A DNA stretch of 64,000 nucleotides from Novosphingobium barchaimii LL02 (GTDB taxonomy: Bacteria; Pseudomonadota; Alphaproteobacteria; Sphingomonadales; Sphingomonadaceae), in NCBI RefSeq assembly GCF_001046635.1, contig NZ_KQ130452.1:360668-424667 (forward strand), written 5' to 3'. Below the pieces are notes generated by a model. That model made no database searches. It had not been told where the DNA came from and saw nothing but the letters and a program-made list of their open reading frames with translations. Both the position numbers and the translations under genes were made by a program. Of this stretch, positions 1 to 64,000 are shown piece by piece. Position 1 is the first letter of the stretch; every line of letters starts with the position of its first letter.

Positions 1-24
1 CCCCGCCACTGGCGGGGTTTTTTG
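1..24 (+). terminator. Rho-independent terminator of a gene left of the window
   Basis: A 7-bp GC stem (CCCCGCC / GGCGGGG, 3-nt loop) is followed directly by a run of six T. The T tract lies on the plus-strand side, so it ends a plus-strand transcript that begins outside the window. Confidence 0.8.
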
Positions 25-74
25 TTTCTGCTCCAAGTTTGGGTCGCCGCCTTGCGGGTGCTGTTGCCCCCGCC

Positions 75-1394
75 TCAGCTGGTCGATGGCGGGGCGACGG
101 GCTTCGCGGTGAAACCGCGCGACAGGCCGTGGTACAGCTTTTCCCGGCAGACCAGCGTGCTGACGGCATCGGCGATGATCGCGGTGAGGAACAGCGGCAC
201 GATCATGCCCCGGCTTGCGGTCGTTTCCATCAGGATGATCACGGCGGTGAGCGGTGCGCGCGTTACGCCCACGAAATATCCGGTCATACCCAACAGCACC
301 ACTGCGGGCATGGGATCGTCGGGGAAGACATAGGACAGCAGTTGCCCGAATCCGGCACCGACAGAGAGCGAGGGTGCGAAGATGCCTCCAGGAGCGCCTG
401 AGACCGCCGTAGCGGCAGTGGCGAGGAACTTGGCGGGGCCGAACCAGGCTGAGACGCCTTCCTGCCCCTCGATCATGGCGCGGGTGGTTTCGTAGCCGGT
501 GCCCCATGTCGAGCCGCCGCTGAGGATGCCAACGACAGCGACGATCAGTCCGCATAGGACTGCCGCTGTTACCGGGCGGCTGCGGACGGCAAGGAACCAG
601 GGGTGGGTACTGCGCGCAAAACCGAGGAGAGTTCGCGAAAACATGCCGCCCAGAACACCGCCGAAAATTCCCGCAATCGGGGCGACCACTACGACCGACC
701 CAATCACTAGGGTCTGGTGCATCGCGCCGAAGTAGACGTAATCGCCCGCGATGCTCAGGCTGACGAGACCCGAGACGACCACGGCGGCCATGACCAGCAC
801 TGCAACCCGCTGTTCGAACGCAGCGGCCAGTTCCTCGATTGCGAAGGCGACGCCCGCCAGCGGTGTGTTGAAGGCGGCGGCAACGCCGGCCGCGCCGCCG
901 GCAATGAGCACGCCCGAAGTGACGGGCACACGGAATATCCGGTGCAGCGCGACCATGATTGCGGCGCTGACCTGAACCGTGGGCCCTTCGCGGCCGACCG
1001 AGCCGCCGCCCAGCAGCATCGTCACCGTCAGCAGCAGCTTGGCGATGGCGGTGCGCATCGACAGCATCGGCGTGCGTGCCAGGTCGAGGTCCTGTCCGGC
1101 CGCCATTACCTGCGGAATGCCCGAACCGCGCGCGGCGGGGCACCATCGCTGGGTGATCAGCACTACCGCGCCGAATACCAGCGGGGTTAGCACCAACGGC
1201 GCGTAAGGGTGGACGTGGACGAATTGGAGGAAGATCTTCTGTGCGCTGTCGCCTGCCCAGGCGAAGGCAATGGCAACAAGGCCCAGCAGCACCGCACCGA
1301 TGCCTGTCGCCGCACGGCGACGCGCAAGATCAAGCGATCCGTCAATGCCGGGGACGGCGAGGAAGAAAGCTCGGGTGCGTTCCAGAAGAGTCAA
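75..1394 (-). CDS. ClC-family chloride channel / H+-Cl- exchanger
   Basis: Multi-pass inner-membrane protein of 439 residues, the usual size for a bacterial ClC without CBS domains. The three chloride-selectivity signatures are present in order: GSGIP, GREGP (carrying the gating glutamate) and GIFAP. The gating glutamate is intact, which suits a proton-coupled exchanger or acid-resistance/halide-efflux role rather than a defective channel. The first possible initiator in this frame is a TTG at 1394, because a stop lies just upstream. The ribosome site there is weak, so the start could instead be the GTG 13 codons in. The gene is transcribed alone and away from the next gene. The family is secure; the transported anion cannot be told from sequence. 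Confidence 0.93.
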   Translation of the reverse strand: MTLLERTRAFFLAVPGIDGSLDLARRRAATGIGAVLLGLVAIAFAWAGDSAQKIFLQFVHVHPYAPLVLTPLVFGAVVLITQRWCPAARGSGIPQVMAAGQDLDLARTPMLSMRTAIAKLLLTVTMLLGGGSVGREGPTVQVSAAIMVALHRIFRVPVTSGVLIAGGAAGVAAAFNTPLAGVAFAIEELAAAFEQRVAVLVMAAVVVSGLVSLSIAGDYVYFGAMHQTLVIGSVVVVAPIAGIFGGVLGGMFSRTLLGFARSTHPWFLAVRSRPVTAAVLCGLIVAVVGILSGGSTWGTGYETTRAMIEGQEGVSAWFGPAKFLATAATAVSGAPGGIFAPSLSVGAGFGQLLSYVFPDDPMPAVVLLGMTGYFVGVTRAPLTAVIILMETTASRGMIVPLFLTAIIADAVSTLVCREKLYHGLSRGFTAKPVAPPSTS

Positions 1395-1545
1395 GATTGG
1401 TCCGCTCGCTGTTCAGGCGACGCTGCTTTGCGCGTCTTAGGAAGGGCTTGCGGTCCCATTGGGGCAGTCGAGCGGGGTATTGCAAGGCCGAATCCCTGGC
1501 CCGCGAGTGACTTCAGCGAGTTCGCGCCTGCCGGAATACGATACG

Positions 1546-1585
1546 ATAAAGGGCCGGGAAGCGACTTCGCATCGCGTCCCGGCCC
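1546..1585 (-). terminator. Probable terminator of the 1628-2239 gene
   Basis: A 9-bp perfect inverted repeat (GGGCCGGGA / TCCCGGCCC) with a partly paired loop lies just past the stop of the minus-strand gene. It is followed on the minus strand by a short TTTATC. The U tract is short, so efficiency is uncertain. The rest of the 1395-1627 gap shows nothing recognisable. Confidence 0.5.
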
Positions 1586-1627
1586 CATTTCATCGCGCCC
1601 GCAGGCGCAAGGAAAAACTAACCTCGC

Positions 1628-2239
1628 TTACTGGCCGGTAGTGTCGCTGGCGGCAGCGGTGCCGCTTGCAGCCGCGCCTGCGTCCGTGCTGGCCTGAGCC
1701 GAACCGGCTGCCTGGGTGGCCTTGGCGAAGTCCGCGGCAGTCATGCCAAGCGCCAGCGAACCGTCGGTGCCGATGCCGATATAAGACTTCTTGAGCGCGG
1801 CAGCCGAACCGTTGCTGAGCGCGACGGTGACGTTGTCACCCTCAACCTTGGAGACGGTGCCGATGACGACACCGTCGCTGCTCTTGATCGGCGCATCGGC
1901 AACGATGGCGGCGTCCTTTGCTGCCGTGTTTTCAGCCTTGGCACCGTTGACGGCAGCTTCGAGCTGCGCCTTGTTCATGCCGATCGTCAGACCCTTTTCG
2001 CGGGTTACGAAGGCGCTGGTAGGCAGGCCGGCGCGTGCGGTGCCTGTTGAAACGGTCACGACGTCGCCTTGAACGGATTCCACGGTTCCGACTTCGCCGC
2101 CCTCGGCGTCGAAGACCTTCGCGCCTACGGTTGGGGCAGCTGAGGCTGCCGCCGCCGGCGCAGGTGCGGCCTGGGCCAATGCGGCGACGGGAGCCAGGCT
2201 TACGGCGGCAATCGCTGCGGCGATGATGGTTTTCTTCAT
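1628..2239 (-). CDS. Exported PRC-barrel-like repeat protein of unknown function
   Basis: 203 residues. The start ATG at 2239 has AAGGAG about 9 bases upstream and begins a clear Sec signal peptide (MKKTIIAAA..., cleavage near ALAQA), followed by an Ala/Pro linker. The mature part is an internal duplication. Each half has a G-x-V-x-G-T-V-x-x-V-x-G-D-x-V-T-V beta segment (around residues 37-57 and 109-131), then a helix opening with a GLTIGM or GSLALGM pattern. The beta segments resemble PRC-barrel strands. The C-terminus is an Ala/Ser/Thr-rich, probably disordered tail. A periplasmic location is expected. The reading frame stays open upstream of this ATG, but that extension lacks signal-peptide character and is probably not translated. 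No function can be assigned. Confidence 0.82.
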   Translation of the reverse strand: MKKTIIAAAIAAVSLAPVAALAQAAPAPAAAASAAPTVGAKVFDAEGGEVGTVESVQGDVVTVSTGTARAGLPTSAFVTREKGLTIGMNKAQLEAAVNGAKAENTAAKDAAIVADAPIKSSDGVVIGTVSKVEGDNVTVALSNGSAAALKKSYIGIGTDGSLALGMTAADFAKATQAAGSAQASTDAGAAASGTAAASDTTGQ

Positions 2240-2659
2240 GGCGTACTCCTTCTTGACGGGGCCGTGGGAGGGCGGCCCCGGGACAGACCCCCTGTCAGGG
2301 GCGTGAAAGGCAGTCCGGGACCTCTTGAGGTACCCGGACACAGACCCCTCCGGCATCGCCGGCCCTGCCGTCGCAATGGTATCGCGGGTCGGCAGATGGG
2401 GCGGTGAAAGACTATAGGGAGCCGAATGCGCAGCGGGGTGAACGGTTGCAAGAACAAGGGCGAATCGCCCTGTAGGCGCGATGAACGGCCTTTGTTTTGC
2501 GAAAAATGCGCGGTTTTCTGCCAATTCCGACGCTTCTTGATCTCTCGTCGGAGGGGAATCACCTGTGGGGATCGGTCACAGCGTGCCGGGTCGGCGATGC
2601 AGTTGAGCATCTTATGTGTGTCAAAGGGAACATTCAGAGGGCTGGCGGCTTGAGGCCGG
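2240..2659. other. Divergent intergenic region with a strong hairpin
   Basis: 420 bases separate two divergent genes. A stem of 7+4 bp (GTCCGGG ... CCCGGAC, 2313-2339) and a smaller GACAG/CTGTC repeat near 2283-2296 lie in what would be the 5' leader of the minus-strand exported protein. No coding frame with a convincing ribosome site is visible, and I recognise no known riboswitch. Confidence 0.4.
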
Positions 2660-4303
2660 GTGGCGGACGTTCCAACAAGGCTGTCGATGGATGAGATTGC
2701 GGCGGAGGGCACCCTTGGGGGTGCCTTGCCAGGTGAGAATGATGCCGTGAAGACGCAGTATGATGAAGCGGTTTCGCCGTCTGTGTGGCGTTATGTCATT
2801 GCACGGCGGGCGCATGTGGTCATCGACGCGGCCGACTATTTCGAAGTGATCCGCGAAGTCATGGACGAGGCGCAGCAGCGCATCTTCATGGTCGGCTGGG
2901 ACTTCGATTCGCGGATCCTGCTGACATCCGGCAGGCGCTGGTGGCACCGCGGCCGGCATCGGAAATTTCCTGCGCGGCTTGGTTCCTTCATGCTGTGGTT
3001 GGTGAACCGCAGGCCGGGGTTGGAGATCCTTCTGCTTAAATGGAACTTCGCAATCGTGAAATACATGTTCCGCGGCACCATGCTGTTCGACCTGGCGCGC
3101 TGGGCGAAGCATCCTAGTATCGACTTCAAGTTTGATTCAGCACACCCCATCGGTTGCAGCCATCACCAAAAGATCGTCGTGGTCGACGATGTCGTCGCGG
3201 CTTGTGGCGGCATTGATATGACCTCGGACCGCTGGGATACGCCCGACCATATCCCCAAGGACCCGCGCCGCCGCCGGCCGACCGGGCGCCTCTATGGCCC
3301 CTGGCACGACGTCACCATGCTGCTGGAAGGCGAAGTGGCCGCTGCGCTGGGCGAGCTCGGACGCGAGCGCTGGAAGGTTGCGGGCGGGGGCGAGCTTGCT
3401 CCTTGCCGCCCGCAGGAGCAATCGCCCTGGCCTGCCAGCCTGCGTCCCGAATTCGAGAATGTCGAGGTCGGCATTGCCCGCACCCGCGCGGAATATGGTG
3501 ATTGCCCGCAGGTCAGCGAGATCGAGCAGCTGTTCGTCGAGCAGATCCGGCGCGCCAAACGCTTCATCTATGCCGAGACGCAGTATTTCGCCTCGCGCGC
3601 CATCGCCGAGGCTATCTGCGAGCGATTGCTGGAAGACGAACCGCCCGAGTTCTTCATCGTCAATCCTGTCACCGCCGACGGCTGGCTGGAGCAGCAGGCA
3701 ATGGACACTGCCCGCGTCGAACTGGTCGAGACGCTTCAGAACGGGGACCATGCCGGTCGTTTCCGCATCTTCACCCCTTCCGCCTCAGACGGTACGCCGA
3801 TCTATGTCCATGCCAAGCTGACGATTGTCGATGACGAGATCCTGCGCGTCGGTTCGGCCAACATGAACAACCGTTCAATGGGGCTGGACAGCGAATGCGA
3901 CGTCTTCATCGATGCCGCGCGTCCGGCTAATGTTCATGTGGGCGATACGATCACGGGGCTGCGGATCCGCTTGCTGTCCGAGCACTGCGGTATCGCCGAA
4001 GCCGAAGTGACGGCGGGGATCGCGCGGCACGGTTCGATGGCGGCGATGGTCGATGCCCTCAACCGGGCGACACCGCGCACTGGCAAATATCTCGAACCCT
4101 TGCCCTTGAAACAGTTGTCGGAAGCTGAAAGAGCAATCGGCAAGAGCGGGGTGCTCGATCCGGAACGCCCTGGCGAAATGTTCGAGCCTATCGAGCGACG
4201 TGGGTTGTTCCGGCGCAACGGACGGTTGATGCGTATGCGCCTGATGAACAGGTTGAAAAGGAACAAGAGGGATGAGCAGTCTGGTCGGTCACGACGAGGA
4301 TGA
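2660..4303 (+). CDS. Phospholipase D / cardiolipin synthase-like protein
   Basis: 547 residues with two HKD catalytic motifs. The first is HHQKIVVVDD near residue 168 and the second HAKLTIVDDE near residue 384. Each supplies the H-x-K-x4-D residues of the PLD superfamily, so the bilobal active site looks complete. There are no N-terminal membrane helices of the sort seen in classical ClsA. The protein therefore resembles the soluble, long phospholipase D-like group; phospholipid hydrolysis or transphosphatidylation is expected. The annotated start is a GTG at 2660 with GAGG just upstream; an ATG at 2687 is an alternative. The 3' end overlaps folE by 32 bases, so the two are probably co-transcribed. 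Confidence 0.88.
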   Translation: MADVPTRLSMDEIAAEGTLGGALPGENDAVKTQYDEAVSPSVWRYVIARRAHVVIDAADYFEVIREVMDEAQQRIFMVGWDFDSRILLTSGRRWWHRGRHRKFPARLGSFMLWLVNRRPGLEILLLKWNFAIVKYMFRGTMLFDLARWAKHPSIDFKFDSAHPIGCSHHQKIVVVDDVVAACGGIDMTSDRWDTPDHIPKDPRRRRPTGRLYGPWHDVTMLLEGEVAAALGELGRERWKVAGGGELAPCRPQEQSPWPASLRPEFENVEVGIARTRAEYGDCPQVSEIEQLFVEQIRRAKRFIYAETQYFASRAIAEAICERLLEDEPPEFFIVNPVTADGWLEQQAMDTARVELVETLQNGDHAGRFRIFTPSASDGTPIYVHAKLTIVDDEILRVGSANMNNRSMGLDSECDVFIDAARPANVHVGDTITGLRIRLLSEHCGIAEAEVTAGIARHGSMAAMVDALNRATPRTGKYLEPLPLKQLSEAERAIGKSGVLDPERPGEMFEPIERRGLFRRNGRLMRMRLMNRLKRNKRDEQSGRSRRG

Positions 4304-4892
4304 TCTGCAGGACGGACCTTTGGGCAAGCCCGCAGTCCCTGGACATGTGCAGGACGCCATCCGCACCCTGATCGAGTGGGCAGGCGACGACCCGACGCGC
4401 GAGGGTCTGGTCGACACACCCAAGCGCGTCGCGCGGGCATGGCTCGAATATTGCCAAGGCTACCAGGAAGACCCGGCGGTTCACCTTTCCCGCATTTTCG
4501 AGGAAGTGGGCGGCTACGATGAAGTTGTGCTGCTCAAGGACATTCCGTTCCAGTCGCACTGCGAGCATCACATGGCGCCGATCATCGGCAAGGCGGCGAT
4601 CGCCTATCTGCCGCGCGACCATGTGGTGGGCATCTCAAAGCTGGCACGTGTGCTGCACGGCTTTGCGCGCCGGTTACAAATCCAGGAACGCCTGACAGCC
4701 GAAGTCGCGCAGTGCATCTGGCAGCACCTAAAACCCCAGGGCGTGGCAGTGGTGATCGAGGCGAACCACGCCTGCATGACCGCGCGCGGCGTGCGTACGC
4801 CGGGTGTCAGCATGATCACCAGCCGGATGATGGGCACCTTCCTTGAGGACGAGCGTTCTCGCAAGGAAGTGCTCAGCCTGATGGGGTACTGA
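4272..4892 (+). CDS. folE: GTP cyclohydrolase I
   Basis: 206 residues. This enzyme makes 7,8-dihydroneopterin triphosphate from GTP, the first step of folate (and pterin) biosynthesis in the cytosol. The zinc-binding and catalytic signatures are present: C-E-H-H-M-A-P around residue 98, and a second Cys in the ACMTARGVR segment near residue 172. The helix VGISKLARVL is also typical. The N-terminal 20 residues are poorly conserved, as usual. AGAGGG immediately precedes the ATG. The start lies inside the phospholipase D-like gene, which suggests translational coupling, although no shared pathway is obvious. Confidence 0.97.
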   Translation: MSSLVGHDEDDLQDGPLGKPAVPGHVQDAIRTLIEWAGDDPTREGLVDTPKRVARAWLEYCQGYQEDPAVHLSRIFEEVGGYDEVVLLKDIPFQSHCEHHMAPIIGKAAIAYLPRDHVVGISKLARVLHGFARRLQIQERLTAEVAQCIWQHLKPQGVAVVIEANHACMTARGVRTPGVSMITSRMMGTFLEDERSRKEVLSLMGY

Positions 4893-4910
4893 TCTGCGAA
4901 AGAGGACGTG

Positions 4911-5372
4911 ATGGGACAGGCGCATGTTCTGGAAGGTGGCTGCCGCTGTGGGCAAGTGCGCTTTCAGTTGACGGCGCCGCCCCTGATCGAAAGCCTGTGC
5001 CACTGCTCGGGCTGCAAGCGGATGACCGCTAGCGCTTTCTCGACGACGATTTCCGTTCCCACCGAGGGGTTCGAGCTGGTTTCGGGGAAGCCCGAGGTAG
5101 GCGGTATTCATGGCGACGAGGCGCACCACCACCATTGCCCCTGGTGCAAGTCCTGGGTCTTCACAAAAGTCGACCCGTCCATGGGGTTCATCAATGTGCG
5201 CGCAACGCTGCTCGACGACCCGCGAGCGTTTTTACCTTACGTGGAAATGCAGGCAGCCGAAAAACTCTCTTGGCTCCATACCGAGGTGGAGCGCCGTTAT
5301 GATCGCTTCCCGCACCTGCACGAATATCCCGAACTCATCGCCGGCTACGCTGCATGGCGGGCTGCGCGTTAG
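4911..5372 (+). CDS. GFA-domain (CENP-V/GFA fold) zinc protein
   Basis: 153 residues of the glutathione-dependent formaldehyde-activating enzyme (GFA) fold. Zinc-ligand Cys pairs are visible: GGCRCGQVRF at the N-terminus, CHCSGCKR about 20 residues later, and CPWCKSWVF in the middle. Members act in glutathione-dependent detoxification or have unknown function; most have not been shown to process formaldehyde. It follows folE by 18 bases with AAAGAGGA upstream of the ATG at 4911, so it may be the last gene of the operon starting at 2660. A GTG one codon earlier is possible. Confidence 0.85.
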   Translation: MGQAHVLEGGCRCGQVRFQLTAPPLIESLCHCSGCKRMTASAFSTTISVPTEGFELVSGKPEVGGIHGDEAHHHHCPWCKSWVFTKVDPSMGFINVRATLLDDPRAFLPYVEMQAAEKLSWLHTEVERRYDRFPHLHEYPELIAGYAAWRAAR

Positions 5373-5492
5373 GTCCTCACCGGGAGCTGGAAGACGGACT
5401 GACCCGGCATCGTTTCCCAATTGCTCAACATGAGGGCTTGAACGCGCAGGCGGCTGCGGCAAGAGACGCATGTTTCCGGGGCGTACAGGCAG

Positions 5493-6941
5493 ATGATCGA
5501 CCATATTCGCAGCACACAAGAAAGGAAGGTCAACGCGGCGGGCATACTGCTGGCGTTGGTCCCGGCTGCCATGCTGCTCGTGCTTCTGCTGCGCGCCGTG
5601 TGGGACGTCGATATCTTCTGGCAGCTCAAGCTGGGCGAATTGATCCTCGACCACCCAGGGCCGATCTCGCACGAGCCTTTCTCGGCGCTGCACTTGGGCG
5701 ATCCGATGTCGTCGGTGGCTTGGGCGGGGCAGGCGCTGATGGCGCTGGCGCGGCGGGTGGGCGGCTGGGACCTGCTGCGGGTGGTGGATGCGGTGTGCTG
5801 GCTTGGCGGCTTCTGGGCCGTGGCCGCCGCCTGCCGCTTGCGCGGCGCGGCGATGCCCGCGATCATGCTGGCGCTGGTCCTGACCTTCATCGCCGCGCTG
5901 CCGACCGCGAGCATCCGCCCGCAGAGCTTTGCATGTCTTTGCTTCGGGCTGCTTCTGGCCCTTCAGCGGCTAGGCCTGCGCCCCATGCTGACCATTGCGC
6001 TGGGCACTCCGCTACTGGTGGCGTGGCAGAACCTGCACCCCTCGGTCAGCGTGGGCGTCATCGCGATGGGGCTGGCGTCCTTGCCGGGCTGGATTGCTTG
6101 GCTGGGCGACCGTAGCCGCACCTTGCCGGTAGCTACGAGCGTTCTGGCACTGATCGGCGCGGCGGCGGTTTTCGCGACGCCTGACGGCATTTCGATCGTC
6201 CACACTTCCGCTGCGAATGCCGAAGCGAGCATCGCCATCGGCGCCAGCGAGTGGCTGCCCCTCTGGATTTCCGGCAATCGTTTGAATGCGGTGCCGGTGC
6301 TGGTGACGATCTTGCTGGCCGCGCGGCTGGTCATGGGCAATCGTCGGCGGATCGATGCCGGCGAACTGGCGACGGCGATCGGCCTGCTGTTAATGACGAT
6401 CACAGCCTATCGCTTCGTGCTGTTCTGGGCCGTGGCGATGGTCCCGGTCATCGCGCGCGCCGGCCCCGGCCCTGATGACGGACGCAGCATCGGTTCAGGC
6501 ACCGGTAGCGGCTGGGGTACCGCAAGGGTGGTAGGCCCGATCCTCCTTGTCACCCTGTTCGCGCCGCTGCTGGCACCTACGCGTTTCGCCGCGACCCTGC
6601 CGCTGGCTGCCGTGGAACGGCTGCGCAAGGAAGGCGTGCGGGGCACTGTCTACGGAGATTTCCCCTTCGGCGGCGCGATCATCGATGCCGGCTATCCGGC
6701 TTGGCATGTCGCCTATGACGGGCGCTATTACCGCTATTCCCGCAAGGAGTGGCAGTACAACGGCGGGATCGAGAACGGCATCGTTCCGCTGGTTGACGTC
6801 GTACACAAATGGCAACCGGCGGCATTCGTGCTCGATGCGAAGCACAACGCGCCGCTCGCCGGAGAACTGGCCGATAGCCGCGCGTGGCGCTGTATCTGGA
6901 CGCGGGACGGGATTGTCGTCTACGTGCCCCGGCGGCGCTGA
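5493..6941 (+). CDS. Polytopic membrane protein, GT-C glycosyltransferase-like
   Basis: 482 residues with about ten hydrophobic segments, the first at residues 16-36. Directly after it comes D-V-D-I-F-W-Q-L-K-L-G-E, then a HEPFS motif. A D-x-D in the first periplasmic loop followed by an aromatic/Leu/Gly-Glu pattern is characteristic of many uncharacterised GT-C-type membrane glycosyltransferases. A soluble C-terminal part of about 115 residues follows (VYGDFPFGGAIIDAGYP...). By family analogy it would transfer a sugar from a polyprenyl carrier on the periplasmic face, but substrate and pathway are unknown. The gene stands alone and ends 3 bases from the convergent SDR gene. The ribosome site is weak. 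Confidence 0.72.
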   Translation: MIDHIRSTQERKVNAAGILLALVPAAMLLVLLLRAVWDVDIFWQLKLGELILDHPGPISHEPFSALHLGDPMSSVAWAGQALMALARRVGGWDLLRVVDAVCWLGGFWAVAAACRLRGAAMPAIMLALVLTFIAALPTASIRPQSFACLCFGLLLALQRLGLRPMLTIALGTPLLVAWQNLHPSVSVGVIAMGLASLPGWIAWLGDRSRTLPVATSVLALIGAAAVFATPDGISIVHTSAANAEASIAIGASEWLPLWISGNRLNAVPVLVTILLAARLVMGNRRRIDAGELATAIGLLLMTITAYRFVLFWAVAMVPVIARAGPGPDDGRSIGSGTGSGWGTARVVGPILLVTLFAPLLAPTRFAATLPLAAVERLRKEGVRGTVYGDFPFGGAIIDAGYPAWHVAYDGRYYRYSRKEWQYNGGIENGIVPLVDVVHKWQPAAFVLDAKHNAPLAGELADSRAWRCIWTRDGIVVYVPRRR

Positions 6942-6944
6942 AAA

Positions 6945-7625
6945 TCAGCCGCCGCGTGTAACCGGGATCAGGGCGCCGCTGATCGCGCGCGCACCGTCTG
7001 AAGCGAGAAAGCCGATGACATCGGCAATGGCGGCAGGCTGTACCCACGTCGAGAAATCCGCATCGGGCATGTCGGCCCGGTTGACCGGGGTGTCGATCGT
7101 GCTGGGCAGGACCGCATTGACCGTTACGTTGGTTCCCGACAGTTCCTCGGCCAGTGCCTCGGTCAAGCGGTGGACTCCCGATTTCGACGCCGCATAGGCG
7201 CCCATTCCGGCACCCGCCCGGTTAGCGGCGCCGGCGCCGATGTTGACGATGCGCCCCGCCGCAGAGGCCTTGAGCGCGGGCAGGGCAAGCTGGGTAATCG
7301 TGGCCGCCGTCAGCAGGTTCATCGACTGCATCCGCGCCCAGGCCTCGATCGAGCCGCCTTCCAGCGTTTCCCAGGTAAAGCCTCCGGCGACATTGACCAG
7401 AACGTCGATCCCGCCATGCACCGCCGTGACTTTGGCCAGTGCCGCTCCGGTCGAAGCGGCATCGGTAAGGTCAATCCCGCCGATGTCGAGCGCGCCGGGC
7501 AGGGCGTTTCTGGCTTCGGGTGCGAAGTCGATCCGTGCCACCTTGTCGCCGCCTTGGGCGAAGGCTTGCGCCACCGCCTCGCCCAGAACGCCGAAACCAC
7601 CGGTGACGATAACCGAACGTGACAT
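6945..7625 (-). CDS. Short-chain dehydrogenase/reductase
   Basis: 226 residues from the ATG at 7625. The Rossmann glycine motif (TGGFGVLGEAVA) is at the extreme N-terminus, LVNVAGG replaces the usual NNAG, and the catalytic tetrad Y-x3-K appears as YAASKSG with an upstream NIGAGAANR segment. The C-terminus VTRGG replaces the usual VDGG. Classical SDR with an unknown alcohol or ketone substrate. The frame extends 40 codons upstream, but that part lacks SDR features. It lies convergent to the membrane protein gene and downstream of the peroxiredoxin gene, from which a terminator separates it. Confidence 0.9.
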   Translation of the reverse strand: MSRSVIVTGGFGVLGEAVAQAFAQGGDKVARIDFAPEARNALPGALDIGGIDLTDAASTGAALAKVTAVHGGIDVLVNVAGGFTWETLEGGSIEAWARMQSMNLLTAATITQLALPALKASAAGRIVNIGAGAANRAGAGMGAYAASKSGVHRLTEALAEELSGTNVTVNAVLPSTIDTPVNRADMPDADFSTWVQPAAIADVIGFLASDGARAISGALIPVTRGG

Positions 7626-7730
7626 ATGCTGTTTCCCGAAGTGAGCCTGTTCAATCGTGCTAACCCGGGTACAGGTGGGCGACAAGGCGGGCGGGCCTTC
7701 CAACGCCCTGCCGATGGCTGCGTACCATGC

Positions 7731-7766
7731 AAAAAGGGCGGCCATTCCCGATGGAAAGGCCGCCCT
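7731..7766 (-). terminator. Terminator of the peroxiredoxin gene
   Basis: An 8-9 bp GC-rich stem (AGGGCGGCC / GGCCGCCCT) is followed on the minus strand by a run of T. It sits 25 bases past the peroxiredoxin stop codon and isolates that gene from the SDR gene downstream. Confidence 0.8.
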
Positions 7767-7790
7767 CGTGCGATCAGCCGGTTCTGAGGA

Positions 7791-8270
7791 TCAGAGCTGG
7801 CCGAGCATGTGGTCCGCCGAGGAAACCTCGAACGTGCCGGGAGCCTCGACGTTGATCTGCTCGACGACACCGTCATTGACGACCATCGAGAAGCGCTGGC
7901 CGCGCGTGCCCATGCCGAAGCCCGAACCGTCCATCACCAGGTCCACGGCCTTGGCAAAGTCGGCATTGCCGTCTGCCAGCATGGTCACGTCGGACGAGCC
8001 CGAAGCCTTGCCCCAGGCGCCCATCACGAACGCATCGTTGACGGCGGTGCAGGCGATCTCGTCGATGCCCTTGGCCTTGAGGTCTGCGGCCTTGTCGACA
8101 AAACCGGGAAGGTGCTTGGCCGAGCAGGTCGGCGTGAAGGCGCCGGGAACCGAGAACAGCGCAACCTTGCGGCCAGCGAAGAAGTCCGCGCTCTGGACCG
8201 GTTCGGGACCGCCTTCGCCGACCTTGATGAACTTGACGTCGGGCAGTTTGTCTCCAACGGCGATGGTCAT
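7791..8270 (-). CDS. Peroxiredoxin, Prx5 / AhpC-TSA type
   Basis: 159 residues, start ATG at 8270 with AAAGGA upstream. The peroxidatic-cysteine motif V-P-G-A-F-T-P-T-C-S is at about residues 43-52, and the conserved NDAFVMGAW segment follows. This pattern and length are those of Prx5-type peroxiredoxins, which reduce H2O2 and organic peroxides using glutathione/glutaredoxin or thioredoxin. The protein is cytosolic. The trxA product near 22 kb could supply electrons, but no linkage is visible. The reading frame remains open for another 106 codons upstream, through the ahcY promoter palindrome, without coding character. Confidence 0.94.
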   Translation of the reverse strand: MTIAVGDKLPDVKFIKVGEGGPEPVQSADFFAGRKVALFSVPGAFTPTCSAKHLPGFVDKAADLKAKGIDEIACTAVNDAFVMGAWGKASGSSDVTMLADGNADFAKAVDLVMDGSGFGMGTRGQRFSMVVNDGVVEQINVEAPGTFEVSSADHMLGQL

Positions 8271-8441
8271 GAATTCGTCCTTTCGTTCAGGCGCACTTGC
8301 GTCGCGGGAGATATAGGGCGGCACGGTGCTTCGACAACGGCTGGCCGATGGGAAATTCCAGTCCGTGCCCACTAACCGACAATCTGTGCCGCCAGTTCGG
8401 TGAAACGGTGCGACGCACGGTAAGGATGCGGCGCGGCAATC

Positions 8442-8461
8442 ATATAAAGATATCTTTATAT
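8442..8461. promoter_or_regulatory. 20-bp perfect palindrome before ahcY, candidate SahR operator
   Basis: ATATAAAGATATCTTTATAT is identical to its own reverse complement and is strikingly AT-only in a GC-rich region. It lies about 105 bases before the ahcY start. ArsR-family SahR repressors control SAM-cycle genes, including ahcY, in many proteobacteria through AT-rich palindromes. Assigning this site to SahR is inference; no sahR gene is in the window. Confidence 0.65.
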
Positions 8462-8565
8462 TTGCCACCGCCGGGTGGAAACGATAGGGATGCGTCATTG
8501 TCGGAGCTGCGCTCGGGGTTCGTCCCGTGCGTAGCGCCGACGTGACAAACCCCAGGAGCTTTCCC

Positions 8566-9987
<1,422 letters not shown>

Positions 9988-10012
9988 TCGATTTTCGATC
10001 CGATCCACAGAG

Positions 10013-10040
10013 GGGCGCGTCCGCAAGGATGCGCCCTTTT
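10013..10040 (+). terminator. ahcY terminator
   Basis: A 10-bp stem (GGGCGCGTCC / GGATGCGCCC, one G-U pair) with a GCAA tetraloop is followed by TTTT, 26 bases after the ahcY stop. Confidence 0.85.
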
Positions 10041-10140
10041 GTCGTGGCGCGGCGGCAGCAAGCTTTCGGGGGTTGACGGGCGCGCCAGCCTTGCCGAATG
10101 CCCGGAGCTGCATGTTGCCGCCTAAAGGAATGGAAGAACA

Positions 10141-10404
10141 ATGACCGCATCAGTCCCCGCCGAGGATCTGCGTGACCACTTTGCCCATTGTATTCAGGTA
10201 TTTGGCGGCGTTACCGCATCCTCGCGGCGCCTGGGTATCGACGAGCGGGCGCTGCGGCGTTTCATCAACGGCGAACTGCCGGTCAGCGCGCGGTTGCTGG
10301 GCGACACCGCAGCGGCCTTGCGCACCCTGATCGCCGAGGCGACGGCGGCGCAGGCTCATATCTTAGCAGCAATTGGCACCGGGACGGACGAACCGCACGG
10401 CTGA
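10141..10404 (+). CDS. Small helix-turn-helix-like protein
   Basis: 87 residues. The central part (GGVTASSRRLGIDERALRRF, then INGELPVSARLL) has the spacing of a Cro/C1-type helix-turn-helix: a small-residue turn, RLGI and a following recognition-like helix. A helical C-terminus follows. GGAAG lies ahead of the ATG. Many sphingomonads carry comparable short proteins, but I know no function. It sits between ahcY and the divL-like gene, behind the ahcY terminator, so it probably has its own promoter. Confidence 0.6.
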   Translation: MTASVPAEDLRDHFAHCIQVFGGVTASSRRLGIDERALRRFINGELPVSARLLGDTAAALRTLIAEATAAQAHILAAIGTGTDEPHG

Positions 10405-10800
10405 AAGCCGCGCACGGTTTCGGATGTTTCGACAGGCTCAGCCCGAGCGGGGCGGGTGGGACGCTGGCAGCATTCTAACGTCATGAACCATATTGGTTAT
10501 AATTTCAACCCACTCATTGCTCCCGAGGTGTAAGGGCGCTGAGGTGTATCGGGCAGTCCTCGTGGGCTGGGTCGCGGTTTTCGGCGGTATGCATCCACCT
10601 CAAGCGCCCTGTCGAAGTCGAACCTGCTCATTGTGGTCCCCGGCCCCGGCCCGATGTTCTTTTTCGGCTGCGTGATCGCTTCAGGCGTAATCCCGTTTTC
10701 GCCGGCGGACGATTTCATGCGCCCGTCCGGCGCGCGTATCTACCGGAATCGCGCCATTCCCCATTGTCAGCACCGGCGGGGCGCATCATAGCCTAGCGCA
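10405..10800. repeat. Non-coding gap carrying a sphingomonad-type dispersed repeat
   Basis: About 400 bases without a convincing gene. Positions 10427-10450 hold a TTTCGACAGGCTCAGCCC-type unit, and a second partial inverted copy (CCTGTCGAAG) lies near 10609. Units of this kind recur in intergenic DNA of sphingomonads and related genomes. Apparent short frames here lack ribosome sites. Confidence 0.5.
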
Positions 10801-13158
10801 ATGGAATTCTCCCGCTTCCTGCCCGTTCTGATTGGCCTGCTGCTCGGCGCTTGGACCATGGCTGCCGCCTGGGCCGTGCTGGCCGCCCGCGCCCGGCAGA
10901 ACCGCGCCGAACATCAACTTCGTTCCGCCCGCCGTCTTGGCCGCATGGTCGAGGAATCTCCGGCGCTGCCTCTGCTGGTGCGCACCGATGGCCGGATCGA
11001 GGCCAGCCCGCGCCTTGGTCAGTGGCTGGGGCTGGACGGGGTGCCGCAATATCTTTCCGAACTCGATGGAAACGGGAAGGGCCTGCCTGCCGACAAGCTG
11101 GCCGAACTGACCGAAGCGGTGCGCCGTTGCCAGAAGACTGCCGCACCGTTCCGCATGGTGGCGACGCCCCACGGATCGAGCCGCAGCTTGGCCCTGCGCG
11201 GGCACCTTGCCGACCCGCAGGTATCCCCCGGCGGCGCGGCGATGGTCTGGGTCTTCGACTTCAGCGACAGCGAGACCGAACTCACCCGCCTGCGCGATGA
11301 AGCGGCCCGCGCGCGCGGCGATTTCCACGCGCTCGTCTCGCTGATCGAGGCCGCGCCGATGCCGATGTGGTTCCGCCGCCCGGACGGCGAACTGCAGCTG
11401 GTCAACCATGCCTATGTCGCGGCCGTGGGGGCTGAGAGCGCCGATGCGGTGGTCGCCAAGGGCACTGAATTGATCGAGGCGGTGGACGGCATCGCCCCCG
11501 GACACGTCGCGCGTCAGGCGATGGAAAAGGGCATCCCGATCGAGCGTATCGTCTCCACCACCATCGACGGCCAGCGCCGCGCCTTACGCGTTAGTGACCT
11601 GCCGCTGGGTGATGATGGGGTGGCAGGATATGCCGTCGACATCGAAGACCTTGAGGAAATGTCCCGCTCGTTCCGCGCCTTCCGCGAGGCGCAGCGCGCA
11701 TTGCTCGACCAGCTCTCCGCCGGTGTTGCTCAGTTCGACGCCAAGCGCCGCCTGACGTTCGCCAACCAGCCGTTCCAGCGCCTGTTCAAGCTGGATGGCC
11801 GCATCCTCGTCGATCCGCCTGCGTTCGAACGCCTGCTCGATGCCGCGCGCGATGCCGGGCGCGTGCCTGAGGTGCGCGATTTTCCGGCGTGGCGGCGCGA
11901 GAAGGCAGCATGGTTCTCCGCCGGCAGCACGCAGGAGGAGCCATGGGCGCTGGCGGACGGCACGCATTTGCGCATTGTCGCCCAGCCTGTCCCCGATGGC
12001 GGGTTGCTGCTCATTGTCGAGGATCGCACCGAACAGCTGCGACTTTCCGCCATGCGCGATACCCTGCTGCGAACCCGTACCGCCACGTTCGACAGCCTGT
12101 TCGAATCGATCGCGGTGTTTGCGCCCGATGGCCGGATGCAGATCTGGAACCGCCGCTTCGCCGCCGACTGGGGGCTGGAGAACGAGTTCCTCGACACCCA
12201 CCCCCATATCGAAGCGCTGCTTCGCAAGATCGCCTCGCGCCTGAAACGGCCGGTCGAGGCGGAAACGGTCGGCAACGTCGTGCGCGCCGCTACGCTCGAC
12301 CGCAACCAGACCGGCGGGCGCATCGCGCTGGCGGACGGACGAATGCTGGAATTTGCCGGGGTGCCGCTGCCTGATGGCAATGGCCTGCTGGCGGTGCTGG
12401 ACATCACCGATTCGCAAAAGGCCGAAGACGCCCTGCGCGAAAGCAACGCCGCACTGATAGAGGCGGATGCGATCAAGACCCGCTTCCTCGCCAACATGAG
12501 CAAGGAACTGCGCACTCCGCTGACCTCGATCGGCGGCTTTGCCGAGATGCTGGAAACTGGCCTCGGCGGCGATCTGAGCGATGCGGGCAAGGATTACGTC
12601 GTCTCGATCATCACCGCTTCGGCGCAGCTGGGCGAGCATATCGACAGCTTGCTCGATCTTTCGCAAAGCGAAGCGGGCCTGCTTCCGCTAAAGCTGGAGG
12701 AGATCGACCCGATGCCCTTCGTGCGCACCGTGGTGGAGGAGAGGGCAGGGCGGCTGCAGAAGGCGGGGCTGACACTGGACCTGCAGGCCAATGGCCTGAT
12801 GCGCCCGCTGGTGGCCGACCGCCGCCGGCTGGCGCGCGCCATCGGCCATATCGTCGACAACGCCATCGCCGCCTCGCCGCGCGGGGCCCGCGTGCTCGTC
12901 CATGTCTCGCGGCGCAAGTCGGCTGCAGGGGAGGATGTTGTGCGGATCGTGGTCCAGGACAAGGGCGCCGGGCTCGACAGCCGCAGTCTCGCCCGCGCGC
13001 TTGATGGCATGAAAGTAAGCGCCGACGGTAAAAGCGTGGACCGCCGCCAGGGCCTTGGCCTGCCGCTTGCCCGGCAGTTGGTGGAAGCGCACGGCGGATC
13101 GCTGCGCCTCGCTTCCGAGCCGGGCAAGGGCACCAGCGCGATCATCGAACTGCCATGA
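10801..13158 (+). CDS. divL: DivL-like pseudo-histidine kinase (PAS domains, HisKA without His)
   Basis: 785 residues. One N-terminal membrane helix (about 6-29) is followed by several PAS-like segments (roughly 45-165, 185-305, 310-430, 440-545), a HisKA dimerisation helix (about 555-620) and a HATPase domain (about 670-785). The H-box reads NMSKELRTPL: the phospho-accepting histidine is lysine 568. The ATP-binding parts are present: N-box (DNAIAAS), DKGAG near 720, and GLGLPLARQLVEAHGG. In Caulobacter DivL the histidine is replaced by tyrosine, and DivL acts as a kinase regulator in the CtrA/CckA cell-cycle pathway rather than as a normal kinase. Position next to tsaE, with a stop/start overlap, supports DivL. 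The symbol is by analogy. Confidence 0.75.
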   Translation: MEFSRFLPVLIGLLLGAWTMAAAWAVLAARARQNRAEHQLRSARRLGRMVEESPALPLLVRTDGRIEASPRLGQWLGLDGVPQYLSELDGNGKGLPADKLAELTEAVRRCQKTAAPFRMVATPHGSSRSLALRGHLADPQVSPGGAAMVWVFDFSDSETELTRLRDEAARARGDFHALVSLIEAAPMPMWFRRPDGELQLVNHAYVAAVGAESADAVVAKGTELIEAVDGIAPGHVARQAMEKGIPIERIVSTTIDGQRRALRVSDLPLGDDGVAGYAVDIEDLEEMSRSFRAFREAQRALLDQLSAGVAQFDAKRRLTFANQPFQRLFKLDGRILVDPPAFERLLDAARDAGRVPEVRDFPAWRREKAAWFSAGSTQEEPWALADGTHLRIVAQPVPDGGLLLIVEDRTEQLRLSAMRDTLLRTRTATFDSLFESIAVFAPDGRMQIWNRRFAADWGLENEFLDTHPHIEALLRKIASRLKRPVEAETVGNVVRAATLDRNQTGGRIALADGRMLEFAGVPLPDGNGLLAVLDITDSQKAEDALRESNAALIEADAIKTRFLANMSKELRTPLTSIGGFAEMLETGLGGDLSDAGKDYVVSIITASAQLGEHIDSLLDLSQSEAGLLPLKLEEIDPMPFVRTVVEERAGRLQKAGLTLDLQANGLMRPLVADRRRLARAIGHIVDNAIAASPRGARVLVHVSRRKSAAGEDVVRIVVQDKGAGLDSRSLARALDGMKVSADGKSVDRRQGLGLPLARQLVEAHGGSLRLASEPGKGTSAIIELP

Positions 13159-13598
13159 TCGCGCTGCCTGATCTTGCCGCGATGGACCGCCTTGGCCGTG
13201 CGATTGCCCAGGAACTGCGCGCCGGGGATGTCGTCGCGCTGACCGGCGGCCTTGGCACGGGCAAGACCACGCTCGCCCGCTCGATCATCGCCGGATTGGG
13301 GCATGAAGGCGAAGTGCCGTCGCCCAGTTTCTCCATCATCGAGCCCTACGATCCGCCCGGTGTTAGGCTGCCGCTGGTCCACGCAGACTTCTACCGCCTA
13401 AAGCATCCGGACGAGGCCCAGGAGATCGGTCTTGACGATTACCGCAACGGCGCCGCGCTCATCGCCGAGTGGCCCGATCACGCCGGCGGCTTCGCGCATG
13501 AGCCGGGCTGCCTTTCAATCACGCTGGAAGTTGCGGAAGAGGGCAGGATCGCCATTGTCGAAGGTGGGCCAGATTGGCTAGGGCGGATGCCACGATGA
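13155..13598 (+). CDS. tsaE: tRNA threonylcarbamoyladenosine biosynthesis ATPase TsaE
   Basis: 147 residues, the usual size. Walker A is GGLGTGKTT near residue 31; SPSFSI and HADFYRL follow, the latter belonging to the TsaE active site. It works with TsaB and TsaD to make t6A37 in ANN-decoding tRNAs. The ATG at 13155 overlaps the divL-like stop and the stop overlaps amgK, so translation is probably coupled along the operon. Confidence 0.96.
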   Translation: MIALPDLAAMDRLGRAIAQELRAGDVVALTGGLGTGKTTLARSIIAGLGHEGEVPSPSFSIIEPYDPPGVRLPLVHADFYRLKHPDEAQEIGLDDYRNGAALIAEWPDHAGGFAHEPGCLSITLEVAEEGRIAIVEGGPDWLGRMPR

Positions 13599-14611
13599 CG
13601 CAGAACACTGTCCCCTTGCCCGCCACGTCCCTGCCCGAGGGCGTCGACGCTTTCCTAGCCGCCGCCGGTTGGGGGGCTGCCGAGGTGGAGCCATTACCTG
13701 GTGACGCCTCGTTCCGGCGCTACTTCCGCGTGCGCAAGGCCAGCGGCGAAACCGCCATGCTGATGGACGCACCGCCGCCGAACGAAGACCCGGAACCGTA
13801 CTTGCGCGCGGCGCACTGGCTCGACGCCAACGGAATGCGGGCGCCGCATATCCTGGCGGAGAACGCAGCACGCGGTCTCGTTCTGATCGAGGATTTCGGC
13901 GAGGCGCGCATGCGCGACTACCTCGATCAGTGGCCGGATGACGAGCCTGCAATCTACGGCGCGGCTGTAGATGCGCTGACCAGGCTGCACCAGTTGCCGC
14001 CGGGGCCTTTCCGCGACTATTCGATGAGTGAGTACCAGCGCGAAGTGCGGCTGTTCATCGACTGGTACTGCACCGCGCAGAACCTTTACGTCGATGTCGC
14101 CGGTTTCGCTTCCGCCTGGGAATCGGTCATGGGCGAGCTTCTCGGCCGTCAGCGACAGAGCGGCGTCACCGTGCTGCGCGATTATCACGCAGAGAATATC
14201 ATGCTGCTCGGCAGTCTGGAAAAGCAGGGCCTGCTCGACTTCCAGGACGCTCTGGTGGGCCACCCGGCATACGATCTGGTGTCGCTGCTGCAGGACGCGC
14301 GCCGCGATGTCTCGCCCGAGCTGGAGGCGCAGATGTTCGACCATTACGTGCGCAAATCCGGCGCCGATGCCGATACATTCCTGGCCGATTACGCCCGCCT
14401 TGGCGCGCAGCGTAACATCAAGATCATCGGCATCTTCGTGCGCCTGTGGCGCCGTGACGGCAAGCCGCGCTACCTCGATCTGATCCCGCGCGTCTGGGCC
14501 ATGCTGGAGCGCGATCTCGCGCACCCGGCGCTTGGGCCGCTCGCGGCGTGGTTTGATTCGAACATTCCGGCCGCCCTGCGCGATGCCGACGGGGGCACTT
14601 TCGAGCGATGA
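13595..14611 (+). CDS. amgK: Anomeric MurNAc/GlcNAc kinase (phosphotransferase family)
   Basis: 338 residues from the ATG at 13595, which overlaps the tsaE stop (ATGA). It has the aminoglycoside-phosphotransferase fold. The catalytic loop L-R-D-Y-H-A-E-N-I-M and the metal-binding L-L-D-F-Q-D-A follow in the expected order. Pairing with a MurU-like nucleotidyltransferase immediately downstream identifies it as AmgK. In Pseudomonas putida, AmgK phosphorylates MurNAc (and GlcNAc) at C1, letting recycled wall sugar bypass MurA. A generic aminoglycoside kinase is unlikely given the context. Confidence 0.87.
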   Translation: MTQNTVPLPATSLPEGVDAFLAAAGWGAAEVEPLPGDASFRRYFRVRKASGETAMLMDAPPPNEDPEPYLRAAHWLDANGMRAPHILAENAARGLVLIEDFGEARMRDYLDQWPDDEPAIYGAAVDALTRLHQLPPGPFRDYSMSEYQREVRLFIDWYCTAQNLYVDVAGFASAWESVMGELLGRQRQSGVTVLRDYHAENIMLLGSLEKQGLLDFQDALVGHPAYDLVSLLQDARRDVSPELEAQMFDHYVRKSGADADTFLADYARLGAQRNIKIIGIFVRLWRRDGKPRYLDLIPRVWAMLERDLAHPALGPLAAWFDSNIPAALRDADGGTFER

Positions 14612-15333
14612 GTGAAAAGCCGCTCGCCAGCGATACGGCGATGATCCTGGCTGCCGGGCTGGGCAAGCGCATGCGTCCGCTCACCGCCAGCCAGCCCAAG
14701 CCACTGGTGCGCGTGGCGGGCAAGTCGCTGATCGACCATGCGCTGGACAAGGCTGGCGCTGCCGGCATCGCCCATGCGGTAGTCAATGCCCACTACATGG
14801 CCGACGCGCTGGAAGGGCATCTGAAGGTCCGCAAGTCCGCACCGCAGGTCGCGCTGTCTGACGAGCGCGACCAACTGTTGGAGACGGGCGGCGGCATGGT
14901 GCGCGCGGCCTCACTGCTCCCCGATCCGTTTTTCTGTCTCAACAGCGACAACATCTGGATCGACGGCCCCACTGACGTCTTTTCGGAACTGTCGCAGTGC
15001 TGGGACGCGGAGCGGATGGATGCGCTGCTGCTCGTGGTGCCGCATACTCGCGCGCGGAATTACCGGGGCGAGGGTGACTTTCACCTCGATGCTGCGGGGC
15101 GGGTTTCGCGCCGCCGGCAAAGCCGCGTCGCCCCGTTCATCTACACCGGCATCCAACTTGTTTCGAAGCGGTTGCTGCGCGATGCCCCTGAAGGGGCGTT
15201 CTCCACCAATGTATTGTGGAGCCGCGCGATCGAGGAAGGCCGCCTCTACGGCGTTTCGCATATGGGCCTGTGGTGCGAGGTGGGTGAGCCTTCGGCCATC
15301 AAGCCCACCGAGGAATGGCTGACGCGTGCCTGA
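14608..15333 (+). CDS. murU: N-acetylmuramate-1-phosphate uridylyltransferase
   Basis: 241 residues with the sugar-nucleotidyltransferase signature L-A-A-G-L-G-K-R-M-R-P-L-T at the N-terminus, the QPKPLV loop and LNSDN in the middle. It lies directly after amgK with an ATGA overlap. MurU converts MurNAc-1-phosphate and UTP to UDP-MurNAc, completing the recycling route that evades fosfomycin-sensitive MurA. Length is close to the characterised Pseudomonas enzyme. The alternative is a mannose-1-phosphate guanylyltransferase-like enzyme, judged less likely because of the amgK pairing. Confidence 0.87.
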   Translation: MSEKPLASDTAMILAAGLGKRMRPLTASQPKPLVRVAGKSLIDHALDKAGAAGIAHAVVNAHYMADALEGHLKVRKSAPQVALSDERDQLLETGGGMVRAASLLPDPFFCLNSDNIWIDGPTDVFSELSQCWDAERMDALLLVVPHTRARNYRGEGDFHLDAAGRVSRRRQSRVAPFIYTGIQLVSKRLLRDAPEGAFSTNVLWSRAIEEGRLYGVSHMGLWCEVGEPSAIKPTEEWLTRA

Positions 15334-18328
15334 GAAGGCGACGCTCGGTAAAGGTGGCCCCAAAGTCTACTCGATTGCTGCGCATCGCGGATTTGCCGAT
15401 GCCTTGGTCGCCGGCCTCGTGCCGCGTTACGCGCAAGGCGAGCTTGGCCTTGCGCGGCTGACGCTGCTGCTGCCGAGCCGCCGCACGGTGCGCACGATGA
15501 CCGAGGCTTTCGTGCGCCATTCGGGCACCGGCCTGCTGCTGCCGCGCATGGTGGTAGTTGGCGATCTCGATCTGGACGAGACGCTGGGCCCCCTGCTCGA
15601 TCCGCTGGGGGCGGCGGATATTCCGCCGGCTGCGGACCCGACGCGGCGCTGGCTGCGGCTGGCCCGTTACTTGCGCGAAGTCGAAGGCGATACCGCCGGA
15701 AAGGGCGCGGCATTGCTGCGACGCGCTTGGGAAATCGGGCGCACGATGGACCGCCTGCTGGCCGAGGGTATTGCCCCGATCGACCTTCTTTCCGACCGCG
15801 TGATCGGCATCGTCGGCGAGATGGCGGGGCACTGGACCGACAATACCCGCACCTTCCTGATGGTGCAGCAGCACTGGATCGCCGAACTCGCCGCGCGCGG
15901 AGAAATCGACGCGCCGGAACGCCGCAATCGCCTGTTCGATCACGCCGCCGCGCGCTGGGCGCAAAGCCCGCCTGCGTGGCCCGTGGTGGCAGCGGGCGTG
16001 ACGGGCGCATCGCCTGCTCTCGCAAAATTGCTGCGGGTGGTGAGCGAGATGGAGCAGGGCAGCGTCGTCCTGCCCGACCTCGACCTGTCGCTTGATGCAG
16101 AGGTCTGGGACGAACTCGGCACTGCGGGCAATCCGGCTCAGTATGACGATCCGCCGTTCGGGCGCGGCGATGCGGTTACACACCCGCAGTACCACCTAAA
16201 ACTGCTGCTCAACCGCATGGATCTGCGGCGCGACGAAGTGCAGCCCTGGCACCGCTCCGGCCCCGCCGCGGCGCCGCCGGAGCGCCGCCGCGTGATCTCC
16301 AACCTGTTCCTGCCGCCGCGCGCATCTGCGGCGTGGGTAGACCTTCCCGCCGAACATCGCCGCCTTTCCGGCGTGCGGCTGATGGAAAGCACTCACCCCG
16401 GCGAGGAGGCGCAGGCTATCGCCGTGCTGATGCGTGAGGCGCTGGAAACGCCCGAGCGCCGCGTTGCCCTGATCTCGCCCGACCGGGGCCTTGCCGCGCG
16501 CGTCGTCGCGCATCTGGAACGCTGGGGCATCGCGGCCGACGACACCGCCGGTCGCCCCTTGCCGCAGACCGCCGCCGGGCGCCTTATGCTACTGGTGGCG
16601 GAAGTGGTTGCCGAGCAGGCCGCCCCGGTGCCGCTGGTGGCGCTGCTGGTCCATCCGCTGGCAGGCGCAGGCGAACGCCGCCCACGCTGGCTGGAGAGTG
16701 CGCGGCGGCTGGACCTTGCTCTGCGGGGGCCGCGCCCCGGCGTCGGCCTCGCACCGGTTGCAGCCAAGGCGCAGGAGGCGAAGCTGGGAGACTGGTGGGG
16801 CGAGGTGGAAACGCTGCTCACTCCTCTGTTCGCGCTGACCGATGCCGAGCCGCTGGAGAAGCTGCTCGGAATGCTGGCCGATGCTGCGGAGGCATTGTGC
16901 GGCGAGACGGTGTGGAGCGGAGCGGACGGCCGCGCGCTGGGCGCCTTCGTTGAAGAACTGCGCGATGCCGCGGCGGCTGCGGGAACCCTGCTCGATCCGC
17001 GTGAACTGCACGCCGTGTTGCGAGATGCGATGGACCGCGCCTCGGTGCGTCCGCCCTGGGGCGGGCACCCGCGCGTCTCGATCTATGGCCTGCTCGAAGC
17101 GCGGATGAGCCGGGCCGATCTGGTCATCTGCGGCGGGCTTGTCGAGGGGGTCTGGCCGGCCAGCCCGACACAGGATTCGTTGCTGCCGCCGGCGGTGCTG
17201 CGCTCACTCGGGGTGCCGGGCGCGGACTTCCGCATTGGCCTTGCCGCGCACGATTTGGCGGCAGCATTAGGTGCGCCCGAAGTGGTGCTGAGCTGGGCGC
17301 AGCGCGACGAGGGCGGGCCGGTGATCCCCTCGCGCTTCGTGCTGCGGGTGCGCGCAATGCTGGGCGACCAGTTGGGGCGCCACCTTGAGAGTGAGGCGCT
17401 GCGCCTGGCTCGCCTGATCGACGATGCAGCATCCGTGCCGCCGCATCCGCGCCCGCAGCCCAGTCCCTCGGCGGAGCAGCGCCGAGTCGATCTTTCGGTG
17501 ACCGGGCTGGACCGCCTGCGCGGCGATCCCTACCAGTTCTACGCCAGCGCGATCCTGGCCCTGCGTAGCCTCGATGGTCTTGATGCCGAGCCGAGCGCGG
17601 CGTGGAAGGGCGAAGTCGCGCACCTCATCATGGAACTGTGGCACCGCGCGGGTGAGCCTGAAGGCGGCCTGCACGCCATTGCGCAAGATGTGCTGACGCA
17701 GCAGAACGCGCATCCGCTGATGCGGGTGCTGTGGTGGCCGCGCCTGTCTGCCGCGCTGGAGACGTTCGAGCGCAAGATCCTTGCTGCCAAGGCCAATGGC
17801 CGTGAAGTGCTTGCGGTGGAGGCATGGGGCGACATGCAGCACCGCGATATCCGTATTCACGGCCGCGCCGACCGTCTGGACCGGGCCGAGGATGGTTCCC
17901 TTGCCGTGGTGGACTACAAGACCGGCCAGCCGCCGACCGGTCGGCGCGTGGAGGAAGGCTTTGCATTGCAGCTCGGCCTTGTTGCGCTGATCGCCGAAGC
18001 CGGCGGGTTCGAGGGGGTGTCGGGCAAAGCGAATGCCTTTGAATACTGGTCGATGGCGAAGGCCAAGGACGGCAGCATGGGCTATGAATTCGAACCCGTG
18101 CTGGAAGGTCGCAAGAAGTCGGGCATCCCGCGTGAGGACTTTCTGCCAGAGACGATGCGCTACCTCGACGATGCGCTGGATCGATGGATTTTAGGCGACG
18201 AAGCCTTCGTGGCACGGCTCAACCCGGAGCTGGGCAGCTATGCCGATTACGACCAGTTGATGCGGCTGGACGAATGGATCACGACGTTGGGGGGCACTTC
18301 GGCGCAAGGCGGGGAAAACGCGGTATGA
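15326..18328 (+). CDS. addB: Double-strand break repair nuclease subunit AddB
   Basis: 1000 residues, GTG start at 15326 overlapping the murU stop. This is the alphaproteobacterial AddB type. It has a degenerate helicase-like N-terminal part (LLPSRR near residue 50), the CGGLVEGVWP segment around 595, and a C-terminal PD-(D/E)XK nuclease domain with RADRLDR ... VVDYKTG near residue 850. The Fe-S cysteines of Firmicute AddB are not evident. Together with AddA it resects broken ends and loads RecA. The stop overlaps the addA start. Confidence 0.94.
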   Translation: MPEKATLGKGGPKVYSIAAHRGFADALVAGLVPRYAQGELGLARLTLLLPSRRTVRTMTEAFVRHSGTGLLLPRMVVVGDLDLDETLGPLLDPLGAADIPPAADPTRRWLRLARYLREVEGDTAGKGAALLRRAWEIGRTMDRLLAEGIAPIDLLSDRVIGIVGEMAGHWTDNTRTFLMVQQHWIAELAARGEIDAPERRNRLFDHAAARWAQSPPAWPVVAAGVTGASPALAKLLRVVSEMEQGSVVLPDLDLSLDAEVWDELGTAGNPAQYDDPPFGRGDAVTHPQYHLKLLLNRMDLRRDEVQPWHRSGPAAAPPERRRVISNLFLPPRASAAWVDLPAEHRRLSGVRLMESTHPGEEAQAIAVLMREALETPERRVALISPDRGLAARVVAHLERWGIAADDTAGRPLPQTAAGRLMLLVAEVVAEQAAPVPLVALLVHPLAGAGERRPRWLESARRLDLALRGPRPGVGLAPVAAKAQEAKLGDWWGEVETLLTPLFALTDAEPLEKLLGMLADAAEALCGETVWSGADGRALGAFVEELRDAAAAAGTLLDPRELHAVLRDAMDRASVRPPWGGHPRVSIYGLLEARMSRADLVICGGLVEGVWPASPTQDSLLPPAVLRSLGVPGADFRIGLAAHDLAAALGAPEVVLSWAQRDEGGPVIPSRFVLRVRAMLGDQLGRHLESEALRLARLIDDAASVPPHPRPQPSPSAEQRRVDLSVTGLDRLRGDPYQFYASAILALRSLDGLDAEPSAAWKGEVAHLIMELWHRAGEPEGGLHAIAQDVLTQQNAHPLMRVLWWPRLSAALETFERKILAAKANGREVLAVEAWGDMQHRDIRIHGRADRLDRAEDGSLAVVDYKTGQPPTGRRVEEGFALQLGLVALIAEAGGFEGVSGKANAFEYWSMAKAKDGSMGYEFEPVLEGRKKSGIPREDFLPETMRYLDDALDRWILGDEAFVARLNPELGSYADYDQLMRLDEWITTLGGTSAQGGENAV

Positions 18329-21300
18329 GCGGCGCGGCAACCGTCCACCCGCTGCACGGCAACCAGATGCTTGCGGTCGATCCGCAGGAAACGGTGTGGC
18401 TTTCCGCGTCGGCTGGGACCGGCAAGACGCAGGTGTTGTCCTCGCGCGTGCTGCGGCTTTTGCTGCAACCTAATATCGAGCCTTCTCAAGTTCTGTGCCT
18501 CACGTTCACCAAGGCGGGCGCGACGGAAATGGCTGCCCGCATCAACGGCACTCTGGCCGAATGGGTGCGGCTGGACGACACCGCGCTGGGGATGCGGCTG
18601 GCTGCCATAGGCGCGACCGCCAGCGCAGAGAGCAAGGCGCGGGCGCGCACGCTGTTCGCCTCGGTACTCGACAGCCCGGGCGGGGGGCTTCGGATCGACA
18701 CGATCCATGCCTTCTCGCAGTGGCTGCTGGCGACGTTCCCGCAGGAAGCCGATCTTATCCCCGGCAGCCGCCCGATGGAAGAGCGCGAGCGCGAACTGCT
18801 GGCGCGGCAGGTGCTGGCGGATCTCCTGGTGAATGCGCAGGACGATCCGCTGGGCGATCCGGCTTTGCTGCGAGCGGTGGAGGGGCTGTCGCTGCGGCAT
18901 GGGCCTGACGCCGTGCTCGGGTTCCTGCTGCGCTGCGCCTCCGCGCGCTCGGCATGGTTTGGACCCGGTGGTTGGCAAGCGGGCGATATGCGCGCCAACG
19001 TGCTGCGGCTGGTCGGGCTATCGCCCGAGGCGGACCGTGACTGGCTTGCTGGACAATGTTCGGATGCTGCATTCGACGTCGTATCGCTGCGCCGCTGCAT
19101 GGAGGTGAACCACCAGTGGGGCACCAAGACCGGACTGGGCGCGGTCGATACGATCAGTGAATGGCTGCTTGGCGATGGTGCGCAGCGACTGGCCGGGCTG
19201 GACGCACTGACCGGCGTGTTCCTGACGCAGAAGGGCGAACCTAAGGCGAGCAAGTCTCAGGACAAGATCGACCCTGCCTATGGCGAATACTGCGCCCGCG
19301 TGGTCGAGCGCATCGATGCGATCTGCAGTGCACGGGGCCTGCTGGACCTTGCTGATCGGCTGGTTCCCGCGCTGCGCCTGGGCCGGGCGTTCGCGATTGC
19401 CTGGGACGAGGCGAAGCAACGTGAGGGGCTGATCGATTTCGACGACCAGATCCGCCGCGCCGCCGATCTGCTGGGCAATCGCGATCAGGCGGACTGGATC
19501 CGCTACAAGCTGGACCGGCGCTTTGACCACATCCTCGTCGACGAGGCGCAGGATACCAATGCGGCGCAATGGGATATCATCTTCGCCATGGCGGGCGAGT
19601 TCTGGGCTGGGCTTGGCCAGCATGAGGGGCGCGGGGGTGGCGGCGGCCGCCCTGACGAACTGATGCGCACGCTGTTCGTCGTCGGCGATTACAAACAGGC
19701 GATCTTCCGATTCCAGGGCACCAGCCCCGAGAATTTCCGCCGCGCCGCCGACCGCGTGCGGCGCGAGATGGGCGAGGCCGCGCAGAACGCGCAGATGCTG
19801 CGCAACACCTTTGCGCCGCGCAATCTGCTGGAGCTTGGACTCGACCGTTCCTTCCGTACCGCGCAGACAGTGCTGGATTTCGTGGACGAGGCGATCAGCG
19901 GCATCGGTCACGCAAACTTCGGGCTGGATGTCCCGCCCGGACGGCATGAAGGCCAGGACCGCAAGGGTTACGTTGCGCTGTGGCGGCCGGTCAGTGATAC
20001 TTTGGAAGGCGAGGACGAGGGCGCCGGCGAGGATGACGGCGAAGACGGGACCGCGCCGAACTGGCTTTCGCGGCCCGACCGGCAAATGGCCGAGCGCATC
20101 GCGCTTCAGGTCCGCGAATGGCTCGATCCGCATGGGCCCGGCCTGACGCTGGTCAAAGGTACGCCCCGCCGCGCGGGGGCGGGCGATATCATGGTGCTGG
20201 TGCGCCAGCGCAAGGAACTGGCCGGGCTGATCGTGGCGCGGCTCCATGCGGCAGGGGTGCCGGTCGCAGGCGTCGATCGACTGCGACTGGGGGCGCCGTT
20301 GGCGGTCAAGGATCTGGTTGCGGCGCTGCGTTTTGCCGTGCAGCCGCTCGACGATCTCAACCTTGCAGGTTTGCTGGTGTCGCCGCTGGTGGGGTGGAGC
20401 CAGGAGCAGCTTCTCGCCCATGCCTATCGCCCGAAATACACGGCTTTGTGGGAGCATTTGCGCCGCTCGCGCGAGCCTGAAGTGGCTGCGGTCATGGCGC
20501 AGCTGGTCGATCTCCTCGGGCGCGCCGATTTCAATCCACCGCAGGATTTGCTGCACTGGCTGCTGGTCGGCCCGTGGCAGGGGCGGCGCCGGCTGGTCGC
20601 GCGGCTGGGCACCGAGGCTAACGATCCGATCGACGAACTGCTCAATGCCGCAAAGGCCTATGTCGTCACCGATACGCCCAGCCTTGCGGGCTTTCTTGCG
20701 TGGTTCGATGCCGGCGACGGCGAGCTAAAGCGCGAGGCGGACAATGCCGCAGGTCTGGTGCGGGTGATGACGGTGCATGGCTCAAAAGGCCTGCAGGCGC
20801 CAATCGTCATCCTTGCCGATGCCACCAGCAATCCCGACAACGCGCGTGAACGGGGCATGGACCTGCCCGATCCAGCCAACGAGGCGCGCGTGATCCCCTT
20901 GCCGCCGCTCTCGAAGGACGAGAAGCACGGCCGCATTGCCGCGCATATCGAAAATGCGCGCAGCGCTGACGAGCAGGAGCACTGGCGGCTGCTCTACGTC
21001 GCGATGACGCGCGCCGAGGAAGCGCTGTTTGTGGGCGGCGCACTGGGGCCGAAGGATCGCGAGGGGCCTAGCCCGAAAAGCTGGTATGCGCGTCTGCGCG
21101 ACGTGTTCCCCGTCGGGGCCGAGGTTGCCGATCCGATATGGGGCGCGCGATGCGAGCATGGCGGGTTGGCGGCTTCCACCCCGGTGAAAGCCGCTGCGGC
21201 GCAGCTGGACTTGCGCGATCCGCTGCCGGTCTGGTTGGAGCGCGGACCGCCCGCCGAACCGCGCCCGCCGCGCCCGCTCGCCCCTTCCGCGCTGGGCGAG

Positions 21301-21855
21301 GACGATGCGCCCGATCCGCCGTTCCCGCCGGGAGCGGGGAGCGATGCTGCCCGGCGCGGTACGCTGGTGCATAAACTGCTCGAACGTTTGCCCGAAGTGG
21401 TACCCGATGCGCGCGAAAGCGCCGGTTCGGCCTGGTTGGAGCGCCACGCGGCAGACCTTGGTAACGAGGACCGCGCGGCCATGCTGGGCAGCGCGATGGC
21501 CGTGCTGGGCAACCCTGCATGGGCAGACCTGTTCGCGCCCGACAGCCTTGCCGAAGTGCCGGTGGCGGCGGTCGTGGGCGGGCAGGTGGTTGCCGGTACG
21601 ATCGACCGCCTGGTGATCGAGCCGACGCGCATCCGCGTCGTCGACTACAAAAGCGCGCGCCGTCCGCCCGAAAGTCTGGACAAGGTGCCGAAAGGGGTGC
21701 TGCGCCAGATGGGCGCCTATGCCGCCGCACTGGAAGCGACGTTTCCGGGACGCGACGTGGAGGTGGCGCTGCTCTACACCGCCGTGCCGCTGCTGATCGA
21801 AGTTCCGGCTGAAGTTCTGGCATTGCACAAGCCGGACTTGACGGTGCGCGAGTAA
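18325..21855 (+). CDS. addA: Double-strand break repair helicase AddA
   Basis: 1176 residues from the ATG at 18325 (ATGA overlap with addB). UvrD/Rep-type SF1 helicase: Walker A S-A-S-A-G-T-G-K-T-Q near residue 31, CLTFTKAGATEMAARI, VDEAQDTN (motif II) near residue 410, VGDYKQAIFRFQG and MTVHGSKGLQ. The C-terminal RecB-family nuclease domain has RGTLVHKLLERLP and VVDYKSAR. It is the motor and second nuclease of the AddAB complex. A longer open frame upstream lies inside addB and is not used. Confidence 0.96.
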   Translation: MSGAATVHPLHGNQMLAVDPQETVWLSASAGTGKTQVLSSRVLRLLLQPNIEPSQVLCLTFTKAGATEMAARINGTLAEWVRLDDTALGMRLAAIGATASAESKARARTLFASVLDSPGGGLRIDTIHAFSQWLLATFPQEADLIPGSRPMEERERELLARQVLADLLVNAQDDPLGDPALLRAVEGLSLRHGPDAVLGFLLRCASARSAWFGPGGWQAGDMRANVLRLVGLSPEADRDWLAGQCSDAAFDVVSLRRCMEVNHQWGTKTGLGAVDTISEWLLGDGAQRLAGLDALTGVFLTQKGEPKASKSQDKIDPAYGEYCARVVERIDAICSARGLLDLADRLVPALRLGRAFAIAWDEAKQREGLIDFDDQIRRAADLLGNRDQADWIRYKLDRRFDHILVDEAQDTNAAQWDIIFAMAGEFWAGLGQHEGRGGGGGRPDELMRTLFVVGDYKQAIFRFQGTSPENFRRAADRVRREMGEAAQNAQMLRNTFAPRNLLELGLDRSFRTAQTVLDFVDEAISGIGHANFGLDVPPGRHEGQDRKGYVALWRPVSDTLEGEDEGAGEDDGEDGTAPNWLSRPDRQMAERIALQVREWLDPHGPGLTLVKGTPRRAGAGDIMVLVRQRKELAGLIVARLHAAGVPVAGVDRLRLGAPLAVKDLVAALRFAVQPLDDLNLAGLLVSPLVGWSQEQLLAHAYRPKYTALWEHLRRSREPEVAAVMAQLVDLLGRADFNPPQDLLHWLLVGPWQGRRRLVARLGTEANDPIDELLNAAKAYVVTDTPSLAGFLAWFDAGDGELKREADNAAGLVRVMTVHGSKGLQAPIVILADATSNPDNARERGMDLPDPANEARVIPLPPLSKDEKHGRIAAHIENARSADEQEHWRLLYVAMTRAEEALFVGGALGPKDREGPSPKSWYARLRDVFPVGAEVADPIWGARCEHGGLAASTPVKAAAAQLDLRDPLPVWLERGPPAEPRPPRPLAPSALGEDDAPDPPFPPGAGSDAARRGTLVHKLLERLPEVVPDARESAGSAWLERHAADLGNEDRAAMLGSAMAVLGNPAWADLFAPDSLAEVPVAAVVGGQVVAGTIDRLVIEPTRIRVVDYKSARRPPESLDKVPKGVLRQMGAYAAALEATFPGRDVEVALLYTAVPLLIEVPAEVLALHKPDLTVRE

Positions 21856-21946
21856 AGCTTTCATGCGCGCGGCGTTGCGTCCCCGCGTTTCATCCCTAGA
21901 TTGCGCATCAGCCTATTCCCCCGACCCATTTCCCAGGAGCTATTCG

Positions 21947-22267
21947 ATGTCCACCATTGCCGTTACCGACGCCAGCTTCGAGGACGACGTCCTCAAGTCC
22001 GACAAGCCCGTCCTCGTGGATTTCTGGGCCGACTGGTGCGGTCCGTGCAAAATGATCGGCCCGGCTCTCGAAGAGATCGGCGAGGAACTGGCCGACAAGG
22101 TGATCATCGCCAAGATGGACATCATGGCCAACACCGGCATTCCGGCGCAGATCGGCGTCAAGTCGATCCCGCTGCTGGTGCTGTTCAAGGACGGTCAGCC
22201 GGTCGCGCAGAAGCTGGGCGCTGCGCCCAAGAACGCGCTCAAGGGCTGGCTCGAAGCCGAGCTTTGA
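21947..22267 (+). CDS. trxA: Thioredoxin 1
   Basis: 106 residues with the redox motif W-A-D-W-C-G-P-C-K near residues 27-35, the cis-proline segment KSIPLLVLFKDG, and an ATG at 21947 with AGGAG upstream. General dithiol reductant of the cytosol. It follows addA by 91 bases, an order frequent in alphaproteobacteria, and probably has its own promoter in that gap. A strong terminator follows. Confidence 0.97.
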   Translation: MSTIAVTDASFEDDVLKSDKPVLVDFWADWCGPCKMIGPALEEIGEELADKVIIAKMDIMANTGIPAQIGVKSIPLLVLFKDGQPVAQKLGAAPKNALKGWLEAEL

Positions 22268-22290
22268 TCGGCTGAGTTTCCTAGGTTTGA

Positions 22291-22323
22291 AAACCCCGTC
22301 GCAGCAATGCGGCGGGGTTTTTC
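22291..22323. terminator. Bidirectional terminator between trxA and the phosphatase operon
   Basis: A 10-bp stem (ACCCCGTCGC / GCGGCGGGGT, one G-U pair) is flanked by AAAA on the left and TTTTTC on the right. It can therefore end both the plus-strand trxA transcript and the convergent minus-strand operon. Confidence 0.85.
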
Positions 22324-22361
22324 TTTGGCTTGAAAGCCCTCATCTGAAGAGAAGGTAGGCG

Positions 22362-23171
22362 TCAGCCGATTTTAGCGACGATCTTTGCGAAGTCGTCCCA
22401 CAGCGACGGGCTGGAGGCGCCGATGAGGTCGCGGCGTTCGTATTCGTCGGCGCGGTATGCGCTGCCGTCGGGGCGGGCAGCCTTGCCGCCGGCCTCGTTC
22501 AGCAGCAGCACGCCCGCCGCGTGGTCCCAGGGCAGCGTGCGGTTGAACACCGATATGTCGTTGGTGCCCAGCAGCAGGCGCGGGTACTGTTCGGCAGCAC
22601 AGCGCGGGATGTCGACAAGGCGGTAGTGCGGGGCGATGTGGGTGAGCACTTTCTCGCGCGCGCCTTCATCGAGGAAGATCGTCGAGATGGCCGCGATCGG
22701 CGTGCTTTCGCCAGTGGTGCGGGCGGTGATCCGCTCTCCGTTGATCCAGGCCCCGGTGCCCAGGCCGGCATGGCAGAACCGGCCGCTGAGGCAGTCGAGT
22801 ATCCAGCCGCCGAGAATTTCGCCCCGGTCCGCCAGCGCCACGATCACGCCAAAGGGCGGCTTGCCGGCGGCGAAGTTGTTGGTGCCGTCCACCGGATCGA
22901 CGATCCAGCACAGGCCATCTTTCAGGCGCTCCATCACGGAGGCGTCCTCGAACACGGCTTCCTCGCCGACCACCGCCGCTTCGGGCAGCAGGGCGGAAAG
23001 GCGCTGCGTCAGCAGGGCTTCGGCTTCGCGGTCAGCTATGGTGACGACGTCGTCCACCGCCTTGTTGTCGATCTCGCTGGCGGCAAGCGACTGGTAGTGC
23101 GGCAGGATCGCACGCTCGCTCGCCTCGCGCATGATGGCTTCGACGGCGGCGTGGAGGGCGGGCGTTATCAC
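22362..23171 (-). CDS. Inositol-monophosphatase-family phosphatase
   Basis: 269 residues. The metal-binding motifs of the family are clear: GEEA near residue 69, WIVDPVDGTNNF near residue 85, and the C-terminal WDHAAGVLLLNEAGG. Enzymes of this fold hydrolyse inositol-phosphate, histidinol-phosphate or 3'-phosphoadenosine phosphates; the sequence alone does not fix which. I place the start at a GTG at 23171, which overlaps the GST stop (GTGA). The frame runs much further upstream, but only as a shadow of the GST gene. Last gene of the argJ-GST-phosphatase operon. Confidence 0.88.
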   Translation of the reverse strand: MITPALHAAVEAIMREASERAILPHYQSLAASEIDNKAVDDVVTIADREAEALLTQRLSALLPEAAVVGEEAVFEDASVMERLKDGLCWIVDPVDGTNNFAAGKPPFGVIVALADRGEILGGWILDCLSGRFCHAGLGTGAWINGERITARTTGESTPIAAISTIFLDEGAREKVLTHIAPHYRLVDIPRCAAEQYPRLLLGTNDISVFNRTLPWDHAAGVLLLNEAGGKAARPDGSAYRADEYERRDLIGASSPSLWDDFAKIVAKIG

Positions 23172-23791
23172 GTCAGCGGGATCATCACTTGGGCGGCGAA
23201 GCCAGGGCGCTTGCACAGCCGCGTGTACCAATCGGTCACGGCGGCGAATTCGGGCTTTTCGAAGGGCAGGCTGAACCAGGTATAGGCGTAGACGCCCATG
23301 GGAATGTCGCCGATGCCGAAGGTGTCGCCCGACAGCCAGGGCTTTCCCGAAAGGTACTTGTCCAGCACAGCCATGTGGCGGGCGCAGGCGGCGACGCCCG
23401 TGGCGATAGCTTCGTGGTTCCAGTCTTCGCGCGGGGTGCGGGCGTGGCTGAGGAAAGGCACGCGCTGCGCCTCGGCATAAGCGAATTGCCAATCCATCCA
23501 GCGGTCGGCCAGTGCGCGGTCGATGGGATCGCGCGGGAACCAGCGCTCTCCGCCGTATTCGGCTGCCATGTAGCGCAGGATCGCGTTCGATTCCCACAGT
23601 ACGACCTTGCCATCCTCGATCATCGGGATCAGGCGGTTTGGATTCTTGACGAGATAGTCTTCGGTATAGCCGAACTGGCCGCCGATATCATTACGCACAT
23701 ATTTGAGGCCCAGTTCCTCGGCGAACCAGGCGACTTTCTTGACATTGTGGGAGTTCAGCCGCCCCCAGAGCGTGAATATGGGAGAGGCCAT
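23168..23791 (-). CDS. Glutathione S-transferase family protein
   Basis: 207 residues from the ATG at 23791, with GGAG 6 bases upstream. The N-terminal thioredoxin-like domain includes the NPNRLIPMIEDG cis-proline segment and WESNAILRYMA, the glutathione-binding ESxAIxRY motif. An all-helical C-terminal domain follows. Cytosolic; substrate unknown. It starts just past the argJ stop and overlaps the phosphatase gene, so the three are co-transcribed. An ATG 7 codons earlier would overlap argJ and has a poorer ribosome site. Confidence 0.92.
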   Translation of the reverse strand: MASPIFTLWGRLNSHNVKKVAWFAEELGLKYVRNDIGGQFGYTEDYLVKNPNRLIPMIEDGKVVLWESNAILRYMAAEYGGERWFPRDPIDRALADRWMDWQFAYAEAQRVPFLSHARTPREDWNHEAIATGVAACARHMAVLDKYLSGKPWLSGDTFGIGDIPMGVYAYTWFSLPFEKPEFAAVTDWYTRLCKRPGFAAQVMIPLT

Positions 23792-23792
23792 G

Positions 23793-25019
23793 TCAGCTCC
23801 GGTAATCGGCATTGATCGAGATGTAGCCGTGGGTCAGGTCGCAGGTCCACACGGTAGCGCTGCCGTCGCCAAGGCCCAGGTCGACCTCGATCGAGATGTC
23901 GTGGCCCTTGAGGTGCGCGGCCACGGGGGCCTCGTCGTAATCGGCCAGGGGCACGCCCTCGCGTGCCGCCCAGGTGCCGCCGAAGCCGATCGAGAGCTTG
24001 TCGCGGTCGGCCGGTTCCCCTGCCTTGCCCACCGCCATGACGACGCGGCCCCAATTGGCGTCCTCGCCCGCGATGGCGGTCTTGACCAGCGGCGAGTTGG
24101 CGATGGCCATGCCGACTTTGCGGGCGCTCTCATCCGAGACGGCACCGGTGACGGCTACGGCGATGAACTTTTGCGCACCTTCGCCGTCGCGCACGACGAG
24201 GTGGGCAAGCTGGCGACACACGTCATGGACGGCAGCGGCGAAAGCATGGGCGCCATCGCTCTGGAATGAGGTGAGCGGGGCATTGCCTGCCTTGCCGGTG
24301 GCAAACGCCAGTACGGTGTCGCTGGTGGACGTATCCGAATCGACGGTGATGCACGAGAAAGTGCGCAGGTTTGCGGCGGAAAGGCAGGCCTGCAGGAACG
24401 CCGGCTCCACCGCTGCGTCAGTGAACAGATAGCCGAGCATCGTCGCCATATCCGGCGCGATCATGCCCGAGCCCTTGATGATGGCGCTGATCGTGACCTT
24501 GGTATCGCCGATCATCGCCGTTGCCGCCGCGCCCTTGGCGAAAGTATCGGTGGTGGCGATGGTGTTGGCGGCGTCTTCCCAGGTGCAGGGCTGGGCGGTG
24601 AGCGCCTTTTCAACGCCTTCGCGTGCCTTGTCTTTGGGCAGCGGCACGCCAATCACACCGGTCGAGGAGACGAAGACCTGCTCACGCGGAGCACCGATGT
24701 GGGCGGCAACCTGGTCCATGATCTGCTCCACCGCCTCGCGGCCACGGTAGCCGGTGAAGGCGTTGGAGTTACCCGCGTTAACCACCAATGCACGGGCACG
24801 CCCTTGAACTATGTTGTCGCGGCCCAGTTCTACCTCGCTCGAACAACACAGGTTCTTTGTAAAGACGCCCGCGACGGCGGTGCCTGCCTCAAACGTGACA
24901 TAGGTGAGGTCGCAGCGGCCCCAGTCCTTGTAACCGGCGCGCACGACATGCGGCGTCACCCCCGCGATCGCGGGCAGGGCGGGGAAGGGCGAGGCGAGCG
25001 GGGAGACGGGGTAGGCCAT
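23793..25019 (-). CDS. argJ: Bifunctional ornithine acetyltransferase / N-acetylglutamate synthase
   Basis: 408 residues from the ATG at 25019. ArgJ transfers the acetyl group from N-acetylornithine to glutamate in cyclic arginine biosynthesis, and bifunctional forms also use acetyl-CoA. The self-cleavage site M-A-T-M-L-G, whose Thr becomes the nucleophile, is at about residue 190 and gives alpha and beta chains. SSTGVIGVPLP and NSFTGYRG-like (NAFTGYRG) motifs support the family. The last residues ISINADYRS are typical. First gene of the minus-strand operon. Confidence 0.96.
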   Translation of the reverse strand: MAYPVSPLASPFPALPAIAGVTPHVVRAGYKDWGRCDLTYVTFEAGTAVAGVFTKNLCCSSEVELGRDNIVQGRARALVVNAGNSNAFTGYRGREAVEQIMDQVAAHIGAPREQVFVSSTGVIGVPLPKDKAREGVEKALTAQPCTWEDAANTIATTDTFAKGAAATAMIGDTKVTISAIIKGSGMIAPDMATMLGYLFTDAAVEPAFLQACLSAANLRTFSCITVDSDTSTSDTVLAFATGKAGNAPLTSFQSDGAHAFAAAVHDVCRQLAHLVVRDGEGAQKFIAVAVTGAVSDESARKVGMAIANSPLVKTAIAGEDANWGRVVMAVGKAGEPADRDKLSIGFGGTWAAREGVPLADYDEAPVAAHLKGHDISIEVDLGLGDGSATVWTCDLTHGYISINADYRS

Positions 25020-25051
25020 AATCCAAGCGACTAGCGCATGGTTATGACAGG

Positions 25052-26079
25052 TCAAGCGTCGGCAAGCGGAACCGGTACGGGCCTGCGGGCCGCTTGTTTG
25101 CGTGAGGAGGCACAGGCGAGAGCAGCGGAAACGATAAAAGCTGCGAAGATGCCGATGAAGCGGCCCTGCTCGCCGCCGCCAAACCTGTCTGACAGCATCA
25201 GGATCGGGAAATGCACCGCGTATAGCGGGAAAGATATCGCTCCGAGCGCTTCCAGGATGCGCTCTCCCGATAACGGCGGGACTGCGCAGGCGGCGATCCA
25301 GAACAAGGCGGGGAAGACCATGGTGATGACGATGACATCGCCGGCCCAGGGCGCGAGCGGCAGAAATGGAATGACGATGACGATGGGCACCGGCAGTAAC
25401 AGGGCGATGCGCCAGTCCAGCAGCGGTGTCGGCCGGCGTTCGCGCCAGATGCGGGCAAGGACGATGCCCAGCGTATAGGACCAGCCCGCCCGCAGCACGC
25501 CAGTCGGCAACGGCGCGATCCCGGCGCCCAGATCGCCGTGCCCGGCGCGCGCCATCATTACCGCCATGCCCAGCGCGCAGGCACAGGCCAGTATCAGCAG
25601 CCGCGCACTTGTCATACGGTGCAGCCAGCGCGCGTGGACGGCGTTGGCAGCCAATTCGATCATCAGCGACCATTGTGGCGGGTTAAGCGGGAACATGGTG
25701 GCCATCGGCAGCGGAATCATTGCAGCAGATACCACAAGGGCAAGAACGCAGGCGATGAGGGGATAGTCGCCCCCCAGCATGGCGAGAAATCCTGTGACGC
25801 TGCCCACCGCGACCATAGGCAGGAACCGGCGCAGGCGCTGGCGCAGGAATGGCGTTGCCGCCAGTCCGCCGGCAAAGCGCGCCTCGAAAGCCAGTGTCAG
25901 CACGAAGCCGGACAGCAGGAAGAACAGATCGACGAACAGATACCCTCGCGAGAAGGCGTGGCCGGCGCCGCTCAACTGGGCATGGAACAGTACCACGCCG
26001 ATCGCGGCGACGCCGCGCAGCCCAGCCCGTCGAGCAGGACAAGCCGCGCGGGGCGTTCAGGTCTGTCGGTTGCCGCCAT
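25052..26079 (-). pseudogene. Acyltransferase-3 (OafA/YrhL-type) gene with a 5-bp frameshift near the N-terminus
   Basis: From ATG 26079 the frame encodes about 19 residues ending LVLLDGL. The rest of the protein (RGVAAIGVVLFHAQLSG, then GYLFVDLFFLLSGFVL and about eight more membrane segments) lies in another frame. Removing one copy of a tandem 5-base repeat (AGCCC AGCCC on the plus strand, 26019-26028) restores the family signature L-D-G-L-R-G-V-A-A-I with the catalytic F-H-A. The downstream open frame could start only at a GTG at 25996, losing most of the first helix. Such proteins O-acylate sugars in the membrane. Either the gene is inactive, it is switched by slippage, or the assembly has an error. 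It is separate from argJ (32-base gap). Confidence 0.75.
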
Positions 26080-26154
26080 GTTCATGCGCCGGGTCTAACC
26101 GCAACAAGGTAAACATGCGGTAAGCGTAGCCTGCGTCTTTCGGCGCCCCCCGTG

Positions 26155-26478
26155 ATGTTGCCGGTGGACAGGCCGCATCGCCGCCCTTATCTGCTCTGCA
26201 TGGCTCATCGCCTGCTCTTGACCCTGCTTGCCCTGCTGACGGGCCTTGCCGCGCAGATCGGCCCTGCCGACGCGTGTGCGTCGCGGGTGGCGAGTGTGCA
26301 GGTGGCGGCGCTGCGCGAAGTTTCTGCGATCAAGGCGCCCCGCGCGCCTGCCGCATTGGCGCAATTGCCCGAACCGGGCCTGCGCAATACCCGGCTCCAT
26401 GCCCCGCTGCGTATGGCCGTGCCGGTTCAAGTTGCCGTGGCGACAGTCCTCACCGGGATAGACCGCGCGCGCGAATAA
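26155..26478 (+). CDS. Small exported protein directly upstream of secA
   Basis: About 107 residues from ATG 26155 (a GTG precedes it), or 92 from ATG 26200. From the second Met there is a clear signal peptide: basic HR, then [14 protein letters not shown] and a cleavage site near ADA-C. The remainder is Ala/Val/Pro-rich with the segment [16 protein letters not shown] around residues 61-76. The gene ends 115 bases before secA on the same strand. A Sec-targeted small protein in this position recalls SecM, whose stalled translation controls secA in enterobacteria. RAPA resembles the R-A-P-P/G cores of ApdP/ApdA arrest peptides, but it lies mid-protein rather than at the extreme C-terminus. Ribosome sites are weak for both starts. 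Function is inferred only. Confidence 0.55.
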
Positions 26479-26593
26479 CGCGCGGCGCCTGCAACTCTTC
26501 GCTTTCTCGCGAGCTTCTGACGCGCCCGGGCCATGCCCCGGCTGCGCGCACCTTCGATCTTTACGCATTCACGAAAAACAGGGGTCACCCGCC

Positions 26594-29353
<2,760 letters not shown>

Positions 29354-29370
29354 AAATACCGAGTTGAATG

Positions 29371-29411
29371 AAAAGGCGCCGCCCCTGCTTCCGCCGGGCG
29401 GCGCCTTTTTT
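29371..29411 (+). terminator. secA terminator
   Basis: A 10-bp stem (GGCGCCGCCC / GGGCGGCGCC) is followed by six T, with an A tract on the left. The next 217 bases to 29628 show nothing recognisable. Confidence 0.88.
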
Positions 29412-29628
29412 AATGAATGAGCCCCTACGGTGGAAGCAGCAGAGTGAGCTCATGATGGATATGCGATCGGCCGCGAGCATCGCCGTGCTGGCATTCGGGA
29501 TAACCTGATCCGTCGCACGGCTGTCAGCGGCAATGCGGATTTTGCCGGCACATTGCGATGAAGGATATCCGCGCTAACCTCCGCCCAGCCCTCTAACCGC
29601 AATCAGTGCAGGGGCTGCAATCCTTAGA

Positions 29629-30045
29629 TCAGCAGGCCGGGACCAATCCTGCCTCGATCGCGGCGCGGACGCCTTCGGGCCACTCGACCGGGCGGTGGCT
29701 AACGAGGTCCATGCAGACCAGCACGACCTGCGCGCGCAAGCGTTCGCGCCCTTCGCCGGTGAACACAATGGAAATTCCGCAGGAAGTGCGGCCCAGGCGC
29801 TGGGGCGTGATGGTGATCTCAAGCCGGTCGCCAAGGCGGCTAGGCGAGACGAACTCGGTCTCCAGCTTCACGGTCGGCACGCCGATATCGTGCTTGAGAT
29901 GCATAGCCGCGAAATCGAGGCCCAGATCCTGCTCGAACCAATCCTCGACCGCACCGTTCAGCATCTCGAAGTAGCGCGGGTAGAAGACGATTCCCGCTGG
30001 ATCGACATCGGCGAAGCGCACCTGGGCGCGGGTGGTGAAGGGCAT
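29629..30045 (-). CDS. Hot-dog acyl-CoA thioesterase (4-hydroxybenzoyl-CoA thioesterase type)
   Basis: 138 residues. The motif V-R-F-A-D-V-D-P-A-G-I-V-F-Y-P-R-Y-F at residues 9-26 carries the catalytic Asp of the 4HBT/YbgC group. Likely hydrolyses an aryl- or acyl-CoA ester in the cytosol. It starts 11 bases after the marR gene and appears to be the last gene of the transcript that begins with the fused monooxygenase at 32954. That context suggests a job in releasing an aromatic or ring-derived acid from CoA, or in salvaging CoA when the pathway stalls. Confidence 0.88.
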   Translation of the reverse strand: MPFTTRAQVRFADVDPAGIVFYPRYFEMLNGAVEDWFEQDLGLDFAAMHLKHDIGVPTVKLETEFVSPSRLGDRLEITITPQRLGRTSCGISIVFTGEGRERLRAQVVLVCMDLVSHRPVEWPEGVRAAIEAGLVPAC

Positions 30046-30056
30046 CTTGGACTATC

Positions 30057-30584
30057 CTAGGCGATGGATGACTTGAGCTGGCTCAATAGGTCGAAGAGGT
30101 GGCGCTGGTTGGTTTCCGGGAACTCCGCGAGCGCCTCGCGGACCCAGCCGTGATGCGCTTCGGCCAGCGCGGAGAACTGGGCGCGGCCTTGCGGCGTCAG
30201 TGACACGATCGCCGAGCGGCCGTCGTCCGGGGCAGGGCGCGAATGGACGAGGCCCTGTTCCTGCAACTGGCGCACAATCGCGGTGACGTTGCCGTTCGAT
30301 ACCAGCAGTGCGCGCGACAGTTCGCCCATGCGCAGCCCGTCGGGGGCGCGGTCCAGGGTGGCCAGGATATCGAAGCGAGGCAGAGTGGTGCCGAACTGCT
30401 CCTCGAAATTGCGACGCAGACGCTTCTCGATGATTTTCGCGCAGTCGAGCAGACGCACCCAGACGCGCAGGTCCAGCGTGCTTGCAGATGCAGGTTTATC
30501 GGACTCGCCCATAGCCTCGAAAGCTCCTCTTTCGGGAGTTTCCATAGCGTCCGGCGCGAGCATGTCGATTCCTGCAAGGGACAT
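30057..30584 (-). CDS. MarR-family transcriptional regulator (first)
   Basis: 175 residues. Winged helix-turn-helix: LPRFDILATLDRAPDGLRMGELSRALLVSNGNVTAIVRQLQEQGLV, then the wing R-x-x-x-x-D-D-G-R-S-A with T-P-Q-G-R. An N-terminal stretch of about 35 residues before the fold is not conserved, so the true start may be one of the later ATGs. It lies between the monooxygenase and thioesterase genes on the same strand. By analogy with aromatic-degradation MarR proteins, an aryl-CoA could be its ligand. No palindrome like those at 32994 and 33564 is seen at its own start. Confidence 0.9.
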   Translation of the reverse strand: MSLAGIDMLAPDAMETPERGAFEAMGESDKPASASTLDLRVWVRLLDCAKIIEKRLRRNFEEQFGTTLPRFDILATLDRAPDGLRMGELSRALLVSNGNVTAIVRQLQEQGLVHSRPAPDDGRSAIVSLTPQGRAQFSALAEAHHGWVREALAEFPETNQRHLFDLLSQLKSSIA

Positions 30585-30662
30585 TTAACTGACCGTGTCT
30601 GCGATTAATCCGCCACCCCCGCGCAGGCTGGGAACTGCGTGAGGGTGACGGAACTGGTTGGC

Positions 30663-32954
30663 TCAGGCCCGGCCGCGCGCGGCGCGCAGTGCCATGGCCT
30701 GGCCTAGGCGGTAGGGAGGGGGCACCGGCTGTTCGTCATAGCCGGCTGCGGCGGCGGCGCGCAGCGTCCATACCGGGTCGAACAGGTGAGTGCGGCCAAG
30801 TGCGACGAGATCGGCGCGGCCGGCGGTCAGGATCGAGTTCACTTGGTCGGCGTCGGCGATGTTGCCCACGGCGATTGTGGGGACGCCCGCTTCGTTGCGG
30901 ATCTGGTCAGCAAAGGGGGTTTGGAACATCCGGCCATAGACGGGGCGACCTTCGGGAGCAGTCTCGCCAGCAGAGACATCAATAATATCGACGCCTGCTT
31001 CGCGCAGGCTGCGGGCGATTTCAACGGCCTCGGCAGGCGTGACACCGGCTTCGCCCACCCAGTCGTTTGCGGAGATACGTACAGCGAGCGGCTTGTCCTG
31101 CGGCCATGCGGCGCGCACGGCGCAGATGACGCGCAGCGGCAGGCGCATGCGGTTTTCGAGCGTGCCGCCGAACTCGTCATCGCGCTTGTTCATGACCGGG
31201 GTGATGAAGCTGGAAAGCAAGTTGCCGTGGCCAGCCTGTACTTCGAGCATGTCGAAACCGGCCTTGTCGGCGCGCACGGCCGTAGCGACGAACTGCTGGA
31301 CGATCAGGTCCATCTCGCGCGCTTCGAGCACCTTGGGCACGGTGCCGCCCTCACGCCACGGCCGCGCGCTGGCCGAGACGGTGGGCCAGGGTTTGTCCAG
31401 GGCTACGTCGTAGCCGGCGCCTTCGCCCGGAATCTTGCAGGCCGCGCGGGCACCGGAGTGGCCGATCTGGGCGCAGGTCTTCGCGGACGAATGTTTGTGG
31501 GCGAACTCGTTGAAGGCGGACCAGCGCTCGGCTTGACCGTCGTGCCACAGGCCGGGGCAGGCGGGGGTGGCGCGGCCTTCGGGGCTGACGGCGAGTAGTT
31601 CGGTGACGACGAGACCGGCCCCGCCCAGCGCGCGGGCGCCGTAGTGAACCGAGTGGAAATCCGTTGCATAGCCATCCGCGCTGGCGGAATACGTCAGCAT
31701 CGCCGGTATGACCACGCGGTTGGGAACTGTCATGCCGCGTAAGGTGTAGGGCGTGAACATCGGCTGCACCGGGGTGTCCTGATCCTCGTTACCGTTCCAG
31801 AACCAGCGCTCAAGGCCGGCCAGCCAGGCGGGATCGCGCAGGCGCAGGTTCTCGTGGCTGACGCGCTGCGAGCGGGTCATCAACGAGTAGGCGAACTGCG
31901 GCAGATCGAAACCGAGGTAACGGTCGAGAGTCTCGAACCATTCTGTGGAGTTTCGCGCAGAGTTTTGAATTTTAAGGACTTCGATGTGCCGCTCTGCTTG
32001 ATATTCGGCAAGCGCACCGGCCAGTTCCTCGCGGCCGGTGATGCCGGGGCGATCCAGAACCTGCGCCAGCTTTATTGCGTCTTCGAGTGCAAGTTTGGTG
32101 CCCGAACCAATTGAGAAATGGGCGGTGTGCGCGGCGTCTCCCAGCAGCACCACGTTGTCGAACGACCACTGGCGACAGATCACGCGGCGGAAGTTGATCC
32201 ATGCCGCCGAACCACGCAGGTGGGTTGCATTGGTGATGAGCGGATGGCCGTCCAGATGGCGGGCAAAGACCTTTTCGCAGAACGCGATCGAATCGGCCTG
32301 CTCCATCTTGTCGAGTCCAAGGCCTTCCCACGTCTCGGGTGAGCATTCGACGATGAAGGTCGAGTGCGTGGCATCGAAGCGGTAGGCGTGCGCCCAGATC
32401 CAGCCGTAGTCGGTGTTTTCAAAGATGAAGGCGAAGGCGTCGAACAGCTTGGTGGTGCCGAGCCACGAAAACTTGTTGCGCTTGGTGTCGATATCGACCT
32501 CGAACTTTTCGAGATTAGCGGTGCGAACCATTGAATTGATGCCGTCTGCGGCGACGATCAGGTCGAAATCGGCATAAGCCGAAAGGTCGGCGCTGAACAT
32601 CGTTTCGAAATGCATCACCACGCCCAGCTCGGCGGCGCGGGCCTGCAGGATCTGCAGCAGATGCTTGCGGCCGATGCCGATGAAGCCGTGGCCCGAAGAG
32701 GTGATGGTGTTTTCGCCCACGCTCACATCGATGTCGTCCCAGTGGGCGAAGCTGCCTGTGATGGTGGCGGCGCTGACCGGGTCGTTGGCCTCGAGGTTCG
32801 CCAGTGTCTGGTCCGAGAACACCACGCCCCAGCCGAACGTGTCGCCTGAGCGGTTACGCTCGAAGACGTGGATCTCGTGGCCGGGGTCGCGCAGCTTCAT
32901 CGAGATCGCGAAGTAGATACCGGCAGGTCCGCCGCCGAGACAGGCAATGCGCAT
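30663..32954 (-). CDS. Fused FAD monooxygenase / old-yellow-enzyme, 2-aminobenzoyl-CoA monooxygenase-reductase-like
   Basis: 763 residues in two parts. Residues 1-380 are a flavoprotein aromatic hydroxylase: GGGPAG near residue 7 for FAD, VAADGINS near 140, and LLGDAAHTAHFSIGSG near 275. Residues 395-763 are an old-yellow-enzyme barrel with AQIGHSGARA and the C-terminal LGRTHLFDP. This fusion is known as 2-aminobenzoyl-CoA monooxygenase/reductase of Azoarcus evansii, which hydroxylates and then reduces anthraniloyl-CoA. Database names for the same architecture include salicylyl-CoA 5-hydroxylase/oxidoreductase. The neighbouring isatin-hydrolase-like and keto-acid oxidoreductase genes favour the first. 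No CoA ligase lies nearby. Transcription starts at the operator near 32996. Confidence 0.86.
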   Translation of the reverse strand: MRIACLGGGPAGIYFAISMKLRDPGHEIHVFERNRSGDTFGWGVVFSDQTLANLEANDPVSAATITGSFAHWDDIDVSVGENTITSSGHGFIGIGRKHLLQILQARAAELGVVMHFETMFSADLSAYADFDLIVAADGINSMVRTANLEKFEVDIDTKRNKFSWLGTTKLFDAFAFIFENTDYGWIWAHAYRFDATHSTFIVECSPETWEGLGLDKMEQADSIAFCEKVFARHLDGHPLITNATHLRGSAAWINFRRVICRQWSFDNVVLLGDAAHTAHFSIGSGTKLALEDAIKLAQVLDRPGITGREELAGALAEYQAERHIEVLKIQNSARNSTEWFETLDRYLGFDLPQFAYSLMTRSQRVSHENLRLRDPAWLAGLERWFWNGNEDQDTPVQPMFTPYTLRGMTVPNRVVIPAMLTYSASADGYATDFHSVHYGARALGGAGLVVTELLAVSPEGRATPACPGLWHDGQAERWSAFNEFAHKHSSAKTCAQIGHSGARAACKIPGEGAGYDVALDKPWPTVSASARPWREGGTVPKVLEAREMDLIVQQFVATAVRADKAGFDMLEVQAGHGNLLSSFITPVMNKRDDEFGGTLENRMRLPLRVICAVRAAWPQDKPLAVRISANDWVGEAGVTPAEAVEIARSLREAGVDIIDVSAGETAPEGRPVYGRMFQTPFADQIRNEAGVPTIAVGNIADADQVNSILTAGRADLVALGRTHLFDPVWTLRAAAAAGYDEQPVPPPYRLGQAMALRAARGRA

Positions 32955-32993
32955 GGAAGGCCTCCTAAGAATGTTTCAGGCCTAAACTAATAT

Positions 32994-33009
32994 GGTTGCA
33001 AGTGCAAGT
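32994..33009. promoter_or_regulatory. MarR-type operator before the monooxygenase gene
   Basis: GGTTGCAAGTGCAAGT contains the half-site pair TTGCA-AG-TGCAA, 40 bases upstream of the monooxygenase start. The same TTGCA-N2-TGCAA pattern recurs at 33564-33579 in the other divergent promoter of the cluster. Confidence 0.65.
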
Positions 33010-33057
33010 TGTTCGTTTAGCGAAGGGTGCGGGTCTCGAAGCGCCGGGCGAGCGCTT

Positions 33058-33522
33058 TCAATCCAAGTTGTCGTGGAGGCGGCCGAGCATATCCAGCATT
33101 CGCGTGAAATCGGTCGCAGAGAAACCGCGGATGATCTTTTCGTATAAAGGCGCCGTTACCAGACGCGCTGCCGCCAGCTTGTCGCGGCCTTCGTGTGTCA
33201 GCGCGATTTCGGTCACGCGGCCATCGGTATCGCTAGGGGCCGTAGCTACTAGGCCGGCCTTGGACATGCGCTCGACGATGCGCATCATGGTCGAGAGGTT
33301 GATGACCGCCGACTTGGCCACCTGGCCGATGGCGAGCGGGGCATGCTCGCCCAAAATCATCAGGACGCGCCAAGTGGGGATGTCGATCCCGATACCGCGA
33401 AGCTCCGACTCGATTGCCACGTTGTACCGACTCGCTGCCCGGTTGAGCAGGTAGAAGGGGTAGGCATCGAGGCGGAAATCTTCCGACCCGGGGTTACCAA
33501 AAGGGCGCAAATCCTCGCTCAT
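33058..33522 (-). CDS. MarR-family transcriptional regulator (second)
   Basis: 154 residues from the ATG at 33522, chosen because GGAG lies 6 bases before it. An ATG 11 codons upstream has no ribosome site and would place the operator 8 bases from the start. Winged-helix core: DIPTWRVLMILGEHAPLAIGQVAKSAVINLSTMMRIVERMSKAGLV, with the wing SDTDGRVTEIALT. It is flanked on both sides by the TTGCA-N2-TGCAA palindromes and divides the two halves of the catabolic cluster. It is therefore the best candidate for the cluster repressor, with autoregulation through 33564-33579. Confidence 0.92.
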   Translation of the reverse strand: MSEDLRPFGNPGSEDFRLDAYPFYLLNRAASRYNVAIESELRGIGIDIPTWRVLMILGEHAPLAIGQVAKSAVINLSTMMRIVERMSKAGLVATAPSDTDGRVTEIALTHEGRDKLAAARLVTAPLYEKIIRGFSATDFTRMLDMLGRLHDNLD

Positions 33523-33563
33523 CCCAAGCTCCAGACGGGTCTCCCGCCACTCCATGACATTTT

Positions 33564-33579
33564 AGTTGCATATGCAACT
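33564..33579. promoter_or_regulatory. MarR-type operator between marR and the cyclase operon
   Basis: AGTTGCATATGCAACT is a perfect 16-bp palindrome in the gap between the second marR gene and the divergent cyclase gene. It shares the TTGCA-N2-TGCAA core with 32994-33009. It could control both divergent transcripts. Confidence 0.78.
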
Positions 33580-33625
33580 TAATCGGATAGTCTTCGCGTA
33601 ATGGTCCGAAAAGGAGCCCAAGTCC

Positions 33626-34402
33626 ATGACAGACGTTCTCGCCCCCTTCGCACAGGCACTCGTTGCCGGTGACATCACCGTTGTCGACCTCACTCAGATC
33701 CTTTCCGAAGACACCCCGCTGCTGGTGCTCCCCGAACCTTTTGGCCAGACGGCCGCCTTCTCACGCGAGGAAATCTCGCGCTATGACGAGCGCGGTGTCG
33801 CCTGGCACTGGAACAATTTCACGGTGGGCGAGCATACCGGCACGCACTTCGATGCGCCGGTGCACTGGGTCTCGGGCAAGGACCTGGCGGACAACACGGT
33901 CGACTTAGTGCCCGCGCAGAAGCTGATTGCGCCTGCCGTCGTGTTGGACTTTTCGGCCGAATGCGCCGCCGATGCCGACTTCCTCCTCAAGGCCGACCAC
34001 ATCAAGGCGTGGGAAGCAGTCCATGGCGCCATCCCCTCCGGCGCCTGGGTGCTGTTCCGAACCGACTGGTCGAAGCGCCAAGTGGACGACTACACCAACC
34101 GCCGCGAGGACGGTGCGCACACGCCAGGCCCTGACGCCTGCGCGATCCGCTATATCGTCGAGGAGCGCGACGTGCTGGGCTTCGGTGTCGAGACGATCGG
34201 CACCGATGCGGGTCAGGCGCATATGCTCGACCCCATGTACCCGGCGCACACGCTGCTTCACGGCGCGGGTAAGTATGGCCTCCAATGCCTTGAAAATCTT
34301 GATAAGCTGCCGGCGACCGGGGCGGTGGTGATCGCCGCTCCGCTCAAGATCCTTGGCGGCTCTGGCAGTCCGCTGCGCGTCCTCGCGCTCGTCTCGGAGT
34401 AA
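33626..34402 (+). CDS. Cyclase-family metal-dependent hydrolase, isatin hydrolase-like
   Basis: 258 residues, AAGGAG before the ATG. The family metal-binding motif H-T-G-T-H-F-D-A-P-V-H-W is at about residues 71-82. Members open cyclic amides or N-formyl groups; kynurenine formamidase KynB is shorter (about 210), whereas isatin hydrolases are about 260-275. The length and the neighbouring keto-acid oxidoreductase and aminobenzoyl-CoA-type monooxygenase favour isatin to isatinate. It starts an operon with the two oxidoreductase subunits (6-base gap) under the palindrome at 33564. Kynurenine formamidase or another cyclic-amide hydrolase remains possible. Confidence 0.84.
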   Translation: MTDVLAPFAQALVAGDITVVDLTQILSEDTPLLVLPEPFGQTAAFSREEISRYDERGVAWHWNNFTVGEHTGTHFDAPVHWVSGKDLADNTVDLVPAQKLIAPAVVLDFSAECAADADFLLKADHIKAWEAVHGAIPSGAWVLFRTDWSKRQVDDYTNRREDGAHTPGPDACAIRYIVEERDVLGFGVETIGTDAGQAHMLDPMYPAHTLLHGAGKYGLQCLENLDKLPATGAVVIAAPLKILGGSGSPLRVLALVSE

Positions 34403-34408
34403 GGGCAG

Positions 34409-36553
34409 ATGGCGGAGCGTTCCTTCAAGAAAGAAGTCACGAAGCTGACCGCGGGTGAGGGCGAGACCTTCACCGGTGAGGGCATTCTGGCGGTTACGAA
34501 GGCACTGTTGCAGTCCGGCGTCGCTTATGTCGGCGGCTACCAGGGGTCGCCGATCAGCCACCTGATGGACGTCTTCGCCGACGCCAACGACCTTCTCGAA
34601 AGCCTCGGAGTTCATTTCGAGGCCAGCGCCTCGGAAGCGACGGCGGCGGCGATGCTGGCGGCCTCGGTCAATTACCCGCTGCGCGGCGCCGTAGCGTGGA
34701 AGTCGGTGGTGGGCACCAATGTGGCATCGGATGCGCTGTCGAACGTCGCCTCGGGCGGCGTTACCGGCGGCGCGCTGATCATCGTGGGCGAGGATTACGG
34801 CGAAGGCTCCTCGATCATGCAGGAGCGTACTCACGCTTTCGCGATGAAGTCGCAGATGTGGCTGATCGATCCGCGTCCGAACCTGCCCAGCATCGTCGAT
34901 TCGGTGGAGCAGGCGTTTCGTCTTTCCGAAGCCTCGAACACCCCGGTCATGCTTCAGCTGCGCGTGCGCTCGTGTCACATGACCGGATCGTTCGTGGCCA
35001 AGGACAATGTGCGCCCGCCGCTGACCGTGGGCGAGGCCGCGGCCCATCCCGTTCGCGATACCGACCGCATCGTGCTGCCGCCGGCGAACTTCCTCCACGA
35101 AGTCGAGAAGATCGAGAAGCGCTGGCCCGCAGGCATCGCCTATGTTCGCGACAACAAGCTGAACGAGTGGTTCGGCCCGGAAGAGACGGGTGAGGGCATT
35201 GGCCTGATCGTTCAGGGCGGGCTCTACAACAATCTCAACCGCGCGATGGAATTGATCGGGCTGGCCGACGCTTACGGCGAGAGCAAGTTGCCGATCTACT
35301 GCATGAACGTGGCCTACCCGGTGATCCCCGAGGAAGTGGCCGAGTTCTGCAGGAACAAGAAAGCCGTTCTCATCCTTGAGGAAGGCCAGCCGGAGTTCAT
35401 CGAGCACGAGCTGAACACGCTGGTCCGCCGGGCAGGGCTCGACACCCGGATCGTCGGCAAGGACACCATGCCGCGTTCGGGCGAATACACGGCCGAGGTG
35501 ATCCGCAAGGGCCTCGCCAAATTCCTCGCCGACCATGCACCGGCGCTGGCGCCCGAACTGGAAGCGGCGAACCCGTTGCCGGCTCCGGTCGCCAAGGAAA
35601 TCCCGCAGCGCCCCGCCGGTTTCTGCACCGGCTGCCCAGAGCGTCCGATCTTCACCGCGATGAAGCTGGTGGAGCGCGAACTGGGTCCGACACACGTTTC
35701 GGCGGACATCGGCTGTCACCTGTTCTCGATCCTGCCGCCTTTCAATATCGGCAATACGACAATGGGCTATGGCCTTGGCGCGGCGGGTGCATCGGCGTTC
35801 AAGCCCAAGGAAGGTGAGGGCTCCAAGCGGTCCATCGCCATCATGGGCGACGGCGGTTTCTGGCATAACGGCCTGACGTCCGGCATCGGCAATGCGGTGT
35901 TCAACAAGGACGACGGCGTCACCATCATCATCGACAACGGCTATTCCGCCGCTACCGGCGGGCAGGACATCCTGTCCTCTCGCGCGGACAACAAGAACCG
36001 CGTGACCCGCAACCTCATCACCAAGGCCGTGCGCGGCGTTGGTGCGAAGTGGGTGCGCGAGACCACGCGGACCTACGACGTGCCCAAGATGCGCGACATG
36101 TTGCGCGAAGCGCTGACTACTCCTGAAAAGGGGCCGAAGGTGATCGTCGCGCAATCCGAATGCATGCTCAACCTGCAACGCCGCGACAAGAAGGTGAAGG
36201 CCGCCGCGCTAAAGGCCGGGGAGCGTGTGGTGCGCGAACGCTTCGGTGTCGACGCCGACACCTGCACCGGCGATCACAGCTGCATCCGCCTGTCAGGCTG
36301 CCCTTCGCTGACGATCAAGCCCAACCCCGACCCGCTGCGGCAGGACCCGGTGGCGCACGTCGAGAACTCCTGCGTGGGTTGTGGCCTGTGCGGGGAGGTC
36401 AGCCATGCCGCCGTGCTGTGCCCCAGCTTTTACCGTGCGCATATCGTTGCCAATCCGGGCAAGTTGGAGCGGTTCAAGGCGAAGATCAGCGGCGCGATCA
36501 TCGCCCGCTGGCAGGCCAGCGCCGAGCGTGAGCGCGTGGCGCGGGCGTTCTGA
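34409..36553 (+). CDS. Indolepyruvate ferredoxin oxidoreductase-like alpha subunit
   Basis: 714 residues. N-terminal pyrimidine-binding domain (GYQGSPISHLMD near residue 42), then a TPP-binding domain (CTGCPERPIF near 408 and GDGGFWHNG near 483). The C-terminal iron-sulfur domain has CTGDHSC-x6-C and CVGCGLC-x8-C cysteine sets, enough for two [4Fe-4S] clusters. Such enzymes decarboxylate 2-oxo acids to acyl-CoA with ferredoxin. In this operon the 2-oxo acid could be isatinate (2-aminophenylglyoxylate), giving 2-aminobenzoyl-CoA. That assignment is inference; indolepyruvate or phenylglyoxylate-type acids are alternatives. Confidence 0.88.
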   Translation: MAERSFKKEVTKLTAGEGETFTGEGILAVTKALLQSGVAYVGGYQGSPISHLMDVFADANDLLESLGVHFEASASEATAAAMLAASVNYPLRGAVAWKSVVGTNVASDALSNVASGGVTGGALIIVGEDYGEGSSIMQERTHAFAMKSQMWLIDPRPNLPSIVDSVEQAFRLSEASNTPVMLQLRVRSCHMTGSFVAKDNVRPPLTVGEAAAHPVRDTDRIVLPPANFLHEVEKIEKRWPAGIAYVRDNKLNEWFGPEETGEGIGLIVQGGLYNNLNRAMELIGLADAYGESKLPIYCMNVAYPVIPEEVAEFCRNKKAVLILEEGQPEFIEHELNTLVRRAGLDTRIVGKDTMPRSGEYTAEVIRKGLAKFLADHAPALAPELEAANPLPAPVAKEIPQRPAGFCTGCPERPIFTAMKLVERELGPTHVSADIGCHLFSILPPFNIGNTTMGYGLGAAGASAFKPKEGEGSKRSIAIMGDGGFWHNGLTSGIGNAVFNKDDGVTIIIDNGYSAATGGQDILSSRADNKNRVTRNLITKAVRGVGAKWVRETTRTYDVPKMRDMLREALTTPEKGPKVIVAQSECMLNLQRRDKKVKAAALKAGERVVRERFGVDADTCTGDHSCIRLSGCPSLTIKPNPDPLRQDPVAHVENSCVGCGLCGEVSHAAVLCPSFYRAHIVANPGKLERFKAKISGAIIARWQASAERERVARAF

Positions 36554-36560
36554 AAATGAC

Positions 36561-36587
36561 GTCGTCCCGGACCTGATCCGGGACGAC
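36561..36587. repeat. Inverted dispersed repeat between the two oxidoreductase subunit genes
   Basis: A perfect 11-bp stem (GTCGTCCCGGA / TCCGGGACGAC) with loop CCTGA. Units with a CCCGGA-CCTGA-TCCGGG core are scattered in alphaproteobacterial intergenic DNA. Here the unit sits inside an operon, so it may form an mRNA hairpin affecting the ratio or stability of the two messages. Confidence 0.8.
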
Positions 36588-36621
36588 GATAAAAACAAAT
36601 CTCCTGATGCGAGACACAGCT

Positions 36622-38094
36622 ATGACCACCGCTCCTAACCAGAACCGCCTGACGATCGCCATCCTCGCCCTGGGGGGGCAGGGAGGCGGCGTGCTGGCAG
36701 ACTGGATTCAGGAAGTCGCCCGCGCCGAGGGGTGGATGGCGCAGGGCACTTCGGTCCCCGGCGTCGCACAGCGCACCGGATCGACCGTCTATTACGTCGA
36801 ACTGGCAAAGCCTGACGGCTCGGGTCGTTTGCCGGTGATGGCGCAGATGCCGATGCCCGGCGATGTCGATGTGGTGGTCGCCTCGGAACTGATGGAAACG
36901 GGGCGCGCGCTGCTGCGCGGGTTCTCCACCGCCCACCGTACCACGCTGGTCGGCTCTACCCACCGCATTTATGCCATCGGCGAAAAGCAGGCGATGGGCG
37001 ATGGGCGCGGCAACGGCGAGAAGATCATCGAGGCCGCACACCAGCGCTCCAAGCGTTTCGTAGGGTTCGACATGGAAGCGGCGACCGAGCGCTCGGGCAG
37101 CGTTATCAGTGCGATCATGTTCGGCGCACTGGCGGGCAGCGGCGCCCTGCCGTTCCCGACCGAGACGTTCCGCAAGGCCATCGAACACAGCGGCATCGCG
37201 GTGAAAAGCAACCTCAACGGCTTCCAGGAAGGCTTCGATCAGGCGCAGGCCCCTGTCGCCATGCCGGTCGAGGACGTCCACGAAGTTCCGGTTCCCACCA
37301 CGGTTCGGGGCCGCGAACTGGCTGCGCGCATCACTGCCGCGCTACCGGTCCCCGCGCATGTCAACGCACTGCATGGTGTTGCCAGGCTAATGGATTATCA
37401 GGACGGCGACTATGCCGCGCTTTACCTCGATCGTCTGGAAACGGTCGCCGCGCTCGATGCCGCGCCGTTCGAGATGACGGCGGAGACCGCCCGCCACCTA
37501 GCGCTCTGGATGGGTTACGAGGACACCATCCGCGTTGCTGACCTCAAGACGCGCGGCAGCCGCATCGCCCGCGTGCGCGGCGAAGTGAAGGCGCAGGATG
37601 ACCAGATCCTCTCGATTACCGAATTCATGCACCCGCGCCTGCAGGAAGTGTGCGAGACGCTGCCTGCCGGAATCGGTCGTAAAATCCTTGGCAGCAATCG
37701 AATGACGGACCTGCTGGGACGCTTCTTCACGCAAGGCCGTCATGTCGAGACGACTGGCCTGCGCTGGTTCCTGGCGCTGCGCGCTCTGGCGAAGATGCGT
37801 GGGATGCGCCCCCGTTCGCTGCGCTACGTCGAGGAGCAGGAGCGCATCGAGGGGTGGCTTGAACTGGTGCGCAGCCAAGCTCCCCTTGACCTTGGCGTCG
37901 CGCTGGAGTTGGTCAAGTGCCAGCGCCTGATCAAGGGCTACGGCGATACCTTCGAGCGGGGACTTGCGAATTACGAGCGCATCGTTGCCGAACACCGCCG
38001 CTCACCGCGCGGTGCGGGCGAAATCCGTCGTCTGCGCGATCTTGCTCTGGCGGATGACAAGTCGGTCGCGTTCGTCGAGGCGCTTGCCGGCTGA
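36622..38094 (+). CDS. Indolepyruvate ferredoxin oxidoreductase-like beta subunit with C-terminal extension
   Basis: 490 residues from ATG 36622 (another ATG lies 5 codons earlier). The N-terminal gamma-type domain has LALGGQGGGVLADWI and GTSVPGVAQRTGSTVYYVE, typical of the catalytic gamma domain of 2-oxoacid:acceptor oxidoreductases. Residues from about 215 form a mostly helical extension with SRIARVRGEV and KILGSNRM, found in long aerobic-proteobacterial IorB proteins. It pairs with the preceding alpha subunit, and the 68-base gap holds the repeat at 36561. Probably part of the same transcript. Confidence 0.87.
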   Translation: MTTAPNQNRLTIAILALGGQGGGVLADWIQEVARAEGWMAQGTSVPGVAQRTGSTVYYVELAKPDGSGRLPVMAQMPMPGDVDVVVASELMETGRALLRGFSTAHRTTLVGSTHRIYAIGEKQAMGDGRGNGEKIIEAAHQRSKRFVGFDMEAATERSGSVISAIMFGALAGSGALPFPTETFRKAIEHSGIAVKSNLNGFQEGFDQAQAPVAMPVEDVHEVPVPTTVRGRELAARITAALPVPAHVNALHGVARLMDYQDGDYAALYLDRLETVAALDAAPFEMTAETARHLALWMGYEDTIRVADLKTRGSRIARVRGEVKAQDDQILSITEFMHPRLQEVCETLPAGIGRKILGSNRMTDLLGRFFTQGRHVETTGLRWFLALRALAKMRGMRPRSLRYVEEQERIEGWLELVRSQAPLDLGVALELVKCQRLIKGYGDTFERGLANYERIVAEHRRSPRGAGEIRRLRDLALADDKSVAFVEALAG

Positions 38095-38126
38095 TCATCA
38101 CGCTGTCGCAGTGAAAAGCTCCGCTG

Positions 38127-38153
38127 TTCCCGCCTTTGCGGGGATGGCGGGAA
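38127..38153. terminator. Inverted repeat between convergent genes
   Basis: TTCCCGCC / GGCGGGAA form an 8-bp stem immediately between the oxidoreductase beta subunit and the convergent lipoprotein gene. The sequence resembles a degenerate copy of the dispersed repeat at 51317-51405 and may serve both strands as a terminator. No T tract is present. Confidence 0.45.
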
Positions 38154-38154
38154 T

Positions 38155-38781
38155 TCAGTCCGAAGTCTGTGGCTCCGCAGCCGGTGGCGGCGGCGGAATA
38201 TCGACCTTGATCTCCACTCGCCGGTTCTTCGTCCGCCCTTCGAGATCGTCGCTGCCATCGAGCTTGCGATTGGGCGCAATGGGGCGGCTTTCGCCGAGCG
38301 GGATCACGGTGATCCGGGCTTTCGCCACGCCCTTGCTTTCGAGGTAATCCCGCGCAGCTTCGGCGCGTCGACGCGAGGCGGCGAGGTTTTCCGCATCGGA
38401 GCCGCGCGAATCGCTGTGGCCCCAGATCGTGATCGGGCCGCCAGCCAGAAACGTGGGGCTGGTCATCAATCCGTCGATCAGCGCCGTGCCTGCCTCGTCC
38501 GGCTTGGCGCCTTTCGCAGGGTACGGGACGACGACCTGCACGGGTTCCAGCACCGGCGCATCTGTCGGCCCGGCATCCACCTCGGCACGGATGATCGATT
38601 TCTTGACGATGGTATCGTCAGCTTCCGGCTCTGCCATGACGCTGCGCGGGGCATCCGTGGCAACAGCCTCGGTCGCGTCGCCGCCGGTGGGCTGGCCTGG
38701 CTGGCAGCCGGCCAGCAGCAACGGCGCCGCGACTAGGGCGGCAGGCGCCAGAATGTAAGGGATTGCTGGCAGGCCTCTCAT
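38155..38781 (-). CDS. OmpA-family lipoprotein
   Basis: 208 residues. Lipoprotein signal peptide ending in L-L-A-G-C near residue 26, a Pro/Asp-rich linker, then an OmpA-like peptidoglycan-binding domain: GHSDSRGSDAENLAASRRRAEAARDYL and the C-terminal GRTKNRRVEI. Expected to tether the outer membrane to the cell wall. The C-terminus is a Pro/Ala-rich tail. Its ATG overlaps the stop of the upstream antiporter gene (ATGA), implying co-translation. Confidence 0.92.
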   Translation of the reverse strand: MRGLPAIPYILAPAALVAAPLLLAGCQPGQPTGGDATEAVATDAPRSVMAEPEADDTIVKKSIIRAEVDAGPTDAPVLEPVQVVVPYPAKGAKPDEAGTALIDGLMTSPTFLAGGPITIWGHSDSRGSDAENLAASRRRAEAARDYLESKGVAKARITVIPLGESRPIAPNRKLDGSDDLEGRTKNRRVEIKVDIPPPPPAAEPQTSD

Positions 38782-40613
38782 GCGTTCGCCTCCTTCTGCG
38801 GGGTTTGGCGGGAAGTATCGGGCTCGCCGTGGCGCGACGGGCCATAGGAGACGACCACATCTCCTGGCTGCGGTGTCGGCCGAGAAGCGTGCGTAAAGAA
38901 CCGGATCTTGCCGTCCTTGCGCAGCACGAACAGCATGTCGGCCTCGTCGGAAAGCGCGGCCTGCGCATCGGCGAAGTCGAACTGGTCGCTGATGCGGGTC
39001 TTGCGGAAGGTCCAGCCCGCCGCTTCGCGCTCCATGATTTCCGCGACGCCGTGGCCGGAGCCGAACATGGCGCGGCCGCGCAGGGCCTCGGGCAGGCTGC
39101 GATGGTCTTCGTCATCGCCCATACCGCCGAGCTGGTAAACCGAATCGCGGCCGATATCGGGCGCGAACTCGCTGCAGACGAGGGCATTGTACGCCTCGTT
39201 CTCGGTCGTCGCGACGAGGACCTGGAACTGGGTGAGGTCGAGCCGCTCTTCCGTCGCCTCCGCCAGAATCTCGCCGTGATAAGTGGAGATACCAGCTTGT
39301 CGTGCACCGGAAAGGCGCTGCCAGCTGTTGTCCGCGATCATCACCGGCAGGCCGAACTGGCTGAGCTGGCGGGCCAGCGACAGGCTCCACGAGGTGCTGC
39401 CGACGATCAGCAGCCCCTTCTGCGGCGCCCCGGTGACGCCCAGCCAGCGTGCCACATACCGGATGCTGAAACCGTGGGCGATGATCGTGGCTATCACCAC
39501 CGAGAACGACAGCGTCACCAGAATGGAACCGTCGTCGTAGCCCAGCTGGTCCAGCCGAAGCGCAAACAGGCCCGAGACGGCGACAGCAACCACACCGCGC
39601 GGCGCGATCCAGGCGACCAGCAAGCGCTCCTTCCAGGGAATCTTGCTGAAGGCCAGGCTGACCAGCACGGTTGCCGGGCGGACAAGGAACAGCAGTGCGA
39701 GCAGGAAGGCGATGAAGCGCCATTCGAATTGGCGCAGCACCTCGAGGTTGAGCGAGGCCGAGAGTAGCACAAAGACGCCCGAAATCAGCAGAACAGTGAT
39801 GTTCTCCTTGAACGGATGGATATCGCGCAGGGAATCGAGCCGCATGTTGGCGATGGCGATACCCATCACGGTCACAGCCAGAAGACCGGTTTCCTGCTGG
39901 ATCAGGTTCGAGAGCACGAAAGTGCTGATCACCGCGACCAGCAGCACCGGGGCCTTGAGGTATTCCGGTACATGCCCACGCGGGAAAGCCCAGGCGATGG
40001 CCTTGGCGACAAGGTAGCCGATCAGCCCGGCCACAACCGTCGCGCCCAGCAATGAGGCCAGTACCGATATCAGTGTGCCGCCTTCACCGGAACGGCGCAG
40101 ATATTCGTATGTGATGACGGCGCACAGGGCGCCGATCGGATCGTTGACGATGGCTTCCCACTTGAGGATCGCGCGCGGACGGGGGGCTATGTTGCTTTGC
40201 CTTAGCAGCGGCAACACCACTGTCGGTCCGGTCACTACGAGAATGCCAGCGAAAAGGATCGCCACCGGCCAGACCAGACCGGCCACGTAGTAACAGGCGA
40301 GCGAGCCCAGCACCCAGCCCAGCGGCACGCCAATAACGCCCAGTCGCGTCACTGCGCCTTCGGTCTTGCGCAATTCGCGGAAATTAAGGCTGAGACCTCC
40401 TTCGAAAAGGATCAGTGCAACCGCCACGGAGACCATTGGCTCCAGCAGTTCGCCGAACGTGTGCTCGGGTATTACGAGGCCCGTGACCGGCCCGGCGATC
40501 ACACCGGCGGCGAGCATTAGGGCGATAGCCGGCCAGCCGGTACGCCATGCGATCCACTGCGCGCCGATACCGAGAATGCCGATCAGCGCGAAGACAAGGG
40601 CTTGTTGCTCCAT
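38778..40613 (-). CDS. CPA1-type cation:proton antiporter with TrkA-N-like cytosolic domain
   Basis: 611 residues. About 12 membrane segments occupy residues 1-400, with LILFEGGLSLNFRELR and KWEAIVNDPIGAL (the ND pair of electroneutral CPA1 exchangers). A cytosolic Rossmann-like RCK segment follows (LLIVGSTSWSLSLARQLSQFG near residue 408) and then a TrkA-C-like tail. Probably exchanges Na+ or K+ for H+ in the inner membrane and senses a nucleotide. It forms a two-gene operon with the OmpA-like lipoprotein. Confidence 0.9.
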   Translation of the reverse strand: MEQQALVFALIGILGIGAQWIAWRTGWPAIALMLAAGVIAGPVTGLVIPEHTFGELLEPMVSVAVALILFEGGLSLNFRELRKTEGAVTRLGVIGVPLGWVLGSLACYYVAGLVWPVAILFAGILVVTGPTVVLPLLRQSNIAPRPRAILKWEAIVNDPIGALCAVITYEYLRRSGEGGTLISVLASLLGATVVAGLIGYLVAKAIAWAFPRGHVPEYLKAPVLLVAVISTFVLSNLIQQETGLLAVTVMGIAIANMRLDSLRDIHPFKENITVLLISGVFVLLSASLNLEVLRQFEWRFIAFLLALLFLVRPATVLVSLAFSKIPWKERLLVAWIAPRGVVAVAVSGLFALRLDQLGYDDGSILVTLSFSVVIATIIAHGFSIRYVARWLGVTGAPQKGLLIVGSTSWSLSLARQLSQFGLPVMIADNSWQRLSGARQAGISTYHGEILAEATEERLDLTQFQVLVATTENEAYNALVCSEFAPDIGRDSVYQLGGMGDDEDHRSLPEALRGRAMFGSGHGVAEIMEREAAGWTFRKTRISDQFDFADAQAALSDEADMLFVLRKDGKIRFFTHASRPTPQPGDVVVSYGPSRHGEPDTSRQTPQKEANA

Positions 40614-40681
40614 ATGTTGGGCTTAACCAACAATGCCGTAAAAGGTAACCGGCGGCGGCTACCTTTCTACAGTCGAGAACG

Positions 40682-42019
40682 TCAGAGCCGGTCGAATACC
40701 GAACCCATGCGCGGACTGAACAGGCGTTCGTAGGTCCGCAGCAGGTGCGTGTCCGTCATCGCTGCGACGTAATCGCAGATCACTCGCAGGTCGCCGTCGG
40801 CGGCATCGAGGCGGTCCCGCTCCTCGCGGGGGAGCAGGCGCGCCGGGTCAGCCGCCAGCGCCTCGAAAACGGCGACGACCATCGCCTGACCTTTGAATTC
40901 GAGTTGCTGGACTTCGGGGCTGGCGATGACTTCGCGCACTACGAAGCCCTGCAGTGCATCGAGGAAATCGCGGCGCGGGCCGGAAAGCGTCACGCGCCAG
41001 CGCAGCAGGGGTTCGCGAAAGCCCTTCTTCTCGACGTAATGCGCGCCGGTCAGAAAATGGTGGACCAAGCGGCTGACGAAGCGCTTGCGGCTGTTGGCGC
41101 CGCCGAACAGTCCTTCCACCATGTGCGAGAAGACGTCGTTTTCGCTTTCGCCGGGATATTTTTCCTTGAGCGCGTCGAGGAACGAGGCGCATCGCCCATC
41201 AAGCGCGGCGGTGAAGGCGTCCCTGGTGACGAGGCCCAAGGCGATGGCGTCCTCAAGGTCGTGGACGCCGTAAGCGATGTCATCGGCGACATCCATGATC
41301 GTACAGTCCAGCGACTTGTGCAACGTGCGCGCGTGCTTGCCCGGCACCGGCTCCAGCGTCTGGAACCTGGCGCGCTCAGCCGGGGAGAGCGGGGCGAGTA
41401 TCCAATCGACAACGTCCTGCTCGCTGTCGAAATGGCACTTGGGAGGCTTGCAGGCGCGGGGATCGAGCACGCGGATGGTCGAGGGGCCGCCGAGCAGCTT
41501 GGGCGCGATGTCCGGGTTGCGGGCGGCGGACCAGGGCGCTGGATACTTGAGCACGCCCAGCAGGGTACGGCGGCACAAATTGGCACCGGCATTGGCGGAG
41601 AAGGTCTCTAGGCGAGCGAGGATGCGCAGGGTCTGGCCGTTGCCTTCGAACCCGCCGACATCCCTCATGCAGTAGTTCAGCGCCACTTCGCCGCCATGGC
41701 CGAACGGCGGGTGCCCGAAATCATGGGTGCAGCCGATCGCGTGGATCAGGCTGCGATCGGGCAAGAGCGGTGCGGCGGCATGGTCGGGAAAGGACTTGGC
41801 CAGCTGCCGGGCGAGGCCACCGGCGATCTGGGCGACTTCGAGCGAATGGGTGAGGCGGGTGCGGTAAAAGTCGCTGTCGCCCAGATTGAGGATCTGGGTC
41901 TTGCCCTGAAGGCGGCGGAATGAGGCCGAGTGGATGACGCGGGCATAGTCGATGTCGCCGTCTTCGCGGGCATCTTCGGCCTGGGGGTTCCAGTTCTCGC
42001 GGCGCGCGTGCCAGCTCAT
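40682..42019 (-). CDS. dgt: dGTPase-like HD-domain triphosphohydrolase
   Basis: 445 residues from the ATG at 42019. Deoxyguanosinetriphosphate triphosphohydrolase-like family: FRRLQGKTQI near residue 34, RLTHSLEVAQIAGGLARQL (first His of the HD site), HDFGHPPFGHGGE (His-Asp) near residue 105, and DVADDIAYGVHDLEDAI (last Asp). This shorter type converts dNTPs to nucleoside and triphosphate and affects dNTP pools; exact substrate preference is unknown. An ATG 5 codons upstream is possible. Single gene. Confidence 0.93.
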   Translation of the reverse strand: MSWHARRENWNPQAEDAREDGDIDYARVIHSASFRRLQGKTQILNLGDSDFYRTRLTHSLEVAQIAGGLARQLAKSFPDHAAAPLLPDRSLIHAIGCTHDFGHPPFGHGGEVALNYCMRDVGGFEGNGQTLRILARLETFSANAGANLCRRTLLGVLKYPAPWSAARNPDIAPKLLGGPSTIRVLDPRACKPPKCHFDSEQDVVDWILAPLSPAERARFQTLEPVPGKHARTLHKSLDCTIMDVADDIAYGVHDLEDAIALGLVTRDAFTAALDGRCASFLDALKEKYPGESENDVFSHMVEGLFGGANSRKRFVSRLVHHFLTGAHYVEKKGFREPLLRWRVTLSGPRRDFLDALQGFVVREVIASPEVQQLEFKGQAMVVAVFEALAADPARLLPREERDRLDAADGDLRVICDYVAAMTDTHLLRTYERLFSPRMGSVFDRL

Positions 42020-42135
42020 GCATTCACCATACACCGGCTATTCCAGCTGACGAAGCGCAGGGCAAGGCCCGCCGCCGATCCCGGAGCGGAGGGGGAAGGG
42101 ATGCGGGGGACAAGTGCCCCGCATCCCGTTTTCCC

Positions 42136-44298
42136 TTACTTGGCTTCTGGCGCCAGGCCGCGCGCTTCCAGCATCGGTTCGACCTCGGGGTCATGCCCTG
42201 TGAAGTCGCGGAACAGCTGGGCGAAGTCCTTGGTATGGCCCTGGCCCAGGAACGACTTGCGGATGTGGTCGCCGTTGGCGCGGGTCATGCCGCCATTCTT
42301 TTCCACCCAGTCCCAGCCGTCATGGGCCAGCATTTCGGTCCAGATGTACGAGTAGTATCCCGAGGCGTAGCCGTTGTCCCAGATATGGCGAAAGTACGGC
42401 GTCTTGTAGCGCGGCGGGATGAGGTCCGTCGAAAGGCCAGTGGCGGCCAGCGCCTTGGCCTCGAACGCCATCGGAGGCTGCGCGGCCTCTTCGGGCGAGA
42501 GTTTGTGCCAGTCGATGTCGAGCATCGCCGCTTCCAGCGTTTCGCCCAAACCGAGGCCCTGGTTGAAGGTTTTCGCCGCCTTGATCTTGGCGACCAGTTC
42601 GGCGGGGATCGTCGCCCCGGTCTGGTAGTGCTTGGCGTAGTGATTCAGCACGGCGGGCAGAGTGGCGAAATTCTCGTTGAATTGGCTGGGGAACTCGACG
42701 AAGTCGCGCGCGGTGTTGGTGCCCGACAGCGAGGGGTACTTCTGGCTGGCGAAGAAGCCGTGCAGCGCATGGCCGAATTCGTGGAACATCGTCTCCACAT
42801 CATCGAAGCTGGCAAGCGCGGGCTGGCCCTCGGCGGGCGGCGCGATGTTCAGGGTGTTCGAGATGACCGGCTTCTCGCCGCGCAGATAGGATTGCTCGAC
42901 GAAGTTGTTCATCCAGGCGCCGCCCTTCTTGTTCGACCGGGCGAAGGGATCGAAGTAGAAGATCGCCAGTTCGCTGCCATCGGCGTCGAGCACTTCGTAG
43001 GCGCGCATCGTTGGGTGGTAGACCGGCAGGTCGGTGCGGCGCTTGAAGGTCAGGCCGTATGTCTGGTTTGCGGCATAGAATACGCCGTCTTCCAGGGTGC
43101 GCCAGACGTCGAAATACGGCTTGATCTGGTTTTCGTCGAGGTCGTACTTCGCCTTGCGGACCTTCTCGGCGTAATAGGACCAGTCCCAGGCTTCCAGTTT
43201 GATGTTCTGGCCTTCCGCCTTAGCGGCGGCCTCAAGCATTCCGGCCTCGCGGTCCTGCGTGGCGCGCAGGGCGGGCACGAAGCCGTTCATGAATTCCATC
43301 GCCTTGGCGGGCGTCTTCACCATGCGGTCGTACATCTGGTAGGTCGCGAAGTCGGGCTTGCCCATCAGCTTCGCCTTCCTGGCGCGCAGAGTGGCCATCT
43401 GCGTGACCATGGCGGTCGTGTCGTACTGGTCGCCGCCAGAAGTGCGGTTGACGCTCGCCTCCCACAGGATCTTACGGCTGTCGCGGTTCGTCAGGCTGGT
43501 GAGCGCGGCCTGCTGGGTGGTGTTGCCCAGCGCCAGCATGAACTTGCCCGGCTTGCCCTTTTCGGCGGCGAGCTTGGCGGCGGCGGCGATCTCGGCCGGA
43601 GAGAGACCCGCAAGCTGCGCCTCGGTGTCGAATACCGGTGCCTTGGCGGCCGTCGCCGCGGTCAGCTTCTGCGAGAACGCGGTTTCGAGCTTGGCGATCT
43701 CAAGGTTCATGGCCTTGAGCTCGGTCTTCTGCGCGGGCGTTAGCAGAGCGCCGCGATGGACGAATTCGTCGTAAGTGGTCGCCAGCAACATGGCGTCCTC
43801 GCCGGTCAGAGCCTTGCCGGCGGCGCTGTCGTGGACGGCCTTGACGCGGGCGAACAGTGCCGGGTCGAGATAGATGTCATCGTTGAGCGCGGAAATCTGC
43901 GGGCTGACGGCGGTTTCCACAGCGTCCAGCGCGTCGTTGGTATTGGCCGAGGTCAGCTGGCCGAAGGTGCTGTAGGCGCGGCTGAGAAGCTGCCCTGTGC
44001 GCTCTTTCGCGACGATCGTGTTCTCGAAAGTCGGCTTGGCCTTGTTGGCGGCGATCGCCTTGATCTCGGCGCGCTGGGCAGCGATGCCGGCCTCTATCGC
44101 GGGCTGCCAGTCGCTGTCCTTGTAGGCGGGGAAGTTCGGCGCGTGGAAGGGCAGGGTGCTCGGCTGAGCGAGCGGGCCGGTGTAGGCCGGGGCGGCTGCA
44201 GCCGTCTTTTCCTTGGCAAGTGCTGTCATCGGAAATCCTCCAAGCAGGCCGGCACCAAGGACGAGGGGTGCGGCGGCGGCCATGAGCCGGGTCTTCAT
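42136..44298 (-). CDS. Exported M3-family zinc metallopeptidase (peptidyl-dipeptidase Dcp-like)
   Basis: 720 residues from the ATG at 44298, with AGGAG 9 bases upstream. A signal peptide (MKTRLMAAAAPLVLGAGLLGG ... TALAK) directs export to the periplasm. The zinc site H-E-F-G-H is in FHEFGHALHGFF near residue 500; the third ligand Glu and the downstream GLGETLEAAMLD segment are present. The family cleaves short peptides. Length matches Dcp. The C-terminus HDPEVEPMLEARGL is also characteristic. Single gene with a long upstream gap. Confidence 0.94.
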   Translation of the reverse strand: MKTRLMAAAAPLVLGAGLLGGFPMTALAKEKTAAAAPAYTGPLAQPSTLPFHAPNFPAYKDSDWQPAIEAGIAAQRAEIKAIAANKAKPTFENTIVAKERTGQLLSRAYSTFGQLTSANTNDALDAVETAVSPQISALNDDIYLDPALFARVKAVHDSAAGKALTGEDAMLLATTYDEFVHRGALLTPAQKTELKAMNLEIAKLETAFSQKLTAATAAKAPVFDTEAQLAGLSPAEIAAAAKLAAEKGKPGKFMLALGNTTQQAALTSLTNRDSRKILWEASVNRTSGGDQYDTTAMVTQMATLRARKAKLMGKPDFATYQMYDRMVKTPAKAMEFMNGFVPALRATQDREAGMLEAAAKAEGQNIKLEAWDWSYYAEKVRKAKYDLDENQIKPYFDVWRTLEDGVFYAANQTYGLTFKRRTDLPVYHPTMRAYEVLDADGSELAIFYFDPFARSNKKGGAWMNNFVEQSYLRGEKPVISNTLNIAPPAEGQPALASFDDVETMFHEFGHALHGFFASQKYPSLSGTNTARDFVEFPSQFNENFATLPAVLNHYAKHYQTGATIPAELVAKIKAAKTFNQGLGLGETLEAAMLDIDWHKLSPEEAAQPPMAFEAKALAATGLSTDLIPPRYKTPYFRHIWDNGYASGYYSYIWTEMLAHDGWDWVEKNGGMTRANGDHIRKSFLGQGHTKDFAQLFRDFTGHDPEVEPMLEARGLAPEAK

Positions 44299-45142
44299 GT
44301 AACTATTCTCCTGCCTTCGGCTACCCGTGAAACGGCCGGGCGCTGTGCCGGAAAGTGGCAACATGCGCGGCAAACGGTCGGGCACCGGGGTGGTCAATGC
44401 GCAGGTTTCAAGCCGAGAAAACGGGCACTTGCAAGGACAAGTCGGCGCGGAGGGGAACGGTTGCGCAATCTGCAGGGGCCCGTATCCCGATCACGCACAA
44501 ATCCGCCCCGGCGCGCAATCAAGTTGCGGCGCACCGGTCTGCGGATGCCTCAGGCCGCGTTACAGCAACTGGCGAAAGGACGTGCGCAGCGCTAGCGGGT
44601 CCATACCCCAGCGTCAGCCAACTCGTCGATCCCTTCGATGTCGTCGTGGACCGGGGGGCTGCTGGCTGACCCGACTGTCTTCGCGCCCGGTTTCGGCTGC
44701 AATGCATGAATTCACGTAATGGCTGATGGGTTCGGCCGGTAGCGGTTGAGCAGTCGGACTAAGAGCACCATGGGGCGGGGGGACTGAAAGTGCCCGAGGT
44801 TTACGAAAGTAAGCCTCGGGCCAGTTTCCTGGCATCGTAATTACGACCCAAGGGACACCGCCGCCTGATAGTTGCGTCTATTTCTCAAGCCATCCCACGA
44901 TCATGGTATGGAAATGATTCTTGCGGGCTTCTGTGCGTAATAAAAGTGCGCGTTTGGACATGATTGGCGCAGACGCAAAAATGCGTTCGAGATAAATAGG
45001 GTAGGGCCGAAGATGTTGATGACGGCAGATGCCAGCGGAATCGCGATCAAGGCTGCCGCGACGGACCCATTGCCTCACCTCTTTGATGGTGAGACAGATC
45101 GCACCCCGAAAGGATTGATGATGCCGGTCTATCTGGAAAAAT
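44299..45142. other. Long intergenic region with a structured element
   Basis: About 840 bases without a recognised gene, apart from the low-confidence short frame at 45013. It contains the 12-bp hairpin at 44793-44820 followed by a CCAG/CTGG mini-hairpin and a segment richer in A and T (44860-45000). Open frames elsewhere in it lack coding character. A small RNA gene is possible but unproved. Confidence 0.4.
44793..44820. other. 12-bp hairpin with GAAA tetraloop, candidate structured RNA
   Basis: CCCGAGGTTTAC, loop GAAA, GTAAGCCTCGGG: a 12-bp stem with one G-T pair, capped by a GNRA tetraloop when read on the plus strand. No T tract follows, so a terminator role is unlikely. Family unknown. 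Confidence 0.5.
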
Positions 45143-45153
45143 TGGCTCCCTGA
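45013..45153 (+). CDS. Possible 46-residue protein
   Basis: ATG at 45013, stop at 45151, overlapping the 3' end of the convergent tRNA-Asn gene. The product (MLMTADASGIAIKAAATDPL..., ending YLEKLAP) has balanced composition, but the ribosome site is poor and no family is recognised. It may be chance. Confidence 0.22.
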   Translation: MLMTADASGIAIKAAATDPLPHLFDGETDRTPKGLMMPVYLEKLAP

Positions 45154-45217
45154 GTAGGATTCGAACCTACGGCCATTCGATTAACAGTCGAATGCTCTAC
45201 CGCTGAGCTATCAGGGA
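45143..45217 (-). tRNA. tRNA-Asn (GTT)
   Basis: Read on the minus strand, the gene begins TCCCTGA and closes with TCAGGGA-G-CCA, giving a 7-bp acceptor stem, discriminator G and encoded CCA. The D arm (GCTC-AGCGGTA-GAGC), the anticodon loop CTGTTAA (anticodon GTT) and the T arm GTAGG-TTCGAAT-CCTAC are all regular. A run of T follows on the minus strand. Confidence 0.97.
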
Positions 45218-45358
45218 GCGGCCCGGCAATGTCACCACCGCTGGGCAGGGGTGCGCCTATAACAGCGTCAGAAAGATTGGCAACCCTGCGAGGTAAGAAA
45301 TTTTACCGTCGCCGCAGAAATTTCGATCAATTTTCCAGAACCTACGCAATTCCGCGGA

Positions 45359-46153
45359 TCAGACCTGAAATTGCTCGGCAAATATGCGTTCTTCCAGCGT
45401 AAAGCCGGGGTCGAACAGCAGAGTTAGCTCCTTTTCCGCCGACGCCACGATGCGGACGGTGGCGACGTCGCGCACTTCCTTCTGGTCGGCGACGGCGGCG
45501 ACGGGGCGCTTGCCGGGTTCGTGGATGTGGAATTCCACCTCGGCGCTTTCGGGCAGGATCGCGCCTTTCCAGCGGCGGGGGCGGAAGGGGCTGAGCGGGG
45601 TCATCGCCAGCATCCGCGAGCCCAGCGGCAGGATGGGGCCATTGGCGGACAGATTGTACGCGGTGGAGCCGACCGGGGTGGCAACAAGAATGCCGTCACC
45701 CGCCAGTTCCTCCATGCGAACCCGGCCGTTGATGCGGATCTCGATTTTCGCGGTCTGCCGCGTTTCGCGCAGCAGCGAGACTTCGTTGATCGCGTAATAG
45801 CTGTATTCCCGTCCGTCGCGGCCGGTGGCGTGCATGATAAGCGGGCGGACGGGGACGCTATGTGCCTCGGCCACGCGGCGGGCGATCGGCACTCCGTCGT
45901 GCGGGCCGTTCATCAGGAAGCCGACGGTGCCCAGATTCATGCCGTAGACCGGTTTGATCGGGTGGTTGTCCAGCATTTCGTGAAGGACATGCAGCAGGAA
46001 CCCGTCACCGCCAAGCACGACCAGGACGTCGGCGTTCTCGGGCGATACCCAAGTGTGCGATTCGCGCAATGCCGCAGCGCCCGCCTGCGCCTTGGCGCTG
46101 TCCGACACGACCAGCGCCAGTTTCGCATCCATGCTCACTTTTATCTCCGGCAT
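45359..46153 (-). CDS. nadK: NAD kinase
   Basis: 264 residues from ATG 46153, or 257 from the ATG at 46132 (MDAKLALVV), which has AGTGAG nearby and may be the real start. Phosphorylates NAD to NADP. The diagnostic motif L-G-G-D-G-F-L-L is near residue 48, NLGTVGFLMN near 74, and the GDGILVATPVGSTAYNLSANGPI segment in the middle. Cytosolic. Divergent from the EAL gene with a 76-base gap. Confidence 0.95.
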   Translation of the reverse strand: MPEIKVSMDAKLALVVSDSAKAQAGAAALRESHTWVSPENADVLVVLGGDGFLLHVLHEMLDNHPIKPVYGMNLGTVGFLMNGPHDGVPIARRVAEAHSVPVRPLIMHATGRDGREYSYYAINEVSLLRETRQTAKIEIRINGRVRMEELAGDGILVATPVGSTAYNLSANGPILPLGSRMLAMTPLSPFRPRRWKGAILPESAEVEFHIHEPGKRPVAAVADQKEVRDVATVRIVASAEKELTLLFDPGFTLEERIFAEQFQV

Positions 46154-46229
46154 CAAATGCGTCCAATTCCGGGACCGGGGCTGTCGAATTTTGAAAGGTT
46201 TTGCAAGGCCTTTGGGTTATGGCCGGTCG

Positions 46230-47612
46230 ATGGGCGTAAAACGAGATGATCAGGTTCACAGGGAACCTAAGGCGATAGTAGCCAAGGGCAAGGCCGCCAA
46301 AGGGCTCACGGACCGCCTCACCGGCATTCCGGGGATCGAGGCTGTGCACGACCGCGTCGCCGCCTGGCGTGAAGATCCGGTGCTGATGCCGCACATGGCG
46401 CACGTCCACGCCATGCTTCTGAGCCTGCGTCGGCTCGATGCGATCAACATGGCCTACGGCGCCGCCGCCGGTGACGGCGCGCTGGAAGAAGTCGCCGCGC
46501 GCATCGGCCATTTCGCCGAAGAGGAACTTGACGGACCCTGGCTGCTCGCCCGCGCCGGGGGGGGCAGCTTCCTCCTCGTCGCCAACGAAGCCTGCAGCCG
46601 CGAGCGCTGGCAGCTCGTCGCCGACCAGCTTGCCGACATGATCGCGCGGCCGATCCCGATCTCGACCGGCATCCTGCGCCTGTCTCCGCGCGTCGCGCTG
46701 ATCCGCGCGCTGACGGGAGAGAGCGTCGAATCGATGCTCGACCGGCTTGGCCACGCGCTGGGCGATGCGCACGAACAGCACGGGACCCGCCTTGCCTGGG
46801 CGGACGGCGAAGTCACGCCGCCGGGGCGCTCTGCCCAACAGTTGGAGGCAGACCTTCTCATTGCGATCGACAATGACGAGATCGAGGTGCTGTTCCAGCC
46901 CCAGTTCGATCTGACCGACGATAGTCTCACCGGCGCCGAAGCCCTTGCACGCTGGAGGCACCCGGAACTTGGCCGCATCGGTGCCGGGGCGCTTTTCGCC
47001 ATCGCGGAAAGGGCGGACTATGTCGGCCCCCTGTCACGCCACATCGCGCACAAGGCCATGTGGGCCGCCAAGGAATGGCCGGAAAACCTGCGGCTTTCGA
47101 TCAACGTGACGGCGGCGGACTTGGCGTTCGGCAGCTACACCCGCCAGATGCTAGACCTCGTGCGCGAGAGCGGCTTTCCGCCGCGCCGGCTGACGCTGGA
47201 AGTGACCGAGCAGACGTTGATCGGTGACATCACGCTGGCGGCGCAGACGATGGCGGAGTTTTCCGCGCAGGGCATCCGCATCGCACTCGATGACTTCGGA
47301 GCGGGGTTCTGCAACTTCCGCTACCTCAAGGTTCTGCCGATCCACTACCTCAAGCTCGACCGCTCGATGATCGACGGGATCACCACGGACCGCCGGGACG
47401 TGGCAGTGCTGCGCGCGATCGTGGCGATGGCGCGGGCGCTCGATCTTCAGGTGATCGCCGAGGGGATCGAGGACGAAGGCCAGCGCGTTGTCGCGGCTCG
47501 GGAAGGGTGCGCGTACTTCCAGGGCTTCCTGCGAGCGCAGCCGATGAGTGCGGCTATGTTCCAAAAACTGGCGCGGGCGGAAGAAATGAAAGAAGCAAGC
47601 AGGGGAGCATAG
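46230..47612 (+). CDS. Cyclic-di-GMP phosphodiesterase: EAL domain behind a degenerate GGDEF domain
   Basis: 460 residues from ATG 46230. Residues about 30-200 resemble a GGDEF domain, but the signature reads G-G-G-S-F, so cyclase activity is not expected. Residues about 205-450 are an EAL domain with its catalytic residues: GAEALARWRHP, LSINVT, EVTE, IALDDFGAGFCNFRYL, LKLDRSMI and VIAEGIE. The protein should hydrolyse c-di-GMP; the degenerate N-terminal domain may bind GTP as a regulator. No membrane segment or sensor domain is visible. Confidence 0.92.
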   Translation: MGVKRDDQVHREPKAIVAKGKAAKGLTDRLTGIPGIEAVHDRVAAWREDPVLMPHMAHVHAMLLSLRRLDAINMAYGAAAGDGALEEVAARIGHFAEEELDGPWLLARAGGGSFLLVANEACSRERWQLVADQLADMIARPIPISTGILRLSPRVALIRALTGESVESMLDRLGHALGDAHEQHGTRLAWADGEVTPPGRSAQQLEADLLIAIDNDEIEVLFQPQFDLTDDSLTGAEALARWRHPELGRIGAGALFAIAERADYVGPLSRHIAHKAMWAAKEWPENLRLSINVTAADLAFGSYTRQMLDLVRESGFPPRRLTLEVTEQTLIGDITLAAQTMAEFSAQGIRIALDDFGAGFCNFRYLKVLPIHYLKLDRSMIDGITTDRRDVAVLRAIVAMARALDLQVIAEGIEDEGQRVVAAREGCAYFQGFLRAQPMSAAMFQKLARAEEMKEASRGA

Positions 47613-47637
47613 CCTCCCTGCACGCGCGCTTCTACTC

Positions 47638-50600
47638 TTACGCTTTACGCGCAACCGCGCTCAGACCCTTGGTCAGTTGCAGCAACCCGTTCAAACGGCT
47701 CTTGGGATCGCCCCAAGCGCGCTGCAGCACCAGCTTGTTGTCCGGGCGCAGCTTGATGGCGCCTTGCAGTCTGTCTGCATAGGCGATGAGGCCCTCGGGG
47801 TTCGGGAAGCTGTCGTTGTGGAAGCTGACCAGCGTTCCGCGCGGGCCGACGTCGATCTTGGCGATGTGCGCCTCGATCGCCTGCCGCTTGATCTGGATGA
47901 GCTGAACGAGGTTCGCGGTCGGCTGCGGCAGGGGACCGAAGCGGTCGATCATTTCGGCGGAAAGCGATTCTATTTCGGCGCGCGAGTCCGCGTCGTTGAG
48001 GCGGCGGTAGAGCGCCATGCGCACTGCCAGGTCGGGGACGTATTCCTCCGGGATCATGATCGGCGCTTCGACCGTGATCTGCGGGGACAGACCGCTGGTG
48101 TCCTTCTCCAGTCCAACGCCGCCGGCGCGAGCGGCCAGGATCGCGTCTTCCAGCATCGATTGGTACAGTTCAAACCCGACTTCACGAATATGGCCCGACT
48201 GTTCATCGCCCAACAGGTTACCGGCGCCGCGAATGTCGAGATCGTGGCTGGCGAGTTGGAAGCCTGCGCCCAACGAATCGAGATCGCCGAGCACTTTGAG
48301 GCGCTTTTCGGCGACTTCGGACAGCGCCTGTCCGCCGGGCGTCGTCAGGTAGGCATAGGCGCGCAGCTTCGAACGCCCGACACGGCCGCGCAGCTGATAA
48401 AGCTGGGCAAGGCCGAAGCGGTCGGCGCGGTGAATGATGATCGTGTTGGCGCGCGGGATGTCGAGGCCGGATTCCACGATCGTCGTGGAAAGCAGCACTT
48501 CGTACTTGCCCTCGTAGAAGGCGCTCATGCGCTCCTCCACTTCGCTGGGGCTCATCTGGCCGTGGGCGACGATGCTTTTCACTTCAGGGACATGCTGGCG
48601 CAGCCAGTCCTCCACTTCGGCCATGTCGGCGATGCGGGGAACGACGATGAAGCTCTGGCCGCCGCGGTGGTGTTCGCGCAGCAGAGCCTCGCGCATCACC
48701 ATGTCGTCCCATTCCATCACGTAGGTGCGCACTGCAAGGCGGTCCACCGGCGGGGTCTGGATGGTCGAGAGTTCGCGCAGGCCCGACATCGCCATCTGTA
48801 GGGTACGCGGGATTGGCGTTGCGGTGAGCGTCAGGACGTGGACGTCGGCGCGCAGCTGCTTGAGCTTTTCCTTGTGATTGACGCCGAAGCGCTGCTCCTC
48901 GTCGACGATGACGAGGCCCAGGCGCTTGAAGTTCACCGTCTTGGACAAGATCGCGTGGGTGCCGCAGACGACGTCCATCGTACCATCAGAAAGCCCGTCA
49001 CGCGTGGCTTTGGCCTCCTTTTCGGGGACGAGGCGCGAGAGGCGGCCGACGTTGAGCGGGAAGCCGGCGAAGCGATCCGCGAACCCGGAATAGTGCTGCC
49101 TCGCAAGCAGGGTGGTCGGGGCAACGACGGCTACCTGCTGGCCGGCCATGGCAGCCACAAAGGCAGCGCGCAGTGCCACTTCGGTCTTGCCGAAACCGAC
49201 ATCGCCGCAGACCAGCCGGTCCATCGGACGGCCGCTGGCGAGGTCTTCCAGCGTATCGCCAATGGCCGCTTCCTGATCTTCGGTTTCCTGCCAGGGGAAG
49301 CGGTCGATGAACTGGTTGAAGCTGGATTCCTCGGCCACCAGCGCAGGCGCCTCGCGCAAGGCGCGTTCAGCAGCGGTGCGCATCAATTCCCCGGCGATCT
49401 CGCGGATGCGTTCCTTGAGCTTGGCGCGGCGTTTCTGCCACGCCTCGCCGCCCAGTTTGTCGAGCACGGCGCCTTCGCTCTCGCTGCCATAGCGCGAGAG
49501 AACGTCGAGGTTCTCGACCGGGATGTATAGTTTGTCACCGCCCGAGTAGGTCAGCATCACGCAGTCGTGCGGGGACTTGCCGACCGGAATCGACTGCAGG
49601 CCTTCATAGCGGCCGATCCCGTGGTCCATGTGGACGATCAGGTCGCCGGGCGTCAGCGCCGACAGTTCGGCAAGGAAGGCGTCGGAATCCTTTTTGCGCT
49701 TCTTGCGGCGGACAAGGCGGTCCCCGAGGATGTCCTGCTCGGTGATGACCTCGACCGACTGGTTCGAGAACCCGGTTTCCAGCGGCAGCACCAGCGCTGC
49801 GGAGCGGCCCTGAACAGCAAGGCCCAGCGCTTCCTGCCAGGTATCGGCAAGGCGCGGCTCAGGGCCCTTTGCCTCACCCAGAATTGAGGCGAGGCGGGCA
49901 CGGCTACCGGTGGAGTAGGCGGCGAGGATCGCCTTGCGACCTGACTTGGCGACAGCGTGCAAGTGCTTGGCAGCGGCTTCGTAGGCGTTGTCGCCGCGCG
50001 CGCGTTCGGGCGTGAAATCGCGGGCGTTGCCAAAGCCGAAGTCGATGACCTTGGCCGATTCGGGCTGGGCGAAGGGATCAGCGCGGTGGACGGGCAGGGC
50101 GCTGACGGCGAAGTCGAATTCTTCGCGGTTAAGGTAGAGCGAATCGATCCTCAGCGGACGGTAGGAACCGGCCTTTTGCCCTGAGGTTTCGGTACGCGCC
50201 CGGTGATAGTCGGCGATATCGGTAAAACGCTCGTCGACTGCGCCCAGGGCCGGGCTGTCGATGATGACAAGGTCGTCGTCGCCAAGGTGGTCGAACAGGG
50301 TGACCAGTCGGTCCTCAAACAGCGGCAGCCAATGTTCCATGCCCGCAAGGCGGCGCCCTTCGCTGACCGCCTGATAGAGCGGATCGGCGGTGGCATTGGC
50401 GCCGAACATCTCGCGGTAGCGGGTGCGGAAACGCTTGACGGTGTCGTCGTCCAGCAGCGCCTCGCTGGCGGGCAGCAGCAGGTGATCGGACACTGTGCCG
50501 GTAGAGCGCTGGGTGCCGGTGTCGAACAGGCGCAGCGTTTCCAACTCGTCGCCGAAGAAGTCGAGGCGAAGGCCGGCTGCGTCTTCCCCGGACTTGAGGC

Positions 50601-51138
50601 CCGATGGCACGATGTCGAAGATCGAGCCGCGCACGGCGAATTCGCCCGCATCGATCGCGGTGTCGGTCCGCTGGTAGCCCTGACGGCGCAGCAGCGCGAT
50701 CAGGCTTTCGTGGCCCACTTCCATGCCGGGCTTGAGCAGGCGCACCGATTCGCGGATGCGGAACGGGGTGAGCACGCGCTGGAGCAGGGCGTTCGTCGTG
50801 GTGACGAGAAGCTGCGGGCCGCTGCGTTTCAGCTGCAGCCGGTGCAGTGCGGCAAGGCGGCGGGCGCTGACCGATAGCGCGGGGCTGGCGCGGTCGTAAG
50901 GAAGGCAGTCCCAAGCTGGAAACTCGATCACGTCGAGTTCGGGCGCGAAGAACTGCGCCGCCTCCGCGACGGCGCGCATCGCAGCCTCGTTGTCGGCGAC
51001 GAAAACGGCGCGGCCGCTTTTCTTTGCGCTGTCGGCAGCGCGGGCGAGGTCGGCCATGACCAGCGGCTGGGAGCCACGCGTCACCGAAGCCAGCGTCAGC
51101 GGCGTCGTGGCGGAGAGGATGCGGGAAAAATCAGTCAT
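47638..51138 (-). CDS. mfd: Transcription-repair coupling factor
   Basis: 1166 residues from the ATG at 51138. Displaces stalled RNA polymerase and recruits UvrA. UvrB-homology region at the N-terminus, RNA-polymerase-interacting domain ([16 protein letters not shown] near residue 500), then RecG-like motor: [16 protein letters not shown] (Walker A), [34 protein letters not shown], and the TRG motif region before the C-terminal domain. Typical length. The open frame extends 25 codons upstream without family similarity. Confidence 0.97.
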
Positions 51139-51316
51139 GCGGGATGCGTGGCGGGATATGCGGCGCGGACGGGAAATACAATCATATTGAGCGTGGCGGG
51201 CGGCGGCGACCATCCTGGTCGTTGCTTATTTGCGCGATCGTCATCCCAGCAATATTGCGAGTTGCGCGGTAAGGCGTGCCACTCGAAACGTGGGATCGTT
51301 CAAATCTGGCCCCATC

Positions 51317-51405
51317 TCGTCATTCCCGCGAAGGCGCGACGCTGTCGGACCTTATCGCCACACGCACCGGCATAAAGTGGGTTCCCGCCTTCGGGGGAAT
51401 GACGA
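51317..51405. repeat. Inverted pair of a dispersed intergenic repeat
   Basis: TCGTCATTCCCGCGAAGGC at 51317-51335 is matched on the opposite strand at 51387-51405 by 18 of 19 bases. Units of this kind (CGTCATTCCCGCGAAGGCGGG type) are common dispersed repeats in many proteobacterial intergenic regions. The pair lies between mfd and the divergent SDR gene and ends 30 bases before the SDR start. Confidence 0.82.
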
Positions 51406-51434
51406 AGGGCTTATTCTCGGAAACAGGAAGCGAC

Positions 51435-52181
51435 ATGACCGCAATCGACAGACTGGACGGCAAGCGCGTCCTCATAACCGGCGCATCGAGCGGACTGGGT
51501 CGCCACTTCGCGGGCGTTCTCGCAGATGCGGGAGCCGAAGTCATACTGGCAGCCCGCCGGATGGAAGCGCTGGAAGAGCTGGCGGGTGAGATTGGCGCGG
51601 CGGCGTCTTGCGCGACCATGGACGTCACCGATCCCGCGAGCATTCAGGCGGCGTTAGCGCAGATCGGCGCGGTCGATGTGCTGGTTAACAACGCGGGCGT
51701 GTCCGCTGCCCACTCGCTGCTGGATGTGAGCGTGGAAGAGTACGATCACATCATGTCCGCGAACATGCGCGGCGCTTTCCTTGTGGCCACCGAAGCAGCG
51801 CGGTTGATGCAGGCGGCAGGCAAGGGCGGCGCTATCGTCAATGTCGCCTCCATTCTCGGGCTGCGGCAGGGCGGGCAGCTTACGGTCTATGCGATGAGCA
51901 AGGCGGGCGTCGTGCAGATGACCAAGCAGATGGGACTGGAACTGGCCCGTTATGGCATCCGCGTGAATGCCTTGGCGCCGGGCTATTTCGCCACCGACAT
52001 GAACCGCGATTTCCTGGAGAGCAGTCTGGGCGAGGCGATGGCGCGACGAATTCCGCAGCGGCGATTCGGCAACTTCGATGATCTTGACGGGCCGCTGCTG
52101 CTGCTGTGCTCGCAAGCGTCGCGATATATGACCGGCGTGGTCATCCCGGTCGACGGCGGGCACGTGCTCAGCGCGTTGTGA
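51435..52181 (+). CDS. Short-chain dehydrogenase/reductase, FabG-like
   Basis: 248 residues from the ATG at 51435 with AGGAAG upstream. Classical SDR: TGASSGLGRHFA near residue 16, LVNNAGVS near 84, NVASILGLRQGGQLTVYAMSKAG (Ser/Tyr/Lys catalytic residues) and PVDGG near the C-terminus. Likely NAD(P)-dependent oxidoreductase, possibly on 3-oxoacyl substrates. No pathway context is visible. The frame upstream of the start runs through a dispersed repeat and is not coding. Confidence 0.92.
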   Translation: MTAIDRLDGKRVLITGASSGLGRHFAGVLADAGAEVILAARRMEALEELAGEIGAAASCATMDVTDPASIQAALAQIGAVDVLVNNAGVSAAHSLLDVSVEEYDHIMSANMRGAFLVATEAARLMQAAGKGGAIVNVASILGLRQGGQLTVYAMSKAGVVQMTKQMGLELARYGIRVNALAPGYFATDMNRDFLESSLGEAMARRIPQRRFGNFDDLDGPLLLLCSQASRYMTGVVIPVDGGHVLSAL

Positions 52182-52230
52182 CGGGAAGGGCTGGCCGCTT
52201 CCCGTCCGCGCCAAGCAGCGTCGCCTAGCT

Positions 52231-52380
52231 TCAGGCCGCGCGTTTCATTTCTTCAACCGGAGCATCGGCGCGAGCGAAGGCCGGCTTCTTCTCGGCGAAT
52301 ACCGGCATGTGGCGCTCGGCGACGACAACATCGCTACGGAAGGCAAAGCGGACAGCGACGGGGGAGAGAAAAGAGAACAT
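52231..52380 (-). CDS. Small 49-residue protein
   Basis: Start ATG at 52380 with GAGG 6 bases upstream. The product begins MFSFLSPVAVRFAF and ends PVEEMKRAA; it is basic in the middle, with an amphipathic hydrophobic start. No known family. It lies alone between the convergent SDR gene and sdhE. The clear ribosome site and biased composition make it likely to be translated. Confidence 0.5.
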   Translation of the reverse strand: MFSFLSPVAVRFAFRSDVVVAERHMPVFAEKKPAFARADAPVEEMKRAA

Positions 52381-52513
52381 AGGAACCTCAAGGACAAGTT
52401 TTGCTGCGTCGCAGCATCGCCGATGCCTATGACGCTCCAAGGTTCGCATCGCAAATGCACGGTAGTATACCGCAGTTGCACAAAACGGGCGGATCGTGTC
52501 CGTCCGACATTGT

Positions 52514-52539
52514 TCCTCCCCGAATGTGGCCGGGGAGGA
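52514..52539. terminator. Hairpin after sdhE
   Basis: TCCTCCCCG / CGGGGAGGA form a perfect 9-bp stem with an 8-base loop, 7 bases past the sdhE stop. There is no clear T tract on the minus strand, so this is a weak terminator or an mRNA 3' end stabiliser. Confidence 0.5.
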
Positions 52540-52546
52540 ATGTACG

Positions 52547-52819
52547 TCAGTCTCGCGGGATCACCACGTAGTCGAGCTTCATCATGCGCTCGACCAGCGG
52601 GCCGCGATATTCCTCGGGAATGCTCAGTGTGCCGAGCGCCCAGCCCATGATATCGACGTCTTCCTCGTCGATCATCTTTTCAAACAGGACAATCTCCTCT
52701 TCTGACCATTCAGAGTGGAAGCGGTCGAAGAAGCAGCCGATCATGTAGTCGGCCTCGCGGGTGCCGCGATGCCAGGCGCGGAACTTCAAACGGGCGAGGC
52801 GGGGCGATAGTGCGGTCAT
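52547..52819 (-). CDS. sdhE: FAD assembly factor SdhE
   Basis: 90 residues from the ATG at 52819. The RGxxE motif appears as H-R-G-T-R-E-A-D-Y-M-I-G near residue 18, and the DVDIMGWALG segment follows. SdhE helps attach FAD covalently to succinate dehydrogenase SdhA. Its location beside recG and mfd is a conserved alphaproteobacterial neighbourhood. The frame stays open a further 12 codons upstream; the shorter start matches family length. Confidence 0.93.
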   Translation of the reverse strand: MTALSPRLARLKFRAWHRGTREADYMIGCFFDRFHSEWSEEEIVLFEKMIDEEDVDIMGWALGTLSIPEEYRGPLVERMMKLDYVVIPRD

Positions 52820-52874
52820 GTCCGCGCCGTTACAGCGCGGCGCGGACATGAGCAAGATTTGCGGGTTACTGTGG

Positions 52875-53297
52875 TTAGCCGTGTAGCACCCGGATTATCT
52901 CGGCACTTGGACGCCCGGTCAGGGTCTTGGGCACTTCGCCGACCAGCACGTCCTTGAGCTGCTTGTGATAATGTCGGCGCATCTCGCCCAGTGAGCGGGG
53001 GTCAGCCACGACCACCAGTTGTTCGATCTCGCGCGCCAGCACCTGCTCGTTGAGCCAGCCTGTCACCGCCGCGACATGGGCGGCTTCGTCGAGACCGTCG
53101 CGGCTGCCGTCACCGGTGCGTGCCTGATGGCGGGTCTGCCCGTCGGTCTTGCGATTTCCGGCGCTGAAATTCGTGGCTTCGAGGGCGGGCACTTCCATCG
53201 AGATCAGCTTCGGCTCGGCTTCGGCGCCTGAGTTGCGATAAAGTTCGAAGTTCTCTCCATCGACGATCGCGAACACGGTTCCGTGGGGCAAGAGCAT
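52875..53297 (-). CDS. Host-attachment-family protein
   Basis: 140 residues. Matches the short family annotated as required for attachment to host cells: an N-terminal beta segment with VFAIVDGENFELYRN, a polar insert rich in Gly, Asp and Arg (DGQTRHQARTGDGSRDG), then LVVVADPRSLGEMRRHYHKQL and KTLTGRPSAEIIRVL. The fold resembles release-factor/eRF1-like RNase-H domains, but biochemical function is unknown. AGGAGA lies before the ATG. Upstream of sdhE on the same strand (55-base gap). Confidence 0.82.
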   Translation of the reverse strand: MLLPHGTVFAIVDGENFELYRNSGAEAEPKLISMEVPALEATNFSAGNRKTDGQTRHQARTGDGSRDGLDEAAHVAAVTGWLNEQVLAREIEQLVVVADPRSLGEMRRHYHKQLKDVLVGEVPKTLTGRPSAEIIRVLHG

Positions 53298-53408
53298 GGG
53301 CTTCTCCTTTGGTTTTTAGTGCATGCTTGAAAATTGCCAACGGACCGATGTGGAGGGGTGTTCCATGCTGTCTGGTGAAACGGTGCACAGTCGCGCTAAG
53401 AGGCGCCC

Positions 53409-55466
53409 ATGCGGCCCGAAGCGCTCAATTCCCTGTTCGTCGAAACCGATGCCCTCGATGGCGTCGGGCCTAAACTTATGCGCCCGCTTGAGAAACTGGG
53501 CCTCACCCGCATTCGCGACCTTGCCTATCACCTGCCCGATCGCTTCGTGGAGCGGCGGGCCATCGCCAATCTGGATGAGGCGGCGGTGGGCGAGAACGTC
53601 ATTATCGCACTGACCCCGCGCGAACATCGTTCGCCCAGCGGACGCGGCCCTTTCCGCGTGATGGCGGAGGATGCGGTCGGCAATATATGCACGATCACCT
53701 ACTTCGGCCGGGCTTCCTATACCGCGAAGAAACAGCTTCCGGTTGGCGAACTGCGCTGGGTGGCGGGGCGAATCGACCAGTACGGCCAGATGCTCCAGAT
53801 TGTGCATCCCGAGCACATCTCGGAGGATGCGTCCGCCCCGATCGGTAAACTTTGTGAGCCGATCTATCCGCTTTCCGAAGGGATGACGCAGGGCCGTATC
53901 GGCGCGCTGGTGGCGCAGGCCCTTAAAGGTCTGCCCGAACTTCCCGAGTGGATCGAACACGGCCTGATCGCCCAGAAGGACTGGCCCGCCTGGCGTGAGG
54001 CGCTGGGCGAGGCGCACCGGGGCGTCAATGCGGCCGCACGCGATCGGCTGGCCTATGATGAACTGTTCGCCAATGCGCTGGCGCTCATGCTGGTGCGCGA
54101 AAGCAACCGTTCGCAGCGCGGTACGCCTCTGGTGGGCGATGGAGCCTTGCGCGCAAAACTGCGGCTGCCGTTTGCGCTGACCGGCGCGCAAACCCGCTCC
54201 ATCGCCGAGATCGAGGGCGACCTTGCGCAGCCGTCGCCGATGCTGCGGCTGCTGCAGGGCGATGTGGGGTCGGGCAAGACGGTGGTGGCGCTGTCCTCAC
54301 TGCTGATCGCGGTGGAGGCAGGCGCGCAGGGCGCGCTGCTGGCGCCGACCGAAATCCTTGCCCGCCAGCATTATGAGACGCTTTCGAGGATGCTTCAGGG
54401 CACCGGGGTCGAGATTGCGCTGCTGACGGGCCGGGACAAGGGCAAGGCCCGCGAGGCGATCCTGATGGGGCTGCTGGATGGCTCCATCCAGATCGTCGTG
54501 GGCACCCATGCGATCTTTCAGGACAGCGTGGCTTACCGCAATCTCGCGCTGGTGGTGATCGACGAACAGCACCGCTTCGGTGTCGGCCAGCGGCTGATGC
54601 TGGCGCGCAAGGGGCGGCGCGCGCCGCACACGCTGGCGATGACTGCAACGCCGATCCCGCGCACCCTGACGTTGGCGCAGTACGGCGAGATGGAGGTTTC
54701 CAAGCTCGACGAATTGCCGCCGGGCCGTCAGGCGATCGATACGCGGGTGATCTCGGTCGAGCGGATGGACGATGTCATCGGCGGCATTGCCCGCCACATC
54801 GAGACCGGGCAGCAGGCCTACTGGGTCTGCCCGATGGTGAACGAGAACGAAAACGAAGACCTCGCAGCCGCAGAGGCGCGCTATGCCGCGCTCAAGGAGC
54901 GATTCGGCGATACCGTCGCGCTGGTCCACGGCCAGCTTCGCCCGGAAGCCAAGGACGCGGCGATGGAGCGCTTCGCACGCGGCGAGGCCAGCCTGCTGGT
55001 GGCGACCACGGTGATCGAGGTCGGCGTCGACGTGCCTAATTCCACGTTGATGGTAATCGAACAGGCGGAGCGCTTCGGCCTTGCCCAGCTTCACCAGCTG
55101 CGCGGGCGCGTGGGGCGCGGGTCGGAGAAGTCCACCTGCCTGCTGCTGCGCGGCACCCAGATGTCCGAGACCGCCCGTCAGCGGCTGGCCCTGATGCGCG
55201 AGACGCAGGACGGCTTCCGCCTTGCCGAAGAAGACCTGCAGCTGCGCGGCGGCGGCGAACTGCTGGGCACGCGCCAGTCGGGCGACACACCGTTTCGCAT
55301 CGCCAGTCTTGAGCAGATCCAGAAGCTGCTGCCGATCGCCCATGACGACGCGCGTCTGCTCATCGAACGCGACGGCGGCCTTGCCGGTCCTCGCGGTGAG
55401 GCGGCGCGGTTGCTGCTCTATCTGTTCGAGCGCGACTGGGGCGTGCAACTGCTGCGCTCGGGCTGA
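53409..55466 (+). CDS. recG: ATP-dependent DNA helicase RecG
   Basis: 685 residues. Branch-migrating helicase that regresses stalled forks. N-terminal wedge/OB domain (about 1-240), then SF2 motor: LLQGDVGSGKTVVAL (Walker A) near residue 282, VIDEQHRFGVGQR (motif II) near 385, [11 protein letters not shown], and LRGRVGRGSEKS near 565. Divergent from the sdhE group. Typical length. Confidence 0.97.
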   Translation: MRPEALNSLFVETDALDGVGPKLMRPLEKLGLTRIRDLAYHLPDRFVERRAIANLDEAAVGENVIIALTPREHRSPSGRGPFRVMAEDAVGNICTITYFGRASYTAKKQLPVGELRWVAGRIDQYGQMLQIVHPEHISEDASAPIGKLCEPIYPLSEGMTQGRIGALVAQALKGLPELPEWIEHGLIAQKDWPAWREALGEAHRGVNAAARDRLAYDELFANALALMLVRESNRSQRGTPLVGDGALRAKLRLPFALTGAQTRSIAEIEGDLAQPSPMLRLLQGDVGSGKTVVALSSLLIAVEAGAQGALLAPTEILARQHYETLSRMLQGTGVEIALLTGRDKGKAREAILMGLLDGSIQIVVGTHAIFQDSVAYRNLALVVIDEQHRFGVGQRLMLARKGRRAPHTLAMTATPIPRTLTLAQYGEMEVSKLDELPPGRQAIDTRVISVERMDDVIGGIARHIETGQQAYWVCPMVNENENEDLAAAEARYAALKERFGDTVALVHGQLRPEAKDAAMERFARGEASLLVATTVIEVGVDVPNSTLMVIEQAERFGLAQLHQLRGRVGRGSEKSTCLLLRGTQMSETARQRLALMRETQDGFRLAEEDLQLRGGGELLGTRQSGDTPFRIASLEQIQKLLPIAHDDARLLIERDGGLAGPRGEAARLLLYLFERDWGVQLLRSG

Positions 55467-55602
55467 TCGTCGTCCTGGCGGAGGCCGGGATGACGTCAAT
55501 GCAAATGCCCGAATATTTTCCCAAACGCCCCCTTGCCACCTCCGAAGTCGCCCTATATAGGCGCGCTCCTGCCCGGGGCGGTCTTCGGATTGCCCCTCCG
55601 GT

Positions 55603-55679
55603 CGGGGAATAGCTCAGCCTGGTAGAGCACTGTCTTCGGGAGGCAGGGGCCGGAGGTTCGAATCCTCTTTCCCCGACCA
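55603..55679 (+). tRNA. tRNA-Pro (CGG)
   Basis: Acceptor CGGGGAA pairs with TTCCCCG, followed by A and encoded CCA. D arm GCTC-AGCCTGGTA-GAGC, anticodon loop TTCGGGA (anticodon CGG), T arm GGAGG-TTCGAAT-CCTCT. The sequence after its 3' end changes character to an accessory island, so it is a plausible integration site. Confidence 0.97.
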
Positions 55680-55714
55680 ACAAATAGGCCATTCCTGTGG
55701 TCTGACGCGCACAA

Positions 55715-55755
55715 CCTGTTCCCGTTTCCGTTCCTGCAACGGTTTCGGGAACAGG
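55715..55755. repeat. Long compound hairpin just after tRNA-Pro
   Basis: A 10-bp outer stem (CCTGTTCCCG / CGGGAACAGG) encloses a symmetric TTT/TTT internal loop and an inner 5-bp stem (CCGTT / AACGG) with loop CCTGC. No T tract follows. It may be a tRNA 3'-end structure or a recombination or excision site at the island edge. Confidence 0.65.
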
Positions 55756-55818
55756 GCGAGCAGCAACAGGATCATCACTCCCGCGCGGCTCTAACCACAA
55801 GCACGGTGGAGCGCGCCC

Positions 55819-56346
55819 ATGACTGATCCCGATTCTATCGACAGCCACGAATCCGTCCAGAGCGCCGTTGAGGCGGTGGACCAGCACGGCATCGCCGCCT
55901 GCCCATTCTGCGGAAATCATCTCACCTATTCGAGCGGTAAATTCAACAAGGTCGGTCGCTGCGACACGCAAGGCTGCTGGCTCTGCGAGCGCAAGCTGAC
56001 CGTCCCGGTCGATGCGCCGGATCAGATCGCGCAGTTCAACACTCGCGCCTCCCTACTCGCCGCGAGCGAGGGGGAGGAAATACCCTATACCTGCGATGCC
56101 TGCACGACCGGCCTCTACAACAGATGCGAATGCCACCCCGCCCCCTCGGATCAGGAGAAGCTGGTGGAGGCCGCGCAGAAGATGGCCGACGCTCTGGTCA
56201 AGATCAGCGCAGCGCTCGCTGGCCGGGTGCACAGCCGAGACGCTATCGCCGCGCTAGTCGCCGGGGATGCTGCCTATGACGCCTTCACCCGCGCCACCAC
56301 CCGCCTCCGCACTGCCGGGGAGGGCGCTAATCATGGGAATGTTTGA
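55819..56346 (+). CDS. Zinc-ribbon protein, Lar (restriction alleviation)-like N-terminus
   Basis: 175 residues, GGAG 8 bases before the ATG. Residues 28-75 contain CPFCG, a C-x4-G-C-W-L-C pair and a closing QFNTRA. That is the pattern of short Lar-type restriction-alleviation zinc ribbons of prophages (where the end reads WNxR). A second Cys cluster (YTCDACTTGLYNRCEC) lies near residue 95, and the C-terminus is helical. First gene of an overlapping series. The Lar comparison is by pattern only; it could be a general phage-type zinc protein. Confidence 0.6.
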   Translation: MTDPDSIDSHESVQSAVEAVDQHGIAACPFCGNHLTYSSGKFNKVGRCDTQGCWLCERKLTVPVDAPDQIAQFNTRASLLAASEGEEIPYTCDACTTGLYNRCECHPAPSDQEKLVEAAQKMADALVKISAALAGRVHSRDAIAALVAGDAAYDAFTRATTRLRTAGEGANHGNV

Positions 56347-56710
56347 TTACGTCCGCAGCCAAATCGCGCTGCCCGATGGTTTTACTGGCGAACTGCAAAG
56401 CAAGGACTTCGACTGCTATCTGTCGGTCTTGGAAATCCGCGAGGGTGGTACACTCTGGATCGAGCGATTTGAGACAGAGGAGGTGCCTCTTGCTGAACGC
56501 CCATACCCCGAAGCTGATGACTGGCGCTCCTTCATCGGTTCCGAGCGCCGCATCAACGAGCGTTGGGAGCAGATCGAGTTCCACGGCGACATGAACTTCT
56601 ACGGCACCGATGCGGACATGGGCTGGCATGAATACACGGCCCGGTTCTCGAACGGCAATCTGGATTGGATCAAGCAGATTAGTCCTGCCGGGGAGGGCGC
56701 TGGGTCATGA
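56333..56710 (+). CDS. Conserved protein of the MGMFDYV type, unknown function
   Basis: 125 residues from the ATG at 56333, which overlaps the previous gene by 14 bases. It begins MGMFDYVRSQIALPDGFTGELQSKDFDC. Proteins starting MGMFDxVR...LPD...FQTKD occur in phages, prophages and genomic islands, without known activity. The sequence is acidic, with no membrane segment. The stop overlaps the next ATG, so the five genes to 57867 form one translational series. Confidence 0.62.
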   Translation: MGMFDYVRSQIALPDGFTGELQSKDFDCYLSVLEIREGGTLWIERFETEEVPLAERPYPEADDWRSFIGSERRINERWEQIEFHGDMNFYGTDADMGWHEYTARFSNGNLDWIKQISPAGEGAGS

Positions 56711-57267
56711 GGATCGCGGCACACCACATCCCAGGCACGTCGGAGAACCGACTGTCCTCGATGCTGCATAGCAATCCAGATTACACACCGACTTGCGCTT
56801 GGCCTGAGGACTGCACCGTGCAGTGGGGCCACGGCATCATCCCTGCCGTACCGTTCTTCGAAGCGTTCCCGACCGGCACATTCATCCGAGGAGAGGGTGC
56901 GACTATCGCGGAGGCGGAGCAGAAGGCTTTCGAGAAGTATCAGCGCGACCGGGCTTGCGACCACCTGTGGGGCCGCCACCGTCCGAACCACAGCACGTAC
57001 ACCAACGGTGCGGCCTTCTGTCGTAAGTGCGGCGGCTTCCGTGGCAGCATGTTCCGCGAAGTAGTCATCCTTGGTCACTGGCGCACGCCGCTGTCGCGTT
57101 GGGAATCGGACTGGCTGGCCGAACTCGAAGGGCCGCGAGATCCCGACTTTGAAGTGCACATGGAGCGCAAGTATCCGGGGCACGCCGAATCCTGCCGCAA
57201 GTCACGCCGCCTCCTGCGGATCCGCAAGAACCTGTTCGGCGTCGAAGAAGCGAGGATTTTCCCATGA
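56707..57267 (+). CDS. Hypothetical protein with Cys/His motif
   Basis: 186 residues, ATGA overlap with the gene before it and another with the gene after. Residues 72-110 contain C-D-H-L-W-G-R and C-R-K-C-G-G-F, a possible zinc site (C-x2-H ... C-x2-C). The C-terminus is strongly basic. The N-terminal part contains GEGATIAEAEQKAFEKYQR, a helix of the kind seen in short phage proteins. No family recognised. Confidence 0.55.
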   Translation: MRIAAHHIPGTSENRLSSMLHSNPDYTPTCAWPEDCTVQWGHGIIPAVPFFEAFPTGTFIRGEGATIAEAEQKAFEKYQRDRACDHLWGRHRPNHSTYTNGAAFCRKCGGFRGSMFREVVILGHWRTPLSRWESDWLAELEGPRDPDFEVHMERKYPGHAESCRKSRRLLRIRKNLFGVEEARIFP

Positions 57268-57575
57268 CCCCACCCAACACCCCCCGCAAGGATGAGGTGC
57301 GTGAGATCGCGGCAAAGCTGACTAAGGCGCAGCGGGAGGCTGTTTCCTCATGCTTCCAAGATGCGGCACGACACGCGCCTTACCACATGTTGCCGAATAC
57401 GGTCGCCAACAGGAAGGCCTTTCGCGATCTCCTGTCAGCCGGTTTTGTCACGACCGAGGATGGCGGCTTCGACCTCATCATCAAGCGCGGACACTACTTG
57501 GCGATGGTTTGCCTCACTCCGCTTGCCCTGTCTGTCAAAGCCTACCTCAAGGAACACCCCCGCAATGCCGACTGA
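57264..57575 (+). CDS. Hypothetical protein
   Basis: 103 residues, starting in the stop of the previous gene. Helical N-terminus (KDEVREIAAKLTKAQREAV) followed by RKAFRDLLSAGFVTTEDGGFDLII, a winged-helix-like pattern. A short hydrophobic stretch lies near the C-terminus. No known family. Confidence 0.5.
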   Translation: MTPPNTPRKDEVREIAAKLTKAQREAVSSCFQDAARHAPYHMLPNTVANRKAFRDLLSAGFVTTEDGGFDLIIKRGHYLAMVCLTPLALSVKAYLKEHPRNAD

Positions 57576-57867
57576 CAAGATGGAGCTTATGGCGCTTGCT
57601 GGCGATCACAGGGCTGCGTATTGCGACCCTGACGACATCATCCAGCCCGCGCTCGACCTGCCTCCATGGCCGAAACCGTGCGGTGCCTGCGCCTTCCTTC
57701 CCCACGATCCGCAATTGCTCGGCGCCGAAACTGTAGCCGATCTGACGGCAGATGTGATTGCTGGCGAGGTCGAGTTCTATTGCGCCCACCGGACCACCAA
57801 GCATGGGCTGCACCGGGTTTGCTGCAACGCTGCCGCCCTAGCCGCCCAAGAGAAGGGGGAGGGCTGA
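57565..57867 (+). CDS. Hypothetical Cys-containing protein
   Basis: 100 residues from ATG 57565. The segment P-W-P-K-P-C-G-A-C-A-F-L-P, followed by F-Y-C-A-H-R and R-V-C-C-N, gives a probable zinc-binding set. Similar short proteins are scattered in prophage early regions of alphaproteobacteria. The start overlaps the preceding stop by 11 bases, and the stop overlaps the DUF1643 gene. Confidence 0.5.
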   Translation: MPTDKMELMALAGDHRAAYCDPDDIIQPALDLPPWPKPCGACAFLPHDPQLLGAETVADLTADVIAGEVEFYCAHRTTKHGLHRVCCNAAALAAQEKGEG

Positions 57868-58355
57868 TGGCTGCGATAATCTCCGACTGCGGGAAATACC
57901 GCTACCGCCTTGAGCGCGAAGGCGTGGGCCTGGGATCGACTGCGATCATCATGGTCAACCCATCGACCGCCGATGCAACGCAGGATGACCGCACGATCGG
58001 CAAGCTGCGCGGCTTTGGCGAGCGCAACGAATGGGGCCGGATCGTCGTCGGCAACCTGTTCGCTTACCGGGCGACCGACGTGCGCGAGCTGGGCAGGGTG
58101 GCTGACCCGATCGGCCCAGAGAACGACGATCATCTGAACGCGATCCTCGCAGAATGCGATCAGGTGGTCTGCGCCTGGGGGCCGATCTCGAAGCAGCCGA
58201 AGCAACAACGCAATCGCTATCTCAATGTCATGGCCCTGATCCGCCTTGCTGGCCTCGACCCACTATGCATCGGGCAAGCCGCCAAGTGCGGGCATCCAAA
58301 GCATCCACTCATGCTCGGATATGACCAGCCGATCGAGCAATGGTGCGCGCCCTGA
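57867..58355 (+). CDS. DUF1643 family protein
   Basis: 162 residues, ATG at 57867 shared with the previous stop. DUF1643 features: YRYRLER near the N-terminus, M-V-N-P-S-T-A-D-A-T-Q-D-D-R-T near residue 30, VGNLFAYRATD, CAWG in the middle and CGHPKHPL near the end. Family members occur in phages and mobile DNA; no enzymatic role is established. Last gene of the tight series that began at 55819. Confidence 0.85.
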   Translation: MAAIISDCGKYRYRLEREGVGLGSTAIIMVNPSTADATQDDRTIGKLRGFGERNEWGRIVVGNLFAYRATDVRELGRVADPIGPENDDHLNAILAECDQVVCAWGPISKQPKQQRNRYLNVMALIRLAGLDPLCIGQAAKCGHPKHPLMLGYDQPIEQWCAP

Positions 58356-58508
58356 TGTGCCAGTAGCGATCCCGCGCTGGCGGTTTGAGCAGCTAACTGC
58401 GAATTTTCGCTTTGCACCATTCTGATCATTAAGCGATGCTACGCCGGCTTATCGAGGCGGTCCCGATCGCGGCGTTAAGGATTGAATAATCCGTGGCGGT
58501 ATACATAT

Positions 58509-59054
58509 ATGTTGACGTGGCCCGAGTTGGCAGGCTTATGCGATTCTGGAGAACTGAGGAAATGGCTGCCGAGTAATGTACAAACTACCAGTCCCAGTGG
58601 CCGGTCGCTCCTTATGATTCCTAGTGTCCATTCAAGATTTCAGGACAGTCCATGGCCGGGTTCCGACGGCGAACACCCTAAGCGGACACTCGTGCGGCGG
58701 GCAGCTATGCGAACGGCCCTTGAACGTTATGTTAAAGGCTCGTTTGTTTTTCTCGATCGCGACATCAAGGAATTGGGAAGCAAAAAACCCAGGTCTGACA
58801 TGCAAGGGTTTTGGGAATTTAGGTCTCAAGGCCCCATGACCGAGACGCGACTTTTTGGTTTTTTTGCCAGGCAGGGAGCGTTTGTGGCCACTTCTTTTCG
58901 TGCGCGAGATGAGTTCGTTGAAGACGAATCTGAATGGCTGCACGAGCGAGAATCTTCGCAAAAGTTATGGGACGGCTTGACCGGGGGCGCCGCCTATCTT
59001 GTGGCACCTTGGCCGGTCCGTACGCGCGCCCATTTGAAGGAGTATACCGGGTGA
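58509..59054 (+). CDS. Putative toxin of a HigB/RelE-like type
   Basis: 181 residues from ATG 58509 (TTG 58482 is an alternative). The central part reads SDMQGFWEFRSQGPMTETRLFGFFARQGAFVATSF, which has the layout of HigB/Gp49-type toxins: G-L/F-W-E-F-R, then R-L-F-x-F, then a hydrophobic strand. It is longer than usual HigB (about 100), with an unassigned N-terminal region of about 70 residues and a tail. Base composition is poorer in G+C than the flanks. The stop overlaps the next gene, a helix-turn-helix protein, in toxin-then-antitoxin order. Assignment is by pattern only. Confidence 0.5.
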   Translation: MLTWPELAGLCDSGELRKWLPSNVQTTSPSGRSLLMIPSVHSRFQDSPWPGSDGEHPKRTLVRRAAMRTALERYVKGSFVFLDRDIKELGSKKPRSDMQGFWEFRSQGPMTETRLFGFFARQGAFVATSFRARDEFVEDESEWLHERESSQKLWDGLTGGAAYLVAPWPVRTRAHLKEYTG

Positions 59055-59503
59055 CTATCGAGCTAGATAGAACTGCAGTCATGCCGTTGAACGCGGCCCC
59101 GCCATTGTCACCCGAGGATTTGGACGACGCGTGCTTCCGAGCCCGGGATCGCGCCTGGGCTGCGGTTTATGGAGAATTTCTTGACCGTGAGGAAGCCGAA
59201 GGTTTGACATATGCTGCTTTGGGCGAGCGCATTAACAAACCCAGATCTCAAATTCATCGCTGGATGAGCGGCCCATCCAATCTAAGTATCGCATCGCTCG
59301 GGCTATTGGCTGAGGGAATGAATGCAGATTTGGAAATTTCATTGCTGCCCCGATCTATTCCTGATGCTGGGCGTAATCATGCACACCCATTAGAAGATGC
59401 AGTGGCGACAGTTATTAGCAAAAAGCCTTTAGTTTTTACTAATACATCTTCATTTAAAATGAAGATTATTAAGTACAATGGCATAGTTGCCTTGGAGGTT
59501 TAA
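59051..59503 (+). CDS. Helix-turn-helix antitoxin-like protein
   Basis: 150 residues, GTG start at 59051 overlapping the previous stop (GTGA), with AAGGAG 8 bases upstream. Residues 47-80 (GLTYAALGERINKPRSQIHRWMSGPSNLSIASLGLLAEGMN) form an XRE-type helix-turn-helix, typical of HigA-like antitoxins that bind and repress their own promoter. The tail is AT-rich and rich in Lys and Phe. Together with 58509 it looks like a toxin-antitoxin pair. The next gene follows without a gap. Confidence 0.7.
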   Translation: MTIELDRTAVMPLNAAPPLSPEDLDDACFRARDRAWAAVYGEFLDREEAEGLTYAALGERINKPRSQIHRWMSGPSNLSIASLGLLAEGMNADLEISLLPRSIPDAGRNHAHPLEDAVATVISKKPLVFTNTSSFKMKIIKYNGIVALEV

Positions 59504-59923
59504 GTGTTGAAAAACTTTAACCTACATGACGCCGTCCTGTGCGAAGATGTTCGGCAGGAAATAACAGGTAAATTTTTGATAATCGGAGCATATTCCGGCA
59601 ATATCATGGTTTCAAGTTTTCCAGCTAATATTGCGGTAAACTTCTACTTGCCATTCGAGCCGTTGGTATCTGGGGAAGTTTTGTTTTCAATCAGATATTC
59701 TATTGAGAATGGAGCTACTGCAATTCTTGAGGGCGGTGTTGAGGTAAATGCAGTAGGAGAAACCAGCGCTTTGTTCGGTCCTAGGGTCGAATTACCGGTT
59801 GGTCAGGAAGGTGCACTAACAATAGATTTTAGCGAAGATGGTGGAAAAACCTGGGTTGCTGTGGTCAAGAAATCTATCATGCTGGGGGTTACTGCGTCAC
59901 CTTTCGGAACGCTATTCGCTTGA
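59504..59923 (+). CDS. DUF6941-like protein, third gene of the AT-rich module
   Basis: 139 residues, GTG start at 59504 directly after the previous stop, with GGAGG 5 bases upstream. The N-terminal pattern L-H-D-A-V-L-C-E-D-V-R-Q-E-I-T-G-K-F-L-I-I-G-A-Y resembles a family of beta-rich proteins named DUF6941. The rest is predicted beta sandwich. No enzymatic motif. Codon use is clearly AT-biased against the high-GC chromosome, indicating acquisition. Its tight linkage to the toxin/antitoxin-like pair suggests a shared job, unknown. Confidence 0.6.
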   Translation: MLKNFNLHDAVLCEDVRQEITGKFLIIGAYSGNIMVSSFPANIAVNFYLPFEPLVSGEVLFSIRYSIENGATAILEGGVEVNAVGETSALFGPRVELPVGQEGALTIDFSEDGGKTWVAVVKKSIMLGVTASPFGTLFA

Positions 59924-60013
59924 GCGTATCGCAGCTATGGCGAGTTCCATAAACCTCGCTGGCATATCGAGAGGCGCCTTGCCGGGAGACCTGATGAGGC
60001 ATAGCCTCACCAC

Positions 60014-60280
60014 ATGACGAACCTCGACAATTTGCGGTCCACCACCGAGGAGGACGCCGTGCTGGCATTGACTGATGTCGGCGCGGCGCTGCCCATTGCC
60101 GACAGCGCCACCCTCGCGATCGTGATAGGCCGGATGCTGGGTAGACCAGTAAGAGAAATCGATACCGTCGATGCCCTGCGAGACGCCTATGTCGGCCTGC
60201 CGATCACGAACACAGCTGCGCTGCTGGAGGCCTTCAACCGACATCTCGATATCGTCCTGGGCGAGGACACAGAGGACTAG
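60014..60280 (+). CDS. Hypothetical acidic protein
   Basis: 88 residues, acidic, mostly helical, with no cysteines. It contains LTDVGAALPIADSATLAIVIGRMLGRPV and ends LGEDTED. The GC content is back to chromosomal level. No family recognised, and the ribosome site is weak. Confidence 0.45.
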   Translation: MTNLDNLRSTTEEDAVLALTDVGAALPIADSATLAIVIGRMLGRPVREIDTVDALRDAYVGLPITNTAALLEAFNRHLDIVLGEDTED

Positions 60281-60348
60281 TCAGCACACAGGACTTTCGT
60301 TTCGTGCCCGGCTATACAGAATTTCTCAGTGAAAAGAGGATGCCTTCC

Positions 60349-60564
60349 ATGATTCGCAAGCTGATGACTGCCGCTGCCCTCGTTGGAATGCTCGCCGCGG
60401 CGCCTTCGATGGCAGCGCCGTGCAAAGACGCCAAAGGCAAGTTCGTAAAGTGCTCGGATTCGAAGGCAGGGGCGACTGCCATGAAACCCGGCGTGGTGAA
60501 GGATGCCAAGGGAAAGTGCCACATCGCATCAGGTCCGAAGAAGGGCCAGTTCACAAAGTGCTGA
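60349..60564 (+). CDS. Small secreted protein
   Basis: 71 residues from ATG 60349, with AGAGG 9 bases upstream. A signal peptide (MIRKLMTAAALVGMLAAAPSMAA) is followed by a 48-residue basic mature part with PCKDAKGKFVKC and a second KDAKGKCHIASGPKKGQFTKC: an imperfect internal repeat with four cysteines. The frame extends upstream to an ATG at 60340 and further. Periplasmic or secreted. Function unknown; similar short repeats occur in sphingomonads. Confidence 0.68.
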   Translation: MIRKLMTAAALVGMLAAAPSMAAPCKDAKGKFVKCSDSKAGATAMKPGVVKDAKGKCHIASGPKKGQFTKC

Positions 60565-60576
60565 TCTGAGTTTGTT

Positions 60577-60610
60577 GGGGTGCTGGCAGTTTGCCGCGCC
60601 CCGTTTTTTT
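60577..60610 (+). terminator. Terminator of the small secreted protein gene
   Basis: GGGGTGC-TGGC pairs with GCC-GCGCCCC (one bulge, one wobble), followed by seven T. Confidence 0.78.
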
Positions 60611-60693
60611 CTAACCTTCGGTCGCGTTGCTCTTAATTAGGGCAAAATTAACGCCGTGCCCTCAAGTTTAGCGGATCAACAGGAGGGCGAACA

Positions 60694-60909
60694 ATGAAGC
60701 TTGCTGCATTAATGATTTCGGCTGTTCTTTTCGGAGCGGTCCCGGCTATCGCGCATGAAACCGTCGAAACGGTGAAAGCAAAGCCAGTGGCTCCCAAGGG
60801 ACAGCAGGTCCAGCAAACACAGACGGCGCAGCATAGTGGTGGAACGGACGCAAACGGCTGCCACACCAATCATTCGACTGGCGTGTACCATTGCCATAAC
60901 CCGAAGTAA
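60694..60909 (+). CDS. Small secreted protein with Cys/His-rich C-terminal motif
   Basis: 71 residues, AGGAGG upstream of the ATG. Signal peptide MKLAALMISAVLFGAVPAIA, a polar Gln/Lys linker, then D-A-N-G-C-H-T-N-H-S-T-G-V-Y-H-C-H near the C-terminus. That motif, which could bind a metal, recurs in short exported proteins of proteobacteria and mobile DNA. No defined function. Confidence 0.72.
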   Translation: MKLAALMISAVLFGAVPAIAHETVETVKAKPVAPKGQQVQQTQTAQHSGGTDANGCHTNHSTGVYHCHNPK

Positions 60910-61095
60910 CTCCCACGCGCGCTTGGCAGATATCAAGGCGTTTTGACTTGATCTTGCTAAGCGCGTGAATGCCGGGGTACGCGCAGGTTGCAAATGCGCG
61001 TGGATAAAGGCGCCTAGCCCTGTAGGTGCCAACGCGGTGCGTAATTTCATCTAGTTAATTTGCAGACTACCGCTTGCGCCTACCATGAATGGGCG

Positions 61096-61221
61096 ATGAT
61101 ATTTGCGTGGCTTCTCAACTTCCTGGCAGCGGCACTCCGTAGAGAACCTTGCCCCAACGAACATCCAGAATGCACCACTCAGGTGCGCTGCTCGGACTGC
61201 TGGGCCGACACGTTCCTGTGA
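61096..61221 (+). CDS. Possible 41-residue Cys-rich protein
   Basis: ATG 61096 to stop 61219. The product has a hydrophobic N-terminus (MIFAWLLNFLAAALRRE), then C-P-N-E-H-P-E-C and C-S-D-C: a plausible membrane-anchored mini zinc site. Its stop overlaps the next short frame. No homologue known to me; the ribosome site is poor. The 60910-61095 gap before it shows nothing definite. Confidence 0.38.
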   Translation: MIFAWLLNFLAAALRREPCPNEHPECTTQVRCSDCWADTFL

Positions 61222-61295
61222 AGCGATTGACGCTTTTGGACGTGGGGCTCGGGATGGTTGCATTCTACCTTTTGGCATTCCGTATTTGGATATAG
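61218..61295 (+). CDS. Possible 25-residue single-span membrane peptide
   Basis: GTG at 61218 overlaps the preceding stop (GTGA). The product is a positively charged start (KR) and one hydrophobic segment (LGMVAFYLLAFRIWI). Translational coupling with the 41-residue frame is the main support. Confidence 0.28.
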   Translation: MKRLTLLDVGLGMVAFYLLAFRIWI

Positions 61296-61328
61296 CCCGG
61301 CGCGGCAATTGCTGGCATCGGCTCGCTC

Positions 61329-61691
61329 ATGTCTCTTGCCCTAGCTATAGCCTGCATCGCCTCCATCCATGACGGGGATACCGTGCGTCTTTGCGACGGC
61401 GAGCGGGTGCGCCTTGCCAACATCGATGCTCCTGAGCTTTCCGGCTCGCCTCGGTGCAGCGCAAAGAGCCGTGCGCGGCTTTCTGCATCCGCGAACCCCT
61501 CATGGTGCGACTTCGCCACCGGCACTGAGAGCAGGGACCAGCTACGGTCGTTCCTCGGCAGTGGGTCGCCCATGATCCAGCGCTTGGGCGTTGATCGGTA
61601 TGGCCGGACCCTCGCAACGCTTTCGGTGAACGGCAGGGATGCTGGGGAGTATCTCGTCAGACGAGGGTTGGCGCGCCGCTGGCAGAAGTAG
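61329..61691 (+). CDS. Thermonuclease (staphylococcal nuclease-like)
   Basis: 120 residues. Catalytic residues of SNase are visible: IHDGDTVRLCDGERVRLANIDAPEL at residues 13-37 (Asp, Arg, Asp, Glu) and V-D-R-Y-G-R-T-L-A near residue 87. A short hydrophobic start precedes the fold but is not a full signal peptide. Would cleave DNA or RNA with Ca2+. Common as a short exported or mobile-element nuclease in alphaproteobacteria. Confidence 0.85.
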   Translation: MSLALAIACIASIHDGDTVRLCDGERVRLANIDAPELSGSPRCSAKSRARLSASANPSWCDFATGTESRDQLRSFLGSGSPMIQRLGVDRYGRTLATLSVNGRDAGEYLVRRGLARRWQK

Positions 61692-61769
61692 CGGTGATTG
61701 CAGGGTTTTAATTGGATCGGCGCCGCCATCATGCCCATTTGTACGCTGATAAAAGTAAGAAGGTGCAAA

Positions 61770-61949
61770 ATGGAAGCCGGGACGTTCCTACCAATGATCT
61801 CAGAAGCCCAGATCGCTGATGCGCTGGCCAGCGCGCCATTATCAGGCTGGCCGCGAGACGAAGAAGAGTTGGCTAGCCTCTTCAACCGCATTCTCAACGG
61901 TATGCTGATCGACGAAGATTGTCATAGACCCATCGCGGTCAACGGCTAA
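61770..61949 (+). CDS. Hypothetical 59-residue acidic protein
   Basis: ATG 61770 with AAGG upstream. Contains ISEAQIADALASAPLSGWPRDEEELASLFNRILNGMLI; helical and acidic. The frame upstream is open but without coding character. It is convergent to the SRAP gene 6 bases away. No family recognised. Confidence 0.45.
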   Translation: MEAGTFLPMISEAQIADALASAPLSGWPRDEEELASLFNRILNGMLIDEDCHRPIAVNG

Positions 61950-61955
61950 GCGGCA

Positions 61956-62576
61956 TCACCTTACCTGGGGGCTGCGCGGCTTGAACCAAGGCTCTGGCGT
62001 GCGGTCTACCGCAAGCGAGCCTTGCCATACCTGACAAAGAGCGAATGCATCCTCGGCTGTCCCGTCCGTCCAGCGCGACCAGTCCTTGGGCGCCAGGATA
62101 GTCGGCATGCGGTCGTGGACATCGGACATCTGCTCGCAGCCGTCGACCATGACCATCGAATAGGCTTCGCCCCATTCCGCAGTCGGTCGCCAGACACCCG
62201 CGACCGCGAACACATCCTGATCCGGCAGTGAATACCATGTGCGCGTCATGGTGCCCTGGTCGCCCTCCGCCTCGGCCCAGGCCGTCACCGGGATCAGGCA
62301 GCGCCGGTTGACGAAGCTGTCGCGCCAGAACGCTGTGTGTAGCTTGTCCTCGCGGGCATTGTTGATGGGCTTAGGTTTGAGGGGCGCGCCGGTCTTCTTG
62401 CTCTTCAGAATCAGAGGGAAGCCCCAGGACATAGCCCGGACGCTATCCCCGGCTGCGACGAGACCGGGATAGCCGGGATAGACCTCAGCGGCGAAGTTTG
62501 CGCCGGGGGTGGCGGTGCGGCGAAACAGGTTCGCGATCTCGGCCCCGGCCCGGTTCATGCGGTAGAGGTTGCACAT
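61956..62576 (-). CDS. SOS response-associated peptidase (SRAP/HMCES, YedK-like)
   Basis: 206 residues. Cys-2 (M-C-N-L-Y) is the catalytic residue after Met removal and forms the DNA-protein crosslink with abasic sites. Other conserved parts are INNAREDKL near residue 72, LIPVTAWAE near 95, and DVHDRMPTIL near 152, with the active-site His. The YedK/HMCES family shields abasic sites in single-stranded DNA. Divergent from the next gene. Confidence 0.92.
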   Translation of the reverse strand: MCNLYRMNRAGAEIANLFRRTATPGANFAAEVYPGYPGLVAAGDSVRAMSWGFPLILKSKKTGAPLKPKPINNAREDKLHTAFWRDSFVNRRCLIPVTAWAEAEGDQGTMTRTWYSLPDQDVFAVAGVWRPTAEWGEAYSMVMVDGCEQMSDVHDRMPTILAPKDWSRWTDGTAEDAFALCQVWQGSLAVDRTPEPWFKPRSPQVR

Positions 62577-62676
62577 GCCGCATCATGTGCGACCACCAAG
62601 CGCGCTGTCAAACGGACTCGCCACGCCGATCTGTTCCGTTTATGTTCTCGGGTGTGATGGTGATTCGGAGCCCCTG

Positions 62677-63000
62677 ATGAAATGGTCGGAAGGAGGCTTC
62701 ATGCTGCCGACCGACATCTTCGAGGCGGCGACCCTGCAATACTCGGTGATGGCGATTTGCGATTGCCAGCATAGCGCGCGGTTCGAGACGAAAACGCTGT
62801 GGTGGCATTTCAAGCGCCGCCGCTGGGATGATCGCCTTGGTCCGGCAAAGCAGCGGTTCTGGTGCCGGGTGTGCCGGTCGAAGCTGCGCAAGAAGGTGCG
62901 GCCAGTGAGGCTTGAGTTCGTAGCTTGGGCGAAGGGCGATTTCGAACTCGCTTGGCCCGACGAACGGACATGGAAGGAAGCGGTGAGACGGGTGCGATGA
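62677..63000 (+). CDS. Hypothetical zinc-motif protein
   Basis: 107 residues from ATG 62677 with GGAG 6 bases upstream. C-D-C-Q-H near residue 27 and R-F-W-C-R-V-C-R-S-K near residue 60 suggest a zinc site; K-V-R-P follows. Proteins with an RFxCxxC ... KVRP pattern are common in alphaproteobacterial phages and islands. The stop overlaps the next ATG. Confidence 0.6.
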   Translation: MKWSEGGFMLPTDIFEAATLQYSVMAICDCQHSARFETKTLWWHFKRRRWDDRLGPAKQRFWCRVCRSKLRKKVRPVRLEFVAWAKGDFELAWPDERTWKEAVRRVR

Positions 63001-63380
63001 TGGAGAGAACGATGGACAAGAACGTAGTCGATGATCTTCGCCGCGAGGTCGGCCGCATAGCAGGGGGTGGCGGTGCCTGGCAGGATATTACAAAGCCGAT
63101 GGATCACCGCGCCTTCACGCCTGCCCCGAAGGATGTGAGGCTGCGCGAAACTGGGAGGACGAAAGACTTGGAAGAGCGCGGACCATTCGGCCGCTGGCTC
63201 CTGATGCAGGTCGACCGGGAAGGCTTCATTGGTCGCTTGGCAACCGCAGCCCGCGCAGACCGGTCGTTCCCCCAGAATGGCGACCCTGAGGCGGTGCGCA
63301 AGCGCCTAAGCGAGCAGGGCGCCGATCCCGACATGCATGAGGCGCTCGATGATGCGGAACTTGACTGGTCGAGTTTTTAG
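62997..63380 (+). CDS. YozE-like SAM-fold protein
   Basis: 127 residues, ATG at 62997 overlapping the previous stop. The C-terminal half resembles the YozE SAM-like domain: FGRWLLMQVDREGFIGRLATAARADRSFP, then VRKRLSEQG and a closing ALDDAELDW. The N-terminal half is basic and unassigned. Function of the domain is unknown. Confidence 0.65.
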   Translation: MMERTMDKNVVDDLRREVGRIAGGGGAWQDITKPMDHRAFTPAPKDVRLRETGRTKDLEERGPFGRWLLMQVDREGFIGRLATAARADRSFPQNGDPEAVRKRLSEQGADPDMHEALDDAELDWSSF

Positions 63381-63484
63381 CTGTGGCGGATCGGTTCCGC
63401 ATAGCTACCTTCAGCGGCTGCACGCGCCTTGGTGATTGACCTTGGATTATGCGAGGGCCGACGCCGTTGCGCTGGAACTTGCGT

Positions 63485-63715
63485 CTAGGTGGCGCGTGAT
63501 GGCATTCGAGTCATGTCGGCGTATTCTGTCATACATTTGGAAACCGCTTCATAACCAGCCTTCGTCAGTTCAAGATTTGCGCGTCTTGCGTCCTTTGGAT
63601 CTTCGTTGCGCAGCAATAGGCCACGGCCTTCGAGTACTGCGATCCATCGCAAGGCCGTCGTTGAGGGAACGTAACCGTCCGATTGGTACCGCCTGCCGGA
63701 TGGCGCGATAATCTC
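63485..63715 (-). pseudogene. Truncated winged-helix (MarR-like) regulator remnant
   Basis: 76 codons without a start, opening just left of the IS66-type element. It reads VPSTTALRWIAVLEGRGLLLRNEDPKDARRANLELTKAGY..., which is the recognition helix and wing of MarR-like regulators. The upstream dimerisation and first helices are missing, and an in-frame stop lies at 63716-63718. Insertion of the element into the 5' half is the simplest explanation. Confidence 0.65.
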
Positions 63716-64000
63716 TTAGGAGACGGTCATAGCGACGTCGCTAACGACGTCTCTTGATCGGGGATTGCGATGAGGGCGGAGATACTGGGTCAGGAACGAC
63801 GGCGCCGGTGGACGGACCAGCAGAGGCTTGAGATCATCGGATCTGTCGGCGTGAATGGCGCGACGCTGGCAGAGGTAGCCCGGCGCCACGATGTAACCCG
63901 ACAGCAGATTTACACGTGGCGCCATGATTTGAAGAAGCGCGGGTTCTTGCTGGCCTCACCGGAGCCAGCCTTTCTGCCTGTGGAGATTCCTGCCGTTCGG
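63716..64000 (+). mobile_element. IS66-family insertion sequence, left part
   Basis: The stretch from about 63716 contains a GACGTCG/CGACGTC inverted repeat (63735-63752) and then an IS66 TnpA-type gene. The exact left end cannot be fixed because no second copy is visible. The element continues past the window. Confidence 0.6.
63770..64000 (+). CDS. tnpA: IS66-type TnpA accessory protein (partial)
   Basis: 77 codons from ATG 63770 to the window edge. Contains RRRWTDQQRLEIIGSVGVNG, ATLAEVARRHDVTRQQIYTWRHDLKK and then FLPVEIP, the helix-turn-helix of IS66 OrfA/TnpA. Needed with TnpB and the DDE transposase TnpC, which would lie to the right. Confidence 0.85.
   Translation, partial: MRAEILGQERRRRWTDQQRLEIIGSVGVNGATLAEVARRHDVTRQQIYTWRHDLKKRGFLLASPEPAFLPVEIPAVR

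Follow-up and report, generated by a model that had tools for sequence, protein, structure and literature searches.

Introduction

Isatin lies at the junction of indole and auxin breakdown, and in 2018 its role and the functional gene of the gentisate branch were both listed as unsolved (PMC6221969). The closest described gene set is the iad locus for degradation of indoleacetic acid in Variovorax, Bradyrhizobium and Achromobacter, which, in the parts of its descriptions available to us, shares with the present locus the IorA/IorB pair, an isatin hydrolase-like cyclase (IadI) and MarR regulators. The pair has been recognised as a marker of such loci before: the accessible part of PMC9613470 names IorA/IorB (iadA/iadB) as exclusive markers of iad-like operons and, for an iad strain, reports detection of isatin, isatinate and anthranilate. 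According to an iad preprint, a plasmid carrying iadC-K2 fully restored anthranilate in a Variovorax strain deleted for the whole locus, and therefore IadA/IadB, which by their naming would lie outside iadC-K2, may not be obligatory in this genus. In the same preprint IadI is put after C8H7NO2, a formula that differs from that of isatin, and the 2025 iad preprint does not use the names iadA and iadB anywhere in its main text. Pseudomonas LY1 carries iadA/iadB names of its own, with products unstated in the available part of its description, and mutants of LY1 were left out of the evidence.

Two further systems bear on the fate of the ring. The aerobic 2-aminobenzoyl-CoA pathway of Azoarcus evansii, as given in the accessible parts of PMC4539516 and PMC3534580, combines a CoA ligase with a fusion flavoenzyme of the 2-aminobenzoyl-CoA monooxygenase/reductase (ACMR) family, which is reported to yield 5-hydroxyanthraniloyl-CoA under limiting NADH (PMC3534580). 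A 'gentisate' route in Alcaligenes In3 and Nocardia opaca (Claus and Kutzner 1983; Cain 1968, as cited in the available parts of PMC6221969 and PMC4539516) leads from isatin or anthranilate to 5-hydroxyanthranilate and gentisate-type ring cleavage, the same course as proposed here; the present locus adds candidate genes and points to amide rather than gentisate chemistry.

Gene content of the cluster

Seven genes, all intact, occupy positions 29629-38094 of the 64-kb stretch of DNA analysed (the window; Table 1). The first-pass annotation had placed four enzyme types together under two MarR regulators, and the open reading frames and family matches agree with this description; its IorB gene was in the same frame, with the start lying at 36607 and the proposed 36622 being an internal ATG. 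The absence of a CoA ligase from the cluster was likewise borne out, as no AMP-forming ligase was seen in the window by tblastn with two references from a Sulfitobacter locus (L082; E <= 1e-10). References for iadE (Rieske beta subunit), the iadF ligase, the iadG thiolase and the iadH SDR gave no match in the window at the same threshold, which rules it out as an iad locus; unlike iad loci, it contains ACMR and a thioesterase (TE) and starts at isatin. An OmpA-family gene to the right of the cluster was dropped as a syntenic member, being matched in only one of six relatives.

Table 1. Features of the cluster, with positions in the window
Feature	Position	Strand	Length	Basis	Proposed role
Thioesterase (TE), hot-dog 4HBT_2/YbgC-like acyl-CoA thioesterase	29629..30045	-	138 aa	ORF call, Pfam	Putative 5-hydroxy-2-aminobenzoyl-CoA thioesterase
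MarR-family regulator 2 (MarR2)	30057..30584	-		ORF call, MarR domain match	
FAD monooxygenase/OYE fusion, salicylyl-CoA 5-hydroxylase / 2-aminobenzoyl-CoA monooxygenase-reductase family (ACMR)	30663..32954	-	763 aa		
MarR-family regulator 1 (MarR1), divergent from the isatin hydrolase gene	33058..33555	-		MarR domain	
Palindrome AGTTGCATATGCAACT	33564..33579		16 bp	Perfect palindrome	Candidate MarR operator
Mn-dependent isatin hydrolase (IH), cyclase family, GLQC type	33626..34402	+	258 aa	Pfam Cyclase	
IorA-like alpha subunit (TPP + Fe-S), 2-oxoacid:acceptor oxidoreductase	34409..36553	+	714 aa	TPP_enzyme_C	Putative isatinate dehydrogenase (CoA-acylating)
IorB-like subunit of the same oxidoreductase	36607..38094	+	495 aa	POR domain, DUF6537	

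Identity of the encoded enzymes

On its sequence, the cyclase-family protein is an isatin hydrolase, as the first reading of this DNA had supposed, and not the kynurenine formamidase KynB. A grouping with KynB had been named there as a refuting outcome, and the comparison came out in favour of the reading instead. Its best PDB matches are isatin hydrolases, with 341 bits and 149 identical residues among 250 aligned to 5nnb, and all 11 published active-site residues examined are conserved. Hallmarks of isatin hydrolase are the Mn ligands His69, His73 and Asp75 and a Gln219 in a GLQC or GLAS motif (PMC6117287); in an ungapped alignment to 5nna and 5nnb the three ligands and Gln219, here in GLQC, are present, as are the WxW aromatic pocket and the proton relay His79/His207/Asp193. 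The protein thus resembles LaIHA and RsIHA (PDB 5nna, 5nnb, 5nmp) in sequence, metal ligands, relay and both motifs, without notable difference, and is viewed here in its gene context.

IorA and IorB belong to the 2-oxoacid:acceptor oxidoreductase superfamily, with a TPP domain carrying a GDG...N motif, Fe-S cysteines and a POR gamma domain. The motif and the 11 cysteines examined in IorA are invariant in all 21 aligned rows, and IorB scores 650 bits against NF006179 (cut-off 348) and matches PF01558 and PF20169. No PDB relatives of IorA were found by phmmer at 1e-3, and a profile search of the PDB returned only distant TPP enzymes and pyruvate:ferredoxin oxidoreductase, which rules out a structural statement on the substrate of this subunit.

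The fusion assigned earlier to the 2-aminobenzoyl-CoA monooxygenase/reductase type matches NF006101, 'bifunctional salicylyl-CoA 5-hydroxylase/oxidoreductase', along residues 1-755 with 1125.5 bits (cut-off 1078), and is therefore a full-length fusion flavoenzyme. Gene context suggests 2-aminobenzoyl-CoA as its substrate.

Proposed pathway

Taken together, the cluster rather probably encodes an isatin catabolic pathway that proceeds through a CoA ester formed without a ligase, 5-hydroxylation, thioester hydrolysis and ring cleavage. Isatin hydrolase would open the isatin ring, giving the aryl 2-oxo acid isatinate (2-aminophenylglyoxylate); the reactions that follow are proposed from gene content. 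IorA/IorB would convert isatinate and CoA by oxidative decarboxylation into 2-aminobenzoyl-CoA, and since the CoA ester would arise in this way, no ATP-consuming CoA ligase would be needed. Phenylglyoxylate:acceptor oxidoreductase of anaerobic Thauera and Azoarcus turns an aryl glyoxylate and CoA into aroyl-CoA and CO2. The chemistry proposed for IorA/IorB is the same; the subunit make-up differs, the hosts are apparently aerobic and the substrate would carry an ortho-amino group.

The ACMR-type flavoenzyme would then hydroxylate 2-aminobenzoyl-CoA at C5, the clade to which the window enzyme belongs presumably releasing aromatic 5-hydroxy-2-aminobenzoyl-CoA, from which TE would free 5-hydroxyanthranilate. 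In relatives, a cupin of the gentisate dioxygenase family may break the C1-C2 bond of the ring and yield maleamoylpyruvate, an enzyme of the fumarylacetoacetate hydrolase family (FAH) may cleave this to pyruvate and maleamate, and a carbon-nitrogen hydrolase may deamidate maleamate to maleate, which an added maleate isomerase could convert to fumarate in some bacteria. The organism of the window would either encode the cupin part at another genomic site or lack it. Compared with the Azoarcus evansii pathway as the accessible descriptions give it, the CoA ester would be made by oxidative decarboxylation instead of a ligase, and the lower route is expected to cleave the ring once the thioester has been hydrolysed. 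The entire sequence of reactions, an unreported aerobic pathway from isatin through ligase-free 2-aminobenzoyl-CoA, 5-hydroxyanthranilate and maleamoylpyruvate to pyruvate and maleate (and on to fumarate), is put forward tentatively.

Association of the genes across genomes

Orthologues of IH and IorA occur in the same 33 of 298 Sphingomonadaceae genomes (Fisher 1.2e-44, a statistic that ignores kinship), and in 31 of the 33 the two genes share a strand and IH directly precedes IorA, with gaps of 7-144 nt. This association is not due to chance. Among the 40 loci with full flanks outside the 14 listed as sphingomonad, IorA immediately follows IH in only 3, and IH is present within about 10 kb in 27. 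ACMR is found in all 33 genomes with IH and IorA (55 of 298 overall); among ACMR genomes, CoA ligase orthologues are present in 11 of 33 with IH-IorA versus 15 of 22 without. The bit-score thresholds for IH, cupin and TE were chosen after viewing gaps in the score lists (332 vs 144, 668 vs 465 and 139.7 vs 115.8, respectively). Because IH is identified, IH is tied to IorA and ACMR occurs in all 33 genomes, the upper route suggested at first reading, from isatin through isatinate to 2-aminobenzoyl-CoA by the predicted enzymes, is well supported by genomics.

A conserved palindrome marks the promoter between MarR1 and IH: its 14-bp core, allowing at most one mismatch, occurs six times in 2.89 Mb (overlapping loci counted repeatedly), each time between these two genes. 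It is a candidate MarR operator, at which MarR1 probably represses the divergent promoter.

Proposed ring cleavage and alternative lower routes

In a quick maximum-likelihood tree the window ACMR falls into a clade of 16 rows (SH-aLRT 100). Fourteen of these rows could be labelled, 12 from searched genomes and two, L002 and L005, from their loci, and every one of them is cupin+, i.e., from genomes with an orthologue of the gentisate dioxygenase-like cupin. This orthologue is present in 15 of 298 genomes, 13 of them with IH-IorA, 14 with ACMR and 14 with the window-type TE (>=139 bits), the latter occurring in only 2 of the 283 other genomes. Next to ACMR, a C-N hydrolase was found in at least 12, FAH in at least 11 and the cupin in at least 10 of 14 cupin+ loci versus 0 of 41 cupin- loci, whereas enoyl-CoA hydratase was found in at least 31 of the cupin- and at least 2 of the cupin+ loci; these neighbour counts are lower bounds, since the clustering behind them is coarse and, even for the 55 ACMR genes, brings no more than 45 together. 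CoA ligase is encoded in none of the 14 cupin+ and in 26 of the 41 cupin- ACMR genomes. Complete or near-complete sets are carried by a plasmid of Caballeronia SBC1 (L084), Pseudomonas gessardii (L037) and the Novosphingobium loci L001, L002 and L005, in the last three of which, near relatives of the window, the cupin and FAH with C-N hydrolase adjoin the same seven genes. The Caballeronia cupin scores 563 bits to PDB 3bu7, and an Asp/Glu racemase-like protein of the same set matches maleate cis-trans isomerase 4fq7 with 343 bits; among sphingomonads, strong matches to this isomerase are confined to 2 of the 15 cupin+ genomes and 2 cupin- ones.

The same upper pathway could instead feed an Azoarcus-type lower route, with ACMR dearomatising its substrate to 2-amino-5-oxocyclohex-1-enecarbonyl-CoA, beta-oxidation-like enzymes encoded elsewhere and TE serving only to relieve CoA traps. 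The cupin is absent from 20 of the 33 IH-IorA genomes, many of which look beta-oxidation-like, so the ring-cleaving route is not universal; RidA-family (PF01042), SDR and acyl-CoA dehydrogenase genes, besides enoyl-CoA hydratase, stand next to ACMR in many cupin- loci, and references for the cupin, FAH and C-N hydrolase gave no match in the 64-kb window. Also counting against ring cleavage are the window-type TE in two cupin- genomes and two cupin+ genomes (G154 and G231) without IH and IorA; in Ruegeria sp. G306, IorAB, TE and cupin are all present and ACMR is absent at E <= 1e-40. As both TE and the type of ACMR track the ring-cleaving cupin, and the near relatives keep cupin and FAH beside the same genes, the Azoarcus-type lower pathway is probably not used here, and we regard it as unlikely.

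A detoxification module, which would take isatin via 2-aminobenzoyl-CoA only as far as anthranilate by means of TE, leaving the ring unused for growth, would suit a window without detected ring-cleavage genes and the anthranilate reported as end product of the Variovorax iad locus. It appears improbable, as ACMR would then be pointless, and relatives have ring-cleavage or beta-oxidation genes attached.

Alternative assignments of the upper enzymes

No paper found in our literature search assigned IorA/IorB to isatinate, and the NCBI subunit name is indolepyruvate oxidoreductase. Were the pair a true indolepyruvate (arylpyruvate) oxidoreductase, IH would be a mere neighbour from another indole branch; the 282 bits of IorA to the IOR alpha model TIGR03336 are in line with this assignment and at the same time far below its cut-off of 651. 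The identical genome sets and adjacency of IH and IorA, together with the loci L001, L037 and L084, which keep IH-IorAB-ACMR without the auxin genes searched for, make it quite improbable as well. Assignment of the cyclase as a kynurenine formamidase, and of the cluster to tryptophan-kynurenine degradation, as a family-level annotation and a 30-bit match to the arylformamidase model TIGR03035 could suggest, has a negligible probability and was ruled out, the score lying below the cut-off of 223, KynB giving only 27 bits, and the I(L/I)E motif of KynB being missing, with GLQC at its position and WxW present as in isatin hydrolases.

Isatin source and implications

Eight stretches of related genomes were read for a source of isatin, four of them (G230, G017, G251, G063) lying between the cupin/ACMR and IH-IorA parts or next to these. 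Pfam searches on ten proteins from two stretches returned DAO-type oxidases, a TonB receptor, hydantoinase/oxoprolinase, an amidohydrolase and DUF885, and no consistent isatin-source gene emerged among the eight.

The gene association gives IorA/IorB, the ACMR clade, TE and the cupin specific substrates that can be tested, and would correct automatic annotations such as indolepyruvate oxidoreductase, salicylyl-CoA hydroxylase and cupin or gentisate dioxygenase. If the proposed pathway is true, it would supply genes for the 'gentisate' branch of indole and anthranilate breakdown, and the Ruegeria 'gentisate 1,2-dioxygenase' of crystal structure 3bu7, which comes from such a cluster, would be a 5-hydroxyanthranilate dioxygenase.

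Isatin hydrolase and IorA as a unit

ORF calling in the window outlined a cluster of seven intact genes flanked by secA and an OmpA-family gene. The thioesterase, a MarR regulator, the monooxygenase/reductase fusion (ACMR) and a second MarR regulator run leftward, and the hydrolase, IorA and IorB run rightward. NCBIfam and Pfam bore out the enzyme types named in the first-pass annotation. The G+C of the cluster resembles that of its surroundings, and the genes around it, judged from ORF lists, look like housekeeping genes, which argues for a compact catabolic cluster and not a piece of a large catabolic region. The nearest relatives to emerge belong to Novosphingobium, their IorA being 92% (Novosphingobium resinovorum pSA1) and 88% (Novosphingobium sp. 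Leaf2) identical to that of the window.

In a PDB search, the four top matches of the window hydrolase were all isatin hydrolases (341 to 270 bits), versus 27 bits for the best KynB. Isatin hydrolase has been reported to use the Mn ligands His69/His73/Asp75 with Gln219, a His79/His207/Asp193 relay and a Trp59/Trp61/Trp80/Tyr204 pocket, and to carry a GLQC or GLAS motif where KynB has I(L/I)E (Sommer et al. 2018, PMC6117287). The window protein, identical at 149 of 250 aligned residues, keeps all 11 diagnostic residues and GLQC. By sequence it is thus an isatin hydrolase (IH), as first proposed, and not KynB.

Our survey of 298 genomes of Leaf2's family (Sphingomonadaceae) yielded some IH match at E <= 0.001 in 95, and true orthologues in 33 (at least 332 bits; next match 144). 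The same 33 genomes carry IorA (E <= 1e-60), with IH directly upstream on the same strand in 31 (gaps 7-144 nt); the pair is split between contigs in G062, and in G125 IH lies 6.8 kb downstream and was counted as separate. ACMR (E <= 1e-150; at least 45% identity) occurs in 55 genomes, including all 33. Among the 80 nearest IorA loci in the genome collection, 46 have IH within the examined flanks; counted over full-flank loci alone, the figures are 36 of 49, and 27 of 40 beyond the sphingomonad list; four full-flank loci showed neither IH, ACMR, cupin nor Rieske beta subunit. IH and IorA form one unit.

A perfect palindrome, a candidate operator, lies between MarR1 (the MarR gene nearest to IH) and IH; no other site in the window matches it with three mismatches or fewer (0.08 expected). 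When one mismatch is allowed, its 14-bp core is present six times in the 2.89 Mb searched (overlapping loci counted repeatedly), always between this MarR and IH (window, L002, L004, L005, L006 and L083); the version in L001 is more diverged. The palindrome is conserved in several sphingomonads and nearly unique in the sequence searched.

Coordinates of features in the window and in related loci
Feature	Location	Remark
secA	26594-29353	left flank of cluster
Perfect 16-bp palindrome AGTTGCATATGCAACT	33564-33579	between MarR1 and IH
OmpA-family gene	38155-38781 (-)	right flank of cluster
Flavin-reductase-like protein	L001:1330-1971; L158:17100-17741; L159:405-1025	PF01613
Cupin (3bu7)	L165:3797-4921, Ruegeria pomeroyi DSS-3 megaplasmid	within IorAB/TE/FAH/C-N hydrolase/Asp-Glu racemase cluster

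Probable upper pathway

IH would open isatin to isatinate, a 2-oxo acid, which IorA/IorB, belonging to the CoA-acylating 2-oxoacid oxidoreductases, would convert to 2-aminobenzoyl-CoA, the substrate of ACMR. Taken together, these three points make the route of the first-pass annotation the simplest reading, and we consider it probable. Entry by this route would need no CoA ligase. A benzoate-CoA-ligase-family protein adjoining ACMR in G302, used as query at E <= 1e-100 in the 55 ACMR genomes (a search that would miss anthranilate ligases of another subfamily), matched 15 of 22 genomes without IH versus 11 of 33 with IH (Fisher 0.012, kinship ignored), and none of 14 genomes with a gentisate-dioxygenase-like cupin (cupin+) versus 26 of 41 without (Fisher 1.8e-5, kinship ignored); among these 26, G258 gave a partial match.

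Two apparent lower pathways

In Caballeronia SBC1 (L084), a single run holds IorA, IorB, thioesterase, ACMR, cupin, a fumarylacetoacetate-hydrolase-family protein (FAH), C-N hydrolase, Asp/Glu racemase, MarR and IH. Its cupin belongs to the gentisate dioxygenase family (PDB 3bu7, 563 bits) and scores under the NCBIfam cut-offs for gentisate and 5-aminosalicylate dioxygenase; the racemase-like protein has its nearest match in 4fq7, a maleate cis-trans isomerase (343 bits). A single stretch of Pseudomonas gessardii (L037) brings together IH, IorA, IorB, thioesterase, ACMR, cupin, FAH and C-N hydrolase, and in Novosphingobium L001, L002 and L005 cupin and FAH directly adjoin seven genes of the window type. 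Cupin orthologues occur in 15 of the 298 genomes (at least 668 bits; next 465), 13 of them with IH-IorA and 14 with ACMR; the window-type thioesterase is present in 14 of the 15 versus 2 of the 283 others.

Comparison of ACMR neighbourhoods (14 cupin+ and 41 cupin- loci; counts are lower bounds) revealed C-N hydrolase in 12, FAH in 11 and cupin in 10 of the cupin+ loci; these three and a flavin-reductase-like protein were found near none of the 41 cupin- genes. Enoyl-CoA hydratase (31/41 versus 2/14), RidA-family protein (25/41 versus 3/14), acyl-CoA dehydrogenase (18/41 versus 2/14) and SDR (16/41 versus 2/14) mark the cupin- loci. From this split, two routes seem to follow ACMR: ring cleavage and Azoarcus-like beta-oxidation.

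ACMR is described as yielding 5-hydroxyanthraniloyl-CoA when NADH is limiting (PMC3534580, citing Langkau 1990). The thioesterase would free 5-hydroxyanthranilate, and gentisate-type C1-C2 cleavage of this 2-amino acid would yield an amide, maleamoylpyruvate, which would explain the nitrilase-family hydrolase in the cluster: FAH would give pyruvate and maleamate, C-N hydrolase would convert maleamate to maleate, and an isomerase maleate to fumarate. The association of the C-N hydrolase is robust, the Leaf2-type protein occurring in 12 of 15 cupin+ genomes (best copies 68-79% identical, Leaf2 itself aside) and a diverged one adjoining cupin (G125, G154) or isomerase (G225) in the other three. 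The last step is the weak link: a strong isomerase match turned up in only two of the 15 cupin+ sphingomonads, and in two cupin- ones as well.

The flavin-reductase-like protein (~212 aa) sits with C-N hydrolase and cupin in 10 of the 14 ACMR loci of the cupin+ group, where it may substitute for the maleate isomerase step. In the sphingomonads G230 and G017 (L156, L157), hydantoinase/oxoprolinase, amidohydrolase, DAO oxidase, TonB receptor and RidA-family genes (family search on L156) separate the cupin/ACMR part from IH, possibly as an upstream N-heterocycle pathway.

The route of the window organism

A quick ML tree of ACMR (68 rows) placed the window protein in a 16-row clade (SH-aLRT 100). 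Every one of its 14 labelled rows is cupin+: 12 stem from searched genomes, and the labels of L002 and L005 were taken from the loci themselves (L007 carries no label); four ACMR rows with cupin and IH fall outside it (L084, L037, G089, G225). The window thioesterase is likewise of the cupin-associated type, and both features point to ring cleavage. A search of the 64-kb window found no cupin. Among four relatives whose examined flank held none, three have it farther from IH-IorA (G003, same contig; G006, other contig; pSA1), and it is absent from G005. We somewhat favour an operating ring-cleavage pathway in the window organism.

Auxin degradation loci and other bacteria

In Conway et al. 2022 (PMC9613470), iorB/iadB and iotA/iadA serve as markers exclusive to auxin degradation (iad)-like operons; isatin, isatinic acid and anthranilate were among the compounds detected. 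A 2025 preprint (PMC12633357) assigns roles to iadC-J, with IadI as a possible broad-specificity amidase; in its whole-locus deletion strain, C8H7NO3, the formula of isatinic acid (PMC8383072), and C7H7NO build up strongly only with iadC-K2, which also fully restores anthranilate. The naming implies that IadA/IadB are absent from that strain; if so, a build-up of isatinate is what our IorA/IorB reading predicts, but the restored anthranilate shows that isatinate can reach it another way, which speaks against an obligatory IadA/IadB role.

Four Bradyrhizobium iad-gene loci (L035, L039, L049, L053) have thioesterase, FAH and cupin next to IorAB, and all but one add a C-N hydrolase. Full-length ACMR lies outside the examined locus in six of seven non-sphingomonad whole genomes with IorAB and cupin (51-71% identity to the Caballeronia protein), and likewise on the R. 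pomeroyi megaplasmid; it was not found in G306 or in two plasmid-only records.

In Variovorax PBS-H4, IorA (L085, 12001-14349) is flanked by IS1071 copies on plasmid 3, which is conjugative and comes from soil contaminated with linuron; Hydrogenophaga and other plasmids give equally scoring matches, which may point to recent transfer. On a Sulfitobacter mediterraneus plasmid (L086, 7420-15686), IorA and IorB are accompanied by an IH-like cyclase (49% to its nearest reference), an ABC transporter and two FAD-dependent oxidoreductases. That stretch contains neither ACMR nor cupin and may represent a different isatin context among marine bacteria.

The R. pomeroyi cupin beside IorA, IorB and thioesterase includes, letter for letter, 364 residues of 3bu7. 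The crystallised 'gentisate 1,2-dioxygenase' therefore lies in such a cluster, and 5-hydroxyanthranilate may be its natural substrate. In the literature within reach, which mostly excludes subscription journals, we found no paper linking isatin or isatinate to an IorAB role or naming a 5-hydroxyanthranilate dioxygenase gene, and a review (PMC6221969) counts both the part that isatin plays and the gene of the gentisate branch among the unsolved questions. The cluster is a new assembly of enzyme families already known, and the roles proposed for IorA/IorB and the cupin group are its points of specialist interest.
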